A stretch of DNA of 62,380 bases from Clostridia bacterium (GTDB taxonomy: Bacteria; Bacillota; Clostridia; Christensenellales; Aristaeellaceae), in assembly GCA_017473345.1 (NCBI GenBank), contig JAFULL010000117.1, forward strand, positions 1 through 62,380, given 5' to 3'. The notes under the pieces are model-generated. The model was given only the letters and a program-made list of their open reading frames with translations. It ran no database searches and was not told where the DNA came from. Both the position numbers and the translations under genes were made by a program. Positions 1 through 62,380 of this stretch are shown here, in pieces; the first letter of the stretch is position 1; each line of letters starts with the position of its first letter.

Positions 1-144
1 CAGAATGAACAGGCGGTCATCAGCCCCAGCTGGTCCATCCACGCTGGCGCAGGTACCAGCAATTACACCTTTATCTGGGCCATGGGCGGCGAAAATCAGG
101 CGTTTGACGATATGGATGTCATTCCTACAACCGAACTGCGCTAA
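1..144 (+). CDS. kduI: 5-keto-4-deoxyuronate isomerase, C-terminal end (partial)
   Basis: This open frame enters from the left edge and ends at TAA 142-144, giving the last 47 residues of a protein. The tail resembles the C-terminus of KduI (4-deoxy-L-threo-5-hexosulose-uronate ketol-isomerase), with [15 protein letters not shown], the [11 protein letters not shown] block and a DDMD segment near the end. KduI is a cytoplasmic zinc cupin that isomerises the unsaturated uronate released from pectin toward 2-keto-3-deoxygluconate. The identification rests on remembered similarity of this short tail and is fairly secure. The rest of the gene and its neighbours lie outside the window. A GH4 alpha-galacturonidase-like gene at 44 kb fits the same substrate class. 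Confidence 0.85.
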
Positions 145-165
145 TGGGCTCCATCAATGCATTCT

Positions 166-201
166 AAAACCAGGGAGACGGAAAAACGTCTCCCTGGTTT
201 T
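166..201. terminator. Bidirectional rho-independent terminator
   Basis: A perfect 15-bp stem (166-180 with 187-201) encloses a 6-base loop, with A-rich and T-rich flanks. It lies between the convergent ends of kduI (+) and the beta-mannosidase (-), so it can serve both. Confidence 0.9.
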
Positions 202-211
202 GTTTATTCAA

Positions 212-2674
212 TCATTTTTCCAAATCATATACGCTGCGCACGCGTACATTTGCGGCGTTTCCGCGCAGTATACGTACACGCTTCTGACCGGGATTCATGT
301 CAAAGAAGTTATCGCTGAGCAGCATGTCGGGATCGTCGCTTTCAATGCACACAAAGCGAGCAAAAGCATCCGCCTTTACAACGATCTCGTTGCCATTCAT
401 CTCTACCGAAAGCTGAGGATCCGTGAACTCAAAATGCTTGGGTGCGCAGAACAGTACGCAGCCTTCACTGAGCGTTTTCCCCTCCGCCTCATAAGCGAAG
501 CTCAGGTAATGCCCGGTAGTGCGTGCCTCCTCAAAGACAAGCCTGTCGAGCCATACAGCGCTCAGTGCAGGAGCATGCAGGTTCTGCGCCCCTTCGCGCA
601 CAACACCGCCGTCCGCTCCGCGCAGCGCCCACTTGACCAGACCTTCGACGTCATACATAGTCTCGTTGGTCACATTCAGACGCGCACTGCATTCAACGGG
701 CTTTCGGATAAAATCGATGACATTGGGCTGCTGTGTCAATTCGCCTTCTTCCTCACAGGAGATCATCACAGGTGCAAAGAAACGCTTTGCAGCATAATGC
801 ATTGCCTTCCAGCGGCCAAAATAGTCGATGGACGCCCACGAAGCCACGGGCCAGCAGTCATTCAGCTGCCAGATGATCGCGCCCATGCAACGGCCGCGGT
901 TGCGTCGCCAGTGCTCCACACCGTAACGGATGGCGTCCGCCTGCAGCAGCTGAGAGCAGTACAGCAGATTTTCAAAGGAATTGGGATATTTGTACGTCTG
1001 TGCCAGATAGGCAAGAATATTGCCGTTGGCTGCCTTATTGCGCTGATGGTATTCCATGATGCGCGAGAATACATTGCGATCTTCCGGCAAAGTAAAGCTC
1101 TCGACCGTTTTCAGGCACGGGAAGGACTGGAAGCCGAACTCCGACGCATAGCGGAAGAAGAATTTACGATAATCGGTAAAAGGCTTCTTGCCGTGCCATA
1201 CCTCCCAGTAATGCACGTCTCCCCTGTTTTCAGCATTGGGATCGTCAAAGTTGCCGCCTGAGGAGGGTGATGCCGGCCACCAGAAGGTTTGCGGCGCATG
1301 CTGCTTGACAACCGACGGCAGCACATATTCAAACATCTTCACATAGTCGGCATAATGATGATACTCCTTGGGCCCCATCGACTCCATGTCGCCCATTACA
1401 GTGGTGCGAAGAGCCTGACCCATAAACATTTCCATCTCGTTATTGCCGCAGATCAGTGCAAGAGAAACATGGTGCCGCAGGCGTTTGACATTCTGCTCTG
1501 TTTCAAGACGTATGCTTGCGTCAAACTCCGGCGTCATGTCATAGAAGGCACAGGCATACATCAGATCCTGCCACACCATCAGGCCAAGCTCGTCGCAAAT
1601 ATCATAGAAAAAGTCATCTGGATAATAACCGCCGCCCCAAATGCGAACCGAATTGAAGTTTGCAAGTCTTGCGTCCTCAAGCAGTCTGCGGGTGCGTTCG
1701 GGCGTAACGCGGCTGAGGATGTTATCCTCAGGAATATAGTCTGCGCCCATGGCGAAGACCTTCACGCCGTTGACAATATGGCAGAATTCTTCGCCCCATT
1801 CATCCTTTTCACGGCTGATGGAAAGCGTACGCAGGCCAATGCGGCGCTGCCACTCGTCTTGCTCCACGCCGGCAGCATACACTGTGACCTTCACCGTATA
1901 CAGAGGCTGATCACCATAGCCGGCGGGCCACCACAGTTGCGGATCCTCGATCACAATCTGCGCCGTTTCAGCCGTCTGATGATCCAAAACATATGTTTTC
2001 CCGTCAGGAGATGTAACCACAGCGCTCCAGCTGTCTGCATGCCCGTCCACTTCAGGAATCAGGCGCAGCGCAACCTTGCCCGGTTCGTGCTCCTGCAATA
2101 CCAGTACGCTTTCAATGCGCGCTTCATCAACATAAAGCAGTTCAATATCACGCCAGATACCGGCATCCGGAAGTCTGGGGCCCCAATCCCAGCCAAACAT
2201 GCAGTGCGCCTTGCGGATATGCTGAAAACCGGGAATGGCATCATCCGAACACCAGCCAGGGCTTTGATCGTAACGTTTCAGCGCGTAGTCAATAGGTGAA
2301 TCAAAGCGGATGATGATTTCATTTTCTCCCTCTTTGAGAAAAGACTTTACGTCCCACATCCAGGTGATGTGCATATTGTCAGCATAGCCGACCTTTTTGC
2401 CGTTAATGCTGACATGAGCCAGTGTATCCAGCCCATGACAGCGCAGTATGATGCGTTTTGCTTCAACGCTGTCCAGTGTAAATACGCGGCGGTATTCATA
2501 GTCATTCTTCAGCAGTTCAAATGCCGCCAGTTCGTTATCGCGCCAGAAAGGGTCCGGCATGGTGCCGTCGCGCATCAGATCGGCATATACAGAACCGGGT
2601 ACAATGGCATCATGCCACCGCTGTTCACCGCATTCTCTCATATGCCATGAACCGTTTAAAGAGATTTTTTTCAT
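212..2674 (-). CDS. GH2 beta-mannosidase
   Basis: This 820-residue protein has the layout of a family 2 beta-mannosidase, which releases mannose from the non-reducing ends of manno-oligosaccharides. An N-terminal sugar-binding jelly roll is followed by an Ig-like domain near residues 185-285 and a TIM barrel from about 300. The probable acid/base is Glu413 in ICGNNEMEM and the probable nucleophile is Glu512 in YASEFGFQSF. RIWGGGYYPDDFF at about 344-356 is typical of the family. There is no signal peptide, so it should act in the cytoplasm on imported oligosaccharides. The start is supported by AGGAGG upstream of ATG 2674. It is divergent from the MATE gene and close to a GH3 enzyme and an oligosaccharide-type importer, which suggests mannan use. 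Confidence 0.93.
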   Translation of the reverse strand: MKKISLNGSWHMRECGEQRWHDAIVPGSVYADLMRDGTMPDPFWRDNELAAFELLKNDYEYRRVFTLDSVEAKRIILRCHGLDTLAHVSINGKKVGYADNMHITWMWDVKSFLKEGENEIIIRFDSPIDYALKRYDQSPGWCSDDAIPGFQHIRKAHCMFGWDWGPRLPDAGIWRDIELLYVDEARIESVLVLQEHEPGKVALRLIPEVDGHADSWSAVVTSPDGKTYVLDHQTAETAQIVIEDPQLWWPAGYGDQPLYTVKVTVYAAGVEQDEWQRRIGLRTLSISREKDEWGEEFCHIVNGVKVFAMGADYIPEDNILSRVTPERTRRLLEDARLANFNSVRIWGGGYYPDDFFYDICDELGLMVWQDLMYACAFYDMTPEFDASIRLETEQNVKRLRHHVSLALICGNNEMEMFMGQALRTTVMGDMESMGPKEYHHYADYVKMFEYVLPSVVKQHAPQTFWWPASPSSGGNFDDPNAENRGDVHYWEVWHGKKPFTDYRKFFFRYASEFGFQSFPCLKTVESFTLPEDRNVFSRIMEYHQRNKAANGNILAYLAQTYKYPNSFENLLYCSQLLQADAIRYGVEHWRRNRGRCMGAIIWQLNDCWPVASWASIDYFGRWKAMHYAAKRFFAPVMISCEEEGELTQQPNVIDFIRKPVECSARLNVTNETMYDVEGLVKWALRGADGGVVREGAQNLHAPALSAVWLDRLVFEEARTTGHYLSFAYEAEGKTLSEGCVLFCAPKHFEFTDPQLSVEMNGNEIVVKADAFARFVCIESDDPDMLLSDNFFDMNPGQKRVRILRGNAANVRVRSVYDLEK

Positions 2675-2703
2675 TTGCTAACCATCCTCCTTTGCTGATC
2701 GGC

Positions 2704-2732
2704 TTTACATTTTCTAAATGTTATTGTATTCT
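2704..2732 (+). promoter_or_regulatory. Sigma-A promoter of the MATE gene
   Basis: TTTACA at 2704-2709 and TATTCT at 2727-2732 are separated by 17 bp, 32 bp upstream of the MATE start codon. No equally good promoter was found for the divergent beta-mannosidase. Confidence 0.6.
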
Positions 2733-2764
2733 TATGCCAAGAAACACATAAAGGAACCATCATT

Positions 2765-4093
2765 ATGACGCTTGATATGACAAAAGGAACACCCTGGAAG
2801 CTGTTGCTGCGCTTTGCCCTGCCGCTGATGCTTTCTTCATTGCTGCAGCAGTTCTATACCATGTGCGACAGCATAATCGTAGGCAGGCTGCTGGGTTCTG
2901 AAGCCTTTGCAGCCATTGGCTCAGCTTCAAACCTCAACTGGTTTCCGCTCAGCATGATTTCGGGTGCAGCTATCGGCTTTGGCGTAGCGCTTGCACAGCG
3001 TTTCGGCGCAAAGGATGAAGAAGGCCTCCGCCATTATTTTGCATCGTCCATATTGCTGAGCATGCTGCTGGGCTTTCTGCTCACAGTTGCCGGAACATTG
3101 GCCGTCGAACCATTTCTGCAGCTGCTTCGCACACCGGCAGAACTGATGGAATATGCATGCCGCTATCTGCGCGTACTGTGGGCCGGTCTGTTTGTTACAG
3201 CTGCACTAAATATTCTGACGTCTGCCCTGCGGGCGGTTGGCGACAGCCATACGCCGTTTGTGGCACTGGTAGTGTCCTCAATCATCAACATTATTTTGGA
3301 CTTTGTATTGATCCAGTACCTTCACATGGGTGTGGAAGGCGCTGCAGTAGCTACGGTTCTGTCACAGACAGTTGCTGTTGTATGGTGCCTGCATGCAATC
3401 ATCTGCAAGGCCAAAATTCTTCCGCAGCGCAGGCATTGGAAACCGCAAAAGCCCGTCGTGAAGGAACTGCTTCGCCTTGGCATTCCTCATCTGCTTTGTC
3501 AGGGTGTAACCGCCAGCGGTGAACTGTGGATTCAGTCAGCGGTCAACGCCTATGGCGCCCTTTACGTCACAGGGGTCACGGCGGCAAGGCGTCATTTCAA
3601 CCTGCTCTATGTTGTCGGCAATGGTCTGGAGGGTGCGCTGGCAACATTCGCCGGTCAAAACTGGGGAGCAAATGAGAAAAAAAGAATCGTGCACGGAACA
3701 CGCACAGCCGTTGCGATGGGTATAGGTTCATCCGTTGTAATTGCTGCTTTTGTCTGTCTGTTTGCCGAACCACTGATCTGCTTCTACATTCCCCACAGCA
3801 GCATTGAAACCATCCGGATCGGTACGGCTGCACTGCGTGTAGAGGCCGTTTTCCTGCCGACCCTGTACCTGCTTTGCGAATATCGCGCTGCCATTCAGGG
3901 AATGGGCAATGCGATTCTGCCAATGCTTTCGGGTTTTCTGGAACTGTTGATGCGTCTGCTTTGCGCATGGATTCTGCCTGCTGTCGCAGGCCAAAGCGGA
4001 TTGTATTTCACCGACGGCTTTACATGGCTGATCACGATGCTGATGCTGCTGATCTGCTATCAGGTCCTTCGCAAAAAACATCTCACAGTGTAA
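2765..4093 (+). CDS. MATE family efflux transporter
   Basis: This 442-residue, strongly hydrophobic protein has about 12 membrane segments arranged as two MatE halves. The start MTKGTPWKLLLRFALPLMLSSLLQQFYTMCDSIIVGR-type region (quoted in parts) is typical of the MatE family, with the P-L-M-L-S-S and Y-x-x-C-D-S-I-I-V-G-R signatures. MATE proteins export cationic drugs or metabolites using Na+ or H+ gradients. The actual substrate cannot be read from the sequence. An AAAGGA site lies 9 bp before ATG 2765. It is a single-gene unit with its own promoter and a strong terminator, so a link to the glycosidases on either side is not required. Confidence 0.9.
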   Translation: MTLDMTKGTPWKLLLRFALPLMLSSLLQQFYTMCDSIIVGRLLGSEAFAAIGSASNLNWFPLSMISGAAIGFGVALAQRFGAKDEEGLRHYFASSILLSMLLGFLLTVAGTLAVEPFLQLLRTPAELMEYACRYLRVLWAGLFVTAALNILTSALRAVGDSHTPFVALVVSSIINIILDFVLIQYLHMGVEGAAVATVLSQTVAVVWCLHAIICKAKILPQRRHWKPQKPVVKELLRLGIPHLLCQGVTASGELWIQSAVNAYGALYVTGVTAARRHFNLLYVVGNGLEGALATFAGQNWGANEKKRIVHGTRTAVAMGIGSSVVIAAFVCLFAEPLICFYIPHSSIETIRIGTAALRVEAVFLPTLYLLCEYRAAIQGMGNAILPMLSGFLELLMRLLCAWILPAVAGQSGLYFTDGFTWLITMLMLLICYQVLRKKHLTV

Positions 4094-4101
4094 TGCACCA
4101 A

Positions 4102-4136
4102 GCCCGCCGGTTCAGAACCGGCGGGCAATTTATTTT
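4102..4136. terminator. Bidirectional rho-independent terminator
   Basis: An 11-bp GC-rich stem (4102-4112 with 4116-4126) has a 3-base loop and is followed by a T-rich stretch. It lies between the convergent MATE and GH3 genes, and its T tract reaches the GH3 stop codon at 4137-4139. Confidence 0.88.
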
Positions 4137-6404
4137 TTACGCCTGATTGATCATTTCGACCATGCCTGCAAGCTGATCGTAGGACAGTTGACCGCCCGAG
4201 AAGCTGGCTGCGCTGCGCAGCGGCATATAGCGGATCATGGCCTCCATCATATCCTTCGAAATCGCGCTGGAAGCAGTATCGCTTTCGCTGCTCATGCCCA
4301 TTGCCTGCATCACGCCGTCGATCAGCGGCTTGAGAACTGCCATGGCCTTGGGGCTTTTCATCAAATCGAGGAAAATGCTATCCACCGTGAAATGCGCTGG
4401 CAGCTCGACCGTGCTTTCGACAGTAATTTTCTTCGCAAGAACCACATCGCGGCTGGAACGGCAGATTTCGATGGTAAACTCGCCCGTTTCCACATGCCAG
4501 TCGTTGAGCTGCACATTCCAGTAGGCAAATGCGCGCTTGTCCAGTTCAAATTCAACCGTCTTCGTCTCTCCGGGGGCCAGTCCGACCTTTTCAAAGCCCT
4601 TGAGTTCGCGCACAGGACGGAATACGGTGCTCTCGCAGTCGCCCACGTAAAGCTGAACCACTTCCTTGCCCGCAACGCTGCCTGTGTTGGTTACGTCGAC
4701 CGTAACCTTCAGCGTATCGGTATCCTTAATGCTTTCAGCATCGACGCAAAGGTTGCTGTATGCAAAACTGGTATAGCTCAACCCATAGCCAAACGGGAAC
4801 AGCACGTCCATCTTCTTTTTGTCATAATAGCGGTATCCGACAAATACACCTTCATTGTAGACGGCCACATCGCCCTCGCCGCCATAGCTGAGATAGCTGG
4901 GGTTGTCCTCCAGCTTATGCGGGAAACTCTCCGGCAGGCGACCGCAGGGATTGACAGTGCCCCACAGCACGTCCTTCGTTGCACCGCCGACAGCCTGACC
5001 GCCCAGATAGCCTTCGATTACAGCCTTTGCAGCGCCGATCCACGGCATTTCCACAGGAGAACCATTATACAGCACAACGATCGTGTTCGGATTTGCCTCG
5101 GCCACACGACGGATAAGCTCCACCTGACAGGCAGGCATGCGCATATGGGTGCGATCGTAGCCTTCAGATTCAAAGCTGTCAGGAAGACCCGCAACGATAA
5201 CCGCCTTATCAGCCTTGGCCGCTACAGCAACCGCTTCAGCAATCAGCTTCTCATCAGGTTCTTCCGTCACGATATCATAGCCCTGTGCGTAAGTAATCCC
5301 CGGCACGCCTTCGAGTGCATCCATCAGGCTTTCAACCTTGAAGCAGTTGATGTGGCTGCTGCCGCCGCCCTGGAAGCGCGGTTCTTTGGCAAACTTGCCG
5401 ATAACAGCCACACTCTCGCCCTCTGCGATGGGCAGAATACCGTCCTCATTTTTCAGAAGCACCATGCACTCCGCAGCCAGCCTGCGGGACAGCTCGTGCT
5501 GAGCCTCCATATCCCATTCGGTTTCAGGCTTTGCATTGTCCAAATAACGCTTGTGGATGGTCAATATGCGTTCAACAGCAAGGTCTACATCCTTTTCATC
5601 CAGCAAACCCGCCCGCACTGCATCGACCACACGCTTGTCGTTAGCGCCGCCGGAAGAGGGCATTTCCAGGTCCAGACCTGCATGAACGCCTTTTACACGG
5701 TCGCTTACAGCGCCCCAGTCACTTACAACATAGCCGTCAAAGCCCCATTCTCCGCGCAGAAGATCGGTCAACAGTCCGCGATGCTGAGAAGCATATTCAC
5801 CGTTGAGACGGTTGTAGGAGCACATCACCGTCCACGCCTTGCCTTCTTTGACAGCGCTTTCAAAGGCAGGATAGTAGATCTCGCGCAGCGTGCGCTCATC
5901 CACCACACTGTCGGACGACATGCGGCGGTTTTCCTGACTGTTGGCTGCAAAATGCTTGACGCTTACGCCGATGTTGCGGCTCTGCACGCCCTTGATCAGG
6001 CTGGCGGACAGCTGAGCAGCTAGATAGGGATCTTCGCTGAAATACTCAAAGTTACGGCCGCATAGCGGGGAACGCTTGATGTTGACAGCCGGACCAAGGT
6101 TCACAGCGACCCGTTCGTGCTGGCAGGCGTCGCCTACCGCCTCTCCGATCTGGCGCAGCATGTCACGGTCAAAGCTTGCAGCGCTGGCGCATGCCGTAGG
6201 CAGACACACTGCCTTGATGCTTTCATTCACACCCAGATGATCGGCCTGCTCGTCCTGTTTGCGCAAACCGTGCGGTCCGTCCGAAACCATAACTGACGGA
6301 ATACCCAGCCGCTCGACCGGTTTGGTATGCCAGAAGTCAAGACCGCTGAGCAGCGACGCTTTTTCTTCCAGAGTCATTTTAGATAACAGCTTTTTTACAT
6401 CCAT
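4137..6404 (-). CDS. GH3 beta-glucosidase-type glycoside hydrolase
   Basis: This 755-residue protein has the usual GH3 order: an N-terminal TIM barrel, an alpha/beta sandwich, and a C-terminal fibronectin-III-like domain (about 570-650). The likely nucleophile is Asp229 in GYVVSDWGAV. KHFAANSQE at about 150-158 and GRNFEYFSEDP at about 116-126 are substrate-binding motifs of the family. No signal peptide is visible, which indicates a cytoplasmic enzyme that trims imported beta-linked gluco- or xylo-oligosaccharides. The start at 6404 (MDVKKLL) is chosen because GAGGTG lies 6 bp upstream. A longer in-frame reading to 6452 lacks a ribosome site. Two TGTATACA-type palindromes lie upstream and may control it. 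A stretch of about 85 residues after the Fn3 domain has no assignment I recognise. Confidence 0.92.
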   Translation of the reverse strand: MDVKKLLSKMTLEEKASLLSGLDFWHTKPVERLGIPSVMVSDGPHGLRKQDEQADHLGVNESIKAVCLPTACASAASFDRDMLRQIGEAVGDACQHERVAVNLGPAVNIKRSPLCGRNFEYFSEDPYLAAQLSASLIKGVQSRNIGVSVKHFAANSQENRRMSSDSVVDERTLREIYYPAFESAVKEGKAWTVMCSYNRLNGEYASQHRGLLTDLLRGEWGFDGYVVSDWGAVSDRVKGVHAGLDLEMPSSGGANDKRVVDAVRAGLLDEKDVDLAVERILTIHKRYLDNAKPETEWDMEAQHELSRRLAAECMVLLKNEDGILPIAEGESVAVIGKFAKEPRFQGGGSSHINCFKVESLMDALEGVPGITYAQGYDIVTEEPDEKLIAEAVAVAAKADKAVIVAGLPDSFESEGYDRTHMRMPACQVELIRRVAEANPNTIVVLYNGSPVEMPWIGAAKAVIEGYLGGQAVGGATKDVLWGTVNPCGRLPESFPHKLEDNPSYLSYGGEGDVAVYNEGVFVGYRYYDKKKMDVLFPFGYGLSYTSFAYSNLCVDAESIKDTDTLKVTVDVTNTGSVAGKEVVQLYVGDCESTVFRPVRELKGFEKVGLAPGETKTVEFELDKRAFAYWNVQLNDWHVETGEFTIEICRSSRDVVLAKKITVESTVELPAHFTVDSIFLDLMKSPKAMAVLKPLIDGVMQAMGMSSESDTASSAISKDMMEAMIRYMPLRSAASFSGGQLSYDQLAGMVEMINQA

Positions 6405-6473
6405 GTTTTTCACCTCATATTTCAGTTGACGCGGAAGTGGAGTTTTGTACATAACGAATGCATTAAACGAAAG

Positions 6474-6503
6474 ATGTATACATAATTCGCTTCATGTATA
6501 CAA
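6474..6503. promoter_or_regulatory. Tandem palindromic operator-like sites
   Basis: ATGTATACAT (6474-6483, a perfect palindrome) and ATGTATACAA (6494-6503) start exactly 20 bp apart, about two helical turns. They lie 70-100 bp upstream of the GH3 start and about 60-90 bp upstream of the divergent Opp promoter. The arrangement suggests paired binding of a dimeric repressor. TGTATACA-like cores are common in GntR-type operators, but the regulator is unknown and none is encoded nearby. Confidence 0.5.
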
Positions 6504-6564
6504 ATTCCTTTTTTTAGCATATTGTATATATATAGTATTTTATTGGGCTTTTATGGGAAAGCAA

Positions 6565-6593
6565 TTGACAAATATTCCAAAACGTATTATGAT
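6565..6593 (+). promoter_or_regulatory. Strong sigma-A promoter of the Opp-type operon
   Basis: A perfect TTGACA (6565-6570) and TATGAT (6588-6593) are separated by 17 bp. They lie in the 354-bp AT-rich intergenic region (6405-6758) between the divergent GH3 gene and the binding-protein gene. This leaves a 5' leader of about 160 nt in which I see no clear riboswitch. The gap also holds the tandem palindromes. Confidence 0.8.
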
Positions 6594-6758
6594 AAAACCA
6601 CTTGGAGTGAAGTTAAACCCATTGTTAACAAACCAGAATTTTTATATTTTATTTATAATTATTAGTTAACCCCTTTTAAAAATCCAAGCTGATTCTCCCG
6701 GCTTCAGGTCGCGTTAGTGGAGCCGAGAAAATAAAAAAGGAAGGATGGAACCTGTACA

Positions 6759-8546
6759 ATGAAGAAACTGCTTGCTCTCATCCTCGCGCTGGCAATGGTC
6801 CTCTCTCTGGCTGCAGCCTCTGCCCAGACTGTGGAACTGCCCCGCAACGAGACCCTGTACTTCGCTGGTCAGCAGTGGGGTACTGTGAACTCCTGGAACA
6901 TCATCGGCACCAACCAGAACAACGCCATGGCGATCGCTGGCGGCCCCTCCGGCTACCGTACCCTGATGTTCGAAACTCTGTACATGTACAACTTCATGGA
7001 CGGCTCCATGACTGGTCTGCTGGCTGACGGCGACTATGTCTGGAACGACGCCATGACCGAAGTAACCGTGAAGATTAAGGACGCTGCCAAGTGGTCCGAC
7101 GGCACCCCCGTCACTGCCGAAGACGTCAAGCGCACCTTCGACATCGGCGTGGAAATCGGCAACGGCACCGGCACTGGCTACAAGGCCTACATCGCCGAGA
7201 TCGTGGCTGACGGCAAGAACCTGACCATCAAGGCTGCTGTGAACGAAGCTGGCGTGCCCGTCAACCCCCTGAAGGTTGTTGATTTCCTGTCCGGCGCTCC
7301 CATCGCTCAGGCTGCCTGGATCGACGCTGTGGTTGCCCGCAACAACGGCGACGCTACCGCCATCCTCAACGATGCCGGTGAAGACGTTGTGTGGTCCGGC
7401 CCCTACACCAAGTACTATGCAGACGATCAGAAGGTCGTTCTGGTTCGCGACGACAACTACTGGGGCCAGGATGCTTCCATGTGGGGCAAGCTGCCTGTTC
7501 CGAAGTACATCGCTCATGCCATGTATGCTGACAACGCCGCTGGCGAAGTCGCTCTGAAGGCCGGCGAAGTTGACGTTTGCCAGCAGTTCATCGGCAACGT
7601 TCAGAACCTGTGGCTGGAAGACGGTCTGCCCATCTCCACCTACTATGAAGAAGCTCCCTACGGCGTGTGCCTGACCATGCCCACCGCCTGGTACAACATG
7701 AACATGCCCGTGCTGGCCGAGAACGCTGCCCTGCGTAAGGCCATCGCCATGGCCGTTGACTATGACACCATCATCGCCAACGCCATGACCAACCAGAGCC
7801 CCTCCTTCGCCGACGTGCCCCGTTCTCTGATGAACCCCACCGGCGGCGAGCAGGCTCTGTACAACCAGGCTGAGGTTGCCGAGCTGCAGTGGGCCGGCAG
7901 CGACATCGAAGGCGCCAAGAAGCTGCTGGATGAAGCTGGCATCGTAGACGGCGACGGCGACGGCTGGCGTGAGTACAAGGGCGAAAAGATCGCTCTGAAC
8001 GCCGTGTGCCCCAACGGCTGGTCTGACTGGCAGGCTTCCATGGAAGTGGTTGCTGCTGCTGGCGAAAAGATCGGCGTGGAAATCACCACTCTGTATCCTG
8101 AATACTCCATCTACCAGACCGTGTTCACCAACCCCAACCAGGTTGAATACGCCATCTTCATGTGGTCTCCCGAGGCCGCTTCTCCCTCCAACCCCTGGAC
8201 CCGCGTCAACCAGTTCCTGGGCACCGAGTATGTCGGCGTCGAGAACAACTGGAGCGGCAACTGGGGCCAGTATGTGAACGAGGAAGCCGACGCCCTGATC
8301 AAGAAGATCCCCGTCACCACCGATGCTGAAGAGCTGAAGGCTCTCTACACCGAGCTGACCAAGATCTACCTGACCGAGGTTCCCAGCTTCTCCCTCATGT
8401 ATCGTCCCTCTGTGTTCCACGCTGTGAACGAGAGTGTTTGGACCAACTATCCCGCTGGCGACGACGGCCGCAACATCCCGCCCGCCGACTGCACCGACGG
8501 CTACGGCATTGCTGCCCTGTACGAGCTGGAGCTTGTCAATCCGTAA
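6759..8546 (+). CDS. Opp-family ABC transporter substrate-binding protein
   Basis: This 595-residue SBP_bac_5 protein captures the substrate of the importer encoded just downstream. It starts with a signal peptide (MKKLLALILALAMVLSLA, likely cut after ASA near residue 22). There is no lipobox cysteine, which is unusual for a monoderm binding protein. The W-S-D-G-T-P-V-T-A-E-D block at about 111-121 and DGDGDGWREYKGEKI at about 390-405 are family features. The second is common in members that bind oligosaccharides rather than peptides. Codon use is extremely biased to GCC, CTG and AAC, which suggests very high expression. AAGGAAGGA precedes ATG 6759. The sugar assignment comes from the neighbouring glycosidases and is an inference. 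Confidence 0.9.
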   Translation: MKKLLALILALAMVLSLAAASAQTVELPRNETLYFAGQQWGTVNSWNIIGTNQNNAMAIAGGPSGYRTLMFETLYMYNFMDGSMTGLLADGDYVWNDAMTEVTVKIKDAAKWSDGTPVTAEDVKRTFDIGVEIGNGTGTGYKAYIAEIVADGKNLTIKAAVNEAGVPVNPLKVVDFLSGAPIAQAAWIDAVVARNNGDATAILNDAGEDVVWSGPYTKYYADDQKVVLVRDDNYWGQDASMWGKLPVPKYIAHAMYADNAAGEVALKAGEVDVCQQFIGNVQNLWLEDGLPISTYYEEAPYGVCLTMPTAWYNMNMPVLAENAALRKAIAMAVDYDTIIANAMTNQSPSFADVPRSLMNPTGGEQALYNQAEVAELQWAGSDIEGAKKLLDEAGIVDGDGDGWREYKGEKIALNAVCPNGWSDWQASMEVVAAAGEKIGVEITTLYPEYSIYQTVFTNPNQVEYAIFMWSPEAASPSNPWTRVNQFLGTEYVGVENNWSGNWGQYVNEEADALIKKIPVTTDAEELKALYTELTKIYLTEVPSFSLMYRPSVFHAVNESVWTNYPAGDDGRNIPPADCTDGYGIAALYELELVNP

Positions 8547-8563
8547 CACTGTAAACCTTGGGG

Positions 8564-8587
8564 GCGGCCATGCTTCGGCATGGCCGC
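8564..8587 (+). other. Intercistronic hairpin after the binding-protein gene
   Basis: A perfect 10-bp GC-rich stem (8564-8573 with 8578-8587) is closed by a TTCG loop, which is an unusually stable tetraloop. It lies between the binding-protein stop and the first permease start. It has only a short T-poor tail, so it may protect the 3' end of a processed transcript or act as a partial terminator, giving more binding protein than permease. Confidence 0.7.
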
Positions 8588-8612
8588 TTCCTTCATAAGG
8601 GGGGAAACGACG

Positions 8613-9617
8613 ATGAAGGGATACCGGAAATATTTCGGGAAAAAGATCCTTTGGTTTGTGATCACACTGGTGGTGGCTGTGATCCTGAACTTTACTCTGC
8701 CCCGGCTGATGCCCGCCGACCCCGTGGCTGCCATCACCGGCAAAATGGCACAGGGCATGACCGATGCCAGCGCTGTACAGGAAATTTATAAGCGCTACGA
8801 AGAAGAGTTCGGCACCAACAAGCCGATGCTCGAACAGTTTTTCATTTTCGTTAAAAACATGCTCAAGGGTGACCTTGGCACATCTTTCAGTCAGTATCCG
8901 CGCAAGGTGAGCGACATCATCTCCAGCGCCATCTGGTGGACTGTTGCGCTGCAGCTTCCTGCCATCATTGTAGGCTGGCTGCTGGGCAACCTGCTTGGCG
9001 CATTGGCCGCCTACATCCGCAAGGGCTTTGACAAAGTGCTCCTGCCGCTTTCGCTGTTCCTAAGCAATGTACCCGCCTTCGGCATGGCGGTTGTCATGCT
9101 GGTTTTGTTCGCTGTAAAGTTCAAAATAGCCCCCATTGGCGGCGGCTATGCCTTCGATATGATTCCCAATTTCAGCTGGAATTTTGTTAAATCTGTTATT
9201 ACACACTATCAGCTGCCCTTCTGGTCCATTGTTATGGTCTCCATCGGCGGACAGGCCATCGGCATGCGCTCCATGTCCATTTACGAGCTGAATGCTGACT
9301 ACGTAAAATATGCCCGTTTCCTGGGCATCAAGGACCGCAAGATCGTCGGCTATGTGTTCCGCAATGCCATGCTGCCCCAGGTGACTGGTCTGGCGCTGTC
9401 CATCGGCACCATGATCGGCGGCGCTCTGGTGGCTGAAATCATTTTCAGCTATCCGGGTCTGGGCTCCACCATGTATACGGCAGTTACCGCAGCGGATTAT
9501 CCGCTGATTTCTGCCACCACACTGATCATTACCTTCATGGTTCTGATCGTCACGCTGCTTCTGGACATCGTGTATGGCTTCATTGATCCGCGCGTTAAAG
9601 CCGCGCAGTTCGACTGA
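8613..9617 (+). CDS. OppB-type ABC transporter permease
   Basis: This 334-residue inner permease (BPD_transp_1) has six predicted membrane segments and the N-terminal OppB-type helix ([23 protein letters not shown]). The EAA-like cytoplasmic loop lies around AKYAR-type residues 235-265 ([27 protein letters not shown]). Start 8613 (MKGYRK) is preferred because AAGGGGG lies 8 bp upstream; a longer frame from 8580 would run through the intercistronic hairpin. It pairs with the OppC-type permease that follows after 15 bp. Substrate is inferred as oligosaccharides from context. Confidence 0.9.
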
Positions 9618-9632
9618 GGGGAGGATTAACCA

Positions 9633-10880
9633 ATGAAAAACACATTGCGTCAGATATTCCACTCCCCCAAATTTATGACCGGCTTTGTGATTTTTGTCGT
9701 CATTCTTTTAACGCTGTTCTTCTACCCGCTGTTTAATCCAGGCAACCCGCTGGAAATGATCGGTGTGGGTACATTCGCCAAACCCGGCACCTATGTATCG
9801 CTGTATGATGCCCTGAATACCAGCCGTGAAACCCTTCGGCTGTCTGATGCTGACGACAACCGTCTGGCCAAGCAGCTCAAGGCAGAAGACCGCGTTGCCA
9901 TGCTTGAGTGGTTTAATGCCATGGGGATCGCTGTCGACTTTGATATTTCCGATACCGATGCCCTGCTGAAATTGTGGGATGACAACTATGATCCCGCCAC
10001 CAAGCCCAAGGGCATGACCATGGCCAAGCGCAACTACTACAAGCGCCTGAACAACGCCCTGCTGCAGCTGAAGGCTGCCGATGAAATTGTGCTCGCCGAT
10101 GTAAACGCCGAAACCAAAGCACTTGAAGAGACCGGAAAAGTCAACAAAACCGATTATGTCAACGTGGGTCAGGTGGCCAACGTAAAACTGCTGCCGCTTG
10201 GCACTGACAACTTTGGCCGTGATGTGCTGAAGGAGCTTGTGTCAGCGACCGGCACTTCCATTATCATTGGTCTGATCGCCGGTGCAGTCGCTACGATTAT
10301 CGGCCTCACCTTCGGTTTGCTGGCCGGTTATCTTGGCGGCATTGCCGATGACCTGATCATGTTCATCACGAATGTTTTCACCGTTATTCCCGGCTTTGTA
10401 CTGCTGATCCTCATCTCCTATTCCATCGGTCAGGATCAACGTGGCGCAAGCGTTGTTGCATTGGTCATCGGCCTTACGAGCTGGACATGGACGGCGCGTT
10501 CGGTGCGTTCGCAGGTCATCAGCCTTCGCAACCGCGACCATGTGAACCTGTCCAAGCTCAGCGGTCACAGTCTGTTCCGTATCATCATGACGGACATCCT
10601 CCCCTACATCGCCAGCTACGTGGTGATGGCGTTCATCCTGCAGGTATCCAGCGGCATCCTGAGCGAGGCACAGCTGAGCCTGCTGGGTCTTGGCCCCAAG
10701 ACCACCGAGGTGCCCACGCTTGGCCTGATGATGAACTGGGCCATGCTGTACTCGGCTCATACAAACGGTTCGTGGTGGGCTTACTTCCCGGTCATTCTGA
10801 CCATCACGCTCATTTCGTTCTCACTCAATCTGATGAATACCGGTCTTGACCAGGTGTTCAACCCCACTCTGAGAGATTAA
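9633..10880 (+). CDS. OppC-type ABC transporter permease with a large inserted domain
   Basis: This is the second permease of the importer. Its 415 residues exceed the usual length of about 300 for OppC. The extra part, about residues 50-180, lies between the first membrane helix (about 17-35) and the OppC signature [11 protein letters not shown] at 189-199. It is hydrophilic and rich in Asp, Lys and Leu, with probable helices. By topology it should face outside, where it could touch the binding protein. The C-terminal half has the usual membrane helices and an EAA loop. GAGGGGAGGAT lies upstream of ATG 9633. Extended OppC proteins occur in some carbohydrate-type importers, but I know no defined role for the insert. 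Confidence 0.9.
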
Positions 10881-10893
10881 GGAGGAGACAGTC

Positions 10894-11893
<1,000 letters not shown>

Positions 11894-11904
<11 letters not shown>

Positions 11905-12721
11905 AGCGTTCAAAGATCGTCCCCTGTGTCTGAGCGGCAAGGGGGTGACCAAGGTATTTGGTTACGGCAACAAGGCCAACACCGCTGTTGACCATGTGGA
12001 TTTTGAGTTTCATGAAGGCGAACTGGTAAGCATCGTTGGTGAAAGCGGTTCCGGCAAAACCACGCTTTCCAAAATGCTTCTGGGCCTGCTGAGTGTAACC
12101 GAAGGCGAAATTTTCTTCCAGGGCAAGCCCCGTGACATTTCCAACCGCAAAAAGAAGAAGGAATACTGGCAGGGCATTCAGGCCATCTTTCAGGACCCCT
12201 TCTCCTCCTTCAACGTCTTTAACAAGATCGACACCGTGCTGCTAGACTGCATCAACATGCGCGGCGGCAAGCACCTGCCCAAGGAAAAGAAAATCGAAAT
12301 GATGACCGAGGCCTGTTCGTTTGTAAACCTCAAGTTTGCCGAGCTGACCAACAAGTATCCCTTCGAGCTTTCTGGCGGCCAGATGCAGCGACTGATGATT
12401 GCCCGCATCTTCCTGCTCAAGCCGAAAATCCTTCTGGCTGATGAACCCACTTCCATGATCGATGCCTGCTCCCGTGCAACCATTCTAGACATGCTGCTGC
12501 AGCTGCGCGACGAGATCGGCATGACCATTATCTTCATTACGCATGATATCGGTCTGGCCTACTACATCTCCGACAGCGTGTACATCATGGAGCACGGCAA
12601 GTTTGTGGAAAGTGGCAGTGCTGACGACGTTATCCTCAATCCCAAGGCTGCCTACACCAAGCGCCTCATTAGCGACGTTCCCAAGATTCACGAACCGTGG
12701 GATCTTTCCACGGTTGGATGA
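11894..12721 (+). CDS. OppF-type ABC transporter ATPase
   Basis: This is the second ATPase of the importer, 275 residues. It has Walker [10 protein letters not shown] near 49, signature LSGGQMQR near 156, and Walker [13 protein letters not shown] near 180. The SMID variant replaces the common SALD after Walker B; I recall it from carbohydrate-linked Opp-type systems. It stops soon after the nucleotide-binding core, so the C-terminal extension found in many OppF proteins is short or absent. It overlaps the previous gene by 11 nt and ends the operon before a bidirectional terminator. Confidence 0.92.
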
Positions 12722-12731
12722 CACAAAAAAC

Positions 12732-12767
12732 AAGAAATACCGGCTGCAAAGTCGGTATTTCTTATTT
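12732..12767. terminator. Bidirectional rho-independent terminator
   Basis: An 11-bp stem (12732-12742 with 12753-12763) has a 10-base loop, with A-rich left and T-rich right flanks. It lies between the convergent Opp-type operon and the MFS gene. Confidence 0.85.
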
Positions 12768-12777
12768 TCATTATTCT

Positions 12778-13935
12778 TTATTTTTGAGAGACGATCGCAT
12801 TTACCCTTTCGGACATTGCGATCATTAACACAGCAAAAATCAGCAGATACGCAGGATAGAGCGCAATGCCAAACCACTGAGCCAGCAGCCCAAGAACTGG
12901 CGGCATCAGCGTAGATCCTATGTAGGCGCAGGCCATTTGTTTGCCCATAATGGCCTGACTGTTCTCCTTGCCAAAATTGACAGGCGTTTCATGCAGCAGG
13001 CAGGGATAGATGGGCGCCTCACCCAAACCAATCAGCAAAAGGCCTAGGAAAGACCCTCCCTGTCCCATCGGCAGCAAAAGCAGCACAATGCCCGTTATTA
13101 CAACGCACTGCCCCACTCTTACCATCAGGCGGTCGCCCAGCTTATCTGTGATGAAACCGCCCATAAATCGTCCAGCTGTGATGCCCAGATAGAAAACGGA
13201 CGCCCATGCAGCAGCGGTATTGGGATCAATCCCCTTATAGAGCGTCATATAGCTGGCTGCCCACAGCCCGGCTGTCGTCTCCAAAGCACAGTAGCAGAAA
13301 AAAGCGACAAGAATCTGCCGTGCGCCCGGAAGATTGAAAATCTGACGAATAGACAGTTTCGCCGCTTTCTTTTCATCTTCGGCGTTAACACCTTTCTTCC
13401 AGATCGGCAGCGACAAAAACAGCAGCACAGCCATCACTGTCTGAACGATACCCACAATTCGGTAACCGGATGTCCACTTATGTCCGCCGGTCAGAACCAT
13501 GGACATAATATAGGGGCTGACAGTGGCGCCAACGCCCCAGAAGAAGTGAATCCAGCTCATATGGCGGCTTTTGTAGTTAAGCGCTATATAGTTGTTGAGC
13601 GCCGCGTCAATGCTTCCTCCGCCAAGGCCGTATGGAATGGCCCAGATACACAGCGCCGGGAGCGACGCAGCAAATGAAAAGCCAAACAGTGAAACAGCCA
13701 CCAGCGCCGTGCACGCCACCGTTACACGCCCTGTGCCGAATTTCCGAATGACTTTATCGCTTAACGAACTGGAAATCACCGTACCTGATGAGATCACTAT
13801 GGTCACAACACCTACGGCAGAAACCGGCACATTCATCCCCTCGTAAATCGAAGGCCATGCTGAACCCAGCAGTGAATCAGGCAAGCCCATGCTAACAAAT
13901 GCAAGATAAATTAACGCAATCAATAATGTGGTCAT
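12778..13935 (-). CDS. MFS transporter
   Basis: This 385-residue major facilitator protein has 12 predicted membrane helices. The first helix carries FVSMGLPDSLLGSAWP, which marks a clade of bacterial MFS proteins often found near sugar genes. The loop 2-3 motif SDKVIRKFGTGRV fits the MFS signature with a basic cluster. Start 13935 is preferred because GGAGG (13941-13945) lies 5 bp upstream; an in-frame start four codons earlier would overlap that site. It is a single-gene unit with its own promoter. The substrate is unknown; a sugar is likely from context. Confidence 0.85.
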   Translation of the reverse strand: MTTLLIALIYLAFVSMGLPDSLLGSAWPSIYEGMNVPVSAVGVVTIVISSGTVISSSLSDKVIRKFGTGRVTVACTALVAVSLFGFSFAASLPALCIWAIPYGLGGGSIDAALNNYIALNYKSRHMSWIHFFWGVGATVSPYIMSMVLTGGHKWTSGYRIVGIVQTVMAVLLFLSLPIWKKGVNAEDEKKAAKLSIRQIFNLPGARQILVAFFCYCALETTAGLWAASYMTLYKGIDPNTAAAWASVFYLGITAGRFMGGFITDKLGDRLMVRVGQCVVITGIVLLLLPMGQGGSFLGLLLIGLGEAPIYPCLLHETPVNFGKENSQAIMGKQMACAYIGSTLMPPVLGLLAQWFGIALYPAYLLIFAVLMIAMSERVNAIVSQK

Positions 13936-13976
13936 AGTAACCTCCATCCTGAAATATGGAAAAAAGAGACAATGTT

Positions 13977-14005
13977 ATTATACTGTATCTCTTTTGAACT
14001 GGCAA
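13977..14005 (-). promoter_or_regulatory. Sigma-A promoter of the MFS gene
   Basis: Read on the minus strand, TTGCCA (14005-14000) and TATAAT (13982-13977) are separated by 17 bp, about 42 bp upstream of the MFS start. Confidence 0.75.
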
Positions 14006-14031
14006 TTCAAACAAGAACCATCAGTAAAAAA

Positions 14032-14573
14032 TCAAAAAATACTTTTGCAAAACTCCATAATTTCGCTTTTTCTTGCCTCTGCTGCCTCTTTGTTTTCAAC
14101 AGAACACAACCCTATACTGCCGCAGCATGTAATTTCAAGATGGCCATAGAAATGCATAATGCTATCAATAACCCGTTCACATTCTCTCATGCCGTGCCCT
14201 GTTCTGAGCACAACAGCATAGCCCCGTTTGCCTTTGCTGATGGCTGCATGAGGTTCATGCGTATTGCACCAGGGCGTGCATCTGTCAATAAAAGTTTTAA
14301 ACTGTCCAGGGATATCCGCCCAATAGAAAGGGATAACAGAAATGATCATATCTGCCCATTCATATCGCGCCATGACGACATCAACATCATCGTGCTGAAC
14401 ACACTTTGCTGTGTATGACAAACCCTGCACCCTTTGCAAAACTCAATAGTATAATCGTCAATACACATTGTTTTGACTTCATGCTCTTTGCCCATGGCTT
14501 TAGAAACGATATTGACAATTTCAGCGGTTGCACCATTTCTGACCAGGCTGCAGTTTGTGACAAGTACTTTCAT
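14032..14573 (-). pseudogene. Flavodoxin-like NAD(P)H/FMN reductase, frameshifted
   Basis: Two overlapping minus-strand frames form one flavodoxin-fold protein of about 179 residues. The first (14573 down to about 14416) begins MKVLVTNCSLVRNGATAEIV and ends in the cysteine motif FCKGCRVCHT. The second (from about 14415 to 14032) carries on with AKCVQHDDVDVVMARYEWAD and SVIPFYWADIPGQFKTFIDR, which is the usual continuation. The frames join if one base is missing near 14410-14416. Intact relatives bind FMN and are small iron-sulfur flavoproteins or quinone/azo reductases. A real mutation, a sequencing error or a programmed shift would look the same. No slippery run is evident at the junction, so I favour mutation or error. 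Confidence 0.75.
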
Positions 14574-14637
14574 TGCGATCTTCTCGAAGCATTCATGTAT
14601 ATCACATTTATATTCAGTATATCATCGCGACTTCGCA

Positions 14638-14686
14638 AACACAATAAAAGCTGCGTCAATCAAAACGACACAGCTTTTATTGTGTT
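14638..14686. terminator. Hairpin terminator between two minus-strand genes
   Basis: A perfect 16-bp stem (14638-14653 with 14671-14686) encloses a 17-base loop. It lies just past the stop of the GH50-like gene and upstream of the flavodoxin-like pseudogene, so it probably ends the mannose-type operon. Confidence 0.7.
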
Positions 14687-14697
14687 AAGTTTTCAGC

Positions 14698-16722
14698 TTA
14701 CCACTTGGGCTCCAGCCACTCGATTTCTGCACTGAAGGCTTTCTTTTCGCCGGTCAGCACATCATAGAGTACGTCGCTGGTTTCAGAAATGGCCTTGGCC
14801 AGCGGCGGATAGGGCTTGTTGGTGCAGTCAATGATGCCGTGCGCCATGTGTTCGCCGTCAAAGCGGCCCATCAGCGTCTGGTCATTGTACTCAAAGTAGT
14901 GAGCGCCAACGCACATAGGATGCGCGGCAGCCTCCTGCAGATAAGCCTTGTACGCCTTGGCGCGCTCTTCCTGCGTGGTGCAGCTGATGAGCGCCGTACG
15001 CAGCAGGCCGATCTCCTGACCGCCGAAATGCCACTCGCCGATGATGGCGGGCTTATTGAGCGGCAGAGCCATATCCAGCTTCGGAATGGCAGAACGCTGA
15101 TAGCAGTTGAAGGAAAGAACGTCGAAGATCTTGCTGACCTCCACTACTTTCTCCTGCATGCTGCTGTAGCGCAGGCCCAGGCACAGATGATGCTCGTCCA
15201 CCTTGCGGCAGGCATTCATGGGAATCTGGGCAAAGGCTACAACCAGAATCTGCTCATACTCGCGCAGAACAGCCCAGGCTTCTTCGCTCAGCTGCACACT
15301 GCGGGAAACAGGCGCAAGGAAAACTTCAAAGTTTTCAAAACTGGTGCCCCATGCAGCATTCAGGCTTTCAATGGTCTGATAACGGTCCATCAGCCACTGC
15401 ATCATATGCTTGCGGCTTTCGAGCTTCTCATTCTTCACCATCAGCTCGTAGGCGATGTTGCAGTCACTCTGGAACAGCCATTCGGGCTCATTGTGCAGAA
15501 AGTAGCCAATCAGGCAGGGATCATTCGCCATAGGCTTAAGCTCGTTGTTGGCAAACGTTGCGCTGTTGGCTTCATATTCCTCAGAGAAGACATCCGGGAA
15601 ATCGCGGAAGATGAAGTTGCTTGTCACAGGGAAACGCTTGAGCGTGACCACATAGGGCAGCTTCGACATGCTCAGGAAGTCTTCCATGCGTTCGTCAATG
15701 AAGTTGACGATGCCGATACCAGTCGTGTTCAGGCCCCAGTCCTTAAAACGGCGGGTGGTGATGGTGCGCCAGGCATCCCACCATTCCTCACCGAACACAC
15801 GCATCATGTTGGCGCGTGCAGGGTTAAACATCCAGTCGTTGCTGTGCTCGGTTTCACCGTGACGCTTGACATACTCGGCGATGTACTTGGGCTGCGTAAA
15901 AGCACCCTTGTACAGCGGATCATCCGGCTTGGGCGGATTGGTGTAGAAGCTTTCCATGCCGGTGTACCAGCCGAATTCACCCATGCGGGTACCATAGCAT
16001 ACGCCGTGGGAGAAGAAGGCATAGCCTTCAGGATCGACCAGCCACCAGCGCTTGCCGTCGTGATGAGTATGGAACCAGCCAGTCGCATCAAACTTCTTGC
16101 ACAGATAACCACCGTAGGAAGACAGACCACGGTTGCGGGCTTCCGTCTCCAAAGCAGCCTTGTACTCAGCCTTCAGACGCTCGGCCATTTCTTCCACAGA
16201 ATGGGTCTTGGTAGGCCATTCAAAGCCGATCAACTGACCCATTTCGTCGATCATAGGCTCCATAGGCGGATGGAACTCAGGCTGTTCATCGGATACATAC
16301 ACCTTGCCCAGCTGTGCATTCTTGAAATCCTTGCCGGGAATCACACCGATCACAACACGAACGATGGTCTGAGGATCGGTGGGATGACCCGTACATCCAG
16401 ACTTATATGCGCCAGGAAAAACGGGCAGGAAATAGCGGCGGGACCACAGTTCATCCAGCTGTACGCGGAAAGCCTGCCACATGTTGGGCAGTAGTTCGTA
16501 CTGAATCTTCAGAGGTTCGCCAACAGCAGGATAAAAAGCTGCAAAGACTTTTGCGTCAGAGTATTGATCCACCTTGACGTCAAAGCAGAAATACTTTTCT
16601 TCATCCCACATACTGTCCGCAGGGCGGTCAAACGAAATAACCAGCGGCTCGTCGCCGTGTTTGACCTGCATGCCGGGTTTTACAAAAGAATGAAGTCCGT
16701 CAAACCATACACAGGTATTCAT
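14698..16722 (-). CDS. Clan GH-A glycoside hydrolase, GH50/GH42-like
   Basis: This 674-residue protein has an N-terminal beta-rich region (about 1-150) and a TIM barrel. The block DGKRWWLVDPEGYAFFSHG (222-240) and the C-terminal EYNDQTLMGRFDGE resemble agarase-like GH50 enzymes. Glu412 in FLHNEPEW is the likely acid/base and Glu563 in IIGEWHFG the likely nucleophile, at positions expected for clan GH-A. There is no signal peptide, so it should be cytoplasmic. The operon (DUF6259-like protein, mannose-6-phosphate isomerase, ROK kinase) argues against agar as the substrate. A beta-galactoside or manno-configured oligosaccharide is more plausible. The exact CAZy family and specificity remain uncertain. 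Confidence 0.75.
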   Translation of the reverse strand: MNTCVWFDGLHSFVKPGMQVKHGDEPLVISFDRPADSMWDEEKYFCFDVKVDQYSDAKVFAAFYPAVGEPLKIQYELLPNMWQAFRVQLDELWSRRYFLPVFPGAYKSGCTGHPTDPQTIVRVVIGVIPGKDFKNAQLGKVYVSDEQPEFHPPMEPMIDEMGQLIGFEWPTKTHSVEEMAERLKAEYKAALETEARNRGLSSYGGYLCKKFDATGWFHTHHDGKRWWLVDPEGYAFFSHGVCYGTRMGEFGWYTGMESFYTNPPKPDDPLYKGAFTQPKYIAEYVKRHGETEHSNDWMFNPARANMMRVFGEEWWDAWRTITTRRFKDWGLNTTGIGIVNFIDERMEDFLSMSKLPYVVTLKRFPVTSNFIFRDFPDVFSEEYEANSATFANNELKPMANDPCLIGYFLHNEPEWLFQSDCNIAYELMVKNEKLESRKHMMQWLMDRYQTIESLNAAWGTSFENFEVFLAPVSRSVQLSEEAWAVLREYEQILVVAFAQIPMNACRKVDEHHLCLGLRYSSMQEKVVEVSKIFDVLSFNCYQRSAIPKLDMALPLNKPAIIGEWHFGGQEIGLLRTALISCTTQEERAKAYKAYLQEAAAHPMCVGAHYFEYNDQTLMGRFDGEHMAHGIIDCTNKPYPPLAKAISETSDVLYDVLTGEKKAFSAEIEWLEPKW

Positions 16723-16736
16723 GATGGTTTCCCCTT

Positions 16737-17597
16737 TCAGGTTCCTTCAACAATTTGGTACAAGTCCATTCCATGACAGGCATAGGCCCATGCGCCGCGA
16801 AGCGCTGCATCCTCCACATTCTGCGCGCGGCAGACGGGAATGGTGCACATTTCGCGGAAACCTTTTTCCATCAGATCCAGCGACTTGGCAATCTGTCCTC
16901 CAATAACGATCTTTTCAACCACAAAACCTTTGAGATGATCATTGAGCATTTCGCCAAGCATTTTGCCGGTTTCATGCATAAACGCCTTGGCCTGTTCATC
17001 ACCCTGACGGGCACGGTCAGCAATTTCCTTCACATCGATGGTTTCGCCGGTCATTGCCGTCCAGCGTGCACGCATACCGCGGGCGGATACCATGTCCTCT
17101 GCAGTACCGTTTTTATAACGCGCGCTCCACAGCGGATAAGAGGGCGTCAGCGCCACGGGACGCATCTGCACCTTGCCGTCCTGCCACAGCACAAAGCCAA
17201 GTCCAGTGCCCAACATAACGCCGACGGCGTTCTTCACGCCGGACGAGGCGCCATAAAACGCCTCGCCCAGCATGAAAGCTGCGCCGTCGTGGAGGAAGCA
17301 GAACTGCGTATCAGGAAACTCCTTCTGGAGCGCATCAAGCAGGCTGACTTCCTTGATTGCTTTGAACTTGTGCATCATGTGACTGGTGCCGGTGGCATAA
17401 TCCATAGGACCCGGAATGCTGATGGAAACGCGGCTGGTCGGATTGGCCTTCAAATGGGCCACGATCGGCTGCAGGATCTCATCCAGCGTACCGTTTTCGT
17501 TGATCGGGAACAGGCCGGGAGCAGTGAACTCACCATTTTCGACGGCACTATGCTTTACAAAGGTGCCGCCAACATCCAGCATTACACAGTCAAGCAT
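16737..17597 (-). CDS. ROK family sugar kinase-like protein
   Basis: This 286-residue protein belongs to the ROK/actin-like ATPase group. An N-terminal phosphate-binding motif is MLDVGGTFVKH (6-16) and a second is VMLGTGLGFV near 127-136. The probable catalytic aspartate is in FLHDGAA near 101. The cysteine-rich zinc site (CxCGxxGC) of most ROK members is absent; the corresponding region reads KNGTAEDMVSARG. Such shorter zinc-free members exist, but their sugars are rarely known. It starts 4 bp after the mannose-6-phosphate isomerase stop and ends 14 bp before the GH50-like gene, so it probably phosphorylates a sugar released by that enzyme, giving the isomerase its substrate. Confidence 0.85.
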   Translation of the reverse strand: MLDCVMLDVGGTFVKHSAVENGEFTAPGLFPINENGTLDEILQPIVAHLKANPTSRVSISIPGPMDYATGTSHMMHKFKAIKEVSLLDALQKEFPDTQFCFLHDGAAFMLGEAFYGASSGVKNAVGVMLGTGLGFVLWQDGKVQMRPVALTPSYPLWSARYKNGTAEDMVSARGMRARWTAMTGETIDVKEIADRARQGDEQAKAFMHETGKMLGEMLNDHLKGFVVEKIVIGGQIAKSLDLMEKGFREMCTIPVCRAQNVEDAALRGAWAYACHGMDLYQIVEGT

Positions 17598-17601
17598 TTT
17601 T

Positions 17602-19416
17602 TCAGCATTCCTTCTTCAGCTGAGTCTTGTGGATGGTCACAGTGCCGCAGCCCAGGTTGGTGATGGTGTACTCGCCGAGGCTGGCGGGCAGCACGATGAT
17701 ATCCATGGTGTTCATGATGAAGTACTTGCTGGGATCGGCCTTGGAGGCGACCTTGACCTTTTCGCCGTCAACCAGAGCCAGCACATGGAACAGGCCGTCG
17801 GTGTTGTCCTCGATCTGCTGATCGAAGATCAGGTTGCGCAGGGAGAAGTACAGCAGGTCGTGCTCGCCGGTGATGATTTCCTTCCAGCCTTCGCCTTCAC
17901 GAACCAGCTTGCGGTTGCCGGCATACTGGAAAGGATCGCTCACGAGGTTCTCATCGCAGAACTTCTTGGTGCGCTCGCCGCGGATGACTTCGCTGCCCAT
18001 GGTGAGGTGGATGGGACGGGGCATGTTGGTCTGGGGATCCAGACGCTGATAGTCATACAGCTTGTAGGTATAGGAACCCACGGTCAGAGAGCCGATCTCG
18101 AGGATCACCTGGTTCTGGCCGGAGGCATGGATGGTGCCGGCGGGAATCATAACCTGGGTGCCGGGCTCGGAATCGACGTAGTTGATGTACTTCTTGTAGT
18201 CGATCTGCTCGGTGGTGCCTTCCACGCGGCGGGCTTCCTTGAAGAACTCCTCGCAGCTGTCGTCGTTGCAGAAGCCCAGGTAGGTCTTGGCGCCCTGACC
18301 AGTGACGCAAACGTAGTAGCTCTCGTCCTGACGGCCCAGCTCGTCATGGTTCTTCATGACATACTCGGCGTCGGGATGGCACTGGATGGACATGTTGCCG
18401 GAGCCATGATAGGTATCGTCGTAGTTGAAGCGGATCGGGAAGTAGCCGCCAAACTGCTTCATGGCCTGAGCGCCCAGCAGCTTCTCACCCATCACCTGCA
18501 CGAAGGTGAAAAAGGGAGCTTCGAACTCATAGCTCTCAGTCTTGGCAACGATGGAAACTTCCATGGGGATCATATCGAACACCCACGCGCAGTTGCGCAT
18601 TTCCTTGGGCAGGTTGCGCAGACGCTGGATGTAGTAGCCACCCCAAACGCCCTCGAGGTACACGGGACGGCAGCGGAAAGGACGCTCGACCAGCTCGCCG
18701 AACAGGGTCAGCAGGTCTTCCATGGTCACCATCTGCATGGTCTCGGGCACGTCGGCGCTGATGTAAAGGTCAACCAGACCGGCCTTGAACATGTTCCAGC
18801 GGACTTCCACGGCGATTTCGAAATCGACGTAGTAGTTGCGGCGCATGGTCAGGTTGTAGGGCAGATCAGTCTTGGCGCCGATGTTGCGGGCATGGCCGTT
18901 CTTGTAAGAGAGCACAGCGGTGCGGGGAGTAACGTCCATCCACACACGCAGATCATAGCTCTTCTGCAGCTCGGGAGCCAGAGCGCCCTGACCGTACACA
19001 ACGATGGACTTGCCTTCAGCCAGAGCCTTCTTCAGGGCTTCAACCTTCTCGGCAGCCTGCAGGCCTTCGTAGCCGCCCTTGTAACGCACGCCGTAGAGCA
19101 GCACGGGGTCGCGCTCACGGTCGGTGGGCAGGTAGGGGGCCAGCATTTCTTCGATTTCTTCGCTGCTCTTCAGCAGGGAAGCGGCATCCACAAAGCAAAC
19201 GCCGGTGCCGGCCAGCTTCTGACGCAGAACGTTGACGAGACTCACCACGTCAGCGCCGGGATACATGTCGATACCAATGTTCTTGCCAGCCTTGACCAGC
19301 TCGGCGATCTTGGCAGCAACGTTCTGGATGCCAGCAACGGGCTTTACGCCGCGGCCGGTCACGCAGTTGACAGCATTGGGATCAGAATAGGGATAGGGAT
19401 GGAACATGAAACTCAT
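17602..19416 (-). CDS. Class I mannose-6-phosphate isomerase with an extra N-terminal domain
   Basis: This 604-residue protein interconverts mannose-6-phosphate and fructose-6-phosphate. The isomerase part starts near residue 250. Likely zinc ligands are Gln345 and His347 in SIQCHPD and His430 in MIPAGTIHASG. Residues 30-170 form an alpha/beta region that resembles a nucleoside-kinase-like fold but lacks a Walker A lysine motif, so it is unlikely to be an active kinase. AAGGAAG precedes ATG 19416. Codon use is far more biased than in the other operon genes, comparable to the two binding-protein genes. That suggests strong translation of this one gene. It is the second gene of a four-gene operon. 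Confidence 0.87.
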   Translation of the reverse strand: MSFMFHPYPYSDPNAVNCVTGRGVKPVAGIQNVAAKIAELVKAGKNIGIDMYPGADVVSLVNVLRQKLAGTGVCFVDAASLLKSSEEIEEMLAPYLPTDRERDPVLLYGVRYKGGYEGLQAAEKVEALKKALAEGKSIVVYGQGALAPELQKSYDLRVWMDVTPRTAVLSYKNGHARNIGAKTDLPYNLTMRRNYYVDFEIAVEVRWNMFKAGLVDLYISADVPETMQMVTMEDLLTLFGELVERPFRCRPVYLEGVWGGYYIQRLRNLPKEMRNCAWVFDMIPMEVSIVAKTESYEFEAPFFTFVQVMGEKLLGAQAMKQFGGYFPIRFNYDDTYHGSGNMSIQCHPDAEYVMKNHDELGRQDESYYVCVTGQGAKTYLGFCNDDSCEEFFKEARRVEGTTEQIDYKKYINYVDSEPGTQVMIPAGTIHASGQNQVILEIGSLTVGSYTYKLYDYQRLDPQTNMPRPIHLTMGSEVIRGERTKKFCDENLVSDPFQYAGNRKLVREGEGWKEIITGEHDLLYFSLRNLIFDQQIEDNTDGLFHVLALVDGEKVKVASKADPSKYFIMNTMDIIVLPASLGEYTITNLGCGTVTIHKTQLKKEC

Positions 19417-19453
19417 AGCAATCTTCCTTTCTTTGGTCGAGTTGTTGTGGGTT

Positions 19454-21493
19454 TTATTTCTGATAAATCAGCAGAATCTCTTCGGGGCCGATCGTGGCAG
19501 GCACGCCGTCGCCCTCGCCGTCCGGGGATGCCCAGGCGTTAAGAACTGCATCTTCACAGGTAAGGTTGACAGGCTGCTGGCTTTCGGTATCATTCCAAAG
19601 CATCACAGCACGTTTTCCGTCCGCGTTCTGGTATACGCCAGCCTTGACACAGGCATTGCCGTTGACCAGCTTTTCCTGAGCCATGTAACGGCCCAACAGC
19701 AGGTAATCGGCAAACTTTCTGCGCAGCTGGCCGACCTTGTACACATATTCGCGGGCAGCGGGATCTTCATCACCTTCGATGAAATGGATATCCGTCACAT
19801 AACGCAGCTCCATTTCCAGCTTGCAGCCGTACAGCGCCGCATAGTTGGCGAAGCGACGGTTGACATAGGGCCGGGTATTGCGGATGGTAACCATCGTTTC
19901 AGGGAAAGTGTAGCGGAACAGATCCGGCATGACCTGAACGCCAACAATATTTGTACACTGTTGATAGGACTTGTTCGGCACAGGATCAGGCGAGCTGCCG
20001 ATACCATGCAGGCAGTCGATGAACTGCGAATGCACGTCGGTAATATGCTCTGTCATGTAAGCATATTCCTTGTGCTGGTCGACCTGCCTGCGGATGCGCT
20101 TGTGCAGTGCAATGCGGCCCTGCGTATGCGACAGCGACGGACGGTTTTCCAGATGGTTATGGCTTTCATCAAAGCACGGATACGGAGGCATGCCTCCGAT
20201 CTGATCGTAGAGAATGCCGTCTGCGCCAAAGCCGCGGATCCAGTCAGCACGACGGGCCATCTTCTCATGCCACTCTGTGCAGCTGGGGCAAACCGTTGCA
20301 AAAGGCTTTTTGGACAGGTAGTGCAGGAAATCACTGTGGCAGAACTTGTCGTAGTACTCGTAGTACGGCGTTCCCCAACGGTTCTTGCCGGCCATTTCGC
20401 GGCCGCCCTCTTCGTTGTAGAATTTCGTACCCACGTCCAGCAGATGACCCTGGAAATACAGCGTCACATGACCGCCCTTGTCCTGAACGGCTTTGATGCC
20501 CTTGCTGAGTTCCTCTGCGCCGCCCATCGTGGGGCTGACATCCAGATCAGGGTAGTGATTGTCATGACCCGTGTGGTACCAGCCAAACAGACCCAGGCAG
20601 TCGAAGCCGTGCTTCTGCGCCAGTTCGTAAAGATGTGGCAGGGTCGCATAGGGCCAAAGTTCATCGCCATACTGCTGTTTGTTGATGACGAGGAAATAGC
20701 CGTTCATCTCCCGCATCCACTGCTTGGGCACCACGGGCTTGCGCCATGCAGAAGCCCATGCCCTGTACTCATTGGCGCCTTCCATCCAGCTGCCATTGTA
20801 CAGCCATGCCACATAGGAAGGACACTTCCAGGTTTCGCCAGGCTTCACAAAAGCCATCTTGTTCATTTCCATGCTTACGCCGCCCGTTTTGGAGCCCTTT
20901 GCACGCAGCGCGCTTGCATGGAACAGATCATCGCGGCCGCTGAGATACAGGCAGGTATTACCTGCGGTCAGCATCATCCACTGCATGGACATCGGACCGG
21001 GATAGGTCGCGCTGATCTCATACAGACTTTCAGGATTCGTTATCTTCTGCAGGTAAGCGCACACGTCCACGATGCGCTCGCCAAGCTGACGGGGATACAG
21101 CAGATCAGGCTTTTTGCCTTCAAGCGTTTCCACCGCGCCAAGGCAGGGATAGATCCAGTCGTCAACCACGTCGGTTTCTGTACGGTTTTCAATGGAAGAA
21201 TCAAACCATACCTTTTCATCCTGCAGGCGGATGGTCAGCGTTACGCCAATGGGCAGTACTTCCTTGCGGGTCTTCAGTTCATTATAGCGGATGGTGATGG
21301 TATCGCCTTCCGCCGAGACGGATGCCGTCTGTTCCTCTGCCAGCGCAACGGCTTCCCAGTTGTCATTGTGATGCACAACCATGCGGAACAGTCCGACAGG
21401 TCTGGCAATCACATTGCTGCCGTTTAGAGACAGGCAGGTCAGCATTCCCCGCTCATCAATCTCGAGCCTGATGTTTCCATTGGAGAGCACCAT
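19454..21493 (-). CDS. DUF6259-like putative glycoside hydrolase
   Basis: This 679-residue protein begins with a beta-sandwich like those of sugar-binding hydrolase N-domains (about 1-230). It continues into a probable TIM barrel with GLFGWYHTGHDNHYPD near 310, VTLYFQGHLLD near 354 and GADGILYDQIGG near 426. This matches my memory of DUF6259 proteins, which are thought to be glycoside hydrolases. Asp431 in LYDQIGG is a reasonable catalytic candidate. A small C-terminal beta domain follows from about 600. It is the first gene of an operon with mannose-6-phosphate isomerase, a ROK kinase and a GH50-like enzyme, 37 bp before the isomerase. The substrate is not known. Confidence 0.72.
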   Translation of the reverse strand: MVLSNGNIRLEIDERGMLTCLSLNGSNVIARPVGLFRMVVHHNDNWEAVALAEEQTASVSAEGDTITIRYNELKTRKEVLPIGVTLTIRLQDEKVWFDSSIENRTETDVVDDWIYPCLGAVETLEGKKPDLLYPRQLGERIVDVCAYLQKITNPESLYEISATYPGPMSMQWMMLTAGNTCLYLSGRDDLFHASALRAKGSKTGGVSMEMNKMAFVKPGETWKCPSYVAWLYNGSWMEGANEYRAWASAWRKPVVPKQWMREMNGYFLVINKQQYGDELWPYATLPHLYELAQKHGFDCLGLFGWYHTGHDNHYPDLDVSPTMGGAEELSKGIKAVQDKGGHVTLYFQGHLLDVGTKFYNEEGGREMAGKNRWGTPYYEYYDKFCHSDFLHYLSKKPFATVCPSCTEWHEKMARRADWIRGFGADGILYDQIGGMPPYPCFDESHNHLENRPSLSHTQGRIALHKRIRRQVDQHKEYAYMTEHITDVHSQFIDCLHGIGSSPDPVPNKSYQQCTNIVGVQVMPDLFRYTFPETMVTIRNTRPYVNRRFANYAALYGCKLEMELRYVTDIHFIEGDEDPAAREYVYKVGQLRRKFADYLLLGRYMAQEKLVNGNACVKAGVYQNADGKRAVMLWNDTESQQPVNLTCEDAVLNAWASPDGEGDGVPATIGPEEILLIYQK

Positions 21494-21586
21494 GGAATAT
21501 CACCTCTCTGTAATGAATCAGATCGTTTTCCATCATGCAGGACAAAAAGCCCCGCACTTTCAGAGATACCCTTTGGAACCAGTTTC

Positions 21587-21615
21587 ACTATACCACATTT
21601 GGCACTTTTTTTCAA
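21587..21615 (-). promoter_or_regulatory. Sigma-A promoter of the mannose-type operon
   Basis: On the minus strand, TTGAAA (21615-21610) and TATAGT (21592-21587) are separated by 17 bp, about 95 bp upstream of the DUF6259-like gene. It should drive four genes down to 14698. Confidence 0.7.
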
Positions 21616-21659
21616 CGCAAAACAGAGCGTTTTGATAAAAAGTTTTCTCTGCTTTTCGC

Positions 21660-23837
21660 TCAGTTTTTCACTTTGCGCAAATGAACAATCCTGCTGGACG
21701 CATCACCAAACGGAAAATGCGGCAGCAGACCAATCTGCTTCAGCGCGCTTCCGTGATAATGCTTCCCGTCTTCATCTTCATACCAGGCATTCACATCTAC
21801 ATCCCTTATGCGAATGAATTCATTTTCAGCGCCAGCCTTGGCGTAACGGCGGAACATGCACACAAGCAGTTCATCCTGATCAACGCTTGCAAACTGCCAG
21901 GCGGTGATATAGCCTTCAAACGGCGATGCAAGGCGTGTAAAGCGCCCCTGCTGCGTCAGACGGCGATGCTTTTTGATGAAAAGGATCTGCTCCTTCATCT
22001 CATCCAGTTCTTCGCTGCTCAGCGCAGTCAGATCCAGCTCATAGCCAAAGTTGCCGCTCATGGCCACATGGCCGCGGAACGCCAGACTTGTCACACGCCC
22101 CACCTGATGATTGGGCACTGCGCTGACATGCGCACCCATCGCTGCAGGAGGATACGCAACGCTTGTGCCATATTGGATAGACAGTCGCTCCACGGCATCA
22201 GAGTCATCGCTTGTCCAGGTCTGCGGCATGTAATAAAGCATGCCTGCATCAAATCTTCCACCGCCACCGGAGCAACTCTCAAACAGGATCTCCGGGAAGC
22301 GTGAGGTGATCTCTTCAAGTACACGGTACAGGCCAAGCATGTAGCGATGGTGAAGTTCGCCCTGCCTGTCAGCCGGAAGCATAGCGCTTCCAGCTTCGGT
22401 AAAGTTGCGGTTCATATCCCACTTGACATATTCGATATTCGCCGAATCCAATACACTGCTAACCGCATCAATCACATAATCCTGCACATCTTTGCGCGAC
22501 ATATCCAGAATCAGCTGCTGACGGCGCTCGCTGCGCGGACGATCAGGAACATGCAGGCACCAGTCCGGATGTGCACGGTACAGACCAGAATCAGGCGAAA
22601 TCATTTCGGGTTCAAACCACAGGCCGAATTTCAGCCCCAGTTCATTCACCTTTTCAGCCAGCAGCCCGATACCGCCAGGCAGTTTTTCCTCGTTGACCAC
22701 CCAGTCGCCCAGCGAGCAGTTGTCACTGTTGCGCTTGCCAAACCATCCGTCATCCAGCACAAGCAGTTCGGCGCCAATCTGTGCCGCCTTCTGGGCAATG
22801 CCCAAAAGCTTGTCTGTATTGAAGTCAAAGTATGTAGCTTCCCAGTTGTTTACCAGTACAGGTCTGGGCTGATCACGCCAGAAACCACGGCAGACACGCG
22901 TGCGGATCATTGTGTGGAACAACTGGGACATACCGTTCAGGCCTGCGTCAGAATACACCAGCATCATTTCCGGGGTCTGGAATGCATCACCCGGTTCCAA
23001 CTTCCATGTGCATTCATTCACGCCGCCCACAAAGCGCGTATATCCAAAGGCATTCTGTTCCACCAGCATACGATGGCTGCCGCTGTAGACCAATGCCATG
23101 CCGTAGCAGTCACCAGTAAATTCAGTGGTATCCGCTCTGAGCAGGGCAACAAAAGGGTTGTGCTGATGGCTGCTCGCGCCACGATTGCTGCTGATTTCGC
23201 GAATGCCATGCATGGGCTGAATACGTTCGATCGACCGTTCTTTGATCCACGCGCCCTGCAGATGCAGCATATCATATCCGCCGCGAAGGGAGACGCTGGC
23301 ACTGGCAGGGTTATACAGTGTAACGGTGTGCGTTCCGTTGTTTTCAAGGCGCACACTCTGGGTAAGGGTATGAAGTTTTTCGTGTACTGTGTAGCAAAGA
23401 GCCACTGCAAGCCCTGTTTTTTCGTCCTTCATGCGAATGATCAGGGTATTTGCTTCTGCATCGTCTTCGGTATAAACATGCGGAAGGCCCGCAGGCACAG
23501 GCTTTCCCGCCCTTACCTCGTACCCCTGATAAGTCAGCAGCGTGCAGTCGTTTCCATCCTCCCCTACGGCTCTGATCGCCGCAGGACGGTAATCGCCCCG
23601 GCCGCTGGTAGGATAAGCAAAAGGCGGCACCTGCGTAAAAGCATCAAAAGAAGCCAGATCCATCTGGTATTCGTCACAAAGATAATCCAAACAGCCATCA
23701 GAAACAGCCGCACCCCAGTAAATCTGGTGCAGCGTCTTTCCGGCGGCGGGATCCTCTGCAATTTTTAAAATATAGCTGAAATGGCTGTTGTCCGTCAGAT
23801 GAAAAGTTTGAGATTTTGACAAAACATAAACAGGCAC
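21660..23837 (-). CDS. GH36 alpha-galactosidase
   Basis: This 725-residue enzyme removes alpha-1,6-galactose from galactomannan or raffinose-type sugars. It has an N-terminal beta-supersandwich (about 1-320), a TIM barrel and a C-terminal beta domain. The nucleophile is Asp474 in EYVKWDMNR. The acid/base lies in WTSDDSDAVERL (541-552). SCSGGGGRFD (521-530) is the GH36 cysteine/glycine block. No signal peptide is present, and the length matches the tetrameric bacterial GH36 group. The start is GTG 23837 with AAAGGA about 13 bp upstream, which is a weak arrangement. It has its own promoter and lies behind the mannose-type operon. With the beta-mannosidase it suits galactomanno-oligosaccharides. 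Confidence 0.93.
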   Translation of the reverse strand: MPVYVLSKSQTFHLTDNSHFSYILKIAEDPAAGKTLHQIYWGAAVSDGCLDYLCDEYQMDLASFDAFTQVPPFAYPTSGRGDYRPAAIRAVGEDGNDCTLLTYQGYEVRAGKPVPAGLPHVYTEDDAEANTLIIRMKDEKTGLAVALCYTVHEKLHTLTQSVRLENNGTHTVTLYNPASASVSLRGGYDMLHLQGAWIKERSIERIQPMHGIREISSNRGASSHQHNPFVALLRADTTEFTGDCYGMALVYSGSHRMLVEQNAFGYTRFVGGVNECTWKLEPGDAFQTPEMMLVYSDAGLNGMSQLFHTMIRTRVCRGFWRDQPRPVLVNNWEATYFDFNTDKLLGIAQKAAQIGAELLVLDDGWFGKRNSDNCSLGDWVVNEEKLPGGIGLLAEKVNELGLKFGLWFEPEMISPDSGLYRAHPDWCLHVPDRPRSERRQQLILDMSRKDVQDYVIDAVSSVLDSANIEYVKWDMNRNFTEAGSAMLPADRQGELHHRYMLGLYRVLEEITSRFPEILFESCSGGGGRFDAGMLYYMPQTWTSDDSDAVERLSIQYGTSVAYPPAAMGAHVSAVPNHQVGRVTSLAFRGHVAMSGNFGYELDLTALSSEELDEMKEQILFIKKHRRLTQQGRFTRLASPFEGYITAWQFASVDQDELLVCMFRRYAKAGAENEFIRIRDVDVNAWYEDEDGKHYHGSALKQIGLLPHFPFGDASSRIVHLRKVKN

Positions 23838-23893
23838 AGCAAAATTTCCGTCCTTTCATTGAAAAAGTTACCGGTTTTGCACACTTGTTGCTT

Positions 23894-23922
23894 ATTATAG
23901 CATTTTCCGTATTCTTTTGCCA
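23894..23922 (-). promoter_or_regulatory. Extended -10 promoter of the alpha-galactosidase
   Basis: On the minus strand a perfect TATAAT (23899-23894) is preceded by TGC, an extended -10 element. The -35 (TGGCAA, 23922-23917, 17-bp spacing) is poor, as often found with extended -10 promoters. Confidence 0.65.
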
Positions 23923-23980
23923 TATGATTCTCTGTTTTTGACGCCAGAAAAATATCTTTGAAAAACTTTCAAAAAAATGA

Positions 23981-24009
23981 TTGACTCTGCAGGTGAAACC
24001 TGCTATAAT
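23981..24009 (+). promoter_or_regulatory. Strong promoter of the tRNA-Ser pair
   Basis: TTGACT (23981-23986) and TATAAT (24004-24009) are separated by 17 bp, 21 bp upstream of the first tRNA. The spacer holds a perfect inverted repeat, GCAGGT-GAA-ACCTGC (23989-24003). Confidence 0.85.
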
Positions 24010-24030
24010 AGCTTTCGCTGGTTCCGAAAT

Positions 24031-24119
24031 GGAGAGATGGCCGAGCGGTTTAAGGCGCTGGTCTTGAAAACCAGTGATACCGAAAGGTACCGGGGGTTCG
24101 AATCCCTCTCTCTCCGCCA
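24031..24119 (+). tRNA. tRNA-Ser (anticodon UGA)
   Basis: This 89-nt gene folds as a class II tRNA. The 7-bp acceptor stem is GGAGAGA with TCTCTCC, the anticodon stem-loop is CTGGT-CTTGAAA-ACCAG with anticodon TGA, the long variable arm is typical of serine, and the T arm is GGGGGTTCGAATCCCT. The 3' CCA is encoded. Confidence 0.96.
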
Positions 24120-24165
24120 GTTCTTTCCTGACAGAAAGAATAAGGGAATCAGCACCGTCCACCAT

Positions 24166-24257
24166 GGAGAAGTACCCAAGTGGCCGAAGGGGCTCCCCTG
24201 CTAAGGGAGTAGACTGGGATAACCGGTGCGAGGGTTCAAATCCCTCCTTCTCCGCCA
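24166..24257 (+). tRNA. tRNA-Ser (anticodon GCU)
   Basis: This 92-nt class II tRNA has acceptor stem GGAGAAG with CTTCTCC, an anticodon stem-loop CTCCC-CTGCTAA-GGGAG with anticodon GCT, a long variable arm and an encoded CCA. It probably shares the transcript of the upstream tRNA-Ser. The 46-nt spacer contains a 7-bp hairpin (24121-24127 with 24134-24140) that may mark a processing site. Confidence 0.96.
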
Positions 24258-24295
24258 AAAAGTTCTGACAGATCGTCAGAACTTTTTCTTTTTGT
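24258..24295 (+). terminator. Terminator of the tRNA-Ser operon
   Basis: A 12-bp stem (24258-24269 with 24275-24286) is followed by CTTTTTG and directly abuts the CCA end of the second tRNA. Confidence 0.9.
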
Positions 24296-24335
24296 CATCA
24301 GCATTCCAAAACGGAAGTGCTTACCATTTCAGCGG

Positions 24336-24364
24336 TTGAAACAGGTTCCGGCCTATGCTATAAT
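24336..24364 (+). promoter_or_regulatory. Sigma-A promoter of the FAD-dependent protein gene
   Basis: TTGAAA (24336-24341) and a perfect TATAAT (24359-24364) are separated by 17 bp, 40 bp before the start codon. Confidence 0.78.
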
Positions 24365-24404
24365 CTATAAGGTTTCCCTATTGTTATCATTCGAGGTGGC
24401 AAAC

Positions 24405-25775
24405 ATGATGAATTACGACGTCATTATCATCGGCGCGGGCCCGGGCGGCATCTTTTCAGCATATGAGCTGACCCTGCTGAAGCCTGAACTGAAGGTGGCC
24501 GTTTTTGAAGCCGGCCATGCTCTTGCCAGGCGTCACTGCCCCATTGACGGCGATAAGATCAAAACCTGCATCGGCTGCAAAAGCTGCTCCATCATGAGCG
24601 GTTTTGGCGGCGCGGGTGCATTTTCCGATGGTAAATACAACATTACCAACGACTTTGGCGGCACGCTGTATGAATACATCGGCAAAAAGCAGGCGCTTGA
24701 GCTGATGCATTACGTCGATGATATCAACATGCGTTACGGCGGCGAAGGCACAAAGCTTTATTCTACTGCAGGTACCAAATTCAAAAAGCTTTGCATCCAG
24801 AACGACCTGCACCTGCTGGATGCCTCTGTTCGCCATCTGGGTACGGATATCAACTATGTTGTGCTTGAAAACCTGTACAACGATCTGAAAGAGAAGGCTG
24901 ACTTCTTTTTCGACACACCCGTAGACAGCGTGGCTATTATTGACGGCGGTTACGAGATCCGCTGCAAGGATGCTGCCTATACCTGCAGCGAATGCATCAT
25001 TTCTGCCGGCCGCAGCGGCAGCAAATGGATGGAACACGTCTGCAAAGATCTGCAGATCCCCACCAAATCCAACCGTGTGGATATCGGCGTACGCGTAGAA
25101 TTGCCTGCAGAGGTTTTCTCCCACCTGACGGATGAGCTTTACGAAAGCAAGATCGTCTACCGCACGCAGAAGTACGGCGACCTTGTGCGTACCTTCTGCA
25201 TGAACCCCAAGGGTGCCGTGGTCAACGAAAACACCAACGGCATCGTCACAGTAAACGGTCACAGCTATGAAGACCCTGCCCGTCAGACGGAAAACACCAA
25301 CTTTGCCCTGCTGGTCGCCAAGCATTTTTCTGAGCCCTTCAAGGATTCCAATGGCTATGGCGAAAGCATCGCCCGTCTGAGTAACATGCTGGGCGGCGGC
25401 GTCATCGCTCAGCGCTTTGGCGACCTCATCCGCGGCCGCCGCAGCACGCCCAACCGCATGAAGGATTCCTTCATGACCCCCACGCTCAACGCCACTCCCG
25501 GTGACCTGAGCCTGGTACTTCCCAAGCGCATTCTGGACGGCATTATCGAAATGATCTATGCGCTTGACAAAATTGCTCCCGGCACCGCCAACGACGATAC
25601 CATGCTCTACGGCGTGGAAGTCAAATTCTATAATATGGAAGTCGAGGTCAACGCTGATCTGGAAACCATGCACAGGGGTCTGTATGTCATCGGTGACGGC
25701 AGCGGCATCACCCACTCCCTGTCTCACGCATCCGCAAGCGGCGTGCATGTTGCCCGCAGCATTGTCAACAAGTAA
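24405..25775 (+). CDS. NAD(P)/FAD-dependent oxidoreductase (COG2509-like)
   Basis: This 456-residue flavoprotein carries an N-terminal dinucleotide-binding motif VIIIGAGPGGIFSAYEL. A cysteine-rich segment, KTCIGCKSCSIMSGFGGAGAFSDGK, follows near residues 56-80. This pattern marks the COG2509 group of uncharacterised FAD-dependent dehydrogenases. The C-terminal GDGSGITHSLSHASASG is the second FAD-contact motif. The three close cysteines might carry a metal or redox centre, but I know no proof. GAGGTGG (24393-24399) supports ATG 24405 or 24408. It is a single-gene unit between the tRNA operon and ridA-nfnAB, with its own promoter and terminator. The reaction is unknown. Confidence 0.85.
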   Translation: MMNYDVIIIGAGPGGIFSAYELTLLKPELKVAVFEAGHALARRHCPIDGDKIKTCIGCKSCSIMSGFGGAGAFSDGKYNITNDFGGTLYEYIGKKQALELMHYVDDINMRYGGEGTKLYSTAGTKFKKLCIQNDLHLLDASVRHLGTDINYVVLENLYNDLKEKADFFFDTPVDSVAIIDGGYEIRCKDAAYTCSECIISAGRSGSKWMEHVCKDLQIPTKSNRVDIGVRVELPAEVFSHLTDELYESKIVYRTQKYGDLVRTFCMNPKGAVVNENTNGIVTVNGHSYEDPARQTENTNFALLVAKHFSEPFKDSNGYGESIARLSNMLGGGVIAQRFGDLIRGRRSTPNRMKDSFMTPTLNATPGDLSLVLPKRILDGIIEMIYALDKIAPGTANDDTMLYGVEVKFYNMEVEVNADLETMHRGLYVIGDGSGITHSLSHASASGVHVARSIVNK

Positions 25776-25786
25776 AAAAGCCAAAG

Positions 25787-25812
25787 GAGAGAAGCTACAG
25801 CTTCTCTCTTTT
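25787..25812 (+). terminator. Terminator after the FAD-dependent protein gene
   Basis: A 9-bp stem (25787-25795 with 25800-25808) has a 4-base loop and is followed by TTTT. Confidence 0.75.
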
Positions 25813-25864
25813 CGTTTACTTTTTGTCAAAACCGCTTTTTTACAGTACTTTTCCAGCGGTTTGC

Positions 25865-25893
25865 TTTACATCATCACATGAAAATGGTAAAAT
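25865..25893 (+). promoter_or_regulatory. Sigma-A promoter of ridA-nfnA-nfnB
   Basis: TTTACA (25865-25870) and TAAAAT (25888-25893) are separated by 17 bp, 45 bp upstream of the ridA start. Confidence 0.7.
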
Positions 25894-25938
25894 AAAAATG
25901 ATATCGCTTTAAAAGGCTTTTTGAAAGGAGTAACCCTC

Positions 25939-26322
25939 ATGAGCAAGAAGATCATTCATACAAACAACGCCCCCTCTGCTATCGGCCCCTATTCTCAGGC
26001 TGTGAAATTTGGCAAGTACCTGTTCACCTCCGGCCAGCTGGGCATCATTCCTGCCACCGGCGAACTGGCTGTTGGCGTTGAAGCGCAGACCGAGTGGGCT
26101 CTGAAGAATCTGGGCGCCATTCTCAGTGAGAATCACATGGATTACGCCGACATCCTTAAGACGACCGTTTTCGTTGCCGATCTGGCTGATTTTGCCAAGA
26201 TCAACGCCGTGTACCAGTCCTTCTTCGCCTCTGACTTCCCTGCCCGCAGCTGCGTTCAGGTTGCCGCACTGCCCAAGGGTGGCCTGGTTGAAATTGAATG
26301 CATTGCTGCCAAGAAGGAGTAA
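25939..26322 (+). CDS. ridA: RidA family deaminase
   Basis: This 127-residue protein is a typical RidA/YjgF/UK114 member. These cytoplasmic trimers hydrolyse reactive enamines and imines made by PLP enzymes. NAPSAIGPYSQAVKFG is the N-terminal signature. The catalytic arginine is in ARSCVQVAALPKGGLVEIE near the C-terminus. Start 25939 is chosen from AAAGGAG 9 bp upstream. The next gene, nfnA, starts 3 bp after the stop, and its ribosome site overlaps the ridA end, which shows co-translation with the transhydrogenase. Why these functions are linked is not clear from the sequence. Confidence 0.93.
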   Translation: MSKKIIHTNNAPSAIGPYSQAVKFGKYLFTSGQLGIIPATGELAVGVEAQTEWALKNLGAILSENHMDYADILKTTVFVADLADFAKINAVYQSFFASDFPARSCVQVAALPKGGLVEIECIAAKKE

Positions 26323-26325
26323 CGC

Positions 26326-27165
26326 ATGTTTGAGATCCTTGAAAAAAAGGCGCTCAATCCGACTGTTATACGCATGACTATCGCTGCCCCGCGCGTCGCC
26401 CAAAAGGCGGAGCCCGGGCAGTTTGTCATTCTTCGTGCTGGAGATGAAAGCGAACGGCTCCCCTTGACGATTGCAGATTTTGATCGCGAAAAGGGTACCG
26501 TTACCATCATCTATCAGATCGTCGGAGCGGGCACCATGGAGCTTCATTCGCTGAATGTCGGACAATGCCTGCATGACTTTGTTGGTCCTCTTGGCGTAGC
26601 CACACACACGGAAGGGCTTAAAAAAGTATGTGTTGTCGGCGGCGGCGTTGGCTGTGCCATCGCCTATCCTGTGGCCAAAAAGCTTCAGTCCCAGGGTGCC
26701 GAAGTACACAGCATCATTGGTTTCCGAAACAGCGAACTGGTGATTCTTGAAGATGAATTCCGCCAGATCAGTAGTGAATTGAAACTGATGACCGACGACG
26801 GAAGCCGCGGTGAAAAGGGCCTTGTTACCGCGGCTCTGGAGTCGCTGATCCAAAACGGTCACAACTACGACGAAGTCATCGCTATTGGCCCTCTGGTCAT
26901 GATGAAGTTCGTTTGTCAGGTGACCAAAAAATATGGCATCAAAACGATGGTCAGCATGAACCCCATCATGATAGACGGCACTGGCATGTGCGGCGGCTGC
27001 AGGCTCACTGTCGACGGCGAAACCAAGTTTGCCTGCGTGGATGGCCCCGATTTTGATGGTCATCTTGTAGACTTTGACGAAGCTATCGCCCGCAGCAGCA
27101 TGTACCGCGAGCAGGAACAGCATGCCCGCGAAGCCAGCTGTAATCTGTTCAGCAAGGAGGCCTGA
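26326..27165 (+). CDS. nfnA: NfnA, small subunit of the electron-bifurcating transhydrogenase
   Basis: This 279-residue subunit resembles dihydroorotate dehydrogenase electron-transfer proteins. It has an FAD-binding domain (about 1-95), an NAD-binding domain (about 96-220) with VCVVGGGVGCAIAYP, and a C-terminal [2Fe-2S] site, GTGMCGGCRLTVDGETKFAC. NfnAB couples NADH and reduced ferredoxin to NADP+ reduction and is typical of anaerobic Clostridia. AAGGAG lies before ATG 26326. The pairing with nfnB 3 bp downstream makes this more likely than a stand-alone sulfide dehydrogenase subunit. Confidence 0.92.
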   Translation: MFEILEKKALNPTVIRMTIAAPRVAQKAEPGQFVILRAGDESERLPLTIADFDREKGTVTIIYQIVGAGTMELHSLNVGQCLHDFVGPLGVATHTEGLKKVCVVGGGVGCAIAYPVAKKLQSQGAEVHSIIGFRNSELVILEDEFRQISSELKLMTDDGSRGEKGLVTAALESLIQNGHNYDEVIAIGPLVMMKFVCQVTKKYGIKTMVSMNPIMIDGTGMCGGCRLTVDGETKFACVDGPDFDGHLVDFDEAIARSSMYREQEQHAREASCNLFSKEA

Positions 27166-27168
27166 CGC

Positions 27169-28557
27169 ATGGCTGACATGAATCCCAAAAAGACGCCCAT
27201 GCCTTCGCAGGCTCCGGATATTCGCAACCGCAATTTTGACGAAGTGGCGCTCGGCTACACCTATGAGATGGCTGTTGGCGAAGCAAAACGCTGCCTTGGC
27301 TGCAAGCACAAGCCCTGTGTTTCGGCCTGTCCGGTCGGCATTGATATTCCAGCCTTTATTGAACGCATCGCCAATGAAGACCTGCATGGTGCATATGAAG
27401 TACTTTCCCATTCCACCTCTTTGCCGGCGGTTTGCGGACGCGTATGTCCTCAGGAAAACCAGTGCGAAGGAAAATGTGTGCGCGGTATCAAGGGTGAAAG
27501 CGTTGGCATTGGTCGTCTGGAACGGTTTGTTGCAGACTGGCATCGCGAGCATGCAAATGAGGATCCCGTTCTGCCTGCTCCAAACGGCCACAAAGTCGCC
27601 GTTATCGGCGCCGGTCCCAGCGGTTTGACCTGTGCTGGCGATCTGGCAAAGCAGGGTTATTCCGTTACCGTATTCGAGGCGCTTCATGTTGCCGGCGGCG
27701 TTCTCAGCTACGGCATTCCCGAATTCCGACTGCCCAAGAGCATTGTCGCCGAAGAAATCGAAGGTTTGAAAAAGCTGGGTGTTTCCATCGAATGCAACAC
27801 TGTAATCGGAAAAACCCTCACTGTTGACGACTTGTTTGATATGGGTTACGAAGCGCTTTTCATCGGCAGCGGTGCTGGTCTGCCCCGTTTTATGGGCATT
27901 CCCGGCGAAAGCCTGAAGGGCGTATACAGCGCCAACGAATATCTGACCCGTATCAACCTGATGAAGGCCTACAAGCCGAACAGTTCCACCCCGATCAAGC
28001 GTTCCAAAAAGGTTGCTGTTGTCGGCGGCGGAAACGTTGCCATGGATGCCGCGCGCTGCGCAAAACGACTGGGTGCTGATGAGGTATACATTGTTTACCG
28101 ACGCGGCATGGAGGAACTTCCTGCCCGCCGTGAAGAGGTGGAACATGCCCAGGAGGAAGGCATCATTTTCAAACTGCTGTGCAATCCTATCGAGGTGCTG
28201 GGCGATGCAAATGGCGATGTATGCGGTATGCGCTGCGTTGAAATGGAACTCGGCGAGCCAGACGCCAGCGGACGTCGCCGGCCTGTTGTAAAAGACGGCA
28301 GCGAGTTTGTGCTGGAGATTGATACGATGATCATGTCGATCGGCACGAGCCCTAATCCGCTGATCCGCAATACAACTCCCGGCCTTGAAACCAACCGCCA
28401 CGGCTGCATTGTTGTGCAGAACGAGGACGGTCTTACCAGCCGCGAAGGCGTCTACGCCGGCGGCGATGCCGTGACAGGTGCAGCAACTGTTATCCTGGCG
28501 ATGGGCGCGGGCAAAAAAGCTGCCGCAGCCATTGATGAATATCTGAAAAGCAAGTAA
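27169..28557 (+). CDS. nfnB: NfnB, large subunit of the electron-bifurcating transhydrogenase (GltA-like)
   Basis: This 462-residue flavoprotein belongs to the glutamate synthase small-subunit-like group. The N-terminal domain binds two [4Fe-4S] clusters through CLGCKHKPCVSACPVGID (near 43-60) and CGRVCPQENQCEGKC (near 86-100). FAD- and NADPH-binding motifs follow: VAVIGAGPSGLTCAGDLA near 143 and VAVVGGGNVAMDAARCAKR near 282. A C-terminal GDAVTGAATVILAMGAGKKAA completes FAD binding. The protein houses the bifurcating FAD and the NADP+ site. There is no glutamate synthase large subunit next to it, and nfnA is directly upstream, so Nfn is the best call. Confidence 0.93.
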   Translation: MADMNPKKTPMPSQAPDIRNRNFDEVALGYTYEMAVGEAKRCLGCKHKPCVSACPVGIDIPAFIERIANEDLHGAYEVLSHSTSLPAVCGRVCPQENQCEGKCVRGIKGESVGIGRLERFVADWHREHANEDPVLPAPNGHKVAVIGAGPSGLTCAGDLAKQGYSVTVFEALHVAGGVLSYGIPEFRLPKSIVAEEIEGLKKLGVSIECNTVIGKTLTVDDLFDMGYEALFIGSGAGLPRFMGIPGESLKGVYSANEYLTRINLMKAYKPNSSTPIKRSKKVAVVGGGNVAMDAARCAKRLGADEVYIVYRRGMEELPARREEVEHAQEEGIIFKLLCNPIEVLGDANGDVCGMRCVEMELGEPDASGRRRPVVKDGSEFVLEIDTMIMSIGTSPNPLIRNTTPGLETNRHGCIVVQNEDGLTSREGVYAGGDAVTGAATVILAMGAGKKAAAAIDEYLKSK

Positions 28558-28607
28558 AAGTTGTGCTGATGGGTTGAAAAAAACGTGCAATGTCTTTTTT
28601 CAACCAT

Positions 28608-28632
28608 GCCGCCCCGTGCGGGGCGGCTTTTT
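28608..28632 (+). terminator. Terminator of ridA-nfnAB
   Basis: A GC-only 8-bp stem (28608-28615 with 28620-28627) has a GTGC loop followed by TTTTT. Confidence 0.9.
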
Positions 28633-28639
28633 GATATCG

Positions 28640-28674
28640 AAAAGACCGTTGATACCTTTCATCAACGGTCTTTT
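28640..28674. terminator. Terminator of the convergent hydrogenase operon
   Basis: A perfect 14-bp stem (28640-28653 with 28661-28674) with a 7-base loop is flanked by A and T tracts. It can work on both strands and mainly serves the minus-strand hydrogenase operon ending at 28681. Confidence 0.88.
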
Positions 28675-28680
28675 GCTTAT

Positions 28681-30108
28681 TTACTTCTGCTGCCACAGGG
28701 CAAGCGCGTCTGCAATGGTCTTTTCATAGGCCTCATGGCCATACTTGTCCACTTCGCTCTTGTCCTTCGGACCATGGGTCAGGCATCCGGCGCCGCCGAT
28801 GCAGCCGCCTGTGCAGGCCATACCCTCAACGAAGTTTTCCTTCAGCAGGTTTTTCTGCTTTTTGAGCAGCGCTACGCGGCATTCCTCAATACCATCGCAA
28901 ACCACAGGGTTGACGATGAAGTCGATTTTCTGTTCCTTCAGCGCCTGCGCCACGGAGTCGCTCAAGCCGCCGGAGCGGGCAAAAATGCGGCCAAAGTAGC
29001 TGGCATTGTCCAGCACGCCCACTTCCAGTGTCTGCAGATCCAAATCACGGCTATCGATCCACGCCTGCACTTCTTCAAAGGTCAGTGCACAGTCCACATG
29101 TTCCTTCACGCATTCACGCTGAGCCTCGCCCTTCTTGGCAGTGCAGGGTCCAATAAACACAACCTTGGCCGTCGGGTCAGTTTGCTTGATATAGCGGCCC
29201 ATCTCAGCCATCGGCGAAAGGTTGTGGCTGACGTGCTCCCTGATGGAGGGGAAACTCTTTTCAATATAGGACACAAAGGCCGGACAACAGCTGGAAGTCA
29301 GGAAGCCCTTTTCAGCCAGTTCCTGTGCCTCTTTGTATGCCACCATATCTGCGCCAAGGGCCGCTTCGATCACCGTAAAGAAGCCCAGATGCTTGAGCGC
29401 TGTGATCACCTGCCCCACTTTCACATGCACAAACTGGCTGGAGATGGAGGGCGCAACGACCGCATACACACGGTATTTCTGGTTGTTTTCGCTTTCGCGA
29501 ATCAGGCGGATGGCGTCCAGCAAAAAGCTCTTGTCCTGAATGGCGCCAAAGGGACACTGATACACGCACGCGCCGCAGGCAATGCACTTGCTGTCGTCAA
29601 TATGCGCCACATGGTTTTCGCCCTGGGTGATAGCCTTTACCTTGCAGGCACGCTCGCAGGGGCGCACATGGTTCTGAATGGCGCTGTAAGGACAGACGGA
29701 CGCGCACTTGCCGCAGTTGATGCACTTGTCAGGATCAATCGTTGCGTGATGGTTGGCATCAAAGGTAATAGCCCCGCGGGGACATACACTGGCACAGCGG
29801 TGTGCGATACAGCCGCGGCAGTCAGGGCCCACGCGATAACCGCTGACAGGGCATTCGTCACAGGCAATATCAATAACCTCAATCACATTGGGTTTTTCCT
29901 TATTGCCGCCCATGGCTATCTTCACACGCTCAGCCACAATGGCGCGCTCCTTGTAGATGCAGCAGCGCAGCTCGCTCTTGGGGCCGGGCGAGATCAGCTT
30001 GGGTATATCCAGATAGCAGTCCTGCAGCGTACCTTCATACGCATGGCGGGACACTTCCCGAAGCACCTTGTATTTGAGCTTCTGTACATAGGTATCAAAC
30101 AATTGCAT
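28681..30108 (-). CDS. [FeFe] hydrogenase, group B-type
   Basis: This 475-residue protein has a cysteine-rich N-terminus with several [4Fe-4S] sites, including CDECPVSGYRVGPDCRGC (83-100), CINCGKCASVCP (129-140) and CIACGACVYQCP (175-186). The H-cluster domain follows. Its three cysteine motifs are TSSCCPAF (Cys274/275), FIGPCTAKKGE (Cys322) and EGMACTGGCIGGAG (Cys432/436). All H-cluster ligands are present, so catalysis of H2 formation or uptake with ferredoxin is plausible. The CCPAF and GPCTAKK variants match what I recall of group B enzymes, not the standard group A. ATG 30108 follows GGGAGG. It is the last gene of the operon. Maturases HydE, HydF and HydG are not in the window. Confidence 0.88.
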   Translation of the reverse strand: MQLFDTYVQKLKYKVLREVSRHAYEGTLQDCYLDIPKLISPGPKSELRCCIYKERAIVAERVKIAMGGNKEKPNVIEVIDIACDECPVSGYRVGPDCRGCIAHRCASVCPRGAITFDANHHATIDPDKCINCGKCASVCPYSAIQNHVRPCERACKVKAITQGENHVAHIDDSKCIACGACVYQCPFGAIQDKSFLLDAIRLIRESENNQKYRVYAVVAPSISSQFVHVKVGQVITALKHLGFFTVIEAALGADMVAYKEAQELAEKGFLTSSCCPAFVSYIEKSFPSIREHVSHNLSPMAEMGRYIKQTDPTAKVVFIGPCTAKKGEAQRECVKEHVDCALTFEEVQAWIDSRDLDLQTLEVGVLDNASYFGRIFARSGGLSDSVAQALKEQKIDFIVNPVVCDGIEECRVALLKKQKNLLKENFVEGMACTGGCIGGAGCLTHGPKDKSEVDKYGHEAYEKTIADALALWQQK

Positions 30109-30127
30109 ATGATTCCTCCCGGATGAA

Positions 30128-31300
30128 TCAGAAATAGGAAAGACGGATGTGTTTACCCATCTTCTCCAGGCAGTCCGCCAGATTGGTGATGAGCTGCTGC
30201 TTGATAGCAAAGTTGATGGGCAGATTGGGGTTCTGGTGTGCCGGGTTGATAGCGCGGCCCACAAAGAAGTTCACGTCCGTAGCGTTTTCAAACAGTTCTC
30301 TGGCAATCAGACTAGCGCCGTCCTTCTGGGTGATCCACACGGGCACAAGTTTTGCCTGGTCAAGGAAGTCCTCAGCATATGTAAGAACCTTGGCGAGCGT
30401 AATTACGCCTTCAGTAGTCAGGTCAACACCCTTGATACGGCTGATGGGCGGAACCTCAGGATCGGGATAATCCAGTTCAGCAATGATAGGTTCATGCAGA
30501 TAACGTGATACCACGTTGCTGGTGGTACCGCCGCAGACGATCTTTGTACCGTTTTTGCCAAAGAACAGGTTCATCATGCGGATATCGTCTTCCTTATTTT
30601 CGGGCGGGCCCACAACAAGGTTGACCGTGTGACGGTTGCGCACACGTGCGACGGCAATGGTCGTATCATCGCCGGGCTTACCGTCATAGAGGCGGTTGCA
30701 CTCGTCGATGATCAGACCGGCTGTTGACTTGGCGCTGTTTTCCGGCAGGTAATTGGCCATCACATAGTCGGCAATGGAATCGCGCGTCCAGCCAAAGTTC
30801 ATGGTCATACCTACACCGGCCCATTCAGCGCCATCGCTCATAGCGATGAACAGGTCGTCCACCTCAATGGGGAAAACGCTTTCCCAGATGGTTTTTCCGC
30901 CAATCACACGGGTGGTGCGGGGGTAGTTGAACACCTCGCCCCTGCGCAGCACGATCGTGGCCGGGTTGTCAAACTGAATGATGTGCGCCGTTTCGTTATT
31001 CTTGATCTGCAGAATGGTAAACGTTGAATAAGCCACCTGACGCACGCTGCAAACCGGCAGCGTGCTTGCGATGGTCGCCACGCACTCCTCCAGCGGAATG
31101 CCGCCGGAGATCATGGTGCACAGAATTTTGGATGTGAGCGTGGAAAGAATATTGGCCTTTACGCCGCTGCCCAGTCCGTCCGCCAAAACAAGCGTAAGGT
31201 CATCATCACCGCCGCCGAAAACTTCCACCTTATCGCCGCATAGCGTCTCGCCCACATGATTGAGACTGATCCAGCCTGTTTCAATCCACAGGTCATTCAT
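30128..31300 (-). CDS. SpoIIE-family protein phosphatase with an unknown C-terminal domain
   Basis: This 390-residue protein has a PP2C/SpoIIE phosphatase core in its first 230 residues. Likely metal-binding acidic motifs are LADGLGSG near 40, MSDGAEWAG near 158 and GKPGDDTTIA near 208. A C-terminal domain of about 150 residues (after VNLVVGPPENKEDD) has no identity I know, although it recurs in my memory with sensory hydrogenases. It has no membrane segment. Its ATG at 31300 overlaps the stop region of the PAS-hydrogenase gene by 8 nt, so translation is coupled. It probably dephosphorylates a serine/threonine target in response to H2 or redox state sensed by that neighbour. Confidence 0.83.
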   Translation of the reverse strand: MNDLWIETGWISLNHVGETLCGDKVEVFGGGDDDLTLVLADGLGSGVKANILSTLTSKILCTMISGGIPLEECVATIASTLPVCSVRQVAYSTFTILQIKNNETAHIIQFDNPATIVLRRGEVFNYPRTTRVIGGKTIWESVFPIEVDDLFIAMSDGAEWAGVGMTMNFGWTRDSIADYVMANYLPENSAKSTAGLIIDECNRLYDGKPGDDTTIAVARVRNRHTVNLVVGPPENKEDDIRMMNLFFGKNGTKIVCGGTTSNVVSRYLHEPIIAELDYPDPEVPPISRIKGVDLTTEGVITLAKVLTYAEDFLDQAKLVPVWITQKDGASLIARELFENATDVNFFVGRAINPAHQNPNLPINFAIKQQLITNLADCLEKMGKHIRLSYF

Positions 31301-32969
31301 GGGCCATCGCATCCTTCAGTTTTGTCAGCGCGATCTGGGTTTCGGCGGTGGTTTCACCCAGAAGCGAGGCGATCTCCTGCACAATACGCATCTGCTTGTC
31401 GATCACCTTGTTTGTGATTTCAACCGTCTGCTGTTTGAGTTCAGCGCCCTGCAGGCGGAGTTTTTCATGTTCGGTCACGTCACGAATCAGCGTGATGATC
31501 ACATGATACTGACGATCGTAAAGAATGGTCTCATCCACGTACAGGCCATAATCAGACAGATAATGTTTGCGGCTCCGGGTGTGCAGCGCAGCATTGACGA
31601 TCATCTGGTAATCGCGTGGATTCAGAATACGTACCACATGCTCGTGCAGAATGTCGCCGGCATCCTTAAGCTTGAACATCTTAACAGCAGAAGGATTAAT
31701 CTGCTGCACCACCAGATCCTCATCCATAACGATGATGGCGGTGGGCGTGTTGTGAATGATGGTATCGGAGAAGCTCTCTGCTTTTTCCTTCAGGAAGGGC
31801 AGACACATCTCGATCTTGGCCTTGCCTTCGAGGATGGCAATGGCCTTATCACGGCAGGTGGGATAGCCGCAGGATCCGCAGTTGAGTTCCTTTTCAGGGC
31901 TGGTCTTGCCCATTTTGTAAAGCATATCGCGGATCGCGTCGCCGCCAAACTGCATTCTGTGGCCGCCGTCAAAGGAATAGGTAGTGCGGATATCAGGCTT
32001 GTTTTCGATCTGATAGGGCGTTTCGCCAGTTCCGGAAAAAGCATCCACGCGCATAGCGCCCTTCAGACGGCGCTCAACATGATCGCGAATGCAGGGGCCG
32101 TTGACGCAGCTGCCTTCGCAGGCGCTCATTTCAATAAACACCTTGCCGAATTCATCGTTTTCGATTTCCTTGAACACAGCACGGCAGTTGTCGATACCGT
32201 CGATGGCGATGCGGCGGTAACCCTTCACCTTGGCTGTTGCCTTGAGCACGCCGCCGGTAGCCGGATAGAGACGCGCCAAAGCACCCTCGCTGGCAGGATC
32301 CACATGCTCATAAGGCAGCTCAATCCCTTCTTCAGCAAACCAGTCCGCCAGTTCATCAAAGGTGAGTGCCACATCCGTATAGGAACCCTCGTCACTCTCC
32401 TGCTTTTTGGCAATGCAGGGGCCGATGAAAACCGTAAAAGCGTCAGGTAGCTGTTCTTTGATCAGCTTGCAGTGCGCTTCCATGGGCGTAAGCACCTTGG
32501 CCAGATAGGGCAGCATGGTGGGATGATATTTGCGAATGAGCATGTTGATGGAAGGACAGCAGCTGGAAATAAGCACATGCAGCTTGCCTTCCTCCATGAT
32601 GCGGGCGTATTCTTCGCTGACCATCTGGGCGCCAATAGCCGTCTCCTGTATTTCAGCAAAGCCCAGCTGTTTGAGTGCATTCGCGATCACATCCAGCGAA
32701 CGGATGCGGAAATTGGCGATAAACGACGGGGCCAGACTGCACACCACGCGTCTGCCTGCAGCAATCGCTGCCTTGACGCGCAGCACATCATTCCTGACCT
32801 GCTTGGCCTTTTGCGGACAGGTGACATAGCAGCGTCCACAAAGGATGCATTCATTGTGTACAATTTCAGCCGTATCGTGGGCAAAAGTGATGGCCTTTAC
32901 CGAGCAGTCACGAATACATTTGTAACAGTCCGTACAGTTGTTTTTATTCAAATTCAGTATTTCTTGCAT
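31293..32969 (-). CDS. Sensory-type [FeFe] hydrogenase (group C, HydS-like) with PAS domain
   Basis: This 558-residue protein has a two-cluster ferredoxin domain (CTDCYKCIRDC, 12-22; CILCGRCYVTC, 41-51) and an H-cluster-type domain with SSCCPS (Cys137/138), FIGPCIAKKQE (Cys185) and EMSACEGSCVNGPC. A further Fe-S motif, ELNCGSCGYPTCRDKA, follows near 350. A PAS domain lies at about 385-500 (IHNTPTAIIVMDEDLVVQQINPSA). It ends without a kinase or cyclase output domain. Group C hydrogenases are thought to sense H2. Here the output is probably the overlapping SpoIIE-type phosphatase. GGGAGG lies before ATG 32969. Confidence 0.87.
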   Translation of the reverse strand: MQEILNLNKNNCTDCYKCIRDCSVKAITFAHDTAEIVHNECILCGRCYVTCPQKAKQVRNDVLRVKAAIAAGRRVVCSLAPSFIANFRIRSLDVIANALKQLGFAEIQETAIGAQMVSEEYARIMEEGKLHVLISSCCPSINMLIRKYHPTMLPYLAKVLTPMEAHCKLIKEQLPDAFTVFIGPCIAKKQESDEGSYTDVALTFDELADWFAEEGIELPYEHVDPASEGALARLYPATGGVLKATAKVKGYRRIAIDGIDNCRAVFKEIENDEFGKVFIEMSACEGSCVNGPCIRDHVERRLKGAMRVDAFSGTGETPYQIENKPDIRTTYSFDGGHRMQFGGDAIRDMLYKMGKTSPEKELNCGSCGYPTCRDKAIAILEGKAKIEMCLPFLKEKAESFSDTIIHNTPTAIIVMDEDLVVQQINPSAVKMFKLKDAGDILHEHVVRILNPRDYQMIVNAALHTRSRKHYLSDYGLYVDETILYDRQYHVIITLIRDVTEHEKLRLQGAELKQQTVEITNKVIDKQMRIVQEIASLLGETTAETQIALTKLKDAMAHE

Positions 32970-33031
32970 GAAAAATTTCCTCCCGGAATCAGTGCAGCTG
33001 GGCTGACAAAGACACCATCATTCCAAAAGAA

Positions 33032-33274
33032 TCAAAGACGCGGCAGAACGTCCTTTTCAAAGAATGCGCGGGTAGTCTCCGGCGTAAGAGAAAACGCTTC
33101 GCCATCTACTGTTACGCAAACACCATTCTGACAGTTGCCCATGCAGAACTGACCAGCCAGCTCGATCTTGTCGCCGAGCTGATTTTCGGCCACCAGTTTC
33201 TGCAGTTCTCCAACAATTTGACGCGACCCCTTCAAGTGGCAGCTGGAACCAATACAAATGGTAATTTTCATCAT
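33032..33274 (-). CDS. Small thioredoxin-like [2Fe-2S] ferredoxin
   Basis: This 80-residue protein has the thioredoxin-like [2Fe-2S] fold seen in NuoE/HydC-type subunits. Four ligand cysteines are likely in ITICIGSSCHLKG and GQFCMGNCQNGVC. It is the first gene of the hydrogenase operon, 62 bp before the PAS-hydrogenase gene, and may pass electrons between the hydrogenases or to the sensor. Three consecutive ATG codons (33277, 33274, 33271) follow AGGAG; 33274 gives the best 6-bp spacing. Confidence 0.82.
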   Translation of the reverse strand: MMKITICIGSSCHLKGSRQIVGELQKLVAENQLGDKIELAGQFCMGNCQNGVCVTVDGEAFSLTPETTRAFFEKDVLPRL

Positions 33275-33425
33275 CATATTCTCCTTCCGTGATCTTGCGT
33301 ACCGAGCATCATTCACAGTCAACCGTTTATGCAGGGATCACTGCCGATTAGCCTTGTCACCCCACGGTCTGACTGATGCCGCAGTTCATTATGTCCATTG
33401 TCATATCAAACAACGGACAGCTGTC

Positions 33426-33455
33426 AGCATACACCAGCAGCTGTGCGACTGCAAA
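33426..33455 (-). promoter_or_regulatory. Possible promoter of the hydrogenase operon
   Basis: On the minus strand TTTGCA (33455-33450) and TATGCT (33431-33426) are separated by 18 bp. A perfect palindrome GACAGCTGTC (33416-33425) directly follows the -10 and could be an operator. This lies in the 398-bp gap 33275-33672. Apart from this and the plus-strand promoter at 33605, I see nothing clear in that gap. Confidence 0.4.
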
Positions 33456-33604
33456 CATTGTTAAATATTTCTCGAAGTCTGCTTCGTTTTCCTGCAACCA
33501 ATGTGTCAAAGTCTTGTCTTTTGTCATTTCTAAACCATTCGTATATTTTCATATACACTGACGTTTTAAAAACTTTCCCGATATTTCCATTTAATAATGC
33601 CAGG

Positions 33605-33633
33605 TTGATTTTTATATTTAATTACTTTATAAT
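33605..33633 (+). promoter_or_regulatory. Sigma-A promoter of the Dlt-like operon
   Basis: TTGATT (33605-33610) and a perfect TATAAT (33628-33633) are separated by 17 bp in an AT-rich stretch, 39 bp before the adenylation gene start. Confidence 0.75.
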
Positions 33634-33672
33634 ATAAACTGTAATTTTTTGCAGAAAGATGAGCTGGCAAAA

Positions 33673-35175
33673 ATGAACCAAACCGTATTGAAATGGCTTG
33701 AGCAGACTGTCAAAACACATACAGACAAAGTGATGCTGACCGACGAAAACAGCAGCCTCACCTTTGGTGAATTTGACCGCATCTCCAAAGCGATTGGTAC
33801 CTGCCTGGCAGGAAAAGTTGCGCCTGCTTCTCCTGTAGTAGTGATGAGCGGCCGCCATGTGATCACGCCTGCGGCCTTTTTGGGCGTAGTGCGCGCAGGC
33901 TGTTTTTATGCGCCAATGGACGCTACCATGCCAGTGTCGCGCCTGAATCAGATTCTGAAAATCATCAAGAGCAAGTACATGCTTGTCGACCGTGCCTTTG
34001 CGAATGTCGCTGACCAGCTGGACTTTGACGGCGAGCGCCTGTATATTGACGAAATAGCCGAAACGCCCATTAACGAAACACTGCTTGCGCGCGCGGCAGA
34101 ACAACTGTTGCCCACCTCTCCCCTGTATGTCATCTTCACTTCGGGTTCAACCGGTGTGCCCAAGGGCGTTATCACGTCTCATCAGTCGCTGATGCACTAC
34201 ATCGACGCTGTTGCCGGCGTGCTGGACATACAGGAAAACGACGTGCTCGGCAGCCAGTCGCCGTTTGATTATATCGCTGCTGTCCGCGATATCTATCTGC
34301 CGCTGAAAACCGGCGCTTCGACCGTCGTGGTTCCCAAAAACGAGTTTTCCATGCCGGTTCAGCTGTTTGAAACGCTCAACCGCCATAAGGTCACAACCCT
34401 GTGCTGGAGCGTTGCAGGCATTGAGCTGCCTGCCAAGCTGGGCGGCTTCGACTGCGGTAAGCCTGAACACCTCAAAAAAGTCTGCTTCTCCGGCTCAGTG
34501 ATGGCCTGCAAATATCTGAAGATCTGGCAGGAGCATTTGCCGGATGTGCTGTTTGTCAACCAGTACGGCCCGACTGAAGCCACTGCATCCTGCACCTACT
34601 ATGTGGTCAGTGAAAAGGTGGACGACAGCACCGTGCTGCCCATCGGCAAGCCTTATGAAAACTACGGCATTCTGCTGCTGAACGAAGATGACACCCCTAC
34701 CGCGCCAGGCGAGATCGGTGAGATCTGCGTCAAAGGCCCCGTGCTGGCGCTTGGTTATTACGGCGATGCAGAGCGCACGGCTCAGGCTTTCATCCAGAAC
34801 CCGCTCAACCCAAACTATCGGGAGCTGATCTATAAAACCGGCGATCTGGGACGTTGGATGGAAGATGGCAATCTGGCATTCCACGGGCGTAAAGACCGGC
34901 AGATCAAACATATGGGCCACCGCATCGAACTGGGCGAGCTGGAAAAAACAGCTGCCGAGGTCGAAGGCGTATCACAATGCTGCGCCATGTACAACAAGGA
35001 CAAGGAACTTTTGTACCTGTTCTACACCGGCGATGCCACCTCTAAGGAAATCGTACTGCATTTCAGGGCCGTGCTTCCGGCATTCATGGTGCCGCGCAAG
35101 CTGATCCGTCTGGATGAACTTCCCAGACTGCCCAATGGCAAACTGGATATGCAGACTATGAAAAATCTATTTTAA
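33673..35175 (+). CDS. DltA-like amino acid adenylation enzyme
   Basis: This 500-residue stand-alone adenylation enzyme activates an amino acid with ATP and loads it on a carrier protein. Core motifs are VIFTSGSTGVPKGV (A3), NQYGPTEATASCTYY (A5), YKTGDLGRWMEDG (A7), GRKDRQIKHMGHRIELGELE (A8) and LPNGKLDMQTM (A10, with the catalytic lysine). FDYIAAVRDIY at the A4 position resembles the DltA pattern, with the aspartate that usually holds the amino group. Overall length and order fit D-alanine-carrier ligase, but the substrate cannot be read with confidence. ATG 33673 is preferred over an upstream TTG, with AAAGATGAG as a weak ribosome site. The carrier gene follows 15 bp downstream. Confidence 0.86.
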   Translation: MNQTVLKWLEQTVKTHTDKVMLTDENSSLTFGEFDRISKAIGTCLAGKVAPASPVVVMSGRHVITPAAFLGVVRAGCFYAPMDATMPVSRLNQILKIIKSKYMLVDRAFANVADQLDFDGERLYIDEIAETPINETLLARAAEQLLPTSPLYVIFTSGSTGVPKGVITSHQSLMHYIDAVAGVLDIQENDVLGSQSPFDYIAAVRDIYLPLKTGASTVVVPKNEFSMPVQLFETLNRHKVTTLCWSVAGIELPAKLGGFDCGKPEHLKKVCFSGSVMACKYLKIWQEHLPDVLFVNQYGPTEATASCTYYVVSEKVDDSTVLPIGKPYENYGILLLNEDDTPTAPGEIGEICVKGPVLALGYYGDAERTAQAFIQNPLNPNYRELIYKTGDLGRWMEDGNLAFHGRKDRQIKHMGHRIELGELEKTAAEVEGVSQCCAMYNKDKELLYLFYTGDATSKEIVLHFRAVLPAFMVPRKLIRLDELPRLPNGKLDMQTMKNLF

Positions 35176-35190
35176 AGGCAGGAGACAAAC

Positions 35191-35418
35191 ATGGAAGAAC
35201 TGATGAAGATCCTTGAAGAACTGCGCCCCGATGTGGACTTTGAAAACGAAACCGGCCTGATTGCCAACGGCATTCTGGACTCCTTTGATATTGTATCTCT
35301 GGTCAATGAGCTGTCTGACGCTTTCGATGTAGAAATCAAGCCCAGCGACCTGATTCCCGACAACTTCAACTCTGCCTCCGCCATTCTGGCGCTGGTCGAA
35401 CGTCTGCAGGATGAATAA
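35191..35418 (+). CDS. Acyl/aminoacyl carrier protein, DltC-like
   Basis: This 75-residue acidic protein has the carrier-protein fold. Ser31 in GILDSFDIVSL is the expected 4'-phosphopantetheine site. It should hold the amino acid activated by the upstream enzyme as a thioester. GGCAGGAGA precedes ATG 35191. Its stop codon lies in the start region of the PLP enzyme gene, so the carrier and PLP enzyme are probably translationally coupled. That supports a carrier-bound substrate for the PLP enzyme. Confidence 0.9.
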   Translation: MEELMKILEELRPDVDFENETGLIANGILDSFDIVSLVNELSDAFDVEIKPSDLIPDNFNSASAILALVERLQDE

Positions 35419-35419
35419 A

Positions 35420-36598
35420 ATGAGTCATATCAGTCTGGCCGAGCTTGGTGCTCGCCTTCGTACTCCGGCCTATGTTTTTGACAGCAGCCGCTTTGCAGAG
35501 CGGGCGGCTGCCGTCAGGGACGCATTTGGCCCAAAAACCGGGATTTGCTTTTCCATCAAAGCAAATCCCTTCCTGTTGTGCTGTCTACCGGATGCATTTG
35601 ACAAAATCGAGGTATGCAGCCCCGGCGAACTGACCATCTGTGAGAAAACCGGCGCGGATATGTCCAGCGTTATTTTCTCCGGTGTCAACAAAACCTTCAA
35701 AGACGTTGAGCGTGCGATGGATGATGGTGTAGGCGTTTTCACCGCTGAAAGCTGGCTGCATGTGCAGCTGATTAACGAGAGCGCGCTTAAGCGCGATCTT
35801 TGTGTGCCGGTTCTGGTACGTCTGACGGCAGGCAGCCAGTTCGGCATGGACGAAGCCGACGTGCTTGATTTGATTGCCCGTCGGGATGAATACAAGGGGA
35901 TTCGCATTGTAGGTCTGCATTTCTTTTCCGGCACGCAGAAACGCAAGCCTGCGCTGATCGAAAAGGAGCTGGATCACGTCATGGCCTTTGTCGAGCGTGT
36001 TGCCAGCGAATATCAGTTCCGGCTGGAACGGCTTGAGTACGGCACCGGTCTGGCTGTGGACTATTTTGACGCCAACGCCAATTCGCTCGAAATGGCCCGT
36101 TTGGAGGCTGTTTCAGCAAAAATTCGTGAAGTTGCTGAAAAAATCGAGCTGACCGTGGAAATGGGGCGCTTTTTTGCTGCGCCCTGCGGCCATTACTTCA
36201 CCCGCGTGATGGACGTCAAGACCAATCAGGGCGTCAACTATGCCATTGTGGATGGCGGCTTGAACCAGCTGAAATACGACGGTCAGATTCAGGGCATGCA
36301 GATTCCGCAAATCGTGCATCTCAAAGCCACTGAAGACACTTCCGATGCGCTTCCTTGGACGCTTTGCGGCAGCCTTTGCACCACCGCTGACGTGCTTGCG
36401 CGCAATGTACCTTTCAGCAATCTGCAGATTGGCGATCTGCTGGTTTTTGAACGCACGGGCGCTTATTCTGTTATGGAGGGCATGGCTGTCTTCCTCAGCC
36501 GTGAGATGCCTGAGATCCATCTGCTGTCGGAAGAAAAGGGCCTGATGCTGCTTCGCGGAATGATCGACACCGACCAGTTCAATACTCCCATGGCCTAA
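35420..36598 (+). CDS. Fold-type III PLP-dependent decarboxylase (LysA/BtrK-like)
   Basis: This 392-residue enzyme has an alanine-racemase-type barrel and a C-terminal beta domain. The PLP lysine is Lys47 in CFSIKANP. HFFSGTQ near 174, a glycine-rich phosphate-binding EYGTGL near 197, EMGRFFAAPCGHY near 248 and the catalytic cysteine region LCGSLCTTADVL near 312 match diaminopimelate-decarboxylase relatives. Within that group, linkage to an adenylation enzyme and carrier recalls BtrK, which decarboxylates glutamyl-carrier in butirosin synthesis. Standard dlt operons lack such a gene. ATG 35420 has AGGA about 8 bp upstream; ATG 35411 overlaps the carrier stop and is less likely. Substrate is unknown. 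Confidence 0.85.
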   Translation: MSHISLAELGARLRTPAYVFDSSRFAERAAAVRDAFGPKTGICFSIKANPFLLCCLPDAFDKIEVCSPGELTICEKTGADMSSVIFSGVNKTFKDVERAMDDGVGVFTAESWLHVQLINESALKRDLCVPVLVRLTAGSQFGMDEADVLDLIARRDEYKGIRIVGLHFFSGTQKRKPALIEKELDHVMAFVERVASEYQFRLERLEYGTGLAVDYFDANANSLEMARLEAVSAKIREVAEKIELTVEMGRFFAAPCGHYFTRVMDVKTNQGVNYAIVDGGLNQLKYDGQIQGMQIPQIVHLKATEDTSDALPWTLCGSLCTTADVLARNVPFSNLQIGDLLVFERTGAYSVMEGMAVFLSREMPEIHLLSEEKGLMLLRGMIDTDQFNTPMA

Positions 36599-36617
36599 TG
36601 GTTGGAGGAATGTTTTC

Positions 36618-38240
36618 TTGAGTTACACATCGTTGAACTTTGCACTGTTTGTGTGTATCACGGCGCTGGTGTATTTTCTGTTCCCTGTCAAAAAGTATCA
36701 GTGGACAGTGCTTCTTGCCGCAAGCTATGTGTTCTATCTGTTTGTAGGCTACAAGCATGCCTTTTTCCTGCTGTTTACCACCGTTTCGGTTTATGCTACA
36801 GCGCTGGTGATCGATCGCATTGCTGTGCGCGGACAGGAACAGCTCAAAGCACACAAGGAAGACTGGGACAAGGCTCAAAAAAAGGCCTTCCGTACCCAAA
36901 TCAAGCAGAAAAAGCGCTCTGTTATGCTGTTGGCGGTAATTGTCAACCTGGCGATTCTCTGCTTCCTGAAGTATTATAACTTCCTCGCCGGCAGTCTTAA
37001 CGATCTGCTGGGTGCAGGCGGCATCCGCTTTTCCGCTCCTACGCTCAGGCTTCTTCTGCCGCTGGGCATTTCTTTCTACACCTTTCAGGCGGTCGGCTAT
37101 GTGCTGGACGTGTATAATGAAAAAGTACAGCCCGAGCGCAATGTGTTCAAGTTTGCCCTGTTTGTGTCCTTCTTCCCGCAGATCGTGCAGGGCCCCATCA
37201 GCTTCTACAGCCAGCTGGCTCATCAACTGTACGAGCCGCACCGTTTTGAGTATACCCGTGCAAAGCATGGCTGCGAACTGATTTTGTGGGGTTTGTTCAA
37301 GAAGCTTGTTATTGCTGACCGTGCGCTGATTGCCATCAACGCCGTGCTGGATCAGTATATCAATTTTGGCGGTACAACGCTGACCTTTACGATCCTGTTG
37401 TATGCCCTTCAGCTCTACACGGACTTTTCCGGCGGCATTGATATTTCCCGCGGCGTTGCACAGATCTTGGGCATCGACATGGTACAGAACTTCAAACGAC
37501 CCTATTTTGCAACCGACATCAACGATTACTGGCGCAGGTGGCACATCTCTCTGGGCGCATGGATGAAGGAATACGTCTTCTATCCCCTGGCCCTTTCCAA
37601 GCGTTTTGCGGCGCTTAGCAAGAAAATCAAAGCCAGCCGTTTCGGCTCGACTCCTGCCGGAAACCATGTGGCCAGAGTGCTTCCCACCAGCATTGCCTCG
37701 CTGATCGTGTTCCTCCTTGTGGGTGCCTGGCATGGCGCCAACTGGAAGTACATTGGTTTTGGCCTGTGGAACGGCGGTGTGATTATGGTCTCCACCCTGA
37801 TGGAGCCGCTTTTTGTGAAGCTGGCTGAAAAACTGCGTATCAACACAAAAACGATGTTCTTCCGTCTGTTCCAGATGCTGCGTACCTTCCTGATCGTTCT
37901 GGTTGGATATGTATTTGACGTTGCTCCTACATTAACAGACGCACTGCGCACTTTGTGGCGGATGTTGGTTCGCCAGAACTTTGCTGCTGCCGGTGCTGAA
38001 ATTGCTGGTCTTGGTCTGACTGGAAAAGACTACTGGCTGCTTGGAATCTGCACGCTGTTCCTGCTTGTGGTCAGCATTCTGCAGGAGCGCAGCGCTGATG
38101 TTTCTCTTCGCGAAAAGCTGGATCAAAAGCCCTTCATCCTCCGGTATGCATTGCTGTTTGTGGGTATTCTTGCAATCGTGATCTTCGGCATTTACGGGCC
38201 TGGCTATAATCCGGCTGACTTTGTTTACATGCAGTTCTAA
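36618..38240 (+). CDS. MBOAT family O-acyltransferase, DltB-like
   Basis: This 540-residue polytopic membrane protein belongs to the MBOAT family (DltB/AlgI/PatA). NDYWRRWHISLGAWMKEYVFYPL at about 297-319 and the WHGANWKYIGFGLWNG block with the catalytic histidine near 377 are family marks. It should pass an acyl or aminoacyl group from the cytoplasmic carrier to an acceptor outside. The start codon is TTG 36618, set by GGAGG (36604-36608) 9 bp upstream; an ATG at 36610 is in another frame. It starts 19 bp after the PLP enzyme and is followed 17 bp later by an SGNH-like gene, as dltB is by dltD-type genes. Confidence 0.88.
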   Translation: MSYTSLNFALFVCITALVYFLFPVKKYQWTVLLAASYVFYLFVGYKHAFFLLFTTVSVYATALVIDRIAVRGQEQLKAHKEDWDKAQKKAFRTQIKQKKRSVMLLAVIVNLAILCFLKYYNFLAGSLNDLLGAGGIRFSAPTLRLLLPLGISFYTFQAVGYVLDVYNEKVQPERNVFKFALFVSFFPQIVQGPISFYSQLAHQLYEPHRFEYTRAKHGCELILWGLFKKLVIADRALIAINAVLDQYINFGGTTLTFTILLYALQLYTDFSGGIDISRGVAQILGIDMVQNFKRPYFATDINDYWRRWHISLGAWMKEYVFYPLALSKRFAALSKKIKASRFGSTPAGNHVARVLPTSIASLIVFLLVGAWHGANWKYIGFGLWNGGVIMVSTLMEPLFVKLAEKLRINTKTMFFRLFQMLRTFLIVLVGYVFDVAPTLTDALRTLWRMLVRQNFAAAGAEIAGLGLTGKDYWLLGICTLFLLVVSILQERSADVSLREKLDQKPFILRYALLFVGILAIVIFGIYGPGYNPADFVYMQF

Positions 38241-38257
38241 GAAGGGCAGGATTCCAG

Positions 38258-39298
38258 ATGAAAAAGAAGCTCTTCCTTCTTGTCAGGCGATGTCTGTTTC
38301 TGTGTTTGCTGACAGCTGCCCTTGTGTATATCAGCAGCGTTTTTGTTACCCATGCCAGTACGGACTGGACTGCCTCAAGTACCTACGGCGACTTTTATCA
38401 GCTTGAGCCCAATACGGTCGACGTGTTATTCTTTGGTTCAAGCCATGTAGCCCGCGCATTCGCGCCTCAGGAGCTTTACAACGAGCACGGCCTGACCAGT
38501 TATAATCTGGCAGGTGATGAGCAGAGCATCCAACTCAGTTATTTCTGGCTGGAAGAAGCTCTGCGTACGCAGTCGCCTCAGGTCGTTGTGCTGGACAGCT
38601 GCTTCCTGTTTGACTATCATCCTGGTCAGCCAATGAGCGTTGGCGAAGGAAGCTATCGAAAAGCGCTGGATCCCATGCAGATGTCTCCTGTAAAAATGCG
38701 TGCCATTCATGAAATATGCCGCATTGATCCGGAACAAAGCGAACTTACCTACTATCTGCCATTCATCCGCTATCATTCCGGCTGGCAGGAGCTGGATGCC
38801 TCCTGTTTCCGGCTTCACCACAAACGTGGTTTGATGGGTTACACGCCAAACTTTCTGGTATGGAACAGTACTGGCGATGAACCTTTTCTGGCTGAAGAAA
38901 GCGACGAAGCCGAAATGCTTCCTCAGATGAAAGAGTATCTTGACCGCATCCGGGAACTGTGCAGCAAACAGGGCATCACCCTGCTTCTGGTTAAAACCCC
39001 CAGTCCCTGGCAGACACTGGAACAGCACAATGCCGTTTCGGCCTATGCCGAAGAACACGGGCTTGACTACATCGATTTTAACGAGGATGAAGCCTACTAC
39101 GGTGCTGATTACTGGTATGCAACTGACAGCAGCGATATCGAGCATGCCAATCACTGGGGTGCGGTAAAGCTAACGTATTATCTGGGCGATTATCTGATCA
39201 CGGAATATGGCTTGGAGCCTCATGAAGATGAGCAGTGGGATGAAAGCAACGAATTTTATCAGCTGCAGATCGAAGAAGGCGAAGTTTCTGCCGCCTGA
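38258..39298 (+). CDS. Membrane-anchored SGNH-like protein, DltD-like role
   Basis: This 346-residue protein has one N-terminal membrane helix (about 7-30) and an outside domain. VDVLFFGSSHVARAF near 54-68 fits the first block of SGNH proteins, with a serine in GSSH. HANHWGAVKLTYYLG near 302-316 fits the last block, although the usual Asp-x-x-His is Asn-His here. DltD has the same topology and fold and helps transfer D-alanine to teichoic acid. Direct sequence similarity to DltD is weak. It closes the five-gene operon, ahead of a terminator, and probably completes transfer to a surface polymer. Confidence 0.75.
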   Translation: MKKKLFLLVRRCLFLCLLTAALVYISSVFVTHASTDWTASSTYGDFYQLEPNTVDVLFFGSSHVARAFAPQELYNEHGLTSYNLAGDEQSIQLSYFWLEEALRTQSPQVVVLDSCFLFDYHPGQPMSVGEGSYRKALDPMQMSPVKMRAIHEICRIDPEQSELTYYLPFIRYHSGWQELDASCFRLHHKRGLMGYTPNFLVWNSTGDEPFLAEESDEAEMLPQMKEYLDRIRELCSKQGITLLLVKTPSPWQTLEQHNAVSAYAEEHGLDYIDFNEDEAYYGADYWYATDSSDIEHANHWGAVKLTYYLGDYLITEYGLEPHEDEQWDESNEFYQLQIEEGEVSAA

Positions 39299-39306
39299 GT
39301 ACATCC

Positions 39307-39341
39307 AAAAGCCCGATCCTGTATGGATCAGGCTTTTGTTA
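39307..39341 (+). terminator. Terminator of the Dlt-like operon
   Basis: A stem of 7 + 5 bp with one mismatch (39307-39319 with 39325-39337) has a TGTAT loop and ends in GGCTTTTGTT. It may also serve the convergent minus-strand gene ending at 39343. Confidence 0.75.
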
Positions 39342-39342
39342 T

Positions 39343-40563
39343 TCAACTTTGCATATCAAACAGTTCCCGGGTTACATATACGCATCGTTCTGCTTCACCA
39401 GTCAAAACGCGAATGCTTTCTGCCTCAAACGGAAGCATTAACTGCTGTGCTTCATTTTCAGCGATCTCCACATTTAGCATTGCTTCTTCAGTACCATTTG
39501 TAACATGGACGCATGTAATCGCTTCATCCAGCGCATTATAAAGGCACAGTTTTCTACCATTCTTTCCAGCCAGTGCTGTTGCGCCTTCGCGAAACAGGCA
39601 GATTCCCTCAACAGCTACATTCTGCAGTACGTTGATATCCGCCTGCAATGCTGGGCCGCTTCCGCCCTCATAAGCGTGCAGACCTACAATCGTCTTTACA
39701 TTGTGCTGTACAGCCCCTTCGGCAACGCGCCTTACCCAGGCAGCATCTTTTCCATAGGCTGTTGAATATGCCATCGGCAGCGCATAATCATAAAGATTTG
39801 CCGCATCTTCGTAGCACTGACCATAATGCAGGTCGCTGAACGCCGTGTCTGCATAGGCGCCTTCGGGCATCAATGCAGCGCTAAGAATAATATCCTTTCT
39901 TTCAGCACGTGCAGCAGCCGTAAGCGCTGAGGCAAAGTACACTACATCTTTTCTGCGGGCACGTGCGAAGGCACGAAGATTTTCATCACCCGACCTGTAC
40001 GCATCCAGCAGGACATCTTCATTTCTGTATTCGCCTGCCTGATATGCACGCTGCATCAGCGCATGAAGACAAGCTTTGCTTGCTCCTTCAGCCTGATAAC
40101 GCTCCATATCCTCATCACCCCACCCATACAGCAGGTGATTATAACGGATATAATCCAGATGCAGTCCGTCAACTTCATAACGGCTGCATACCTCGCGGAT
40201 GATTGTCTCCATGTAATGCAGATACCCTTCATCCCTCAGAGAAATCAATTCCCTGTCTCTGCCTCGGACAAAGTGGCACCGGCCGCTTTCGGGATGCTGC
40301 TGCTTGTAGCGTGCGTCACAGGTCGATGTAAACCAGGCATGTACGCGCATGCCATACCTGTGAGCGCAATCCGTTATTTCGCGCAGCAGATCGCGCTCAT
40401 AACTGCACGGCGCAAATCGACTGTGATAGGATGCCTCGCCGCTGAGCCCCTTGGTCAGAAAAAAGAGATCTGTTACTCCTGCCTGCCGACAACTGCGCAC
40501 CACACATTCTGCCCCACGCCGGTTTACATTCTGCGGCCAAACCCACATACCCAAAATCGCCAT
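39343..40563 (-). CDS. GHL10-type glycoside-hydrolase-like protein
   Basis: This 406-residue protein resembles the GHL10/YngK group of TIM-barrel hydrolase-like proteins. KGLSGEASYHSRFAP near 40-54, RVHAWFTSTCDARY near 73-86 and DGLHLDYIRYNHLL near 131-144 are typical barrel motifs. Asp136 or nearby acidic residues could be catalytic. A small beta domain of about 80 residues closes the C-terminus. Related proteins are usually secreted and bind glycans, but this one shows no signal peptide. Substrate and even activity are unknown. GGTGA lies before ATG 40563. Confidence 0.72.
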   Translation of the reverse strand: MAILGMWVWPQNVNRRGAECVVRSCRQAGVTDLFFLTKGLSGEASYHSRFAPCSYERDLLREITDCAHRYGMRVHAWFTSTCDARYKQQHPESGRCHFVRGRDRELISLRDEGYLHYMETIIREVCSRYEVDGLHLDYIRYNHLLYGWGDEDMERYQAEGASKACLHALMQRAYQAGEYRNEDVLLDAYRSGDENLRAFARARRKDVVYFASALTAAARAERKDIILSAALMPEGAYADTAFSDLHYGQCYEDAANLYDYALPMAYSTAYGKDAAWVRRVAEGAVQHNVKTIVGLHAYEGGSGPALQADINVLQNVAVEGICLFREGATALAGKNGRKLCLYNALDEAITCVHVTNGTEEAMLNVEIAENEAQQLMLPFEAESIRVLTGEAERCVYVTRELFDMQS

Positions 40564-40596
40564 ATGCCGTTCACCAGCCGTTGATCCGTTTTTGCT

Positions 40597-40625
40597 ATTG
40601 TAAGAAATTACAGACGATATGGCAA
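40597..40625 (-). promoter_or_regulatory. Sigma-A promoter of the GHL10-type gene
   Basis: On the minus strand TTGCCA (40625-40620) and TACAAT (40602-40597) are separated by 17 bp, 34 bp upstream of the start. The -35 almost touches the stop codon of the upstream ferredoxin-type gene. Confidence 0.65.
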
Positions 40626-40626
40626 G

Positions 40627-41322
40627 TTATTCTTTGATTCTTCCGTCCGTGGTAATGGTGATGACCTGCCACGGAATAAACTTTCCGCTGGCCTGCAGAG
40701 CCCTCTTCACCGCATTTTCAATGCCGCCGCAGCAGGGCACCTCCATACGTACTACTTTCACACTGCGGATATTATTCAGCGCGATGATCTGCGTAAGCTT
40801 TTCGGCATAATCGCCCTCATCCAGTTTGGGGCATCCAATCAGCGTTACGTGATTGCGCATGAATTCACGATGGAAATTGCCGTAAGCGTAGGCAGTGCAG
40901 TCGGCCGCGATCAGCAGGTTGGCATTATCAAAATAAGGAGCATTCACCGGCACCAGTTTGATCTGGCAAGGCCACTGTGCCAACTGGCTGGCAGGCGCTT
41001 CTGCCGTCGCCACAGGAGCCGTCGGCGCTGCAGTGCGCAGCATTCTGGCCTGCATTCCAGGACAGCCGCAGGGAGAAGCCTGTTTCTGTTGCTTTGCAGC
41101 AAGCACTGCCGCCTCGTTGTAGGCAGGTGCTTCACGCTCTTCAAAGCTGATTGCATTGGTGGGACAGGCCGGCAAGCAATCACCCAGACCGTCGCAATAA
41201 TCCTCGCGGGTCAGTTTGGCCTTTCCATTGACCATTTCAATGGCGCCCTCATGACATGCAGCTGCACAGGCGCCGCAGCCGTTGCACTTTTCCTCGTCGA
41301 TATGAATGATTTTGCGAATCAT
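40627..41322 (-). CDS. 4Fe-4S ferredoxin-domain iron-sulfur protein
   Basis: This 231-residue protein starts with a two-cluster ferredoxin domain: CNGCGACAAAC (13-23) and CDGLGDCLPACP (about 43-54), the second with a modified spacing. A proline/alanine linker with CGCPGM follows. The C-terminal domain (about 130-231) has conserved cysteines in IAADCTAYAYG, IGCPKLD and EVPCCGGIENAV. Such proteins are common in anaerobes and are usually annotated only as 4Fe-4S proteins. ATG 41322 follows GAGGAGG. The gene is divergent from a Crp/Fnr-type regulator 100 bp away, a pairing I have seen with hybrid-cluster or nitrosative-stress genes, although the target here is unproven. Confidence 0.85.
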   Translation of the reverse strand: MIRKIIHIDEEKCNGCGACAAACHEGAIEMVNGKAKLTREDYCDGLGDCLPACPTNAISFEEREAPAYNEAAVLAAKQQKQASPCGCPGMQARMLRTAAPTAPVATAEAPASQLAQWPCQIKLVPVNAPYFDNANLLIAADCTAYAYGNFHREFMRNHVTLIGCPKLDEGDYAEKLTQIIALNNIRSVKVVRMEVPCCGGIENAVKRALQASGKFIPWQVITITTDGRIKE

Positions 41323-41349
41323 AATAACCCTCCTCAGATGGATTGAGTA

Positions 41350-41378
41350 TTGCTTTTGCATGCTTATTATCCTATAAT
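41350..41378 (+). promoter_or_regulatory. Sigma-A promoter of the Crp/Fnr-type regulator
   Basis: TTGCTT (41350-41355) and a perfect TATAAT (41373-41378) are separated by 17 bp, 44 bp before the regulator start. Confidence 0.7.
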
Positions 41379-41393
41379 CAAGCTTGAAAGTCT

Positions 41394-41407
41394 GTTGAAA
41401 TTTCAAC
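41394..41407. promoter_or_regulatory. Likely operator for the Crp/Fnr-type regulator
   Basis: GTTGAAATTTCAAC is a perfect 14-bp palindrome between the -10 and the start codon of the regulator gene. Its TTGA/TCAA half-sites resemble Fnr-type sites but are 2 bp closer together. Position suggests autorepression and control of the divergent ferredoxin-type gene. Confidence 0.6.
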
Positions 41408-41422
41408 AAAGCGGAGGCTTTT

Positions 41423-42082
41423 ATGAAAAAATATATGCCAGTACTGGGCAATTGTCCCCTGTTTGCTCACATAGCAGCTGCGGACCTTCCGGGGCTGATG
41501 AACTGCATGGGCGCCACTGAAAAAGCATACAGCAAAAAGGAAACCATTCTGGCGGAAGGTGCCGCTGCACATTCCATTGGTATTCTGCTCAGCGGCAGCG
41601 CTCAGATCGTGCAGATCGACTATTATGGAAATCGCAGCATTCTGGGAACGCTCGCCCCTGGCGATTTGTTTGCCGAAACCTTTGCCTGCGCTGGCGTAAA
41701 GGAAATACCTGTCAATGTAATCGCAAGCGAAAACTGCACAGTTGTGTTTATCAGCTGTGAACGCGTGCTGCATTCCTGCTCCTCTGCCTGCAGCTTTCAC
41801 CGCCAGCTTCTTTCCAACCTGATGAGCATTCTGGCAAACAAGAATATTCAGTTTCATCAGAAGATCGAAATTGCCTCCAAGCGTACAACACGCGAAAAGC
41901 TGATGACCTACCTGATGCAGCAGGCCAAACGCTGCGGATCCAGCAGTTTTGACATTCCCTTTACCCGTCAGGAGCTGGCGGATTATCTTCAGGTGGACCG
42001 CAGCGGTCTGTCGGTGCAGATCAGCCAGCTGCAAAAAGAAGGGCTGATTGAAACCAGCCGCAAACACTTCCGGCTGTTGTAA
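41423..42082 (+). CDS. Crp/Fnr family transcriptional regulator
   Basis: This 219-residue protein has a cyclic-nucleotide-binding-like sensor domain (about 10-125), a dimer helix, and a C-terminal winged helix. FTRQELADYLQVDRSGLSVQISQLQKEGLI near 181-210 is the DNA-binding helix-turn-helix. Cysteines in the sensor domain (positions near 11, 28, 95, 109, 119, 124 and 128) do not form the classical Fnr [4Fe-4S] pattern. It may sense redox or NO by another route. AAGCGGAGG lies upstream of ATG 41423. The palindrome in its leader is the best candidate for its own site. Confidence 0.9.
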   Translation: MKKYMPVLGNCPLFAHIAAADLPGLMNCMGATEKAYSKKETILAEGAAAHSIGILLSGSAQIVQIDYYGNRSILGTLAPGDLFAETFACAGVKEIPVNVIASENCTVVFISCERVLHSCSSACSFHRQLLSNLMSILANKNIQFHQKIEIASKRTTREKLMTYLMQQAKRCGSSSFDIPFTRQELADYLQVDRSGLSVQISQLQKEGLIETSRKHFRLL

Positions 42083-42085
42083 ACA

Positions 42086-42126
42086 AACCAAAAGCCACGT
42101 CCGTACGGACGTGGCTTTTGGTTTTT
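42086..42126. terminator. Bidirectional rho-independent terminator
   Basis: A perfect 38-nt palindrome (42086-42123) forms a stem of up to 17 bp around GTAC and is followed by T residues. It lies between the convergent regulator and ACT-domain genes. Confidence 0.9.
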
Positions 42127-42131
42127 ACAGA

Positions 42132-42566
42132 TCAAAGATCAGCAATTTCGTCCTGATCCACGCAGCGAATACCCTTAACGCGCAGCGCGGCTACTGCTGC
42201 CTTGTTGTCCTCAACGCGGAAGATCATGTAGGCATGGTCAACACGCTTGCCTCCAAGGAAGGCATACATATATTCCACATTGATGCCCGCTTCCCTGAGC
42301 ACTTCCAGCACGCGATGCAGTCCGCCGGGTTCATCAGGAATGGCAACGCCCAGCACAGAACTGACATTGTGGATGAAGCCTTCATCCTTCAGCACCGTGG
42401 TGGCCTTGAACACATCGTCAGCAATGATGCGCACAATGCCAAAGTCGGTGGTCTCCGCCAGAGAAAGAGCGCGCATATCAATGCCATGCTTTGCAAGCAG
42501 TTCCGTCACATCGCACAGCTTGCCGGGCTTATTCTCCACAAAAATGGAAATCTGCTTCAGACTCAT
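42132..42566 (-). CDS. Tandem ACT-domain protein
   Basis: This 144-residue protein consists of two ACT domains (about 1-68 and 70-140). SIFVENKPGKLCDVTELLAKHGIDMRAL and GVAIPDEPGGLHRVLEVLREAGINVEYMYA are the ligand-binding starts of each. ACT domains bind amino acids and regulate metabolism. Proteins of this type often sit beside phenylacetate-CoA ligase in anaerobes and probably sense an aromatic amino acid. AAGGAGGA precedes ATG 42566. The gene lies 11 bp after the ligase gene, so the two share an mRNA. Confidence 0.9.
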   Translation of the reverse strand: MSLKQISIFVENKPGKLCDVTELLAKHGIDMRALSLAETTDFGIVRIIADDVFKATTVLKDEGFIHNVSSVLGVAIPDEPGGLHRVLEVLREAGINVEYMYAFLGGKRVDHAYMIFRVEDNKAAVAALRVKGIRCVDQDEIADL

Positions 42567-42577
42567 ATGAATCCTCC

Positions 42578-43879
42578 TTAAATCTTACGCTTGTCGATCA
42601 CGCGCACAGCCTTGCCTTCGCTGCGGGTGATGGTCTTGGGAGCAACCAGCACGACTCTGGCAGAAATGCCCAGCATGGAGCGCAAGCCGGCTTCCAGCTC
42701 GCTCTGGCGCTTTTTGATCTCGCCCATATTGTCGGTAAACATCTCGGGGGTCATTTCAACCTGAACATCCAGCGTATCGGTGGACTTCACGCGGTCGATA
42801 ATGATCTGATAGTTGGCGGGATAGCCTGCATTGAGCAGCACTGCTTCGATCTGGGACGGGAACACGTTCACGCCGCGGATGATGAGCATATCGTCGGAAC
42901 GTCCCATGGGCTTGGACATCCTCACATGCGTACGGCCGCAGGAGCAGGGCTTTCGGCTGAGCGTGCAGATATCGCGGGTACGGTAGCGCAGCAGCGGGAA
43001 GGCCTCTTTGGTGATGGAGGTAAACACCAGCTCGCCCTTGGCACCTTCAGGCAGCACTTCGCCGGTAACGGGGTCAATGATCTCAGCGATGAAATGATCC
43101 TCATTGATATGCATGCCGGTCTGCTCGGAGCATTCAAAGGACACGCCGGGGCCGGAAAGTTCGGTCAGGCCATAAATATCATACGCCTTGATACCCAGCG
43201 TATTCTGGATATCCTGACGCATTTCCTCGCTCCACGCTTCAGCGCCGAAGATACCGGCCTTCAGCGGAATCTGGTCAGGCGTGAGGCCCATTTCCTTCAT
43301 TGTTTCACCGATATAGGCAGCATAGGAAGGCGTGCAGCACAGGATGGTGGCGCTCAGGTCCTGAATGAACATGATCTGGCGTTCGGTGTTGCCGGAGGAT
43401 GTCGGAATGGTCAGGCAGCCAACCTTGTGGGAACCGCCGTTGAGGCCGGGTCCGCCGGTGAACAGGCCGTAACCGTAAGAAACCTGACACACGTCCTCGT
43501 CAGTGCCGCCTGCAGCCATGATAGCACGCGCGCAGCAGTCTTCCCACAGATCGATATCGTGCTGGGTATAAAACGCGACCACGCGCTTGCCGGTCGTACC
43601 GGAGGTAGACTGGATGCGCACACAGTCCTTCAGGGGCTTGCCCATCAGGCCATAGGGATAGGCCTGACGAAGGTCGTCTTTGGTAAGGAACGGCAGCTTG
43701 TACAGATCGTCGCTGGACTTGATGTCAGCAGGGGTCAGCCCCTTTTCTTCCATCTTTTTGCGGTAATAGGGCACATTGTCCCACACATGCTGCACCTGTT
43801 TGACCAGGCGTTCGTCCTGCCAGGCTTTGATCTGTTCCCGGGAGGCACATTCGATTTCAGGTTGGTAATAGCGTTCCAT
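42578..43879 (-). CDS. paaK: Phenylacetate-CoA ligase family protein
   Basis: This 433-residue adenylate-forming enzyme activates aryl acids such as phenylacetate or indoleacetate to CoA esters with ATP. STSGTTGKRVVAFYT near 87 is the phosphate-binding loop, and YGLTELSGPG near 227 and the C-terminal ARVVLVAPKTITRSEGKAVRV are family features. The start at 43879 (MERYYQPE) is preferred, with GGGG about 6 bp upstream; a start at 43900 has no site. In many anaerobes the same gene sits with indolepyruvate ferredoxin oxidoreductase and takes part in aromatic amino acid fermentation. That oxidoreductase is not present here. Confidence 0.9.
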   Translation of the reverse strand: MERYYQPEIECASREQIKAWQDERLVKQVQHVWDNVPYYRKKMEEKGLTPADIKSSDDLYKLPFLTKDDLRQAYPYGLMGKPLKDCVRIQSTSGTTGKRVVAFYTQHDIDLWEDCCARAIMAAGGTDEDVCQVSYGYGLFTGGPGLNGGSHKVGCLTIPTSSGNTERQIMFIQDLSATILCCTPSYAAYIGETMKEMGLTPDQIPLKAGIFGAEAWSEEMRQDIQNTLGIKAYDIYGLTELSGPGVSFECSEQTGMHINEDHFIAEIIDPVTGEVLPEGAKGELVFTSITKEAFPLLRYRTRDICTLSRKPCSCGRTHVRMSKPMGRSDDMLIIRGVNVFPSQIEAVLLNAGYPANYQIIIDRVKSTDTLDVQVEMTPEMFTDNMGEIKKRQSELEAGLRSMLGISARVVLVAPKTITRSEGKAVRVIDKRKI

Positions 43880-44040
43880 ACACATCCCCGCTTTCTTCAT
43901 TTGGAAAAATAACGTTCGGCCTGCCTCTCCGCCATACAGTGAATCAGCCGGTCATTTTGTCAAGAAAATTAAATATATCACACAGAAAGCGTGTGGTAAA
44001 TAATCGGATTGCTTTTTCGTCGTTCAAAAATTGTGAGCAA

Positions 44041-45435
44041 TCATTCAAACCACTTTACAGGCAGATATTTACGCTGCGCCTCAAGCATTTCTTCAAACAG
44101 CTTTTTGCCCTGAGCAGCGTCCAGCGTCATCTGCGGGTCGTTCATAAAGGTGGTAAAGGCCAGTTCACGATCACAGGCAAGTGCCGCCCTGAGCGTATTT
44201 TCCTGATTGGTGACATGCTTGCCGATCAGCCCCAGCAGGTTATCGGGCAGCGGGCCTGCGCAGATAGGCTCAATATGATCGCGCGTGAAGTAGGCGTTTG
44301 TTTCCACCACAGAGCCTATGGGCAGATTGGGAATCTGGCCCTGATTGCGGATATTTACATTGGAAACAAGCGGCTCTTTGCCAAGCAGCGCCTTGATCAT
44401 CAGGTGCCCCTCTTCGCCGGACGCCTTCATTTCAAGGCTTTCCCTGCCAGAAACGATATCGTCCGACCGTTTCTGGCGTTTTTGCAGATCCTGTTTGCGC
44501 CAGTCAACGGTGGTCAGGCTGAACTTCCACCCATGCACACTTTCGGGATCCCTCAGATACCATTTGGGCATAAACTCGGCCAGATGACGGTCACCCGCTG
44601 CAGCAATATAACCAAACCGCAGAAACAGGTCAAATTTCACGCGCTGACAGCTTTTGAAGAAGGAATTCAGCCAGTTATCGTCGCCGCCCTCGTCATAGCC
44701 CTTCGCCCAATGCTTTTGAGCAAATTCACGGTAGACCGGGAACAGATCCATACCTTTGTAGGTTGCGTTGGTCAGCCATGTAAAATGGTTGATACCTGTT
44801 ACCGTGGTGTACAGTTCATGCCGGTCCACGCCGCTGATGCCGCATTCTTTTTCAAGCATATCGCACAGCAGCTTCTGTGTGCCAAACACCTCATGGCAGC
44901 AGCCAAACGCCTTTACCTGCGGAAAAACCTCATACAGCGTACGCATACAAAGCGTCATGGGATTTGTGTAGTTGATGACCCAGGCGTCAGGCGAATAATC
45001 ACGAATAGCCTGCGCGATCTCCACAAACATGGGGATAGTGCGCATTGCTCGCATAAATCCGCCCAGACCAATCGAGTCGCCCACAGACTGATAGATGCCG
45101 TACTTTTCAGGGGCATGAACGTCGGAATACATTTCATCAAACGTACCCGGCAGAATGGAAATAACCACAAAATCAGCCCCGGTAAGCGCCTGCTGCAGGC
45201 TGTTGGCCATCTCGTACTTCCAGGCAGATTTCGCCTGCGGATGGCCGGAGATCATGCTGCCGATGACCTGATTGCGTCTGGCTGCCTCATGATCGATATC
45301 ATACAGGCTGACCGTGCCGCACATTTCGTCGTCCATGGCAATATCCTTCATAAAACCCCAGGCCCATCCACGGGATCCGCCGCCGATATAGGCGATGCGA
45401 AGGTTCTGAATATCCTTATCAAAAACGCTGTTCAT
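44041..45435 (-). CDS. lplD: GH4 alpha-galacturonidase-like enzyme
   Basis: This 464-residue enzyme belongs to the NAD+- and metal-dependent family GH4. IAYIGGGSRGWAW near 14-26 is the NAD-binding loop. GCCHEVFGTQK holds the metal-ligand cysteine and GINHFTW the metal-ligand histidine. Long stretches match my memory of Bacillus LplD, including SILPGTFDEM, GIYQSVGDSIG, WVINYTNPM and AAGDRHLAEF. LplD cleaves alpha-linked galacturonic acid from unsaturated or saturated oligogalacturonides. ATG 45435 follows AGGAGG. It is a single-gene unit with its own promoter. kduI at the left edge supports pectin use. Other GH4 activities remain possible. Confidence 0.88.
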   Translation of the reverse strand: MNSVFDKDIQNLRIAYIGGGSRGWAWGFMKDIAMDDEMCGTVSLYDIDHEAARRNQVIGSMISGHPQAKSAWKYEMANSLQQALTGADFVVISILPGTFDEMYSDVHAPEKYGIYQSVGDSIGLGGFMRAMRTIPMFVEIAQAIRDYSPDAWVINYTNPMTLCMRTLYEVFPQVKAFGCCHEVFGTQKLLCDMLEKECGISGVDRHELYTTVTGINHFTWLTNATYKGMDLFPVYREFAQKHWAKGYDEGGDDNWLNSFFKSCQRVKFDLFLRFGYIAAAGDRHLAEFMPKWYLRDPESVHGWKFSLTTVDWRKQDLQKRQKRSDDIVSGRESLEMKASGEEGHLMIKALLGKEPLVSNVNIRNQGQIPNLPIGSVVETNAYFTRDHIEPICAGPLPDNLLGLIGKHVTNQENTLRAALACDRELAFTTFMNDPQMTLDAAQGKKLFEEMLEAQRKYLPVKWFE

Positions 45436-45476
45436 TTGTATTCCTCCTGTGCTGACCTGCATCATCTGTTGGCTCT

Positions 45477-45505
45477 ATTTTATGCTTTTCATTGCGTTTG
45501 TGCAA
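45477..45505 (-). promoter_or_regulatory. Sigma-A promoter of the GH4 gene
   Basis: On the minus strand TTGCAC (45505-45500) and TAAAAT (45482-45477) are separated by 17 bp, 41 bp upstream of the start. Confidence 0.68.
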
Positions 45506-45533
45506 GTCCTTGGAAATGAAAAAGGCAGGCATT

Positions 45534-46160
45534 CTACAGTTTGAGCAAATCAGAGAAAGTCTTCATTCGCCAGCGCACAGGCTGCTGTACCCGCCCCAGT
45601 GCTGCACAGTCGAATCCACCCGCTGCTGCAGCCTGCACCCCCGCTTCGGCGTCCTCTACCACAAGGCATTGCGAAGGTGGAAGTTTCAGTCGTTCAGCCG
45701 CCTTCAGAAACACCTCTGGCGACGGTTTGGAATGGATAATGTCATTTCCATCAACGACTGCATCAAAAAAGCTGTCCAGTTCCAGCTTCTTAAGAATCAG
45801 CGGCGCATTGCAACTGGAGGAACCAACCGCCAGTTTGACTTTCTGTGCCCTGAGATTGCCAAGTGTATCAACCACCTCCGCTGACAAATCAGCGGAGGAC
45901 ATACTGCTTAGCAGTTTACGGTAGTTTTCATTCTTTTCTTCTGCAAACCTTTGCTTTTCTTCGTTTGAATACTTTTGCACGCTCTTTTCCAGAATGATTT
46001 CAAGACTTTCCATGCGGCTTACACCACGCAGACGCTCATTCACCTTTCTGTCAAATGGAATGCCCAAACGATCCGTCAGCATTTTCCATGCACGATAGTG
46101 ATATTCGTCTGTCGAACACAACACGCCGTCCAGATCAAAAATGATACCCGCGTATTTCAT
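45534..46160 (-). CDS. HAD phosphatase, beta-phosphoglucomutase-like
   Basis: This 208-residue HAD-superfamily protein carries FDLDGVLCSTDEYHYRAW near 7-24, with the nucleophile and acid/base aspartates of beta-phosphoglucomutase-like enzymes. VGSSSCNAPLILKKL is motif II with the serine, and KPSPEVFLKAAERL followed by VVEDAEAGVQAA gives motifs III and IV. It probably converts beta-glucose-1-phosphate to glucose-6-phosphate or dephosphorylates a small sugar phosphate. A longer frame reaches 46322, but ATG 46160 aligns with the family start and has GGGGG about 9 bp upstream. It lies after the PIG-L gene and its terminator. Confidence 0.85.
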   Translation of the reverse strand: MKYAGIIFDLDGVLCSTDEYHYRAWKMLTDRLGIPFDRKVNERLRGVSRMESLEIILEKSVQKYSNEEKQRFAEEKNENYRKLLSSMSSADLSAEVVDTLGNLRAQKVKLAVGSSSCNAPLILKKLELDSFFDAVVDGNDIIHSKPSPEVFLKAAERLKLPPSQCLVVEDAEAGVQAAAAGGFDCAALGRVQQPVRWRMKTFSDLLKL

Positions 46161-46225
46161 TCCTTCATTCCCCCATTCCATTCCGGAAAAGAGGATGTGC
46201 ATATCGCTGCATTTTATCCAAATGA

Positions 46226-46253
46226 AAAAGCGGCGCCTTGAAACGCCGCTTTT
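46226..46253 (-). terminator. Terminator of the GNAT/PIG-L operon
   Basis: A 10-bp stem (46226-46235 with 46244-46253) has an 8-base loop; on the minus strand it ends in a T-rich stretch just past the PIG-L-like stop codon. Confidence 0.85.
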
Positions 46254-46263
46254 GAGGATACGA

Positions 46264-46959
46264 TCAAAGATAGTCCTTCTTGACGCGCTTGCTGTAGGCA
46301 GGAATGCCGTAGCAGGTAGCATGATCCACCTTGATCATCGCACCACGCATGATGGACAGCGCCTCGTAATAGCGCAGATACTTGAAATCGCGGGAATGCT
46401 CGGTGAGCCACAACTTTTTGATGTTTTCCTTCCACAGGGGGAACGCTTCGCTCACGTCAAAATAGTAATACGGAACAAAGCCTTCGGAATCCTCCCAGTT
46501 TTCAGCATGCATGAAGCTGCGGATCGGCGCGGGAGTCAGTCCATCCAGCGGGAAGGTGGGAAGCGACGCAAAGAAGATGGCATTTTCTGTGATCTTGCTG
46601 GCCTGAATGTGATCCTTGTGCAGGCTGTTGGGCCAGTGATACAGCACGTTGGTCACCTGATGCTCACGCATGATGCGCGCCAGCTGCAATTCGATTTCCT
46701 TGGTGTCGTACAGTTCACCGTCGCGGGAATCCAGCACGATGCTCTTGCCGCCGAGCCCTTTGGCAAACTCCGCAGCCGCTTCAATGTTCTGCGGGCGGAA
46801 CTCCTCGGGCGTCAGTCCGGGAGGCGTTCCGCGCTCGCCCGCCGTAAGGTCTACAATCACAATGTTATCGCCGGCCATCGCATGTTTGGCCAGCAGCATG
46901 CCGCAGGTAAGCTGCGCATCGCCGGTATGGGCGCCAACCGCCATAATCGTCTTGCTCAT
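46264..46959 (-). CDS. PIG-L family deacetylase-like protein with altered active site
   Basis: This 231-residue protein has the PIG-L/LmbE fold of zinc-dependent N-acetyl-sugar deacetylases. The usual AHPDD motif reads AHTGDAQLTCG (9-19). The zinc-binding histidine and second aspartate are kept, but the first aspartate, the general base in MshB-type enzymes, is glycine. The later zinc motif HKDH (near 114) is intact. TAGERGTPPG near 39-48 is also typical. Deacetylase activity is therefore doubtful or uses another base. AAAAAGGAG lies before ATG 46959. It is 19 bp downstream of a tandem acetyltransferase gene, so the two may act on the same small molecule. Confidence 0.82.
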   Translation of the reverse strand: MSKTIMAVGAHTGDAQLTCGMLLAKHAMAGDNIVIVDLTAGERGTPPGLTPEEFRPQNIEAAAEFAKGLGGKSIVLDSRDGELYDTKEIELQLARIMREHQVTNVLYHWPNSLHKDHIQASKITENAIFFASLPTFPLDGLTPAPIRSFMHAENWEDSEGFVPYYYFDVSEAFPLWKENIKKLWLTEHSRDFKYLRYYEALSIMRGAMIKVDHATCYGIPAYSKRVKKDYL

Positions 46960-46978
46960 AATAGCATACTCCTTTTTC

Positions 46979-48025
46979 TTAGAGGGTCTTGCGCATAATG
47001 TTGAAGCACTTTACCACGCGGAATCCGGCGTTTTTATAAATGCGCTGCGCATGGTTGTCGTCGCCGGTGAACAGGGTGCTGAAAGCAGCGCCATCCTTGA
47101 CGAATTCCTGCATCAGCAGGTTGAACAGCACCGACGCGATCCCGCGGCGCTCAAACTGAGGATCCGTGCAGATGCCGGAGAACCAGCCGCGTCCGCTGGT
47201 CTGTTTGTCCACAGGGCCGGTAAAGCCGACGATACGGTTGTCACAGGTTGCTGCCAGAATGGGACGGGGGCCGGCCGGGATCTTGCCGTTAGGAATAAAG
47301 CGAATGTCATCGCAGGGAATACCCTGCTTGTGGCAGGCGATCTCAGTTTTCAGCACGCTGCGCCAGTATTCGCTGCCTACGCGGTCACACATGCCGTCGT
47401 AATCATAGTCCAGATTCGCGTCGTAGCAACCGGTCTCGATGCCCTGTTCGCGCAGGGCAGCACGCTTCTGCTCCAGCTCCGTCCAGGGCTCGTAGGTCGC
47501 CAGATCCAGATACATGGCCACCTCGCGGTGCATCGGCGCAAAACCCATCGTCTGCAGGAAGGCAAAGCCGGCGCAGTCTTCATCCACACCCGGAGCGTTG
47601 TTGTGATCATGGCCGGGCGTGCCGGGAATGATCCAGTCCAGATTAATAGGGTTGTTGCCGTTGCATGCATAAATGCTCTTTCCGGCTGCCTTGAAGGCCT
47701 CGCCCAGCGCATTGACCAGCGCGCTGCCGATTCCCTGACGGCGATAGTCCTTTTTGACAAACACGCAGGTCAGGTAGCCAGGCGTATTTTCATTGGTTTC
47801 GCCGCCCAGAAATACTTTTTTGGCAACGCCGTTGATGAAACCAACAATTTTGCCGTCTTCCTCGGCAACAAGAGAATATTTGGAGTCATAGTTGGGATCC
47901 ATTTCAAACTTCTTGTGGAAATACTCTTCATTCAGCGGATAGTAGACGACCTCTCCGGCCTCCACTGCCTCGTTCCATACCTCAATAACACCTTGCAGAT
48001 CTTTGGGTTCCATCAAACGAATCAT
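46979..48025 (-). CDS. Tandem GNAT N-acetyltransferase
   Basis: This 348-residue protein contains two GNAT domains (about 1-150 and 190-348). VKKDYRRQGIGSALVNAL near 88-105 and TDPQFERRGIASVLFNLL near 285-302 are acetyl-CoA-binding motif A in each. MIRLMEPKDLQGVIEVW begins the first domain. Start 48025 follows GAGGAG at a 7-bp distance. Tandem GNAT proteins include mycothiol synthase, and PIG-L proteins include the matching deacetylase MshB. Mycothiol is not expected in Bacillota, so a similar but different acetylation/deacetylation route is only a guess. Confidence 0.85.
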   Translation of the reverse strand: MIRLMEPKDLQGVIEVWNEAVEAGEVVYYPLNEEYFHKKFEMDPNYDSKYSLVAEEDGKIVGFINGVAKKVFLGGETNENTPGYLTCVFVKKDYRRQGIGSALVNALGEAFKAAGKSIYACNGNNPINLDWIIPGTPGHDHNNAPGVDEDCAGFAFLQTMGFAPMHREVAMYLDLATYEPWTELEQKRAALREQGIETGCYDANLDYDYDGMCDRVGSEYWRSVLKTEIACHKQGIPCDDIRFIPNGKIPAGPRPILAATCDNRIVGFTGPVDKQTSGRGWFSGICTDPQFERRGIASVLFNLLMQEFVKDGAAFSTLFTGDDNHAQRIYKNAGFRVVKCFNIMRKTL

Positions 48026-48096
48026 ACGCAGTCTCCTCTTTTGTCTGATGATATCATGTACCGCCGCAGCGGTATTGTACAGGACGCTCTTTTGTA

Positions 48097-48125
48097 ACAA
48101 TACAGGATTTTTTCTTCTGCGTCAA
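48097..48125 (-). promoter_or_regulatory. Sigma-A promoter of the GNAT/PIG-L operon
   Basis: On the minus strand TTGACG (48125-48120) and TATTGT (48102-48097) are separated by 17 bp, about 70 bp upstream of the GNAT start. Confidence 0.72.
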
Positions 48126-48134
48126 TAATAAAAC

Positions 48135-48557
48135 TCAGAAATATATATCCTGAAACAGCACGCTTTCGATATCCGCCACCTGTGCAAGGCTGATTTCTTC
48201 GCCATCCTCCAGTACCAGATCCGCCTCCGCCAATCTCAGTTTTTTCAGTTTGCCTTCTGAAACGATATATCTGCCGCCCTCTTTGCGTTCGTCCTGCACA
48301 AAATGCGTGATTCTGACCCATGGTCTGCTTTTGACGTTTTCCAAAAGGATGCGCAGCTTGATATCCAGCTCCAGCTGTTCACAGTCACCGGCTTCCCGTT
48401 TGCGTTCGGTCAGCCTCGCCGCTTCATCGATAGCGTCGTCATATCCTGTAAGCGCTGCAAAGGGTGCAAACTGCGCTGCACGGTTGGCGGCAGGCATCGG
48501 TTTGTGCTTTCGGCTGACCGGGTGTTCCATGCCGATAATGTCATCATATCTTCCCAT
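48135..48557 (-). CDS. YolD-like protein
   Basis: This 140-residue protein matches the YolD-like family, with RAAQFAPFAALTGYDDAIDEAARLT at about 26-50. YolD-like proteins are usually encoded next to a Y-family polymerase and are thought to assist it, in a manner compared with UmuD. That arrangement is seen here: the gene starts 12 bp after the polymerase stop. The LexA-type site upstream of the polymerase should therefore control both. Confidence 0.88.
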   Translation of the reverse strand: MGRYDDIIGMEHPVSRKHKPMPAANRAAQFAPFAALTGYDDAIDEAARLTERKREAGDCEQLELDIKLRILLENVKSRPWVRITHFVQDERKEGGRYIVSEGKLKKLRLAEADLVLEDGEEISLAQVADIESVLFQDIYF

Positions 48558-48569
48558 ACATTTCTCTCT

Positions 48570-50057
48570 TTACGCTTTATGTCCGCCGATCTGCTGGTTG
48601 CGCTCACGCGCCGTCGCGCCCTCCTGCAGATTCATACCGCGCAGAATGGCATTTTTGCCGTATTTTTTGCGTATTTCAAGCACCGCCTGCTGATGGCGCT
48701 GTTCCTTTGCCAGCTGCTCGTCGGTCAGTTCTGGGCCCCAGTGCGTAAACATATCTACCTGAAAGGATGCATTGGGGTCAACGCACCGCTCATCCACCAC
48801 ATGATTGGCCACAATATACATTCTACGCACCAGCAGATCCGCATGAACAATGCGCTGATACAGCATCATGGCGGCCTGAATGATCAGCCGTGCTGACGAA
48901 GTTTGTCTGGGCAGATTGATGCTTCCGTGCGCTGCTTTGGGAACAATTCGGCCATAATGATCGCGTTCTACAGGTCCGTCATATTTTTCCGCCCGTTCCG
49001 GGTCGGACAGGTTTTCGATATCATACCCCACCGTCAGCACGATCTGATCTGTCACAAGACGTTTGTCCACCAGATCCAGTGAGAGCGATTCCGCCATCTC
49101 CCGCACAATGAGCGCAGAAGTACGAAAATCGCAGCCGCACTGCAGCACCTGCCCGGAACTCAGGCTGCTGCTTTCAGGACGGTATGCCTTGATATCGGCA
49201 ATAGTACAGGGCTCCCAGCCCCAGGCATGGTCGATAAGCAGCTCCGCATTAACGCCGAAGAGCTGGTACAGTCTTTCCGCATTTTGCGGCGCACAGGGGC
49301 CGCCTACTGAGCAGCGTGCGATATCTCCCATGGTATACAGGCCGTTTTCTTCCAGCTTTCTGGCATAGCCGCGCCCCACGCGCCAGAAATCCGTCAAAGG
49401 GCGGTGCGACCACAGCCTCTGCCGGTAGGTCATTTCATCAAGTTCTGCGATACGTGCGCCGTTTGCATCCGCCGGGCAGTGCTTGGCCATGATGTCCAGC
49501 GCAATTTTGGACAGATACAGATTGGTGCCGATCCCTGCTGTGGCCGTGATGCCTGTGGCAGCATAGATTTCACCGATGATACGCCTGGCCAGTTCCCTGG
49601 GCGTCATGCGATAGGTACGCAGATAATGCGTTACGTCCATGAATACCTCGTCGATCGAATACACGTGGATATCCTCAGGTGCAACGTATTTGCGGTAGAT
49701 ATCATAAATGCGCGTACTGTAATCCATATAAAGCGCCATGCGGGGTTTGGCAACGAGGTAATCGATCTTCAGAGAAGGATTGGCCTGCAGTTCCTTTGCA
49801 TTCCAGGAGGAACCTGCATTTCCGCGCCTGTATCCGTTGGCCTGACGTATTTTTTCCTGCACTTCAAACAGCCGGCTTCTCCCCGGCACACCATAGGCCT
49901 TGAGGGCCGGTGTTGCCGCCAGACAGATTGTTTTGGCCGTTCGCGCTTCGTCTGCCACCACCAGCAGCGTTGTCATGGGATCCAGCCCACGCTCACGGCA
50001 TTCCACAGATGCATAGAACGACTTCAGGTCAATCGCAATATAAGCGCGCTCGTTCAT
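48570..50057 (-). CDS. Y-family DNA polymerase (UvrX/UmuC-like)
   Basis: This 495-residue translesion polymerase has the palm motifs AIDLKSFYASVECRERGLDP (6-25) and YSIDEVFMDVT (near 133-143), which supply the catalytic acidic residues. DNA-binding thumb motifs (GIGTNLYLSKIALD) and a little-finger domain follow. Its length and partner fit the SOS-induced UvrX/UmuC type rather than the short DinB. ATG 50057 follows GGGAGAG. The promoter is overlapped by a perfect LexA palindrome, so expression should rise after DNA damage. Confidence 0.92.
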   Translation of the reverse strand: MNERAYIAIDLKSFYASVECRERGLDPMTTLLVVADEARTAKTICLAATPALKAYGVPGRSRLFEVQEKIRQANGYRRGNAGSSWNAKELQANPSLKIDYLVAKPRMALYMDYSTRIYDIYRKYVAPEDIHVYSIDEVFMDVTHYLRTYRMTPRELARRIIGEIYAATGITATAGIGTNLYLSKIALDIMAKHCPADANGARIAELDEMTYRQRLWSHRPLTDFWRVGRGYARKLEENGLYTMGDIARCSVGGPCAPQNAERLYQLFGVNAELLIDHAWGWEPCTIADIKAYRPESSSLSSGQVLQCGCDFRTSALIVREMAESLSLDLVDKRLVTDQIVLTVGYDIENLSDPERAEKYDGPVERDHYGRIVPKAAHGSINLPRQTSSARLIIQAAMMLYQRIVHADLLVRRMYIVANHVVDERCVDPNASFQVDMFTHWGPELTDEQLAKEQRHQQAVLEIRKKYGKNAILRGMNLQEGATARERNQQIGGHKA

Positions 50058-50086
50058 CAAGCTCTCTCCCTTCCGTTTTCATGTTG

Positions 50087-50115
50087 ATTATATCATGCGA
50101 ACATATGTTCGTAAA
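50087..50115 (-). promoter_or_regulatory. LexA-controlled promoter of polY-yolD
   Basis: On the minus strand TTTACG (50115-50110) and a perfect TATAAT (50092-50087) are separated by 17 bp. The palindrome CGAACATATGTTCG (50098-50111) fills the spacer and matches the Gram-positive LexA/DinR box (CGAACRNRYGTTCG). Confidence 0.9.
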
Positions 50116-50124
50116 TAGTAAAAA

Positions 50125-50160
50125 CGGGAAAAGAAAAACATCCTGCGTAATTGCAGGATG
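50125..50160 (-). terminator. Terminator of the sugar ABC/oxidoreductase region
   Basis: An 8-bp stem (50139-50146 with 50153-50160) on the minus strand is followed by TTTTTCTTTTC. It lies 20 bp past the stop of the Gfo/Idh/MocA gene at 50180. Confidence 0.85.
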
Positions 50161-50179
50161 CTTTTGCTGCTGATAAACC

Positions 50180-51148
50180 TCAATACCGGATCTGCTCCAA
50201 AATTTCCATCACGTCCAGAATACGCTGCTTGGGAACCATCGGCGATGGCTCACCCCTTTGCGCACACTCAATCAGATGCGTCAATTCGCGCAAAAATTCT
50301 CCACTGGCCGGCAGGTTGATGCCGCTGGCCACCCGGACCGTCTCGCTTACGTCAAAAACCGTTTTTTCGCCGTCTGCGCCATAGCCGGTAACACCATTTT
50401 CATCGCATATGAGCATGCCGCGTTCAAAATATACGCGCCAGTGCGCCATAAACGGAATAGCCGCATTGAGCCACCCGGCTTCAGCAATAACGTTCAGACC
50501 GTTGCTGTAACCATAGCTGAAGCGATAATGCTCATCGTAGTCCTTGCCTTCGCATCTGCATGAAGTGTAGGCCACGCGATCCGGCTTGCCGAACAGGCTG
50601 ATGATCAGATCGAGATCATGAATATGCAGATCATACGGGATCAATCCGCTCTTGTCACGATCAAACAGCCATCTGCCATGAGTCCATTTCGGGCAGGCCG
50701 TCAGGCGCTGAAAATACCCATCAAGCGGTCGGCCATAACGACCATCCTCAAGCACCTGACGCAGTGCCTCCGTCTCGCGCTTGAACTGCACTACCTGCGC
50801 CACATACAGCTGCACACCAGCCTTGTGTGCTGCCTCATACATCTGCGCAACGTCGTCATAATGCAGCGCCACAGGCTTTTCAACGATGACATGCTTGCCA
50901 TTCGCAATGGCCTCCAGCACGAGTTCCTTATGCAAAAAGGTAGGCGCACAAATATCTACCAGTTCAACCGTTTCACTGGTGCAGGCCTCCGTGATGGTTG
51001 CGTAAATGGGAATGCCCCACTCAGCAGCTACGGCGCGGTCTTTATCAGACTGACCTACGGCGGCAGTCACCTCCGCAATCGGAATCTGCTGAGCATTGGC
51101 ATAGTGGCACGAGCCCATGCCGCCCAGACCGACAAGCAGAATCTTCAT
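50180..51148 (-). CDS. Gfo/Idh/MocA family oxidoreductase
   Basis: This 322-residue NAD(P)-dependent sugar or polyol dehydrogenase starts with the Rossmann motif ILLVGLGGMGSCHYANA. HVIVEKPVAL near 89-98 is the family signature with the catalytic lysine. LIPYDLHIHDLDLIISLFG near 177-195 carries the usual aspartate-histidine region. ATG 51148 follows AAAGGAG. It lies last in the minus-strand cluster of a sugar ABC transporter, beyond a strong hairpin that may reduce its expression. The substrate is likely the sugar imported by that system. Confidence 0.87.
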   Translation of the reverse strand: MKILLVGLGGMGSCHYANAQQIPIAEVTAAVGQSDKDRAVAAEWGIPIYATITEACTSETVELVDICAPTFLHKELVLEAIANGKHVIVEKPVALHYDDVAQMYEAAHKAGVQLYVAQVVQFKRETEALRQVLEDGRYGRPLDGYFQRLTACPKWTHGRWLFDRDKSGLIPYDLHIHDLDLIISLFGKPDRVAYTSCRCEGKDYDEHYRFSYGYSNGLNVIAEAGWLNAAIPFMAHWRVYFERGMLICDENGVTGYGADGEKTVFDVSETVRVASGINLPASGEFLRELTHLIECAQRGEPSPMVPKQRILDVMEILEQIRY

Positions 51149-51171
51149 GGCGTTGCTCCTTTCATTGAAAG

Positions 51172-51210
51172 AAAAAAGCATATCAGCGCGAGGAGCTGAT
51201 ATGCTTTTTT
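51172..51210 (-). terminator. Internal terminator or attenuating hairpin
   Basis: A perfect 16-bp stem (51172-51187 with 51195-51210) has a 7-base loop and on the minus strand ends in TTTTTTC. It sits between the isomerase/epimerase stop (51215) and the last oxidoreductase start (51148). I see no promoter in between, so the last gene depends on read-through. Confidence 0.8.
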
Positions 51211-51214
51211 AAGA

Positions 51215-52030
51215 TCACAGGGTATAGCCCTGCGCACGCAGATAGTCCGCGCTGTCCTGAATGGCCTGATCCACTTCGGCCAAATTCCTGGGACCCGCAG
51301 CCGTAAATTCAATTTCGATGCTGAACGGGCAATTGTTGCCAGCCTTTTCAAGCATGCCAAAAACGCCCGGAAAATCAACGCGGCCCTTGCCCAGTGCCGG
51401 GAAATCCCATACGTCGTCAGCGCCAGCCTTGTCCTTGAGGTGCATATAGCCCACATTGTGAATGCAGTTCGCCAGATCTTCGCAGGGATCCACGCGGCCA
51501 TAGAAAATCACGTTAGCGGTATCATAATTGACCTTTACGCGTTCGCTGCCAACCAGCTCAGCAATTTCAGAAAGCACCTTGCCCGTTCCATGCTCCTTGC
51601 CATGGGTTTCCAGGACGAGAGTAAGGCCGTATTTTTCCAGATAAGGAACCAGTTCAGCAATATAACCAGCAACCGTCTGATTGTCTACAACAGCGTTGTC
51701 CTTAATGTGCGCCTCGCCGATGGAACTTACGATGTAATCGCACCCAAAGAAAGCCGCCAGCCGGATATTCTTGATGAAATCGCCAATGCGCTCGGTATCC
51801 ATCAAGTTGCAATGACCGCTCATGCTGAAGGGAATAATCCCGGCCCGGTCCAGCATGTCCTTGACCTCGAGCAGACGCTCAAAGCTCTGGTCGGGGAACA
51901 CATGCTCCGTCCAGCCTTTGGTAGCCGTGAGTTCAATATAATGGAAGCCCGCCTTGCGGATGCCCTCAATGGCCTCTTCGATGGAGAAGCCATGGTAGCA
52001 GTTGGAATTGACGGCAATGATTCTGTCCAT
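51215..52030 (-). CDS. Sugar phosphate isomerase/epimerase (xylose isomerase-like TIM barrel)
   Basis: This 271-residue protein belongs to the AP-endonuclease-2/xylose isomerase-like barrel family. Likely metal ligands are the glutamate in LVLETHGKE, the aspartate in VNYDTAN, the histidine in YMHLKDK and the glutamate in FSIEIEF near the C-terminus. Such enzymes isomerise or epimerise keto-sugars, often next to Gfo/Idh/MocA dehydrogenases, as in inositol or 3-keto-sugar routes. ATG 52030 follows GGGAGG. It starts 17 bp after the neighbouring oxidoreductase stop, in the same operon. Confidence 0.86.
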   Translation of the reverse strand: MDRIIAVNSNCYHGFSIEEAIEGIRKAGFHYIELTATKGWTEHVFPDQSFERLLEVKDMLDRAGIIPFSMSGHCNLMDTERIGDFIKNIRLAAFFGCDYIVSSIGEAHIKDNAVVDNQTVAGYIAELVPYLEKYGLTLVLETHGKEHGTGKVLSEIAELVGSERVKVNYDTANVIFYGRVDPCEDLANCIHNVGYMHLKDKAGADDVWDFPALGKGRVDFPGVFGMLEKAGNNCPFSIEIEFTAAGPRNLAEVDQAIQDSADYLRAQGYTL

Positions 52031-52047
52031 ACTTGTTCCTCCCTGTT

Positions 52048-53085
52048 TCAGTTGCCAACACGCACGGCGCATTTCTTTTCACTGGCCTCAAGCACGGCAA
52101 AAATAGCACGCATTGCAGGCAGCACACTTTCGCCGGAAATGGCGTCAACATCTTTGCCGTTCAGCCAGTCGACAAACAAATCAATCACGCCGGACTTCGT
52201 TTGGTTGTCGTTGGTCTGAATCTTTTCCACGTCGTAGTATACCGTTTCGCCATTGCAGCGGTTCAGCACAAGCGTATGAGCCGGATTGTCATAAATACGC
52301 AGTACACCTTCCGTGCCATACAGCACAGTAGAGTTATCCTCAGCGCCATAATTGGTCCACCCAGCCGTCATGGTACCTGTCGCTCCACCGTCCATGCGGT
52401 AGAAGCAGAATGCGTTGTCGTCCACCGTGATGGGCGAACCGTCTGCAAACTTCTTATCAAGCACCGTCAGGTGTGCCATCACTTCAACGATCTTCTGCCC
52501 AGTCAGATACTGAATGAGATCGGTTTTATGAATACCAAGATCGGCCAGCGCGCCCATTGCAGCCTTCTTTTTATCGAAAAACCAGGTCTGCATGCCCGGA
52601 TCCACGCTCCACGTTTCAGGACCTGCGTGCGTAAAGGCAGTACGGAACGTAAGGATCTTGCCGATTTCACCCTGCAGGATCAGCTCTCTGGCCTTCACAT
52701 GAGCGCCTGCCAGCCGCTGATTCTGACCGATCATCAGCTTTTTGCCGCATTCGCGTGCTGTATCGACCATCGCCTCGCACTCCTCAAGAGTGATGGCCAT
52801 GGGCTTTTCGCAAAGCACGTGTTTTCCTGCACGCAGGGCCGCGATCGTCACTTCGGCATGTTTTTCATTGGGGCAGCAAACGCTGACGGCATCCACCTCA
52901 TCCGAAGCAATCAGCGCCTCGCATGTGGAATAAGCAGTTGCGCCATACTGCTGCGCCAGCGCCTGTGCGCGCTCGGCATTCACATCATACAGCGCAGTGA
53001 TGCAGCAATCCGGACGTGCTGCATATTCCGGCAGGTGGCGAATCTGCGTCACCTTGCCGCAGCCGACAATTCCGATTCTGATCAT
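52048..53085 (-). CDS. Gfo/Idh/MocA family oxidoreductase
   Basis: This 345-residue dehydrogenase has the N-terminal NAD(P) motif IGIVGCGKVTQIRHLPEYA and the family signature KHVLCEKPMAI near 88-98. DLGIHKTDLIQYLTG near 183-197 carries the conserved histidine and aspartate. It is only distantly similar to the second oxidoreductase at 50180, so the pathway may use two oxidation or reduction steps. ATG 53085 follows GGAAGGA. It lies 25 bp after the permease stop in the ABC operon. Confidence 0.88.
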   Translation of the reverse strand: MIRIGIVGCGKVTQIRHLPEYAARPDCCITALYDVNAERAQALAQQYGATAYSTCEALIASDEVDAVSVCCPNEKHAEVTIAALRAGKHVLCEKPMAITLEECEAMVDTARECGKKLMIGQNQRLAGAHVKARELILQGEIGKILTFRTAFTHAGPETWSVDPGMQTWFFDKKKAAMGALADLGIHKTDLIQYLTGQKIVEVMAHLTVLDKKFADGSPITVDDNAFCFYRMDGGATGTMTAGWTNYGAEDNSTVLYGTEGVLRIYDNPAHTLVLNRCNGETVYYDVEKIQTNDNQTKSGVIDLFVDWLNGKDVDAISGESVLPAMRAIFAVLEASEKKCAVRVGN

Positions 53086-53110
53086 GGTTTTTCCTTCCCC
53101 CGTCATACGG

Positions 53111-54148
53111 TCAGGAGTTGCTTTCCTTCTTCTGCAGCAGCACAGCCACAATAACGATGAAGCCCTTGAAAGCCTCACGCAGGAAGGGCGGCACGCCCAT
53201 GAGGTTGAGCAGGTTGTTCATCACAGCGATGATCAGCATGCCCAGCACCGTTCCCACAATGGAGCCCTTGCCGCCGCTCATGCTCACGCCGCCTACCACG
53301 ACCGCAGCAATGGCGTCCATTTCATAGCCGCTGCCGGCATTGGCGTAGTCCATAGAACCGATACGGGCTACCTGAATGATGGAAGACACCGAAACCAGCA
53401 GGCCGGACAGCACGTACACCAGTGTCTTGACCTTTTCCACATTGATGCCGGAAAGGCGGGCAGTGCGCTCGTTGGAGCCGATGGCATACACCTGACGGCC
53501 AAAGGGCGTCTTCTGGGAAATAATGTGCAGCACTACAGCGATCACAGCCCAGTAGATGATGGGCAGAATCACTTGACCGCCAATCTTGGTATTGGCAATC
53601 GCCAAAAACTCTGTGGGTACCTTTACGGCGTTGGTCTGCATCATCTGCTGCGTCACACTGCGGCAGATTTTCATCATGCCAAGCGTGGCAATAAAGGCGG
53701 GCAGCTTCTGCCTGGCAATCAGCGTGCCGGATACACCGCCCAGCAAAGCGCCCATCACAAGGCATACCACAATACCGATGGCAAAAGCCGGTACGCCGGT
53801 GATACCGGCAGAGGTCAACAGGCCGTCGGGATAGCCGTTAATGAAGAACATCAGCGCAGCGCCCACTGCCACCAGGGTGGAGCCAACAGCCAGGTCAATG
53901 CCGCCGGAAATGATGACAAAAGCCATACCCAACGCCACAATACCCACCATGGAGTTGTTGCGCAGAATGTTGATCCAGTTGCGGCTCCAGTAGCTGAACC
54001 ATGCGCCAAAGGAATCAAAATCAAATCCCAGCGCGATGGTCTGCAGGATAATCATCAAAATGAGCACCATACCCGTGGAGAACAGCGGATTGGTCTTCCA
54101 CTGGTGTACTGCTTTTTGCAGAATGGTCTTTCGATTGGTTTTGGTCAT
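53111..54148 (-). CDS. Sugar ABC transporter permease (RbsC-like)
   Basis: This 345-residue permease (BPD_transp_2) has 8-10 hydrophobic helices. GIVALGMAFVIISGGIDLAVGS near 69-90 and the C-terminal AIAAVVVGGVSMSGGKGSIVGTVLG near 280-304 are signatures of ribose/xylose/galactose permeases. GAGGAGA lies before ATG 54148. It forms one transporter with the adjacent duplicated ATPase and periplasmic-type binding protein. Confidence 0.92.
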   Translation of the reverse strand: MTKTNRKTILQKAVHQWKTNPLFSTGMVLILMIILQTIALGFDFDSFGAWFSYWSRNWINILRNNSMVGIVALGMAFVIISGGIDLAVGSTLVAVGAALMFFINGYPDGLLTSAGITGVPAFAIGIVVCLVMGALLGGVSGTLIARQKLPAFIATLGMMKICRSVTQQMMQTNAVKVPTEFLAIANTKIGGQVILPIIYWAVIAVVLHIISQKTPFGRQVYAIGSNERTARLSGINVEKVKTLVYVLSGLLVSVSSIIQVARIGSMDYANAGSGYEMDAIAAVVVGGVSMSGGKGSIVGTVLGMLIIAVMNNLLNLMGVPPFLREAFKGFIVIVAVLLQKKESNS

Positions 54149-54173
54149 GAGAAATCTGTCTCCTCTCGCTGCA

Positions 54174-55652
54174 TCAGCCGCCGGTGGCCAGCCGCATCAT
54201 TTCGTGTTCGTTCATGCTTTCACCACTTACCTCAGCGCACACAGTGCCGTGGTACATCACAAGCGCCCTGTCGCACAGGCGGATAATCTCCTGTGCTTCA
54301 CTGCACAGCACCACTACTGCCACACCCTGATCCGCCAGTTGGTGAATGATCTGATAGATTTCTTCCTTCGCACCCACGTCCACACCCTGGGTGGGGTTAT
54401 CCAGAATCAGCAGTTTGGGGTTGGCGCTCAGCCACTTGGCAAGCACCACCTTCTGCTGGTTGCCGCCGGAAAGACTGGTGATGGAATCGGCGTCGTTTTC
54501 CATCTTGATGCGCAGTGCATCCTTCTGCCGATGGAATTCCGCCGTCTGATCCGCCTTGCGGATCAGACCAAAGCGGGTCATGCGGGGCAGCGTAACGATC
54601 GAACCATTTTCAAGGATGTTCATGTCCTTGATGATGCCGTTTTCCTTGCGGTTGCGCGGCAAATAGCCAATGCCCAGCTGCAGCGCCTGTTTGGTGGAGG
54701 TAATGACAACCGGCTTTTCTTCCAGATAAATCTTGCCGCTGTATTTTCCCTCTGCTCCAAAGACCGTGCGGAACAGCTCGCTGCGGCCATCGCCCAGAAG
54801 GCCGGTCACACCCAGCACCTCTCCGGCATGTACATTGAGGCTTACATTGCGGAAATACGGCTCCTGCGTCAGGCTTTCCAGGCGCAGCACCTCTTTGCCC
54901 GTGTTTCCCTTACGCTGGTTGCCCATGCTGTTTACCTCATGGCCAACCATGTCGCGTGCAATTTCCGGAATGGATGTATCCTTTACCCATCCGTCAGCCA
55001 CCACAACGCCGTCACGCAGCACAGTATAGCGGTCGCAGATTTCCATCACTTCGCGCAGCTTATGCGAAATGAACACAACGCCCACCTTCTGCTTGCGAAG
55101 CATGCGCAGCATATCAAAAACGCGCTCAATTTCAGGATCAGTCAGCGATGTAGTCGGCTCATCCATAATGATGATGGAAGCATTCATCATCAGCGCACGT
55201 GAAATTTCTACAATCTGTTTGAAAGAAGCATCCAGCGAGGATACCATAGCGCCAGGATCAATTTCCAGCCCCATTCTATCAAAGAGTTCTTTCGTCTCCA
55301 GATACATGGAAGCATGATCCAAAAAACCGCTCTTCTTTTTCAGCTCGCGGCCAATAAACATATTTTCGTATACGGGCAGATCGTTGATCAGGTTGAGCTC
55401 CTGATGGATAAACGCAATGCCCGCGCCAAGCGACTGGGCAGGATTTGCGAAAGACACCGTACGTCCATCCAGTTCGATGGTGCCCTTGTCAGGCTGCAGA
55501 ACGCCGCCCAGAATATTCATCAGCGTGGATTTGCCTGCGCCGTTTTCACCCAGCAGCGCGCAGATTTCGCCCTCGCCCAAATGGAAGTCAACTGTTTTCA
55601 GCACGTCGTTTGCGCCGAAGGATTTGACAATTCCCTTCATCTTGAGGTTCAT
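54174..55652 (-). CDS. Sugar ABC transporter ATPase (RbsA-like, duplicated)
   Basis: This 492-residue protein contains two ABC modules, as in RbsA, XylG or MglA. The first has Walker A GENGAGKST near 34 and DEPTTSLTD near 160. The second has a degenerate P-loop, GLLGDGRSE near 283, signature LSGGNQQKV near 390 and Walker B LLILDNPTQGVDVG near 410. Start 55652 (MNLKMKG) suits the domain start; the ribosome site is weak. Loose sites and the hairpins upstream suggest less protein than the binding protein. Confidence 0.93.
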   Translation of the reverse strand: MNLKMKGIVKSFGANDVLKTVDFHLGEGEICALLGENGAGKSTLMNILGGVLQPDKGTIELDGRTVSFANPAQSLGAGIAFIHQELNLINDLPVYENMFIGRELKKKSGFLDHASMYLETKELFDRMGLEIDPGAMVSSLDASFKQIVEISRALMMNASIIIMDEPTTSLTDPEIERVFDMLRMLRKQKVGVVFISHKLREVMEICDRYTVLRDGVVVADGWVKDTSIPEIARDMVGHEVNSMGNQRKGNTGKEVLRLESLTQEPYFRNVSLNVHAGEVLGVTGLLGDGRSELFRTVFGAEGKYSGKIYLEEKPVVITSTKQALQLGIGYLPRNRKENGIIKDMNILENGSIVTLPRMTRFGLIRKADQTAEFHRQKDALRIKMENDADSITSLSGGNQQKVVLAKWLSANPKLLILDNPTQGVDVGAKEEIYQIIHQLADQGVAVVVLCSEAQEIIRLCDRALVMYHGTVCAEVSGESMNEHEMMRLATGG

Positions 55653-55701
55653 GTATTCACATCCGTTCTCCCAGCCCGGGAAGTGATGGCTTTGAAAAGA
55701 A

Positions 55702-55820
55702 AGGGCCATGGCACAGCCATGGCCCTCAGGCCTTTCGCCTGAGCACCGAAGCGCTTGTGAAGCTTGAGGTCGTTTTCTCAATCAACAAGCGGAAGGGCCA
55801 TGGCGATGCCACGGCCCTTT
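55702..55820 (-). other. Two intercistronic hairpins after the sugar-binding-protein gene
   Basis: Two similar inverted repeats with AGGGCCATGG arms lie in the 183-bp gap between the binding-protein stop and the ATPase start. One has a perfect 10-bp stem (55702-55711 with 55717-55726). The other (55793-55820) has a 7 + 4 bp stem with one mismatch. They may stabilise the upstream mRNA or partly stop transcription. No gene was seen in the gap. Confidence 0.65.
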
Positions 55821-55835
55821 CCGAAGAATGGACAA

Positions 55836-56780
55836 TTAGTAGATGGTGTTGGCCGGGTCGATGTACTCGTCCACGTTCTCGGCGCGCACGATCTGAGAGG
55901 GGATCACAGTCACGGGCTCAACAGACTCGCCATTGACGGCAGCGATGGCAACGTTGATGCAGTCCTTGATCATCAGGGGGCTGTACAGAGCAGAGCTGGC
56001 AGCCACGTCGGTGCGTTCCTTGATCTGGGCGAAGTAGGTCTGAGCGCCGCCACCGCCGGTGATGGCCTTGATGTCGGTACGGCCAGCGTCAGCAATAGCC
56101 TGCAGAGCGCCGATGGAGGTCTCGTCGTCCTCGGAGAAGATGGCGTCCAGCTGGGGGTTGGCGGTCAGGATGTCAGCGGTCACGGTCAGGCCGTCGGCAG
56201 CCGCGAAGGAAGGAGCGGAGTAGTGCAGAATTTCAACGTCGGGAGCGATCTTGGCCATGGTCTCCATGAAGCCCTTCAGGCGCAGCTCGTTGATGGAGCC
56301 GGAAGAGGGAACTTCGATAGTAGCCACCTTGCCGGTGGTGCCGATCTTTTCGACGATGTACTCAGCGCCGGCAACGCCCATGGACTCGTTGTCGCCGGTA
56401 ACCTTGTAGATGCCGTTGGCGGGGATATCCATATCGAAAGCAACAACAGCCAGGCCTTCATCGATGGCGGCCTGAGCGGCTACTTCCATGCCCACCCACT
56501 GGGGAGCGATGACCAGAGCCTGGGCGCCCCACAGCTTGGCTTCGTCAAACTGAGCGCTCATCTCTTCAGCGTTGCCGCTGGTGTACATCTTGTACTCGAT
56601 GGTGCCGGCAGCAGCCAGCTCCTTGGCGTAAGCTTCAGCGTGGTAAGCGACGCCGCCAACCCAGCCGTGGGTCACGGTGGAGACCATGATAGCAACCTTG
56701 ATGGGGCCTTCAGCAGAAGCCATGGGGATCAGGCTGATGCACAGCATGAGGGCCAGAACGAGAGCGAGAACCTTCTTCAC
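55836..56780 (-). CDS. Sugar ABC transporter substrate-binding protein (RbsB-like)
   Basis: This 314-residue Peripla_BP_4-type protein binds the sugar taken up by the adjacent ABC system. The signal peptide is KKVLALVLALMLCISLIPMASAEG, quoted as far as its likely cut after ASA near residue 23. No lipobox cysteine follows. GSINELRLKGFMETMAK and DAIFSEDDETSIGALQAI fit the family. The start is GTG 56780, with AAGGAGG 8 bp upstream. Codon bias is extreme, similar to the Opp-type binding protein at 6.8 kb. It is the first gene of the operon and has a strong promoter. Confidence 0.92.
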   Translation of the reverse strand: MKKVLALVLALMLCISLIPMASAEGPIKVAIMVSTVTHGWVGGVAYHAEAYAKELAAAGTIEYKMYTSGNAEEMSAQFDEAKLWGAQALVIAPQWVGMEVAAQAAIDEGLAVVAFDMDIPANGIYKVTGDNESMGVAGAEYIVEKIGTTGKVATIEVPSSGSINELRLKGFMETMAKIAPDVEILHYSAPSFAAADGLTVTADILTANPQLDAIFSEDDETSIGALQAIADAGRTDIKAITGGGGAQTYFAQIKERTDVAASSALYSPLMIKDCINVAIAAVNGESVEPVTVIPSQIVRAENVDEYIDPANTIY

Positions 56781-56893
56781 AGTAGTTTCCTCCTTGAATA
56801 GTGTACGTTTTCCGGATCGTCTCCGGCAGAACCTTTGCAAACAGGAAAAAGGCCTGCAAGCAGCATTTTCTTTTCCCCTTTTGCGTTGAGGAC

Positions 56894-56922
56894 AGCATAT
56901 CACTTTGTGCATGATTTGTCAA
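56894..56922 (-). promoter_or_regulatory. Strong promoter of the sugar ABC operon
   Basis: On the minus strand a perfect TTGACA (56922-56917) and TATGCT (56899-56894) are separated by 17 bp, about 110 bp upstream of the binding-protein start. Confidence 0.82.
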
Positions 56923-56963
56923 TTCGCCCACCGGAAGAAATATCCCTTTCGAACGGCTTTTTC

Positions 56964-56992
56964 TTGCCTTCACTGCAGCGGCGTGTTATGAT
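56964..56992 (+). promoter_or_regulatory. Sigma-A promoter of the SGNH hydrolase gene
   Basis: TTGCCT (56964-56969) and TATGAT (56987-56992) are separated by 17 bp, 36 bp before ATG 57029. Confidence 0.72.
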
Positions 56993-57028
56993 GACGGCAT
57001 ATAAAAACAACCTGTTCAGGAGGGCTTT

Positions 57029-57685
57029 ATGGAACTCAAAGGAGCAGTCATCAACTTTCTGGGCGACAGCATCACCGAGGGCGTGGGCGCGTCGGTTCTC
57101 GAAAACCGTTACACAGACGTACTCGCACGTGAATTTGGGCTGAAGGCCGCCAACAACTACGGCATTTCCGGCTCGCGCATTGCGCGTCAGATCAACGTCA
57201 CCAGTGAGCGTCACGACCGCGATTTCTGCATGCGCATGGAAGAGATGGATCCCGCCGCCGACGCCGTCGTCGTTTTCGGCGGCACCAACGACTACGGGCA
57301 CGGTGAAGCGCCCCTGGGCGTTCCCACTGACCGGAATCCTTCCACCTATTGGGGCGGCTGCCACTATCTGATGAACGGCCTGCTCACACGCTATCCGGGA
57401 AAGCCGGTTGTCATTCTCACGCCTCTTCACCGCGACGATGAGGACAATCCTCTGGGCGACGGTTCCAAGCCGCGCAGCGCTGCCCCGCTGAGCGTGTACC
57501 GTGAGATCCTGATGAAGGTGGCGGAGTACTACGGTCTGCCTGTGCTGGACCTGTATGCCACCAGCGGCATTCAGCCTGCCAACCCCACCTGCCGCGAACG
57601 TCTGCTGCCGGACGGTTTGCATCCCAGTGATGAAGGCCATGCGCTGCTGGCAAGACGGATCGGCAATTTCCTGAAAATGCTGTAA
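57029..57685 (+). CDS. SGNH/GDSL hydrolase
   Basis: This 218-residue protein has all four SGNH blocks: INFLGDSITEG (8-18) with the catalytic serine, the glycine in YGISGSR near 44-50, FGGTNDYG near 83-90, and LPDGLHPSDEGH near 192-203 with the catalytic aspartate and histidine. It is probably an esterase that removes acetyl or acyl groups from carbohydrates. It has no signal peptide, so it should be cytoplasmic. CAGGAGG precedes ATG 57029. It is a single-gene unit with its own promoter and terminator, divergent from the sugar ABC operon. Confidence 0.9.
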   Translation: MELKGAVINFLGDSITEGVGASVLENRYTDVLAREFGLKAANNYGISGSRIARQINVTSERHDRDFCMRMEEMDPAADAVVVFGGTNDYGHGEAPLGVPTDRNPSTYWGGCHYLMNGLLTRYPGKPVVILTPLHRDDEDNPLGDGSKPRSAAPLSVYREILMKVAEYYGLPVLDLYATSGIQPANPTCRERLLPDGLHPSDEGHALLARRIGNFLKML

Positions 57686-57687
57686 CG

Positions 57688-57722
57688 AAAAAGGAACGTA
57701 TCACTCTGATACGTTCCTTTTT
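57688..57722. terminator. Bidirectional rho-independent terminator
   Basis: A perfect 16-bp stem (57688-57703 with 57707-57722) has a 3-base loop and A/T-rich ends, between the convergent SGNH and lipoprotein genes. Confidence 0.9.
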
Positions 57723-57724
57723 GA

Positions 57725-58114
57725 TTACTCAGGCATTGCGCCAAGTGCTTCCAGCACTTTGGCGTCGTTTCCTTCATATACCAGCACAAAGCGAAGGCCA
57801 AAGCGGCCCACAAAGCTGTAATCTGTTCTTTCAATACCGTCTGCCAGATAGTCGGCGCGGTTGCTTTCATCAAAGTAAACCAGCACCTCTTCCCCATCCA
57901 GGATCATACTTTTCCATGCCTCTGCCTTGTAGATGGGCACCTGGCGCTGCTCATCCACAGCGGTAAAGCCGCAGGTATAGCCATACTTTGCAAAATGCCC
58001 GATCAGCTTGGCATACAGTTTCCCTTCAGGCGGATTCTGCTTGCAGCCGCACAGTATCAGCGTCATGCAGACCAGCAGCACAGCGAGCAGGCATTTGTTC
58101 ATTTTTTTCTGCAT
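57725..58114 (-). CDS. Small putative lipoprotein of unknown function
   Basis: I do not recognise this 129-residue protein. It has an N-terminal hydrophobic helix that ends in LILCGC, a plausible lipobox with the cysteine at about residue 24, so it may be anchored outside the membrane. The mature part has mixed charge and short hydrophobic segments such as SFVGRFGLRFVLVYEG, with no known domain. ATG 58114 is preferred because AAGGAA then lies 8 bp upstream; ATG 58120 would be too close. The lipobox shows that this organism makes type II signal peptides, in contrast to the two binding proteins. Confidence 0.7.
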   Translation of the reverse strand: MQKKMNKCLLAVLLVCMTLILCGCKQNPPEGKLYAKLIGHFAKYGYTCGFTAVDEQRQVPIYKAEAWKSMILDGEEVLVYFDESNRADYLADGIERTDYSFVGRFGLRFVLVYEGNDAKVLEALGAMPE

Positions 58115-58172
58115 TTGCATCGTTCCTTTTTATATGATAGAATGGATGCATTCCATTCAGGAGGCGATTGAT

Positions 58173-58385
58173 ATGCGCTGCGGATGTCCGCATTGCGAAG
58201 CTTATATGATCCAGTCCGAGACCGAGCATCAGGCCTGCGTATGCCCCCACTGCGGCTACCGCTGCAACGCCTGTCTGGGCACCAACACTGTTATCACCCG
58301 TGAGCAGCTGGCCCAGCTGAAGGACGTTGAATGGTTTACGCCGAATTTTGAAAGTCCCATCAGCGACGAGGACGTTGAGGAATAA
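58173..58385 (+). CDS. Small zinc-ribbon protein
   Basis: This 70-residue protein carries several Cys-x-x-Cys pairs, CGCPHC at 3-8 and CVCPHCGYRCNAC at about 22-34, which should bind zinc or another metal. The C-terminal half is acidic. No family is recognised. ATG 58173 follows CAGGAGG 8 bp upstream, which gives strong support to this start. It lies between divergent and codirectional small genes, with the MntR-like regulator about 140 bp downstream. Confidence 0.72.
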   Translation: MRCGCPHCEAYMIQSETEHQACVCPHCGYRCNACLGTNTVITREQLAQLKDVEWFTPNFESPISDEDVEE

Positions 58386-58476
58386 CTGCCGGACGCATTG
58401 CCGCCCGTGCATGATCATATTGTTGGAATATGTATTTTACCGCACTTTTCCCAAAGCTGTCAACACAGCATATCCG

Positions 58477-58505
58477 TGGACACAATGGGAAAAATATGGT
58501 AGGAT
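58477..58505 (+). promoter_or_regulatory. Promoter of the MntR-like regulator
   Basis: TGGACA (58477-58482) and TAGGAT (58500-58505) are separated by 17 bp, 22 bp before ATG 58528. Confidence 0.6.
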
Positions 58506-58527
58506 ACTGGTATAAGGAGGCCGCACC

Positions 58528-58896
58528 ATGAACATACACGAATCTGCAGAAGATTATCTGGAGACGATCCTCATGTTTTGCGAGGAAAACGGCTCCGCCC
58601 GTTCCGTAGACATCGCCGCTCATCTGGGCGTGACCAAGCCGTCTGTCAGCTTTGCCATGAAGCGCCTGCGTGAAAACGGCTATATTCATATGGGCGACGA
58701 CAACCGCATCACCCTGACCCAGATGGGCGAAGACATTGCCCGCCGCATTCTGGAACGTCACCATGTGCTGACTGATTTTCTCATGAACATCGGCGTAAGC
58801 GAAGAAACCGCCCGTGCCGACGCTTGCAAGATTGAGCATGACCTCAGCGAAGAAACTTTCGCAGCCATCCAGAAGCACATCGAAAAAAACATGTGA
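58528..58896 (+). CDS. DtxR/MntR family metal-dependent regulator
   Basis: This 122-residue protein has an N-terminal winged helix (HLGVTKPSVSFAMKRLRENGYI near 31-52) and a dimerisation/metal-binding domain. Likely metal ligands are in LERHHVLTDFL (near 72-82) and KIEHDLSEETF (near 100-110). The C-terminal SH3-like domain of DtxR is absent, as in MntR. It probably represses metal uptake genes in the presence of Mn2+ or Fe2+. AAGGAGG lies upstream of ATG 58528. The target genes are not evident in this window. Confidence 0.88.
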   Translation: MNIHESAEDYLETILMFCEENGSARSVDIAAHLGVTKPSVSFAMKRLRENGYIHMGDDNRITLTQMGEDIARRILERHHVLTDFLMNIGVSEETARADACKIEHDLSEETFAAIQKHIEKNM

Positions 58897-58903
58897 CTTA
58901 CCC

Positions 58904-58940
58904 AAAACAGTCCTTTCCAAAAAGAAAGGACTGTTTTGAT
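58904..58940 (+). terminator. Terminator of the MntR-like gene
   Basis: A perfect 14-bp stem (58904-58917 with 58924-58937) has a 6-base loop and ends in TTTTGATTTG. Confidence 0.88.
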
Positions 58941-58960
58941 TTGAAATTTTTGAAAAACCC

Positions 58961-58989
58961 TTGACAGCACACAGGCTCCATGCTATACT
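58961..58989 (+). promoter_or_regulatory. Strong promoter of a candidate small RNA
   Basis: A perfect TTGACA (58961-58966) and TATACT (58984-58989) are separated by 17 bp. No open frame with a ribosome site follows before the terminator at 59092-59129. Confidence 0.82.
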
Positions 58990-58995
58990 CTCGTT

Positions 58996-59129
58996 AGTTA
59001 GTTGCTTCTAACCTCTGCTGTGGGACTGGACACCCCATACAGCCAAGACCATTGGGTGATTTCCCTTCGTCACCCTCCTCCAACAAACAGGAACGCCGAT
59101 CGGTATCAGCCAGACCGACCGGCGTTTTT
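58996..59129 (+). ncRNA. Candidate small structured RNA of about 134 nt
   Basis: The region has a strong promoter, four predicted stem-loops and a rho-independent terminator, with no ATG and ribosome site inside. Hairpins are GTTAG/CTAAC (58997-59001 with 59008-59012), GCTGT/ACAGC extended by a GGG/CCC pairing (59017-59024 with 59034-59043), and GGGTGA/TCACCC (59054-59059 with 59070-59075). The terminator is AACGCCG plus TCGGT paired at 59092-59104 with 59114-59126, then TTTG. I do not recognise it as 6S, SRP, tmRNA, RNase P or a known riboswitch. It could be a leader for the nitroreductase, but that gene has its own promoter downstream. Confidence 0.6.
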
Positions 59130-59149
59130 GCTTGCAAATGCAGTAAAGT

Positions 59150-59178
59150 TTGACTTTTTGCTTTTCGCCTGTTATAAC
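59150..59178 (+). promoter_or_regulatory. Sigma-A promoter of the nitroreductase gene
   Basis: TTGACT (59150-59155) and TATAAC (59173-59178) are separated by 17 bp, 32 bp before ATG 59211. Confidence 0.78.
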
Positions 59179-59210
59179 AGTTTTATTATCATATTTGGGA
59201 GGATGTGTTT

Positions 59211-59738
59211 ATGGATCTGTTCGAAGCGATCTCTGCCCGCCGCAGCTACCGTGGAATGTATAAGCCTGACCCTGTACCGCGCGAGCATCTGAGGATGATC
59301 ATGCAGGCTGCTCTGGATGCGCCGTCCGGCTGCAACAAGCAAACCACCAGCGTGATTGCTGTTGATGATCCTGCCCTGGTCAAACATTTGGGAACCATGC
59401 TCGAAAGGGATGATTTTGCCTCTGCTCCCGCAGCCATCTGTATTCTGACTGAGCGAAAGATTGCTTACCGCGATCGTACATTCTACATTCAGGATTACTC
59501 TGCCGCCATTCAAAATGCGCTTCTTGCCATCACAGGGCTGGGCTATGAAAGCTGCTGGGTGGAAGGTCATATTACCGATGCCGATCAGATCGGCCGTCAG
59601 ATGGCGGATGTACTGGGCGTACCTGAGCACATTGAACTGGTGGCTTACCTGCCGGTCGGCCTTGCCGCAGAAGAAGGCAACCGCGTACGAAAACTGCCTT
59701 TTGAAGAGCGTGCATGGTTCAACGGCTACCGCCTGTGA
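59211..59738 (+). CDS. Nitroreductase family protein
   Basis: This 175-residue FMN-dependent oxidoreductase has the family start FEAISARRSYRGM (4-16), which includes FMN phosphate-binding arginines. DAPSGCNKQTTSVIAV near 41-56 and AITGLGYESCWVEGH near 104-118 are further family motifs. Related enzymes reduce nitroaromatics, quinones or flavins with NAD(P)H. GGGAGG precedes ATG 59211; an in-frame GTG two codons earlier is less well spaced. It is a single-gene unit downstream of the candidate small RNA. Confidence 0.9.
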   Translation: MDLFEAISARRSYRGMYKPDPVPREHLRMIMQAALDAPSGCNKQTTSVIAVDDPALVKHLGTMLERDDFASAPAAICILTERKIAYRDRTFYIQDYSAAIQNALLAITGLGYESCWVEGHITDADQIGRQMADVLGVPEHIELVAYLPVGLAAEEGNRVRKLPFEERAWFNGYRL

Positions 59739-59774
59739 CAGTGCGAAATGGTTGCATTTCTTTTGATTTTGCCC

Positions 59775-59803
59775 TTGTTTCAACCAAGTGAACGTGATAT
59801 GAT
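59775..59803 (+). promoter_or_regulatory. Promoter of the DUF1846-AEC operon
   Basis: TTGTTT (59775-59780) and TATGAT (59798-59803) are separated by 17 bp, 38 bp before ATG 59842. Confidence 0.65.
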
Positions 59804-59841
59804 GATTCGGTTGGGACATTCTCATGAGGAGGACAATCGGC

Positions 59842-61323
59842 ATGCGCATTGGGTTTGATCACGACCGTTATACGGCCATGCAGTCGGAACATATCCGTCA
59901 GCGTATAGAGCAATTCGGCGGCAAGCTTTATCTGGAACTGGGCGGCAAGCTGTTTGACGACTTCCACGCTTCCCGCGTGCTTCCCGGCTTCCGTCCGGAC
60001 AGCAAGGTGAGTATGCTGCTCAATCTGCGTGATCAGGCGGAACTGGTCATTGCCATCAATGCCGATGATATCGAAAAAAGCAAGGTGCGCGGCGATCTGG
60101 GCATCACCTACGACGCTGACGTGCTGCGCCTGATCGACGCTTTCCGCGGCATTGGTCTGTATGTTGGCAGCGTGGTGCTTACCCGCTGGCGTTCGCAGCA
60201 TTCCGCCGTGCTGTTCAAGCAGCGTCTGGAAAAGCTGGGCATCCGCGTTTTCCGCCACTTTCCCATCGAGGGTTATCCCTACGAGGTGGAAAAAATCGTC
60301 AGCGACGAAGGCTTTGGTCAGGATGAATACATCGAGACCACCCGTCCGCTGGTGCTTGTTACCGCCCCCGGCCCCGGCAGCGGCAAAATGGCTGTGTGTC
60401 TTAGCCAGCTTTATCAGGAGCATAAGCGCGGCATCAAGGCCGGCTATGCTAAATTTGAAACCTTCCCCATCTGGAATCTCCCCCTCAACCACCCCGTCAA
60501 CATGGCCTACGAGGCTGCCACGGCCGATCTGGATGACGTGAACATGATCGACCCCTATCATTTGGAAGCCTATGGCGTGACCACCGTCAACTACAACCGC
60601 GACGTTGAAATTTTCCCTGTGCTCAATGCCGTTTTTGAGCGTATTTACGGCACTTCTCCCTACAAATCCCCCACGGATATGGGCGTGAACATGATCGCCA
60701 GCTGCATCAGCGACGACGAAGCCTGCCGCGACGCCGCCAAGCAGGAGATCATCCGCCGTTACTATGCCGCCCGCTGCACGCTGGTGCAGGGCCGCACTGA
60801 GCAGGCCGAGGTGGATACCCTGCAGCGCATCATGCAGAAGGTGGGCCTCACCTCTGAAATGCGCCCCGTCATCGCCGCAGCCCGTCAGCGCGCCGAGGAG
60901 ACCGAAGCGCCTGCACTGGCCATCGAACTGCCGGACGGCCGCATCGTAACCGGCAAAACCAGCAACCTGCTGGGCCCGTCTGCCGCACTGATTCTCAACG
61001 CGCTCAAGGCGCTGGGCGGCATTGACGAAGACACCAAGCTCATGTCCCCCACCGTTATCGAGCCCATTCAGACCCTCAAGTGCGATTATCTGGGCAACCA
61101 CAACCCTCGCCTGCACTCTGACGAGGTGCTCGTTGCCCTGTCCATCTGTGCCGCCACTTCCGCAACTGCAGCTCACGCCATGCGTCAGCTGCCGCTGCTG
61201 GCCCATTGTGAAGCGCACTCCACTGTCATTCTGCCGCAGGTTGATGACAACATCTTCAAGCGGCTCAAGATCAACCTTACCTGCGACGCAAAGTATCAGA
61301 CGCACAAGCTGTACCACAAATAA
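59842..61323 (+). CDS. DUF1846 family protein
   Basis: This 493-residue protein matches the DUF1846 family of large, well-conserved proteins with no assigned function. [10 protein letters not shown] begins the family core. [21 protein letters not shown] near 173-193 resembles a P-loop, so it may bind a nucleotide. A helical region follows, and [21 protein letters not shown] near 372-392 is also conserved. No signal peptide or membrane segment is seen. ATG 59842 follows GAGGAGG. The AEC transporter gene follows 12 bp later with no promoter between, so the two are an operon. Confidence 0.88.
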
Positions 61324-61335
61324 GGATGGTATGCC

Positions 61336-62274
61336 ATGGAAAATCTGCTCCTGAGCATTGAGATCGTACTGCCGCTGTTTCTGGTGATGATGGTGGGGTA
61401 TTTCTGCAAGTCCACTGGTCTGGTCACGGAAACGCTTGCCAAACAGATGAACGGTTTGGTCTTCCGCGTTTTTCTGCCGGTGCTTCTTTGCAAAAACATC
61501 TACACCAGTTCGCTGGAATCACTGATGAATCCTACCGTGTTTATCACTGCAGGTGTTGGCATTGTGCTGATGTTCTTCCTTCTGATCTTTGTGATCCCCA
61601 GGATCGAGAAGGACCGCAAAGCCTGCGGCGCAATGATTCAGGCATGCTTTCGCGGCAATTATGCCTACTTTGGCATTCCAATGGTGCAATCCATGTTCCC
61701 CAATGCCGATACCAGCGTCGCTTCTCTGCTGGTGGTGATCGTCGTGCCGCTGTTCAACGTGCTGGCCGTAATCGATTTGGAGCTGTTCCGCGGCGGCAAG
61801 GCCGACCCGAAACAAATCCTCAAAAAAATCGTCACCAACCCGCTCATTCTTGGCTCGCTGGCCGGTCTGATCATTCTGCTGACAGGTCTGCAGATTCCTT
61901 CCATACTGCAAAAACCCATTGATGATCTCAGCAAAATCGCCACGCCTTTGGCCCTGTTTTTGCTTGGTGCATCCATCAACTTTGGCAAAACCGGCGCTCA
62001 TGCGCGTCAGCTGTCTATCTGCGTACTGAGCAAGCTGGTCATCTTCCCGCTACTGGCTGTCATTCTGTCAGCCCTTATGGGCATGCGCGGTGTAGAACTG
62101 GCCTGCATGCTGATCGTCTTTGGCGCGCCCGCCGCCGTCAATTCCGCTGTAATGGCTCAGCAAATGGGCTCTGACGGAGACCTTGCCACCGAAGCCGTTG
62201 TGTTTACAACAGCGTTCTCTGCGCTGACCATGTTCCTGTTCGTCTTTGCGCTGAAGACGCTGGGAATGATTTAA
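61336..62274 (+). CDS. AEC family transporter
   Basis: This 312-residue membrane protein has about ten hydrophobic helices in two halves, as in the auxin efflux carrier/malate permease group. The N-terminus LLLSIEIVLPLFLVMMVGYFCKSTG and the mid-protein TPLALFLLGASINFG (near 197-211) are typical. Members export or import organic acids or other small molecules; the substrate is not clear. AAGGATGG precedes ATG 61336. The last 36 bases of the gene lie inside the terminal palindrome, so its end should be checked against an independent assembly. Confidence 0.87.
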   Translation: MENLLLSIEIVLPLFLVMMVGYFCKSTGLVTETLAKQMNGLVFRVFLPVLLCKNIYTSSLESLMNPTVFITAGVGIVLMFFLLIFVIPRIEKDRKACGAMIQACFRGNYAYFGIPMVQSMFPNADTSVASLLVVIVVPLFNVLAVIDLELFRGGKADPKQILKKIVTNPLILGSLAGLIILLTGLQIPSILQKPIDDLSKIATPLALFLLGASINFGKTGAHARQLSICVLSKLVIFPLLAVILSALMGMRGVELACMLIVFGAPAAVNSAVMAQQMGSDGDLATEAVVFTTAFSALTMFLFVFALKTLGMI

Positions 62275-62380
62275 GTGTGTGAAAGTATGCGAGAGGGGCC
62301 CTTCTTTTGCAAAAGAAGGGCCCCTCTCGCATACTTTCACACACTTAAATCATTCCCAGCGTCTTCAGCGCAAAGACGAA
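62239..62380. repeat. Perfect 142-nt palindrome at the window end
   Basis: Bases 62310-62380 are the exact reverse complement of 62239-62309, centred on TTGCAA. The left arm includes the last 36 bases of the AEC gene. The inner part (about 62290-62330) could be a natural terminator hairpin. The rest, with coding sequence mirrored, looks like a fold-back assembly artefact at a contig end. Confidence 0.9.

Follow-up and report, generated by a model that had tools for sequence, protein, structure and literature searches.

The window, a 62,380-nucleotide stretch of Clostridia bacterium DNA, carries at positions 33605-39337 five genes, all on the + strand and in the order A-C-PLP-B-D (Table 1). 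They encode an adenylation enzyme, a carrier protein, a PLP decarboxylase, an MBOAT and an SGNH-like protein, as an earlier note on this DNA had claimed for gene types and order. The genes are closely packed, with spacings of 15 nt (A-C), 19 nt (PLP-B) and 17 nt (B-D). The stop codon of C (35416-35418) either overlaps the first candidate ATG of PLP or sits one base before the second, confirming that PLP directly follows the carrier gene with start and stop nearly touching. There is no DltX gene in the operon, whose gaps of at most 19 nt leave no room for one. The sigma-70-like site ahead of A is weak evidence of a promoter; 11 such sites are found in the region versus 5.7 expected from shuffles.

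Table 1. Genes and sequence features of the operon in the window.
Feature	Position	Strand	Remarks
Sigma-70-like promoter, TTGATT-17-TATAAT	33605..33633	+	consensus match only, 10/12; precedes A
A, stand-alone amino-acid adenylation enzyme, 500 aa	ATG 33673..35175	+	508 aa if started at TTG 33649
A-domain pocket core DYIAAVR	34267..34287	+	Asp at GrsA 233, Ile in place of Asp at 235, Arg (Arg205 of A) at 239
C, DltC-like carrier protein, 75 aa	35191..35418	+	PP-binding above cut-off
Phosphopantetheine Ser31 of carrier	35281..35283	+	Ser in 96/96 classed carriers that have a letter at this position
PLP, fold-III decarboxylase, 395 aa	ATG 35411 or ATG 35420..36598	+	Pfam domains
PLP Schiff-base Lys50	35558..35560	+	Lys in 54/54; role from family
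Catalytic-loop Cys323, within CGSLCT	36377..36379	+	Cys in 54/54; Thr where LysA has Glu
B, DltB-like MBOAT, 540 aa, TTG start	36618..38240	+	MBOAT family above cut-off
C-terminal acyl-shuttle motif FVYMQF (FxYxxF) of MBOAT	38220..38237	+	motif from PMC12148441
D, SGNH-like protein, 346 aa	38258..39298	+	Ser62, His296, one N-terminal hydrophobic segment
Intrinsic terminator, hairpin and T-run	39307..39337	+	read from sequence; core 39315-39329 found by scan

A matches the AMP-binding family with 203.5 bits and TIGR01733 above its cut-off; DltA models also match it, with scores below their cut-offs. Its pocket positions were read through a gapless phmmer alignment with DltA 3fcc. Where DltA of B. 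cereus contacts D-Ala through Asp197, Leu198, Cys269 and Val301 (PMC11253843), the window's A carries Ile, Ala, Ser and Ala. As judged from these residues, the pocket is not a D-Ala pocket, and for this reason loading of D-alanine only is unlikely. The DltA role assigned to A in the earlier note thus stands in that A is the adenylation enzyme of a Dlt-like operon, but not as regards the D-Ala pocket of DltA, which is absent.

Two pocket codes accompany the PLP gene. In class I, which comprises the A-C-PLP operons (n = 31), the code is IAR(C/G)xSQASK in 31/31, with Ile at GrsA Asp235 and Arg at 239; in class II, the other PLP-bearing operons (n = 23), it is DVKxxS(L/V)CNK in 23/23, the count covering loci with an A gene and so excluding L019, L031, L035 and L042-L045. 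Among 48 adenylation genes that have no PLP gene close by, neither code occurs (0/48); a few of them (e.g. L100, L110, L140) are close to the end of a contig or without C, B or D nearby, so that a more distant PLP gene is possible there. These 48 read DAKCAGLGMK in 32 cases and DARCAVLGIK in two, and since a basic residue at 239 is common among them too, Arg239 alone is no proof of on-carrier decarboxylation. The loss of Asp235 fits a substrate that would have no amine beside the activated carboxyl; this Asp is also lost in McyG, an L-Phe enzyme, and in hydroxy-acid enzymes (PMC11253843). Arg239 would fit a free carboxylate and probably repel a terminal amine.

The nearest solved-structure relatives of C are DltC chains, and its score against the NCBIfam DltC model is 39 of 68 bits, below the cut-off. 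DltB provides the sole solved-structure relatives of B, which reaches 144.8 bits against TIGR04091, below the cut-off of 375. The His of the WHG motif is present in 87/87 classed MBOATs with a letter there. FxYxxF stands at the end of 26/29 class I MBOATs, the three misses being cut by contig ends or broken, and closes all of the uncut ones (26/26). D reaches no family at its cut-off, and its profile gives scattered weak matches only against PDB and Pfam, so that the SGNH-like fold is suggested by the Ser and His (Ser62 and His296, invariant in 19/19) and the single hydrophobic segment. No DltD-family protein (PF04914) was matched in 10 operon-bearing genomes (0/10), among them the window's own, which is 65% complete. 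The earlier assignment of D to the DltD role is therefore kept as to the Ser/His motifs, but D falls outside the Pfam DltD family.

The PLP protein contains the domains Orn_Arg_deC_N and Orn_DAP_Arg_deC, both above cut-off. BtrK is its best solved-structure match, with DAP decarboxylases close behind, and LysA-type and BtrK-type sequences give almost equal scores against it; the claim of a LysA/BtrK-like enzyme linked to a Dlt-like operon is thereby supported. Lys50, Glu250, Gly252-Arg253, Asp281, Cys323 and Tyr352 are kept in 54/54 PLP proteins. His170 is found in 31/31 class I members, and in class II (n = 23) the position holds Gln in 17 and Glu in one. LysA (diaminopimelate decarboxylase) is marked by CE in its catalytic loop and by an RPxMY motif. 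The residue after the catalytic Cys is Thr or Ser in 54/54 PLP proteins, likewise in BtrK, versus Glu in LysA, and class I proteins read KYDGQ in the region of RPxMY. TIGR01048 (LysA) is the top NCBIfam match of the window's protein, with 176.3 of 297.9 bits, below cut-off. By its conserved residues, the protein is predicted to be a fold-III (alanine racemase-fold) decarboxylase without the DAP-decarboxylase signatures. Elsewhere in the genome a separate LysA-like protein (in L046) carries SLCENND and RPAMY and scores 263.4 of 297.9 bits against the NCBIfam LysA model, also below cut-off. Because of its presence, activity of the PLP enzyme on free diaminopimelate only is unlikely.

Ruminococcus bromii, other Ruminococcus, Mogibacterium MAGs and further Clostridia carry the A-C-PLP block as well, and a sister type, mostly A-PLP-C-B-D, extends to Adlercreutzia. 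The genome search for the gene order called for beforehand, recruiting loci by PLP, found A-C-PLP in 30/42 loci and B in the same stretch for 27 of these 30, which indicates that the A-C-PLP linkage is not due to chance. Of the 31 class I stretches, three contain A-C-PLP but no B. Conserved separation of the PLP gene from the others had been named as the pattern that would speak against the link; instead, the gene stays adjacent to A and C across the orders A-C-PLP, A-PLP-C and PLP-C-A. Its presence is partly built into class I, 30/31 rows of which were recruited via their own PLP gene. In a family sample for which A alone was used for recruitment, 5/5 A genes at 56-69% identity had a PLP gene within ~310 bp, two of the five cases being genomes already in the PLP scan. 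Of 80 genomes in which a scan gave an A match, neighbourhoods were retrieved for 60.

Pairwise identities of A and PLP correlate, as expected under joint inheritance, with r 0.94 over 465 class I pairs and 0.88 over 253 class II pairs. On a quick, unrooted tree, classes I and II form one group (SH-aLRT 95), so the association of code and PLP counts as one evolutionary event and not as repeated proof. One contig (L031) has C-PLP-B-D with a different gene at the expected A position, and another (L019) a lone N-truncated PLP gene. The distribution is patchy. Contamination was rejected as the cause because the hydrogenase gene adjoining the operon is matched at 73-92% identity in 10/15 same-genus genomes and the PLP gene, at E 1e-20, in none of 16 (no match in 16/16). 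Among six sibling stretches, four have the four-gene hydrogenase cluster without the operon and the other two hold one or two of its genes.

We propose, with a probability of roughly 0.6, that the operon serves to build an omega-amino acyl group on the carrier and to attach it to an extracytoplasmic polymer. A would activate the side-chain carboxyl of a dicarboxylic amino acid as its adenylate, with the gamma-carboxyl of Glu the likeliest target, and transfer the acid to the Ppant arm of C. With the acid still bound to C, the PLP enzyme would then remove the alpha-carboxyl left free, the most likely product being GABA-S-C. From C, the acyl group would pass to the Tyr of B's own C-terminal shuttle motif, and D would accept it on its Ser and esterify a surface polymer. 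We infer the substrate, the on-carrier timing and the acceptor polymer. The earlier argument that alpha-decarboxylation demands an acid held by its far (side-chain) carboxyl is upheld, and so is the description of a Dlt-like operon for surface acylation to which a BtrK-like decarboxylase is linked. If the general scheme is right, the odds that the attached group is GABA are about even.

Several known systems share parts of this arrangement. Dlt (DltA, DltC, DltB, DltX, DltD) likewise unites in one operon a stand-alone adenylation enzyme, a small carrier, a carrier-fed MBOAT and an SGNH-like partner. Unlike Dlt, the operon here is without the D-Ala pocket and DltX, has an added PLP decarboxylase, carries FxYxxF fused to the MBOAT and has a D protein outside Pfam DltD. 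In butirosin synthesis, the loading enzyme BtrJ, an ATP-grasp ligase, belongs to a different class from A, and the product goes to an aminoglycoside. BtrK decarboxylates BtrI-S-glutamate (PMC7857480) and shares with the PLP protein, whose best solved match it is, the Thr after the catalytic Cys. In the analogy with BtrJ, BtrI and BtrK drawn previously, BtrI and BtrK offer a precedent for the proposed on-carrier decarboxylation, but the closest working precedent is VinN-VinL-VinO of vicenistatin (also FlvN/FlvO), in which VinN attaches 3-methylaspartate to VinL, on which VinO then decarboxylates it (PMC11284099). This system has in common an adenylation enzyme, a lone carrier and a PLP decarboxylase, and a dicarboxylic amino acid loaded via its far carboxyl and decarboxylated on the carrier, the same scheme as proposed here; unlike here, it feeds a polyketide synthase and not an MBOAT. 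Side-chain activation has a further precedent in AfcQ, which activates Asp at that carboxyl (PMC12186527).

VinN-type beta-amino-acid enzymes hold the amine with the Asp235 equivalent and have a bulky residue 236, Ser 301 and a shortened loop (PMC11253843). VinN, compared here by its description in that review only, retains this Asp where class I has Ile, so class I is not a copy of VinN. Class I A enzymes combine Ile235, Ala236 and Ser301, class II Asp235, Val236 and Ser301, and by eye the shortened loop is absent from both. PatA/PatB and other MBOAT-SGNH acetylation systems share the C-terminal FxYxxF of the MBOAT and the SGNH partner, PatA using acetyl-CoA versus the aminoacyl carrier proposed here. 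The exosortase-A-associated ligase/decarboxylase pair (TIGR03098, TIGR03099; NCBIfam naming) comprises both enzyme classes; the window's proteins score 182.7 and 171.8 against cut-offs of 592.35 and 478.45.

The on-carrier scheme could also run with a class I A enzyme activating the side chain of Asp or 2-aminoadipate, giving a beta-alanyl or 5-aminovaleryl group and not GABA. The logic and the genes would be identical, and the code gives no reliable pocket size. Against Asp, however, the VinN Asp235 equivalent that holds the beta-amine (PMC11253843) is absent in class I and kept in class II together with Val236 and Ser301. These substrates are tentative candidates for class I.

The acyl group might be destined for a small molecule or lipid and not for a wall polymer. 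No common polymer gene was seen by the operon among 10 flanking proteins at five loci, where agreement was confined to two near relatives and flanking gene sizes differ, and the 65% complete genome of the window gave no match for a CDP-glycerol glycerophosphotransferase. An MBOAT with a shuttle motif and an SGNH partner, however, is envelope-polymer machinery (PMC12148441). We consider such an acceptor unlikely.

Most fold-III decarboxylases use free amino acids, and the PLP enzyme might do the same (e.g. Glu to GABA, Asp to beta-alanine), with A then activating the omega-amino acid for the same surface product; Ile235 would suit an acid without an alpha-amine. However, the Arg (class I, 31/31) or Lys (class II, 23/23) at 239 would face the ammonium of that product, recognition by VinN does not extend to the decarboxylated acid, and beta-alanine is not activated by AfcQ, which makes the free-acid route rather improbable. 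An ordinary D-alanylation operon with a LysA paralogue as a mere passenger making lysine, to which the nearest solved relatives of C and B (DltC and DltB) and the sub-threshold DltA and TIGR01048 matches might point, is very improbable given the replaced D-Ala contacts, the genome's separate LysA-like protein with the expected motifs, the adjacency of PLP to A and C, which both PLP-bearing types keep, and the DltD-family count of 0/10.

In Gram-positive bacteria, D-alanylation tunes the charge of the surface and contact with the host. If the proposed pathway is correct, commensals such as Ruminococcus bromii would gain an additional surface chemistry, whose longer primary-amine group (GABA or beta-alanine) is distinct from the textbook D-alanine decoration, and on-carrier decarboxylation, a natural-product trick, would be joined to envelope modification. 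No prior description of such an operon was found in the literature searched. A broader and doubtful extension would be a family starting from acidic amino acids in gut Clostridia and Eggerthellaceae, in which the form lacking PLP, with DAKCAGLGMK pockets for the most part, attaches the acid itself, class II turns beta-Asp into beta-alanyl and class I gamma-Glu into GABA. Export would in each case run through an MBOAT that is fed by the carrier and bears a shuttle tail, and gut commensals including R. bromii would display esters of GABA or beta-alanine on their surface. MBOAT/SGNH pathways other than Dlt are said to be without a similar carrier protein (PMC12148441, Discussion); the operons described here seem to depart from this rule, whether or not they include PLP.

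The operon proposed in the earlier note is real and compact, a promoter-like site, five genes and a terminator all being placed in the window (see table). It encodes an adenylation enzyme (A), a carrier (C), a fold-III PLP decarboxylase (PLP), an MBOAT protein (B) and an SGNH-like protein (D). The Dlt-like roles proposed for them hold in part. Among solved structures DltC is the closest to C, and DltB provides the sole solved relatives of B, but on A the DltA models are far under their cut-offs (262.1 bits for 476; 239.7 for 559.85). A scores above the TIGR01733 cut-off (333.4 bits; cut-off 317.4). D has a single hydrophobic segment, Ser62 and His296 are invariant in 19 sequences, and Pfam and PDB gave no family with a trusted score. 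Window D shares 20-27% identity with 18 counterparts, against 71-72% for A and PLP with their nearest. D could follow the acceptor polymer.

Features of the operon in the window
Feature	Position (nt)
Promoter-like site	33605-33633
A	33673-35175
C	35191-35418
PLP (two start choices)	35411/35420-36598
B	36618-38240
D	38258-39298
Hairpin-T terminator	39307-39337

The two BtrK entries are the best solved relatives of PLP (101 bits), ahead of a DAP decarboxylase (94 bits). Lys50, Glu250, Gly252-Arg253, Asp281, Cys323 and Tyr352 are kept in all 54 sequences compared, and Cys323 is always followed by Thr or Ser (54/54), much as BtrK has Thr after its catalytic-loop Cys. His170 is present in all 31 sequences of class I (order A-C-PLP, including the window); the 23 of class II, a sister type mostly arranged A-PLP-C-B-D, have Gln (17), His (5) or Glu (1). 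DAP decarboxylases carry SLCENND/RPAMY-type motifs, and SLCENND and RPAMY occur in the other LysA-like protein of the same genome (contig C62), which at 263.4 bits also falls short of the 297.9 bits that NCBIfam requires for LysA. Within the PLP gene, a 12-bp inverted repeat with a 6-base loop (35540-35569) lies beside and over the codons around Lys50.

Recruitment by PLP among named genomes yielded 42 loci. Thirty are class I, with hosts such as Ruminococcus bromii YE282, Ruminococcus sp. zg-924 and MAGs named Mogibacterium; five, including Adlercreutzia muris, are class II. In the remaining seven, L031 reads C-PLP-B-D with a different gene at the expected place of A, L035 and L043 are contigs beginning within the operon, L042, L044 and L045 hold PLP homologues of 26-28% identity without the operon, and L019:7199-8074 is a lone N-truncated PLP relative, likely a decayed copy. 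B lies in the same stretch in 28 of 31 class I loci, window counted (L015, L025 and L026 are without it). At L020, L024 and L142 two MBOAT-D pairs lie close to a single A/C/PLP set, as if one carrier fed two acceptors.

When 391 genomes of the class were swept with A instead (E up to 1e-70), 80 contained it. PLP adjoins A in 13 of the 60 neighbourhoods fetched, every time with the class II pocket code (13/13), and is missing beside A in 47. The R. bromii family has PLP in 19 of 250 genomes (E up to 1e-60), all 19 with an A match; motifs read in 12 of these loci give five class I and seven class II. The five A genes there at 56-69% identity each lie no more than about 310 bp from PLP (two of the five genomes had already turned up in the PLP scan).

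PLP has no match in 16 genomes of the window's own genus and a strong one in 6 of 297 genomes of the order, its own among them. The contig is native, since a 73-92% identical counterpart of the hydrogenase gene adjoining the operon occurs in 10 of 15 same-genus genomes, and of six sibling stretches four carry the hydrogenase cluster without the operon. The operon is therefore patchily distributed and may move between genomes. It sits at a synteny break, as neither it nor the window genes on its far side were found beside the hydrogenase cluster in same-genus genomes. That hydrogenase-type cluster (28681-33322, minus strand) is present in other genomes of the genus too.

The ten specificity letters of A (GrsA numbering) were compared over 102 genes. 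Window QSPFDYIAAVRDIY aligns gap-free (phmmer) to DltA QAPFSFDLSVMDIY: Asp235 (DltA D197) is replaced by Ile, 236 (L198) by Ala, 301 (C269) by Ser and 330 (V301) by Ala, and 239 is Arg. This pocket does not look made for D-Ala. All 31 class I genes read IAR(C/G)xSQASK and all 23 class II genes DVKxxS(L/V)CNK; neither code occurs in the 48 A genes that have no same-strand PLP within 4.5 kb, 32 of which read DAKCAGLGMK. In a quick, unrooted maximum-likelihood tree of A, SH-aLRT is 100 for class I, 99 for class II and 95 for both together, a grouping which argues that pocket change and PLP gene travel together as one event, that is, consistency rather than independent repetition.

An NRPS code for Glu contains Lys239, and basic residues at 239 are present also in A genes without PLP; the group as a whole may therefore have used an acidic amino acid originally. 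Loss of Asp235 in class I would fit an acid lacking an amine on the alpha or beta carbon, counted from the activated carboxyl, such as gamma-activated Glu, whose free alpha-carboxylate Arg239 would suit. Class II, with Asp235, Val236 and Ser301, seems to resemble beta-amino-acid pockets: VinN holds the beta-amine through its equivalent of Asp235, bulkier residues occupy its positions 236 and 301, and an engineered beta-Phe TycA always took Val at 236 (PMC11253843). The A genes without nearby PLP among L082-L141 (47 of 60 fetched loci) lie mostly in Dlt-like A-C-B-D operons, and their usual pocket, DAKCAGLGMK, is not a D-Ala code. Such operons possibly make surface esters of acidic amino acids.

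The operon is real and conserved, a variant of the Dlt kind whose decarboxylase is tied to a pocket seemingly not built for D-Ala. Our best reading, at a probability of roughly 0.6, is that a dicarboxylic amino acid loaded on the carrier would be decarboxylated there to an omega-aminoacyl group. GABA, the candidate product, goes a step further. There are precedents: BtrK converts BtrI-S-glutamate to BtrI-S-GABA (PMC7857480); VinN/VinL/VinO perform comparable chemistry on 3-methylaspartate, with decarboxylation only after loading (PMC11284099); and AfcQ activates Asp through its side chain and does not activate beta-alanine (PMC12186527). Among the literature matches listed, with subscription papers and preprints mostly outside coverage, we found no dlt-type operon with a PLP decarboxylase, no Dlt-like system using other acids, no GABA or beta-alanine on wall polymers and, in work on the exosortase-associated pair, no such operon.

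As to the acceptor, ten flanking proteins from five loci were scanned, and flank gene sizes vary from locus to locus. CDP-glycerol glycerophosphotransferase has no match in the window's genome (65% complete) and at least one in each of R. bromii YE282, Ruminococcus zg-924 and A. muris. At L026:5170-14994, the A-C-PLP trio is without MBOAT or D neighbours; after it come genes for two sugar-transfer ATP-grasp proteins, a GT2 glycosyltransferase and a MatE protein. These neighbours point to a polysaccharide at that locus.

The His of the MBOAT WHG motif is kept in all 87 classed sequences with a letter at that position. Window B ends in FVYMQF; in PatA-type MBOATs and in DltX, a C-terminal FxYxxF serves as the acyl-shuttle motif (PMC12148441). 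The terminal motif occurs in 26 of 29 MBOATs from class I (the three exceptions being either truncated at a contig end or broken), strictly in 7 of 22 from class II, with Tyr retained in the other 15, and in 35 of 42 without PLP. Since the hexapeptide also lies elsewhere in 27 of 96 MBOATs, the evidence is its position, not its presence. The Discussion of PMC12148441 states that MBOAT/SGNH pathways besides Dlt are without a similar carrier protein; unlike these, the window operon and those of its relatives that lack PLP have a carrier together with the fused shuttle motif.
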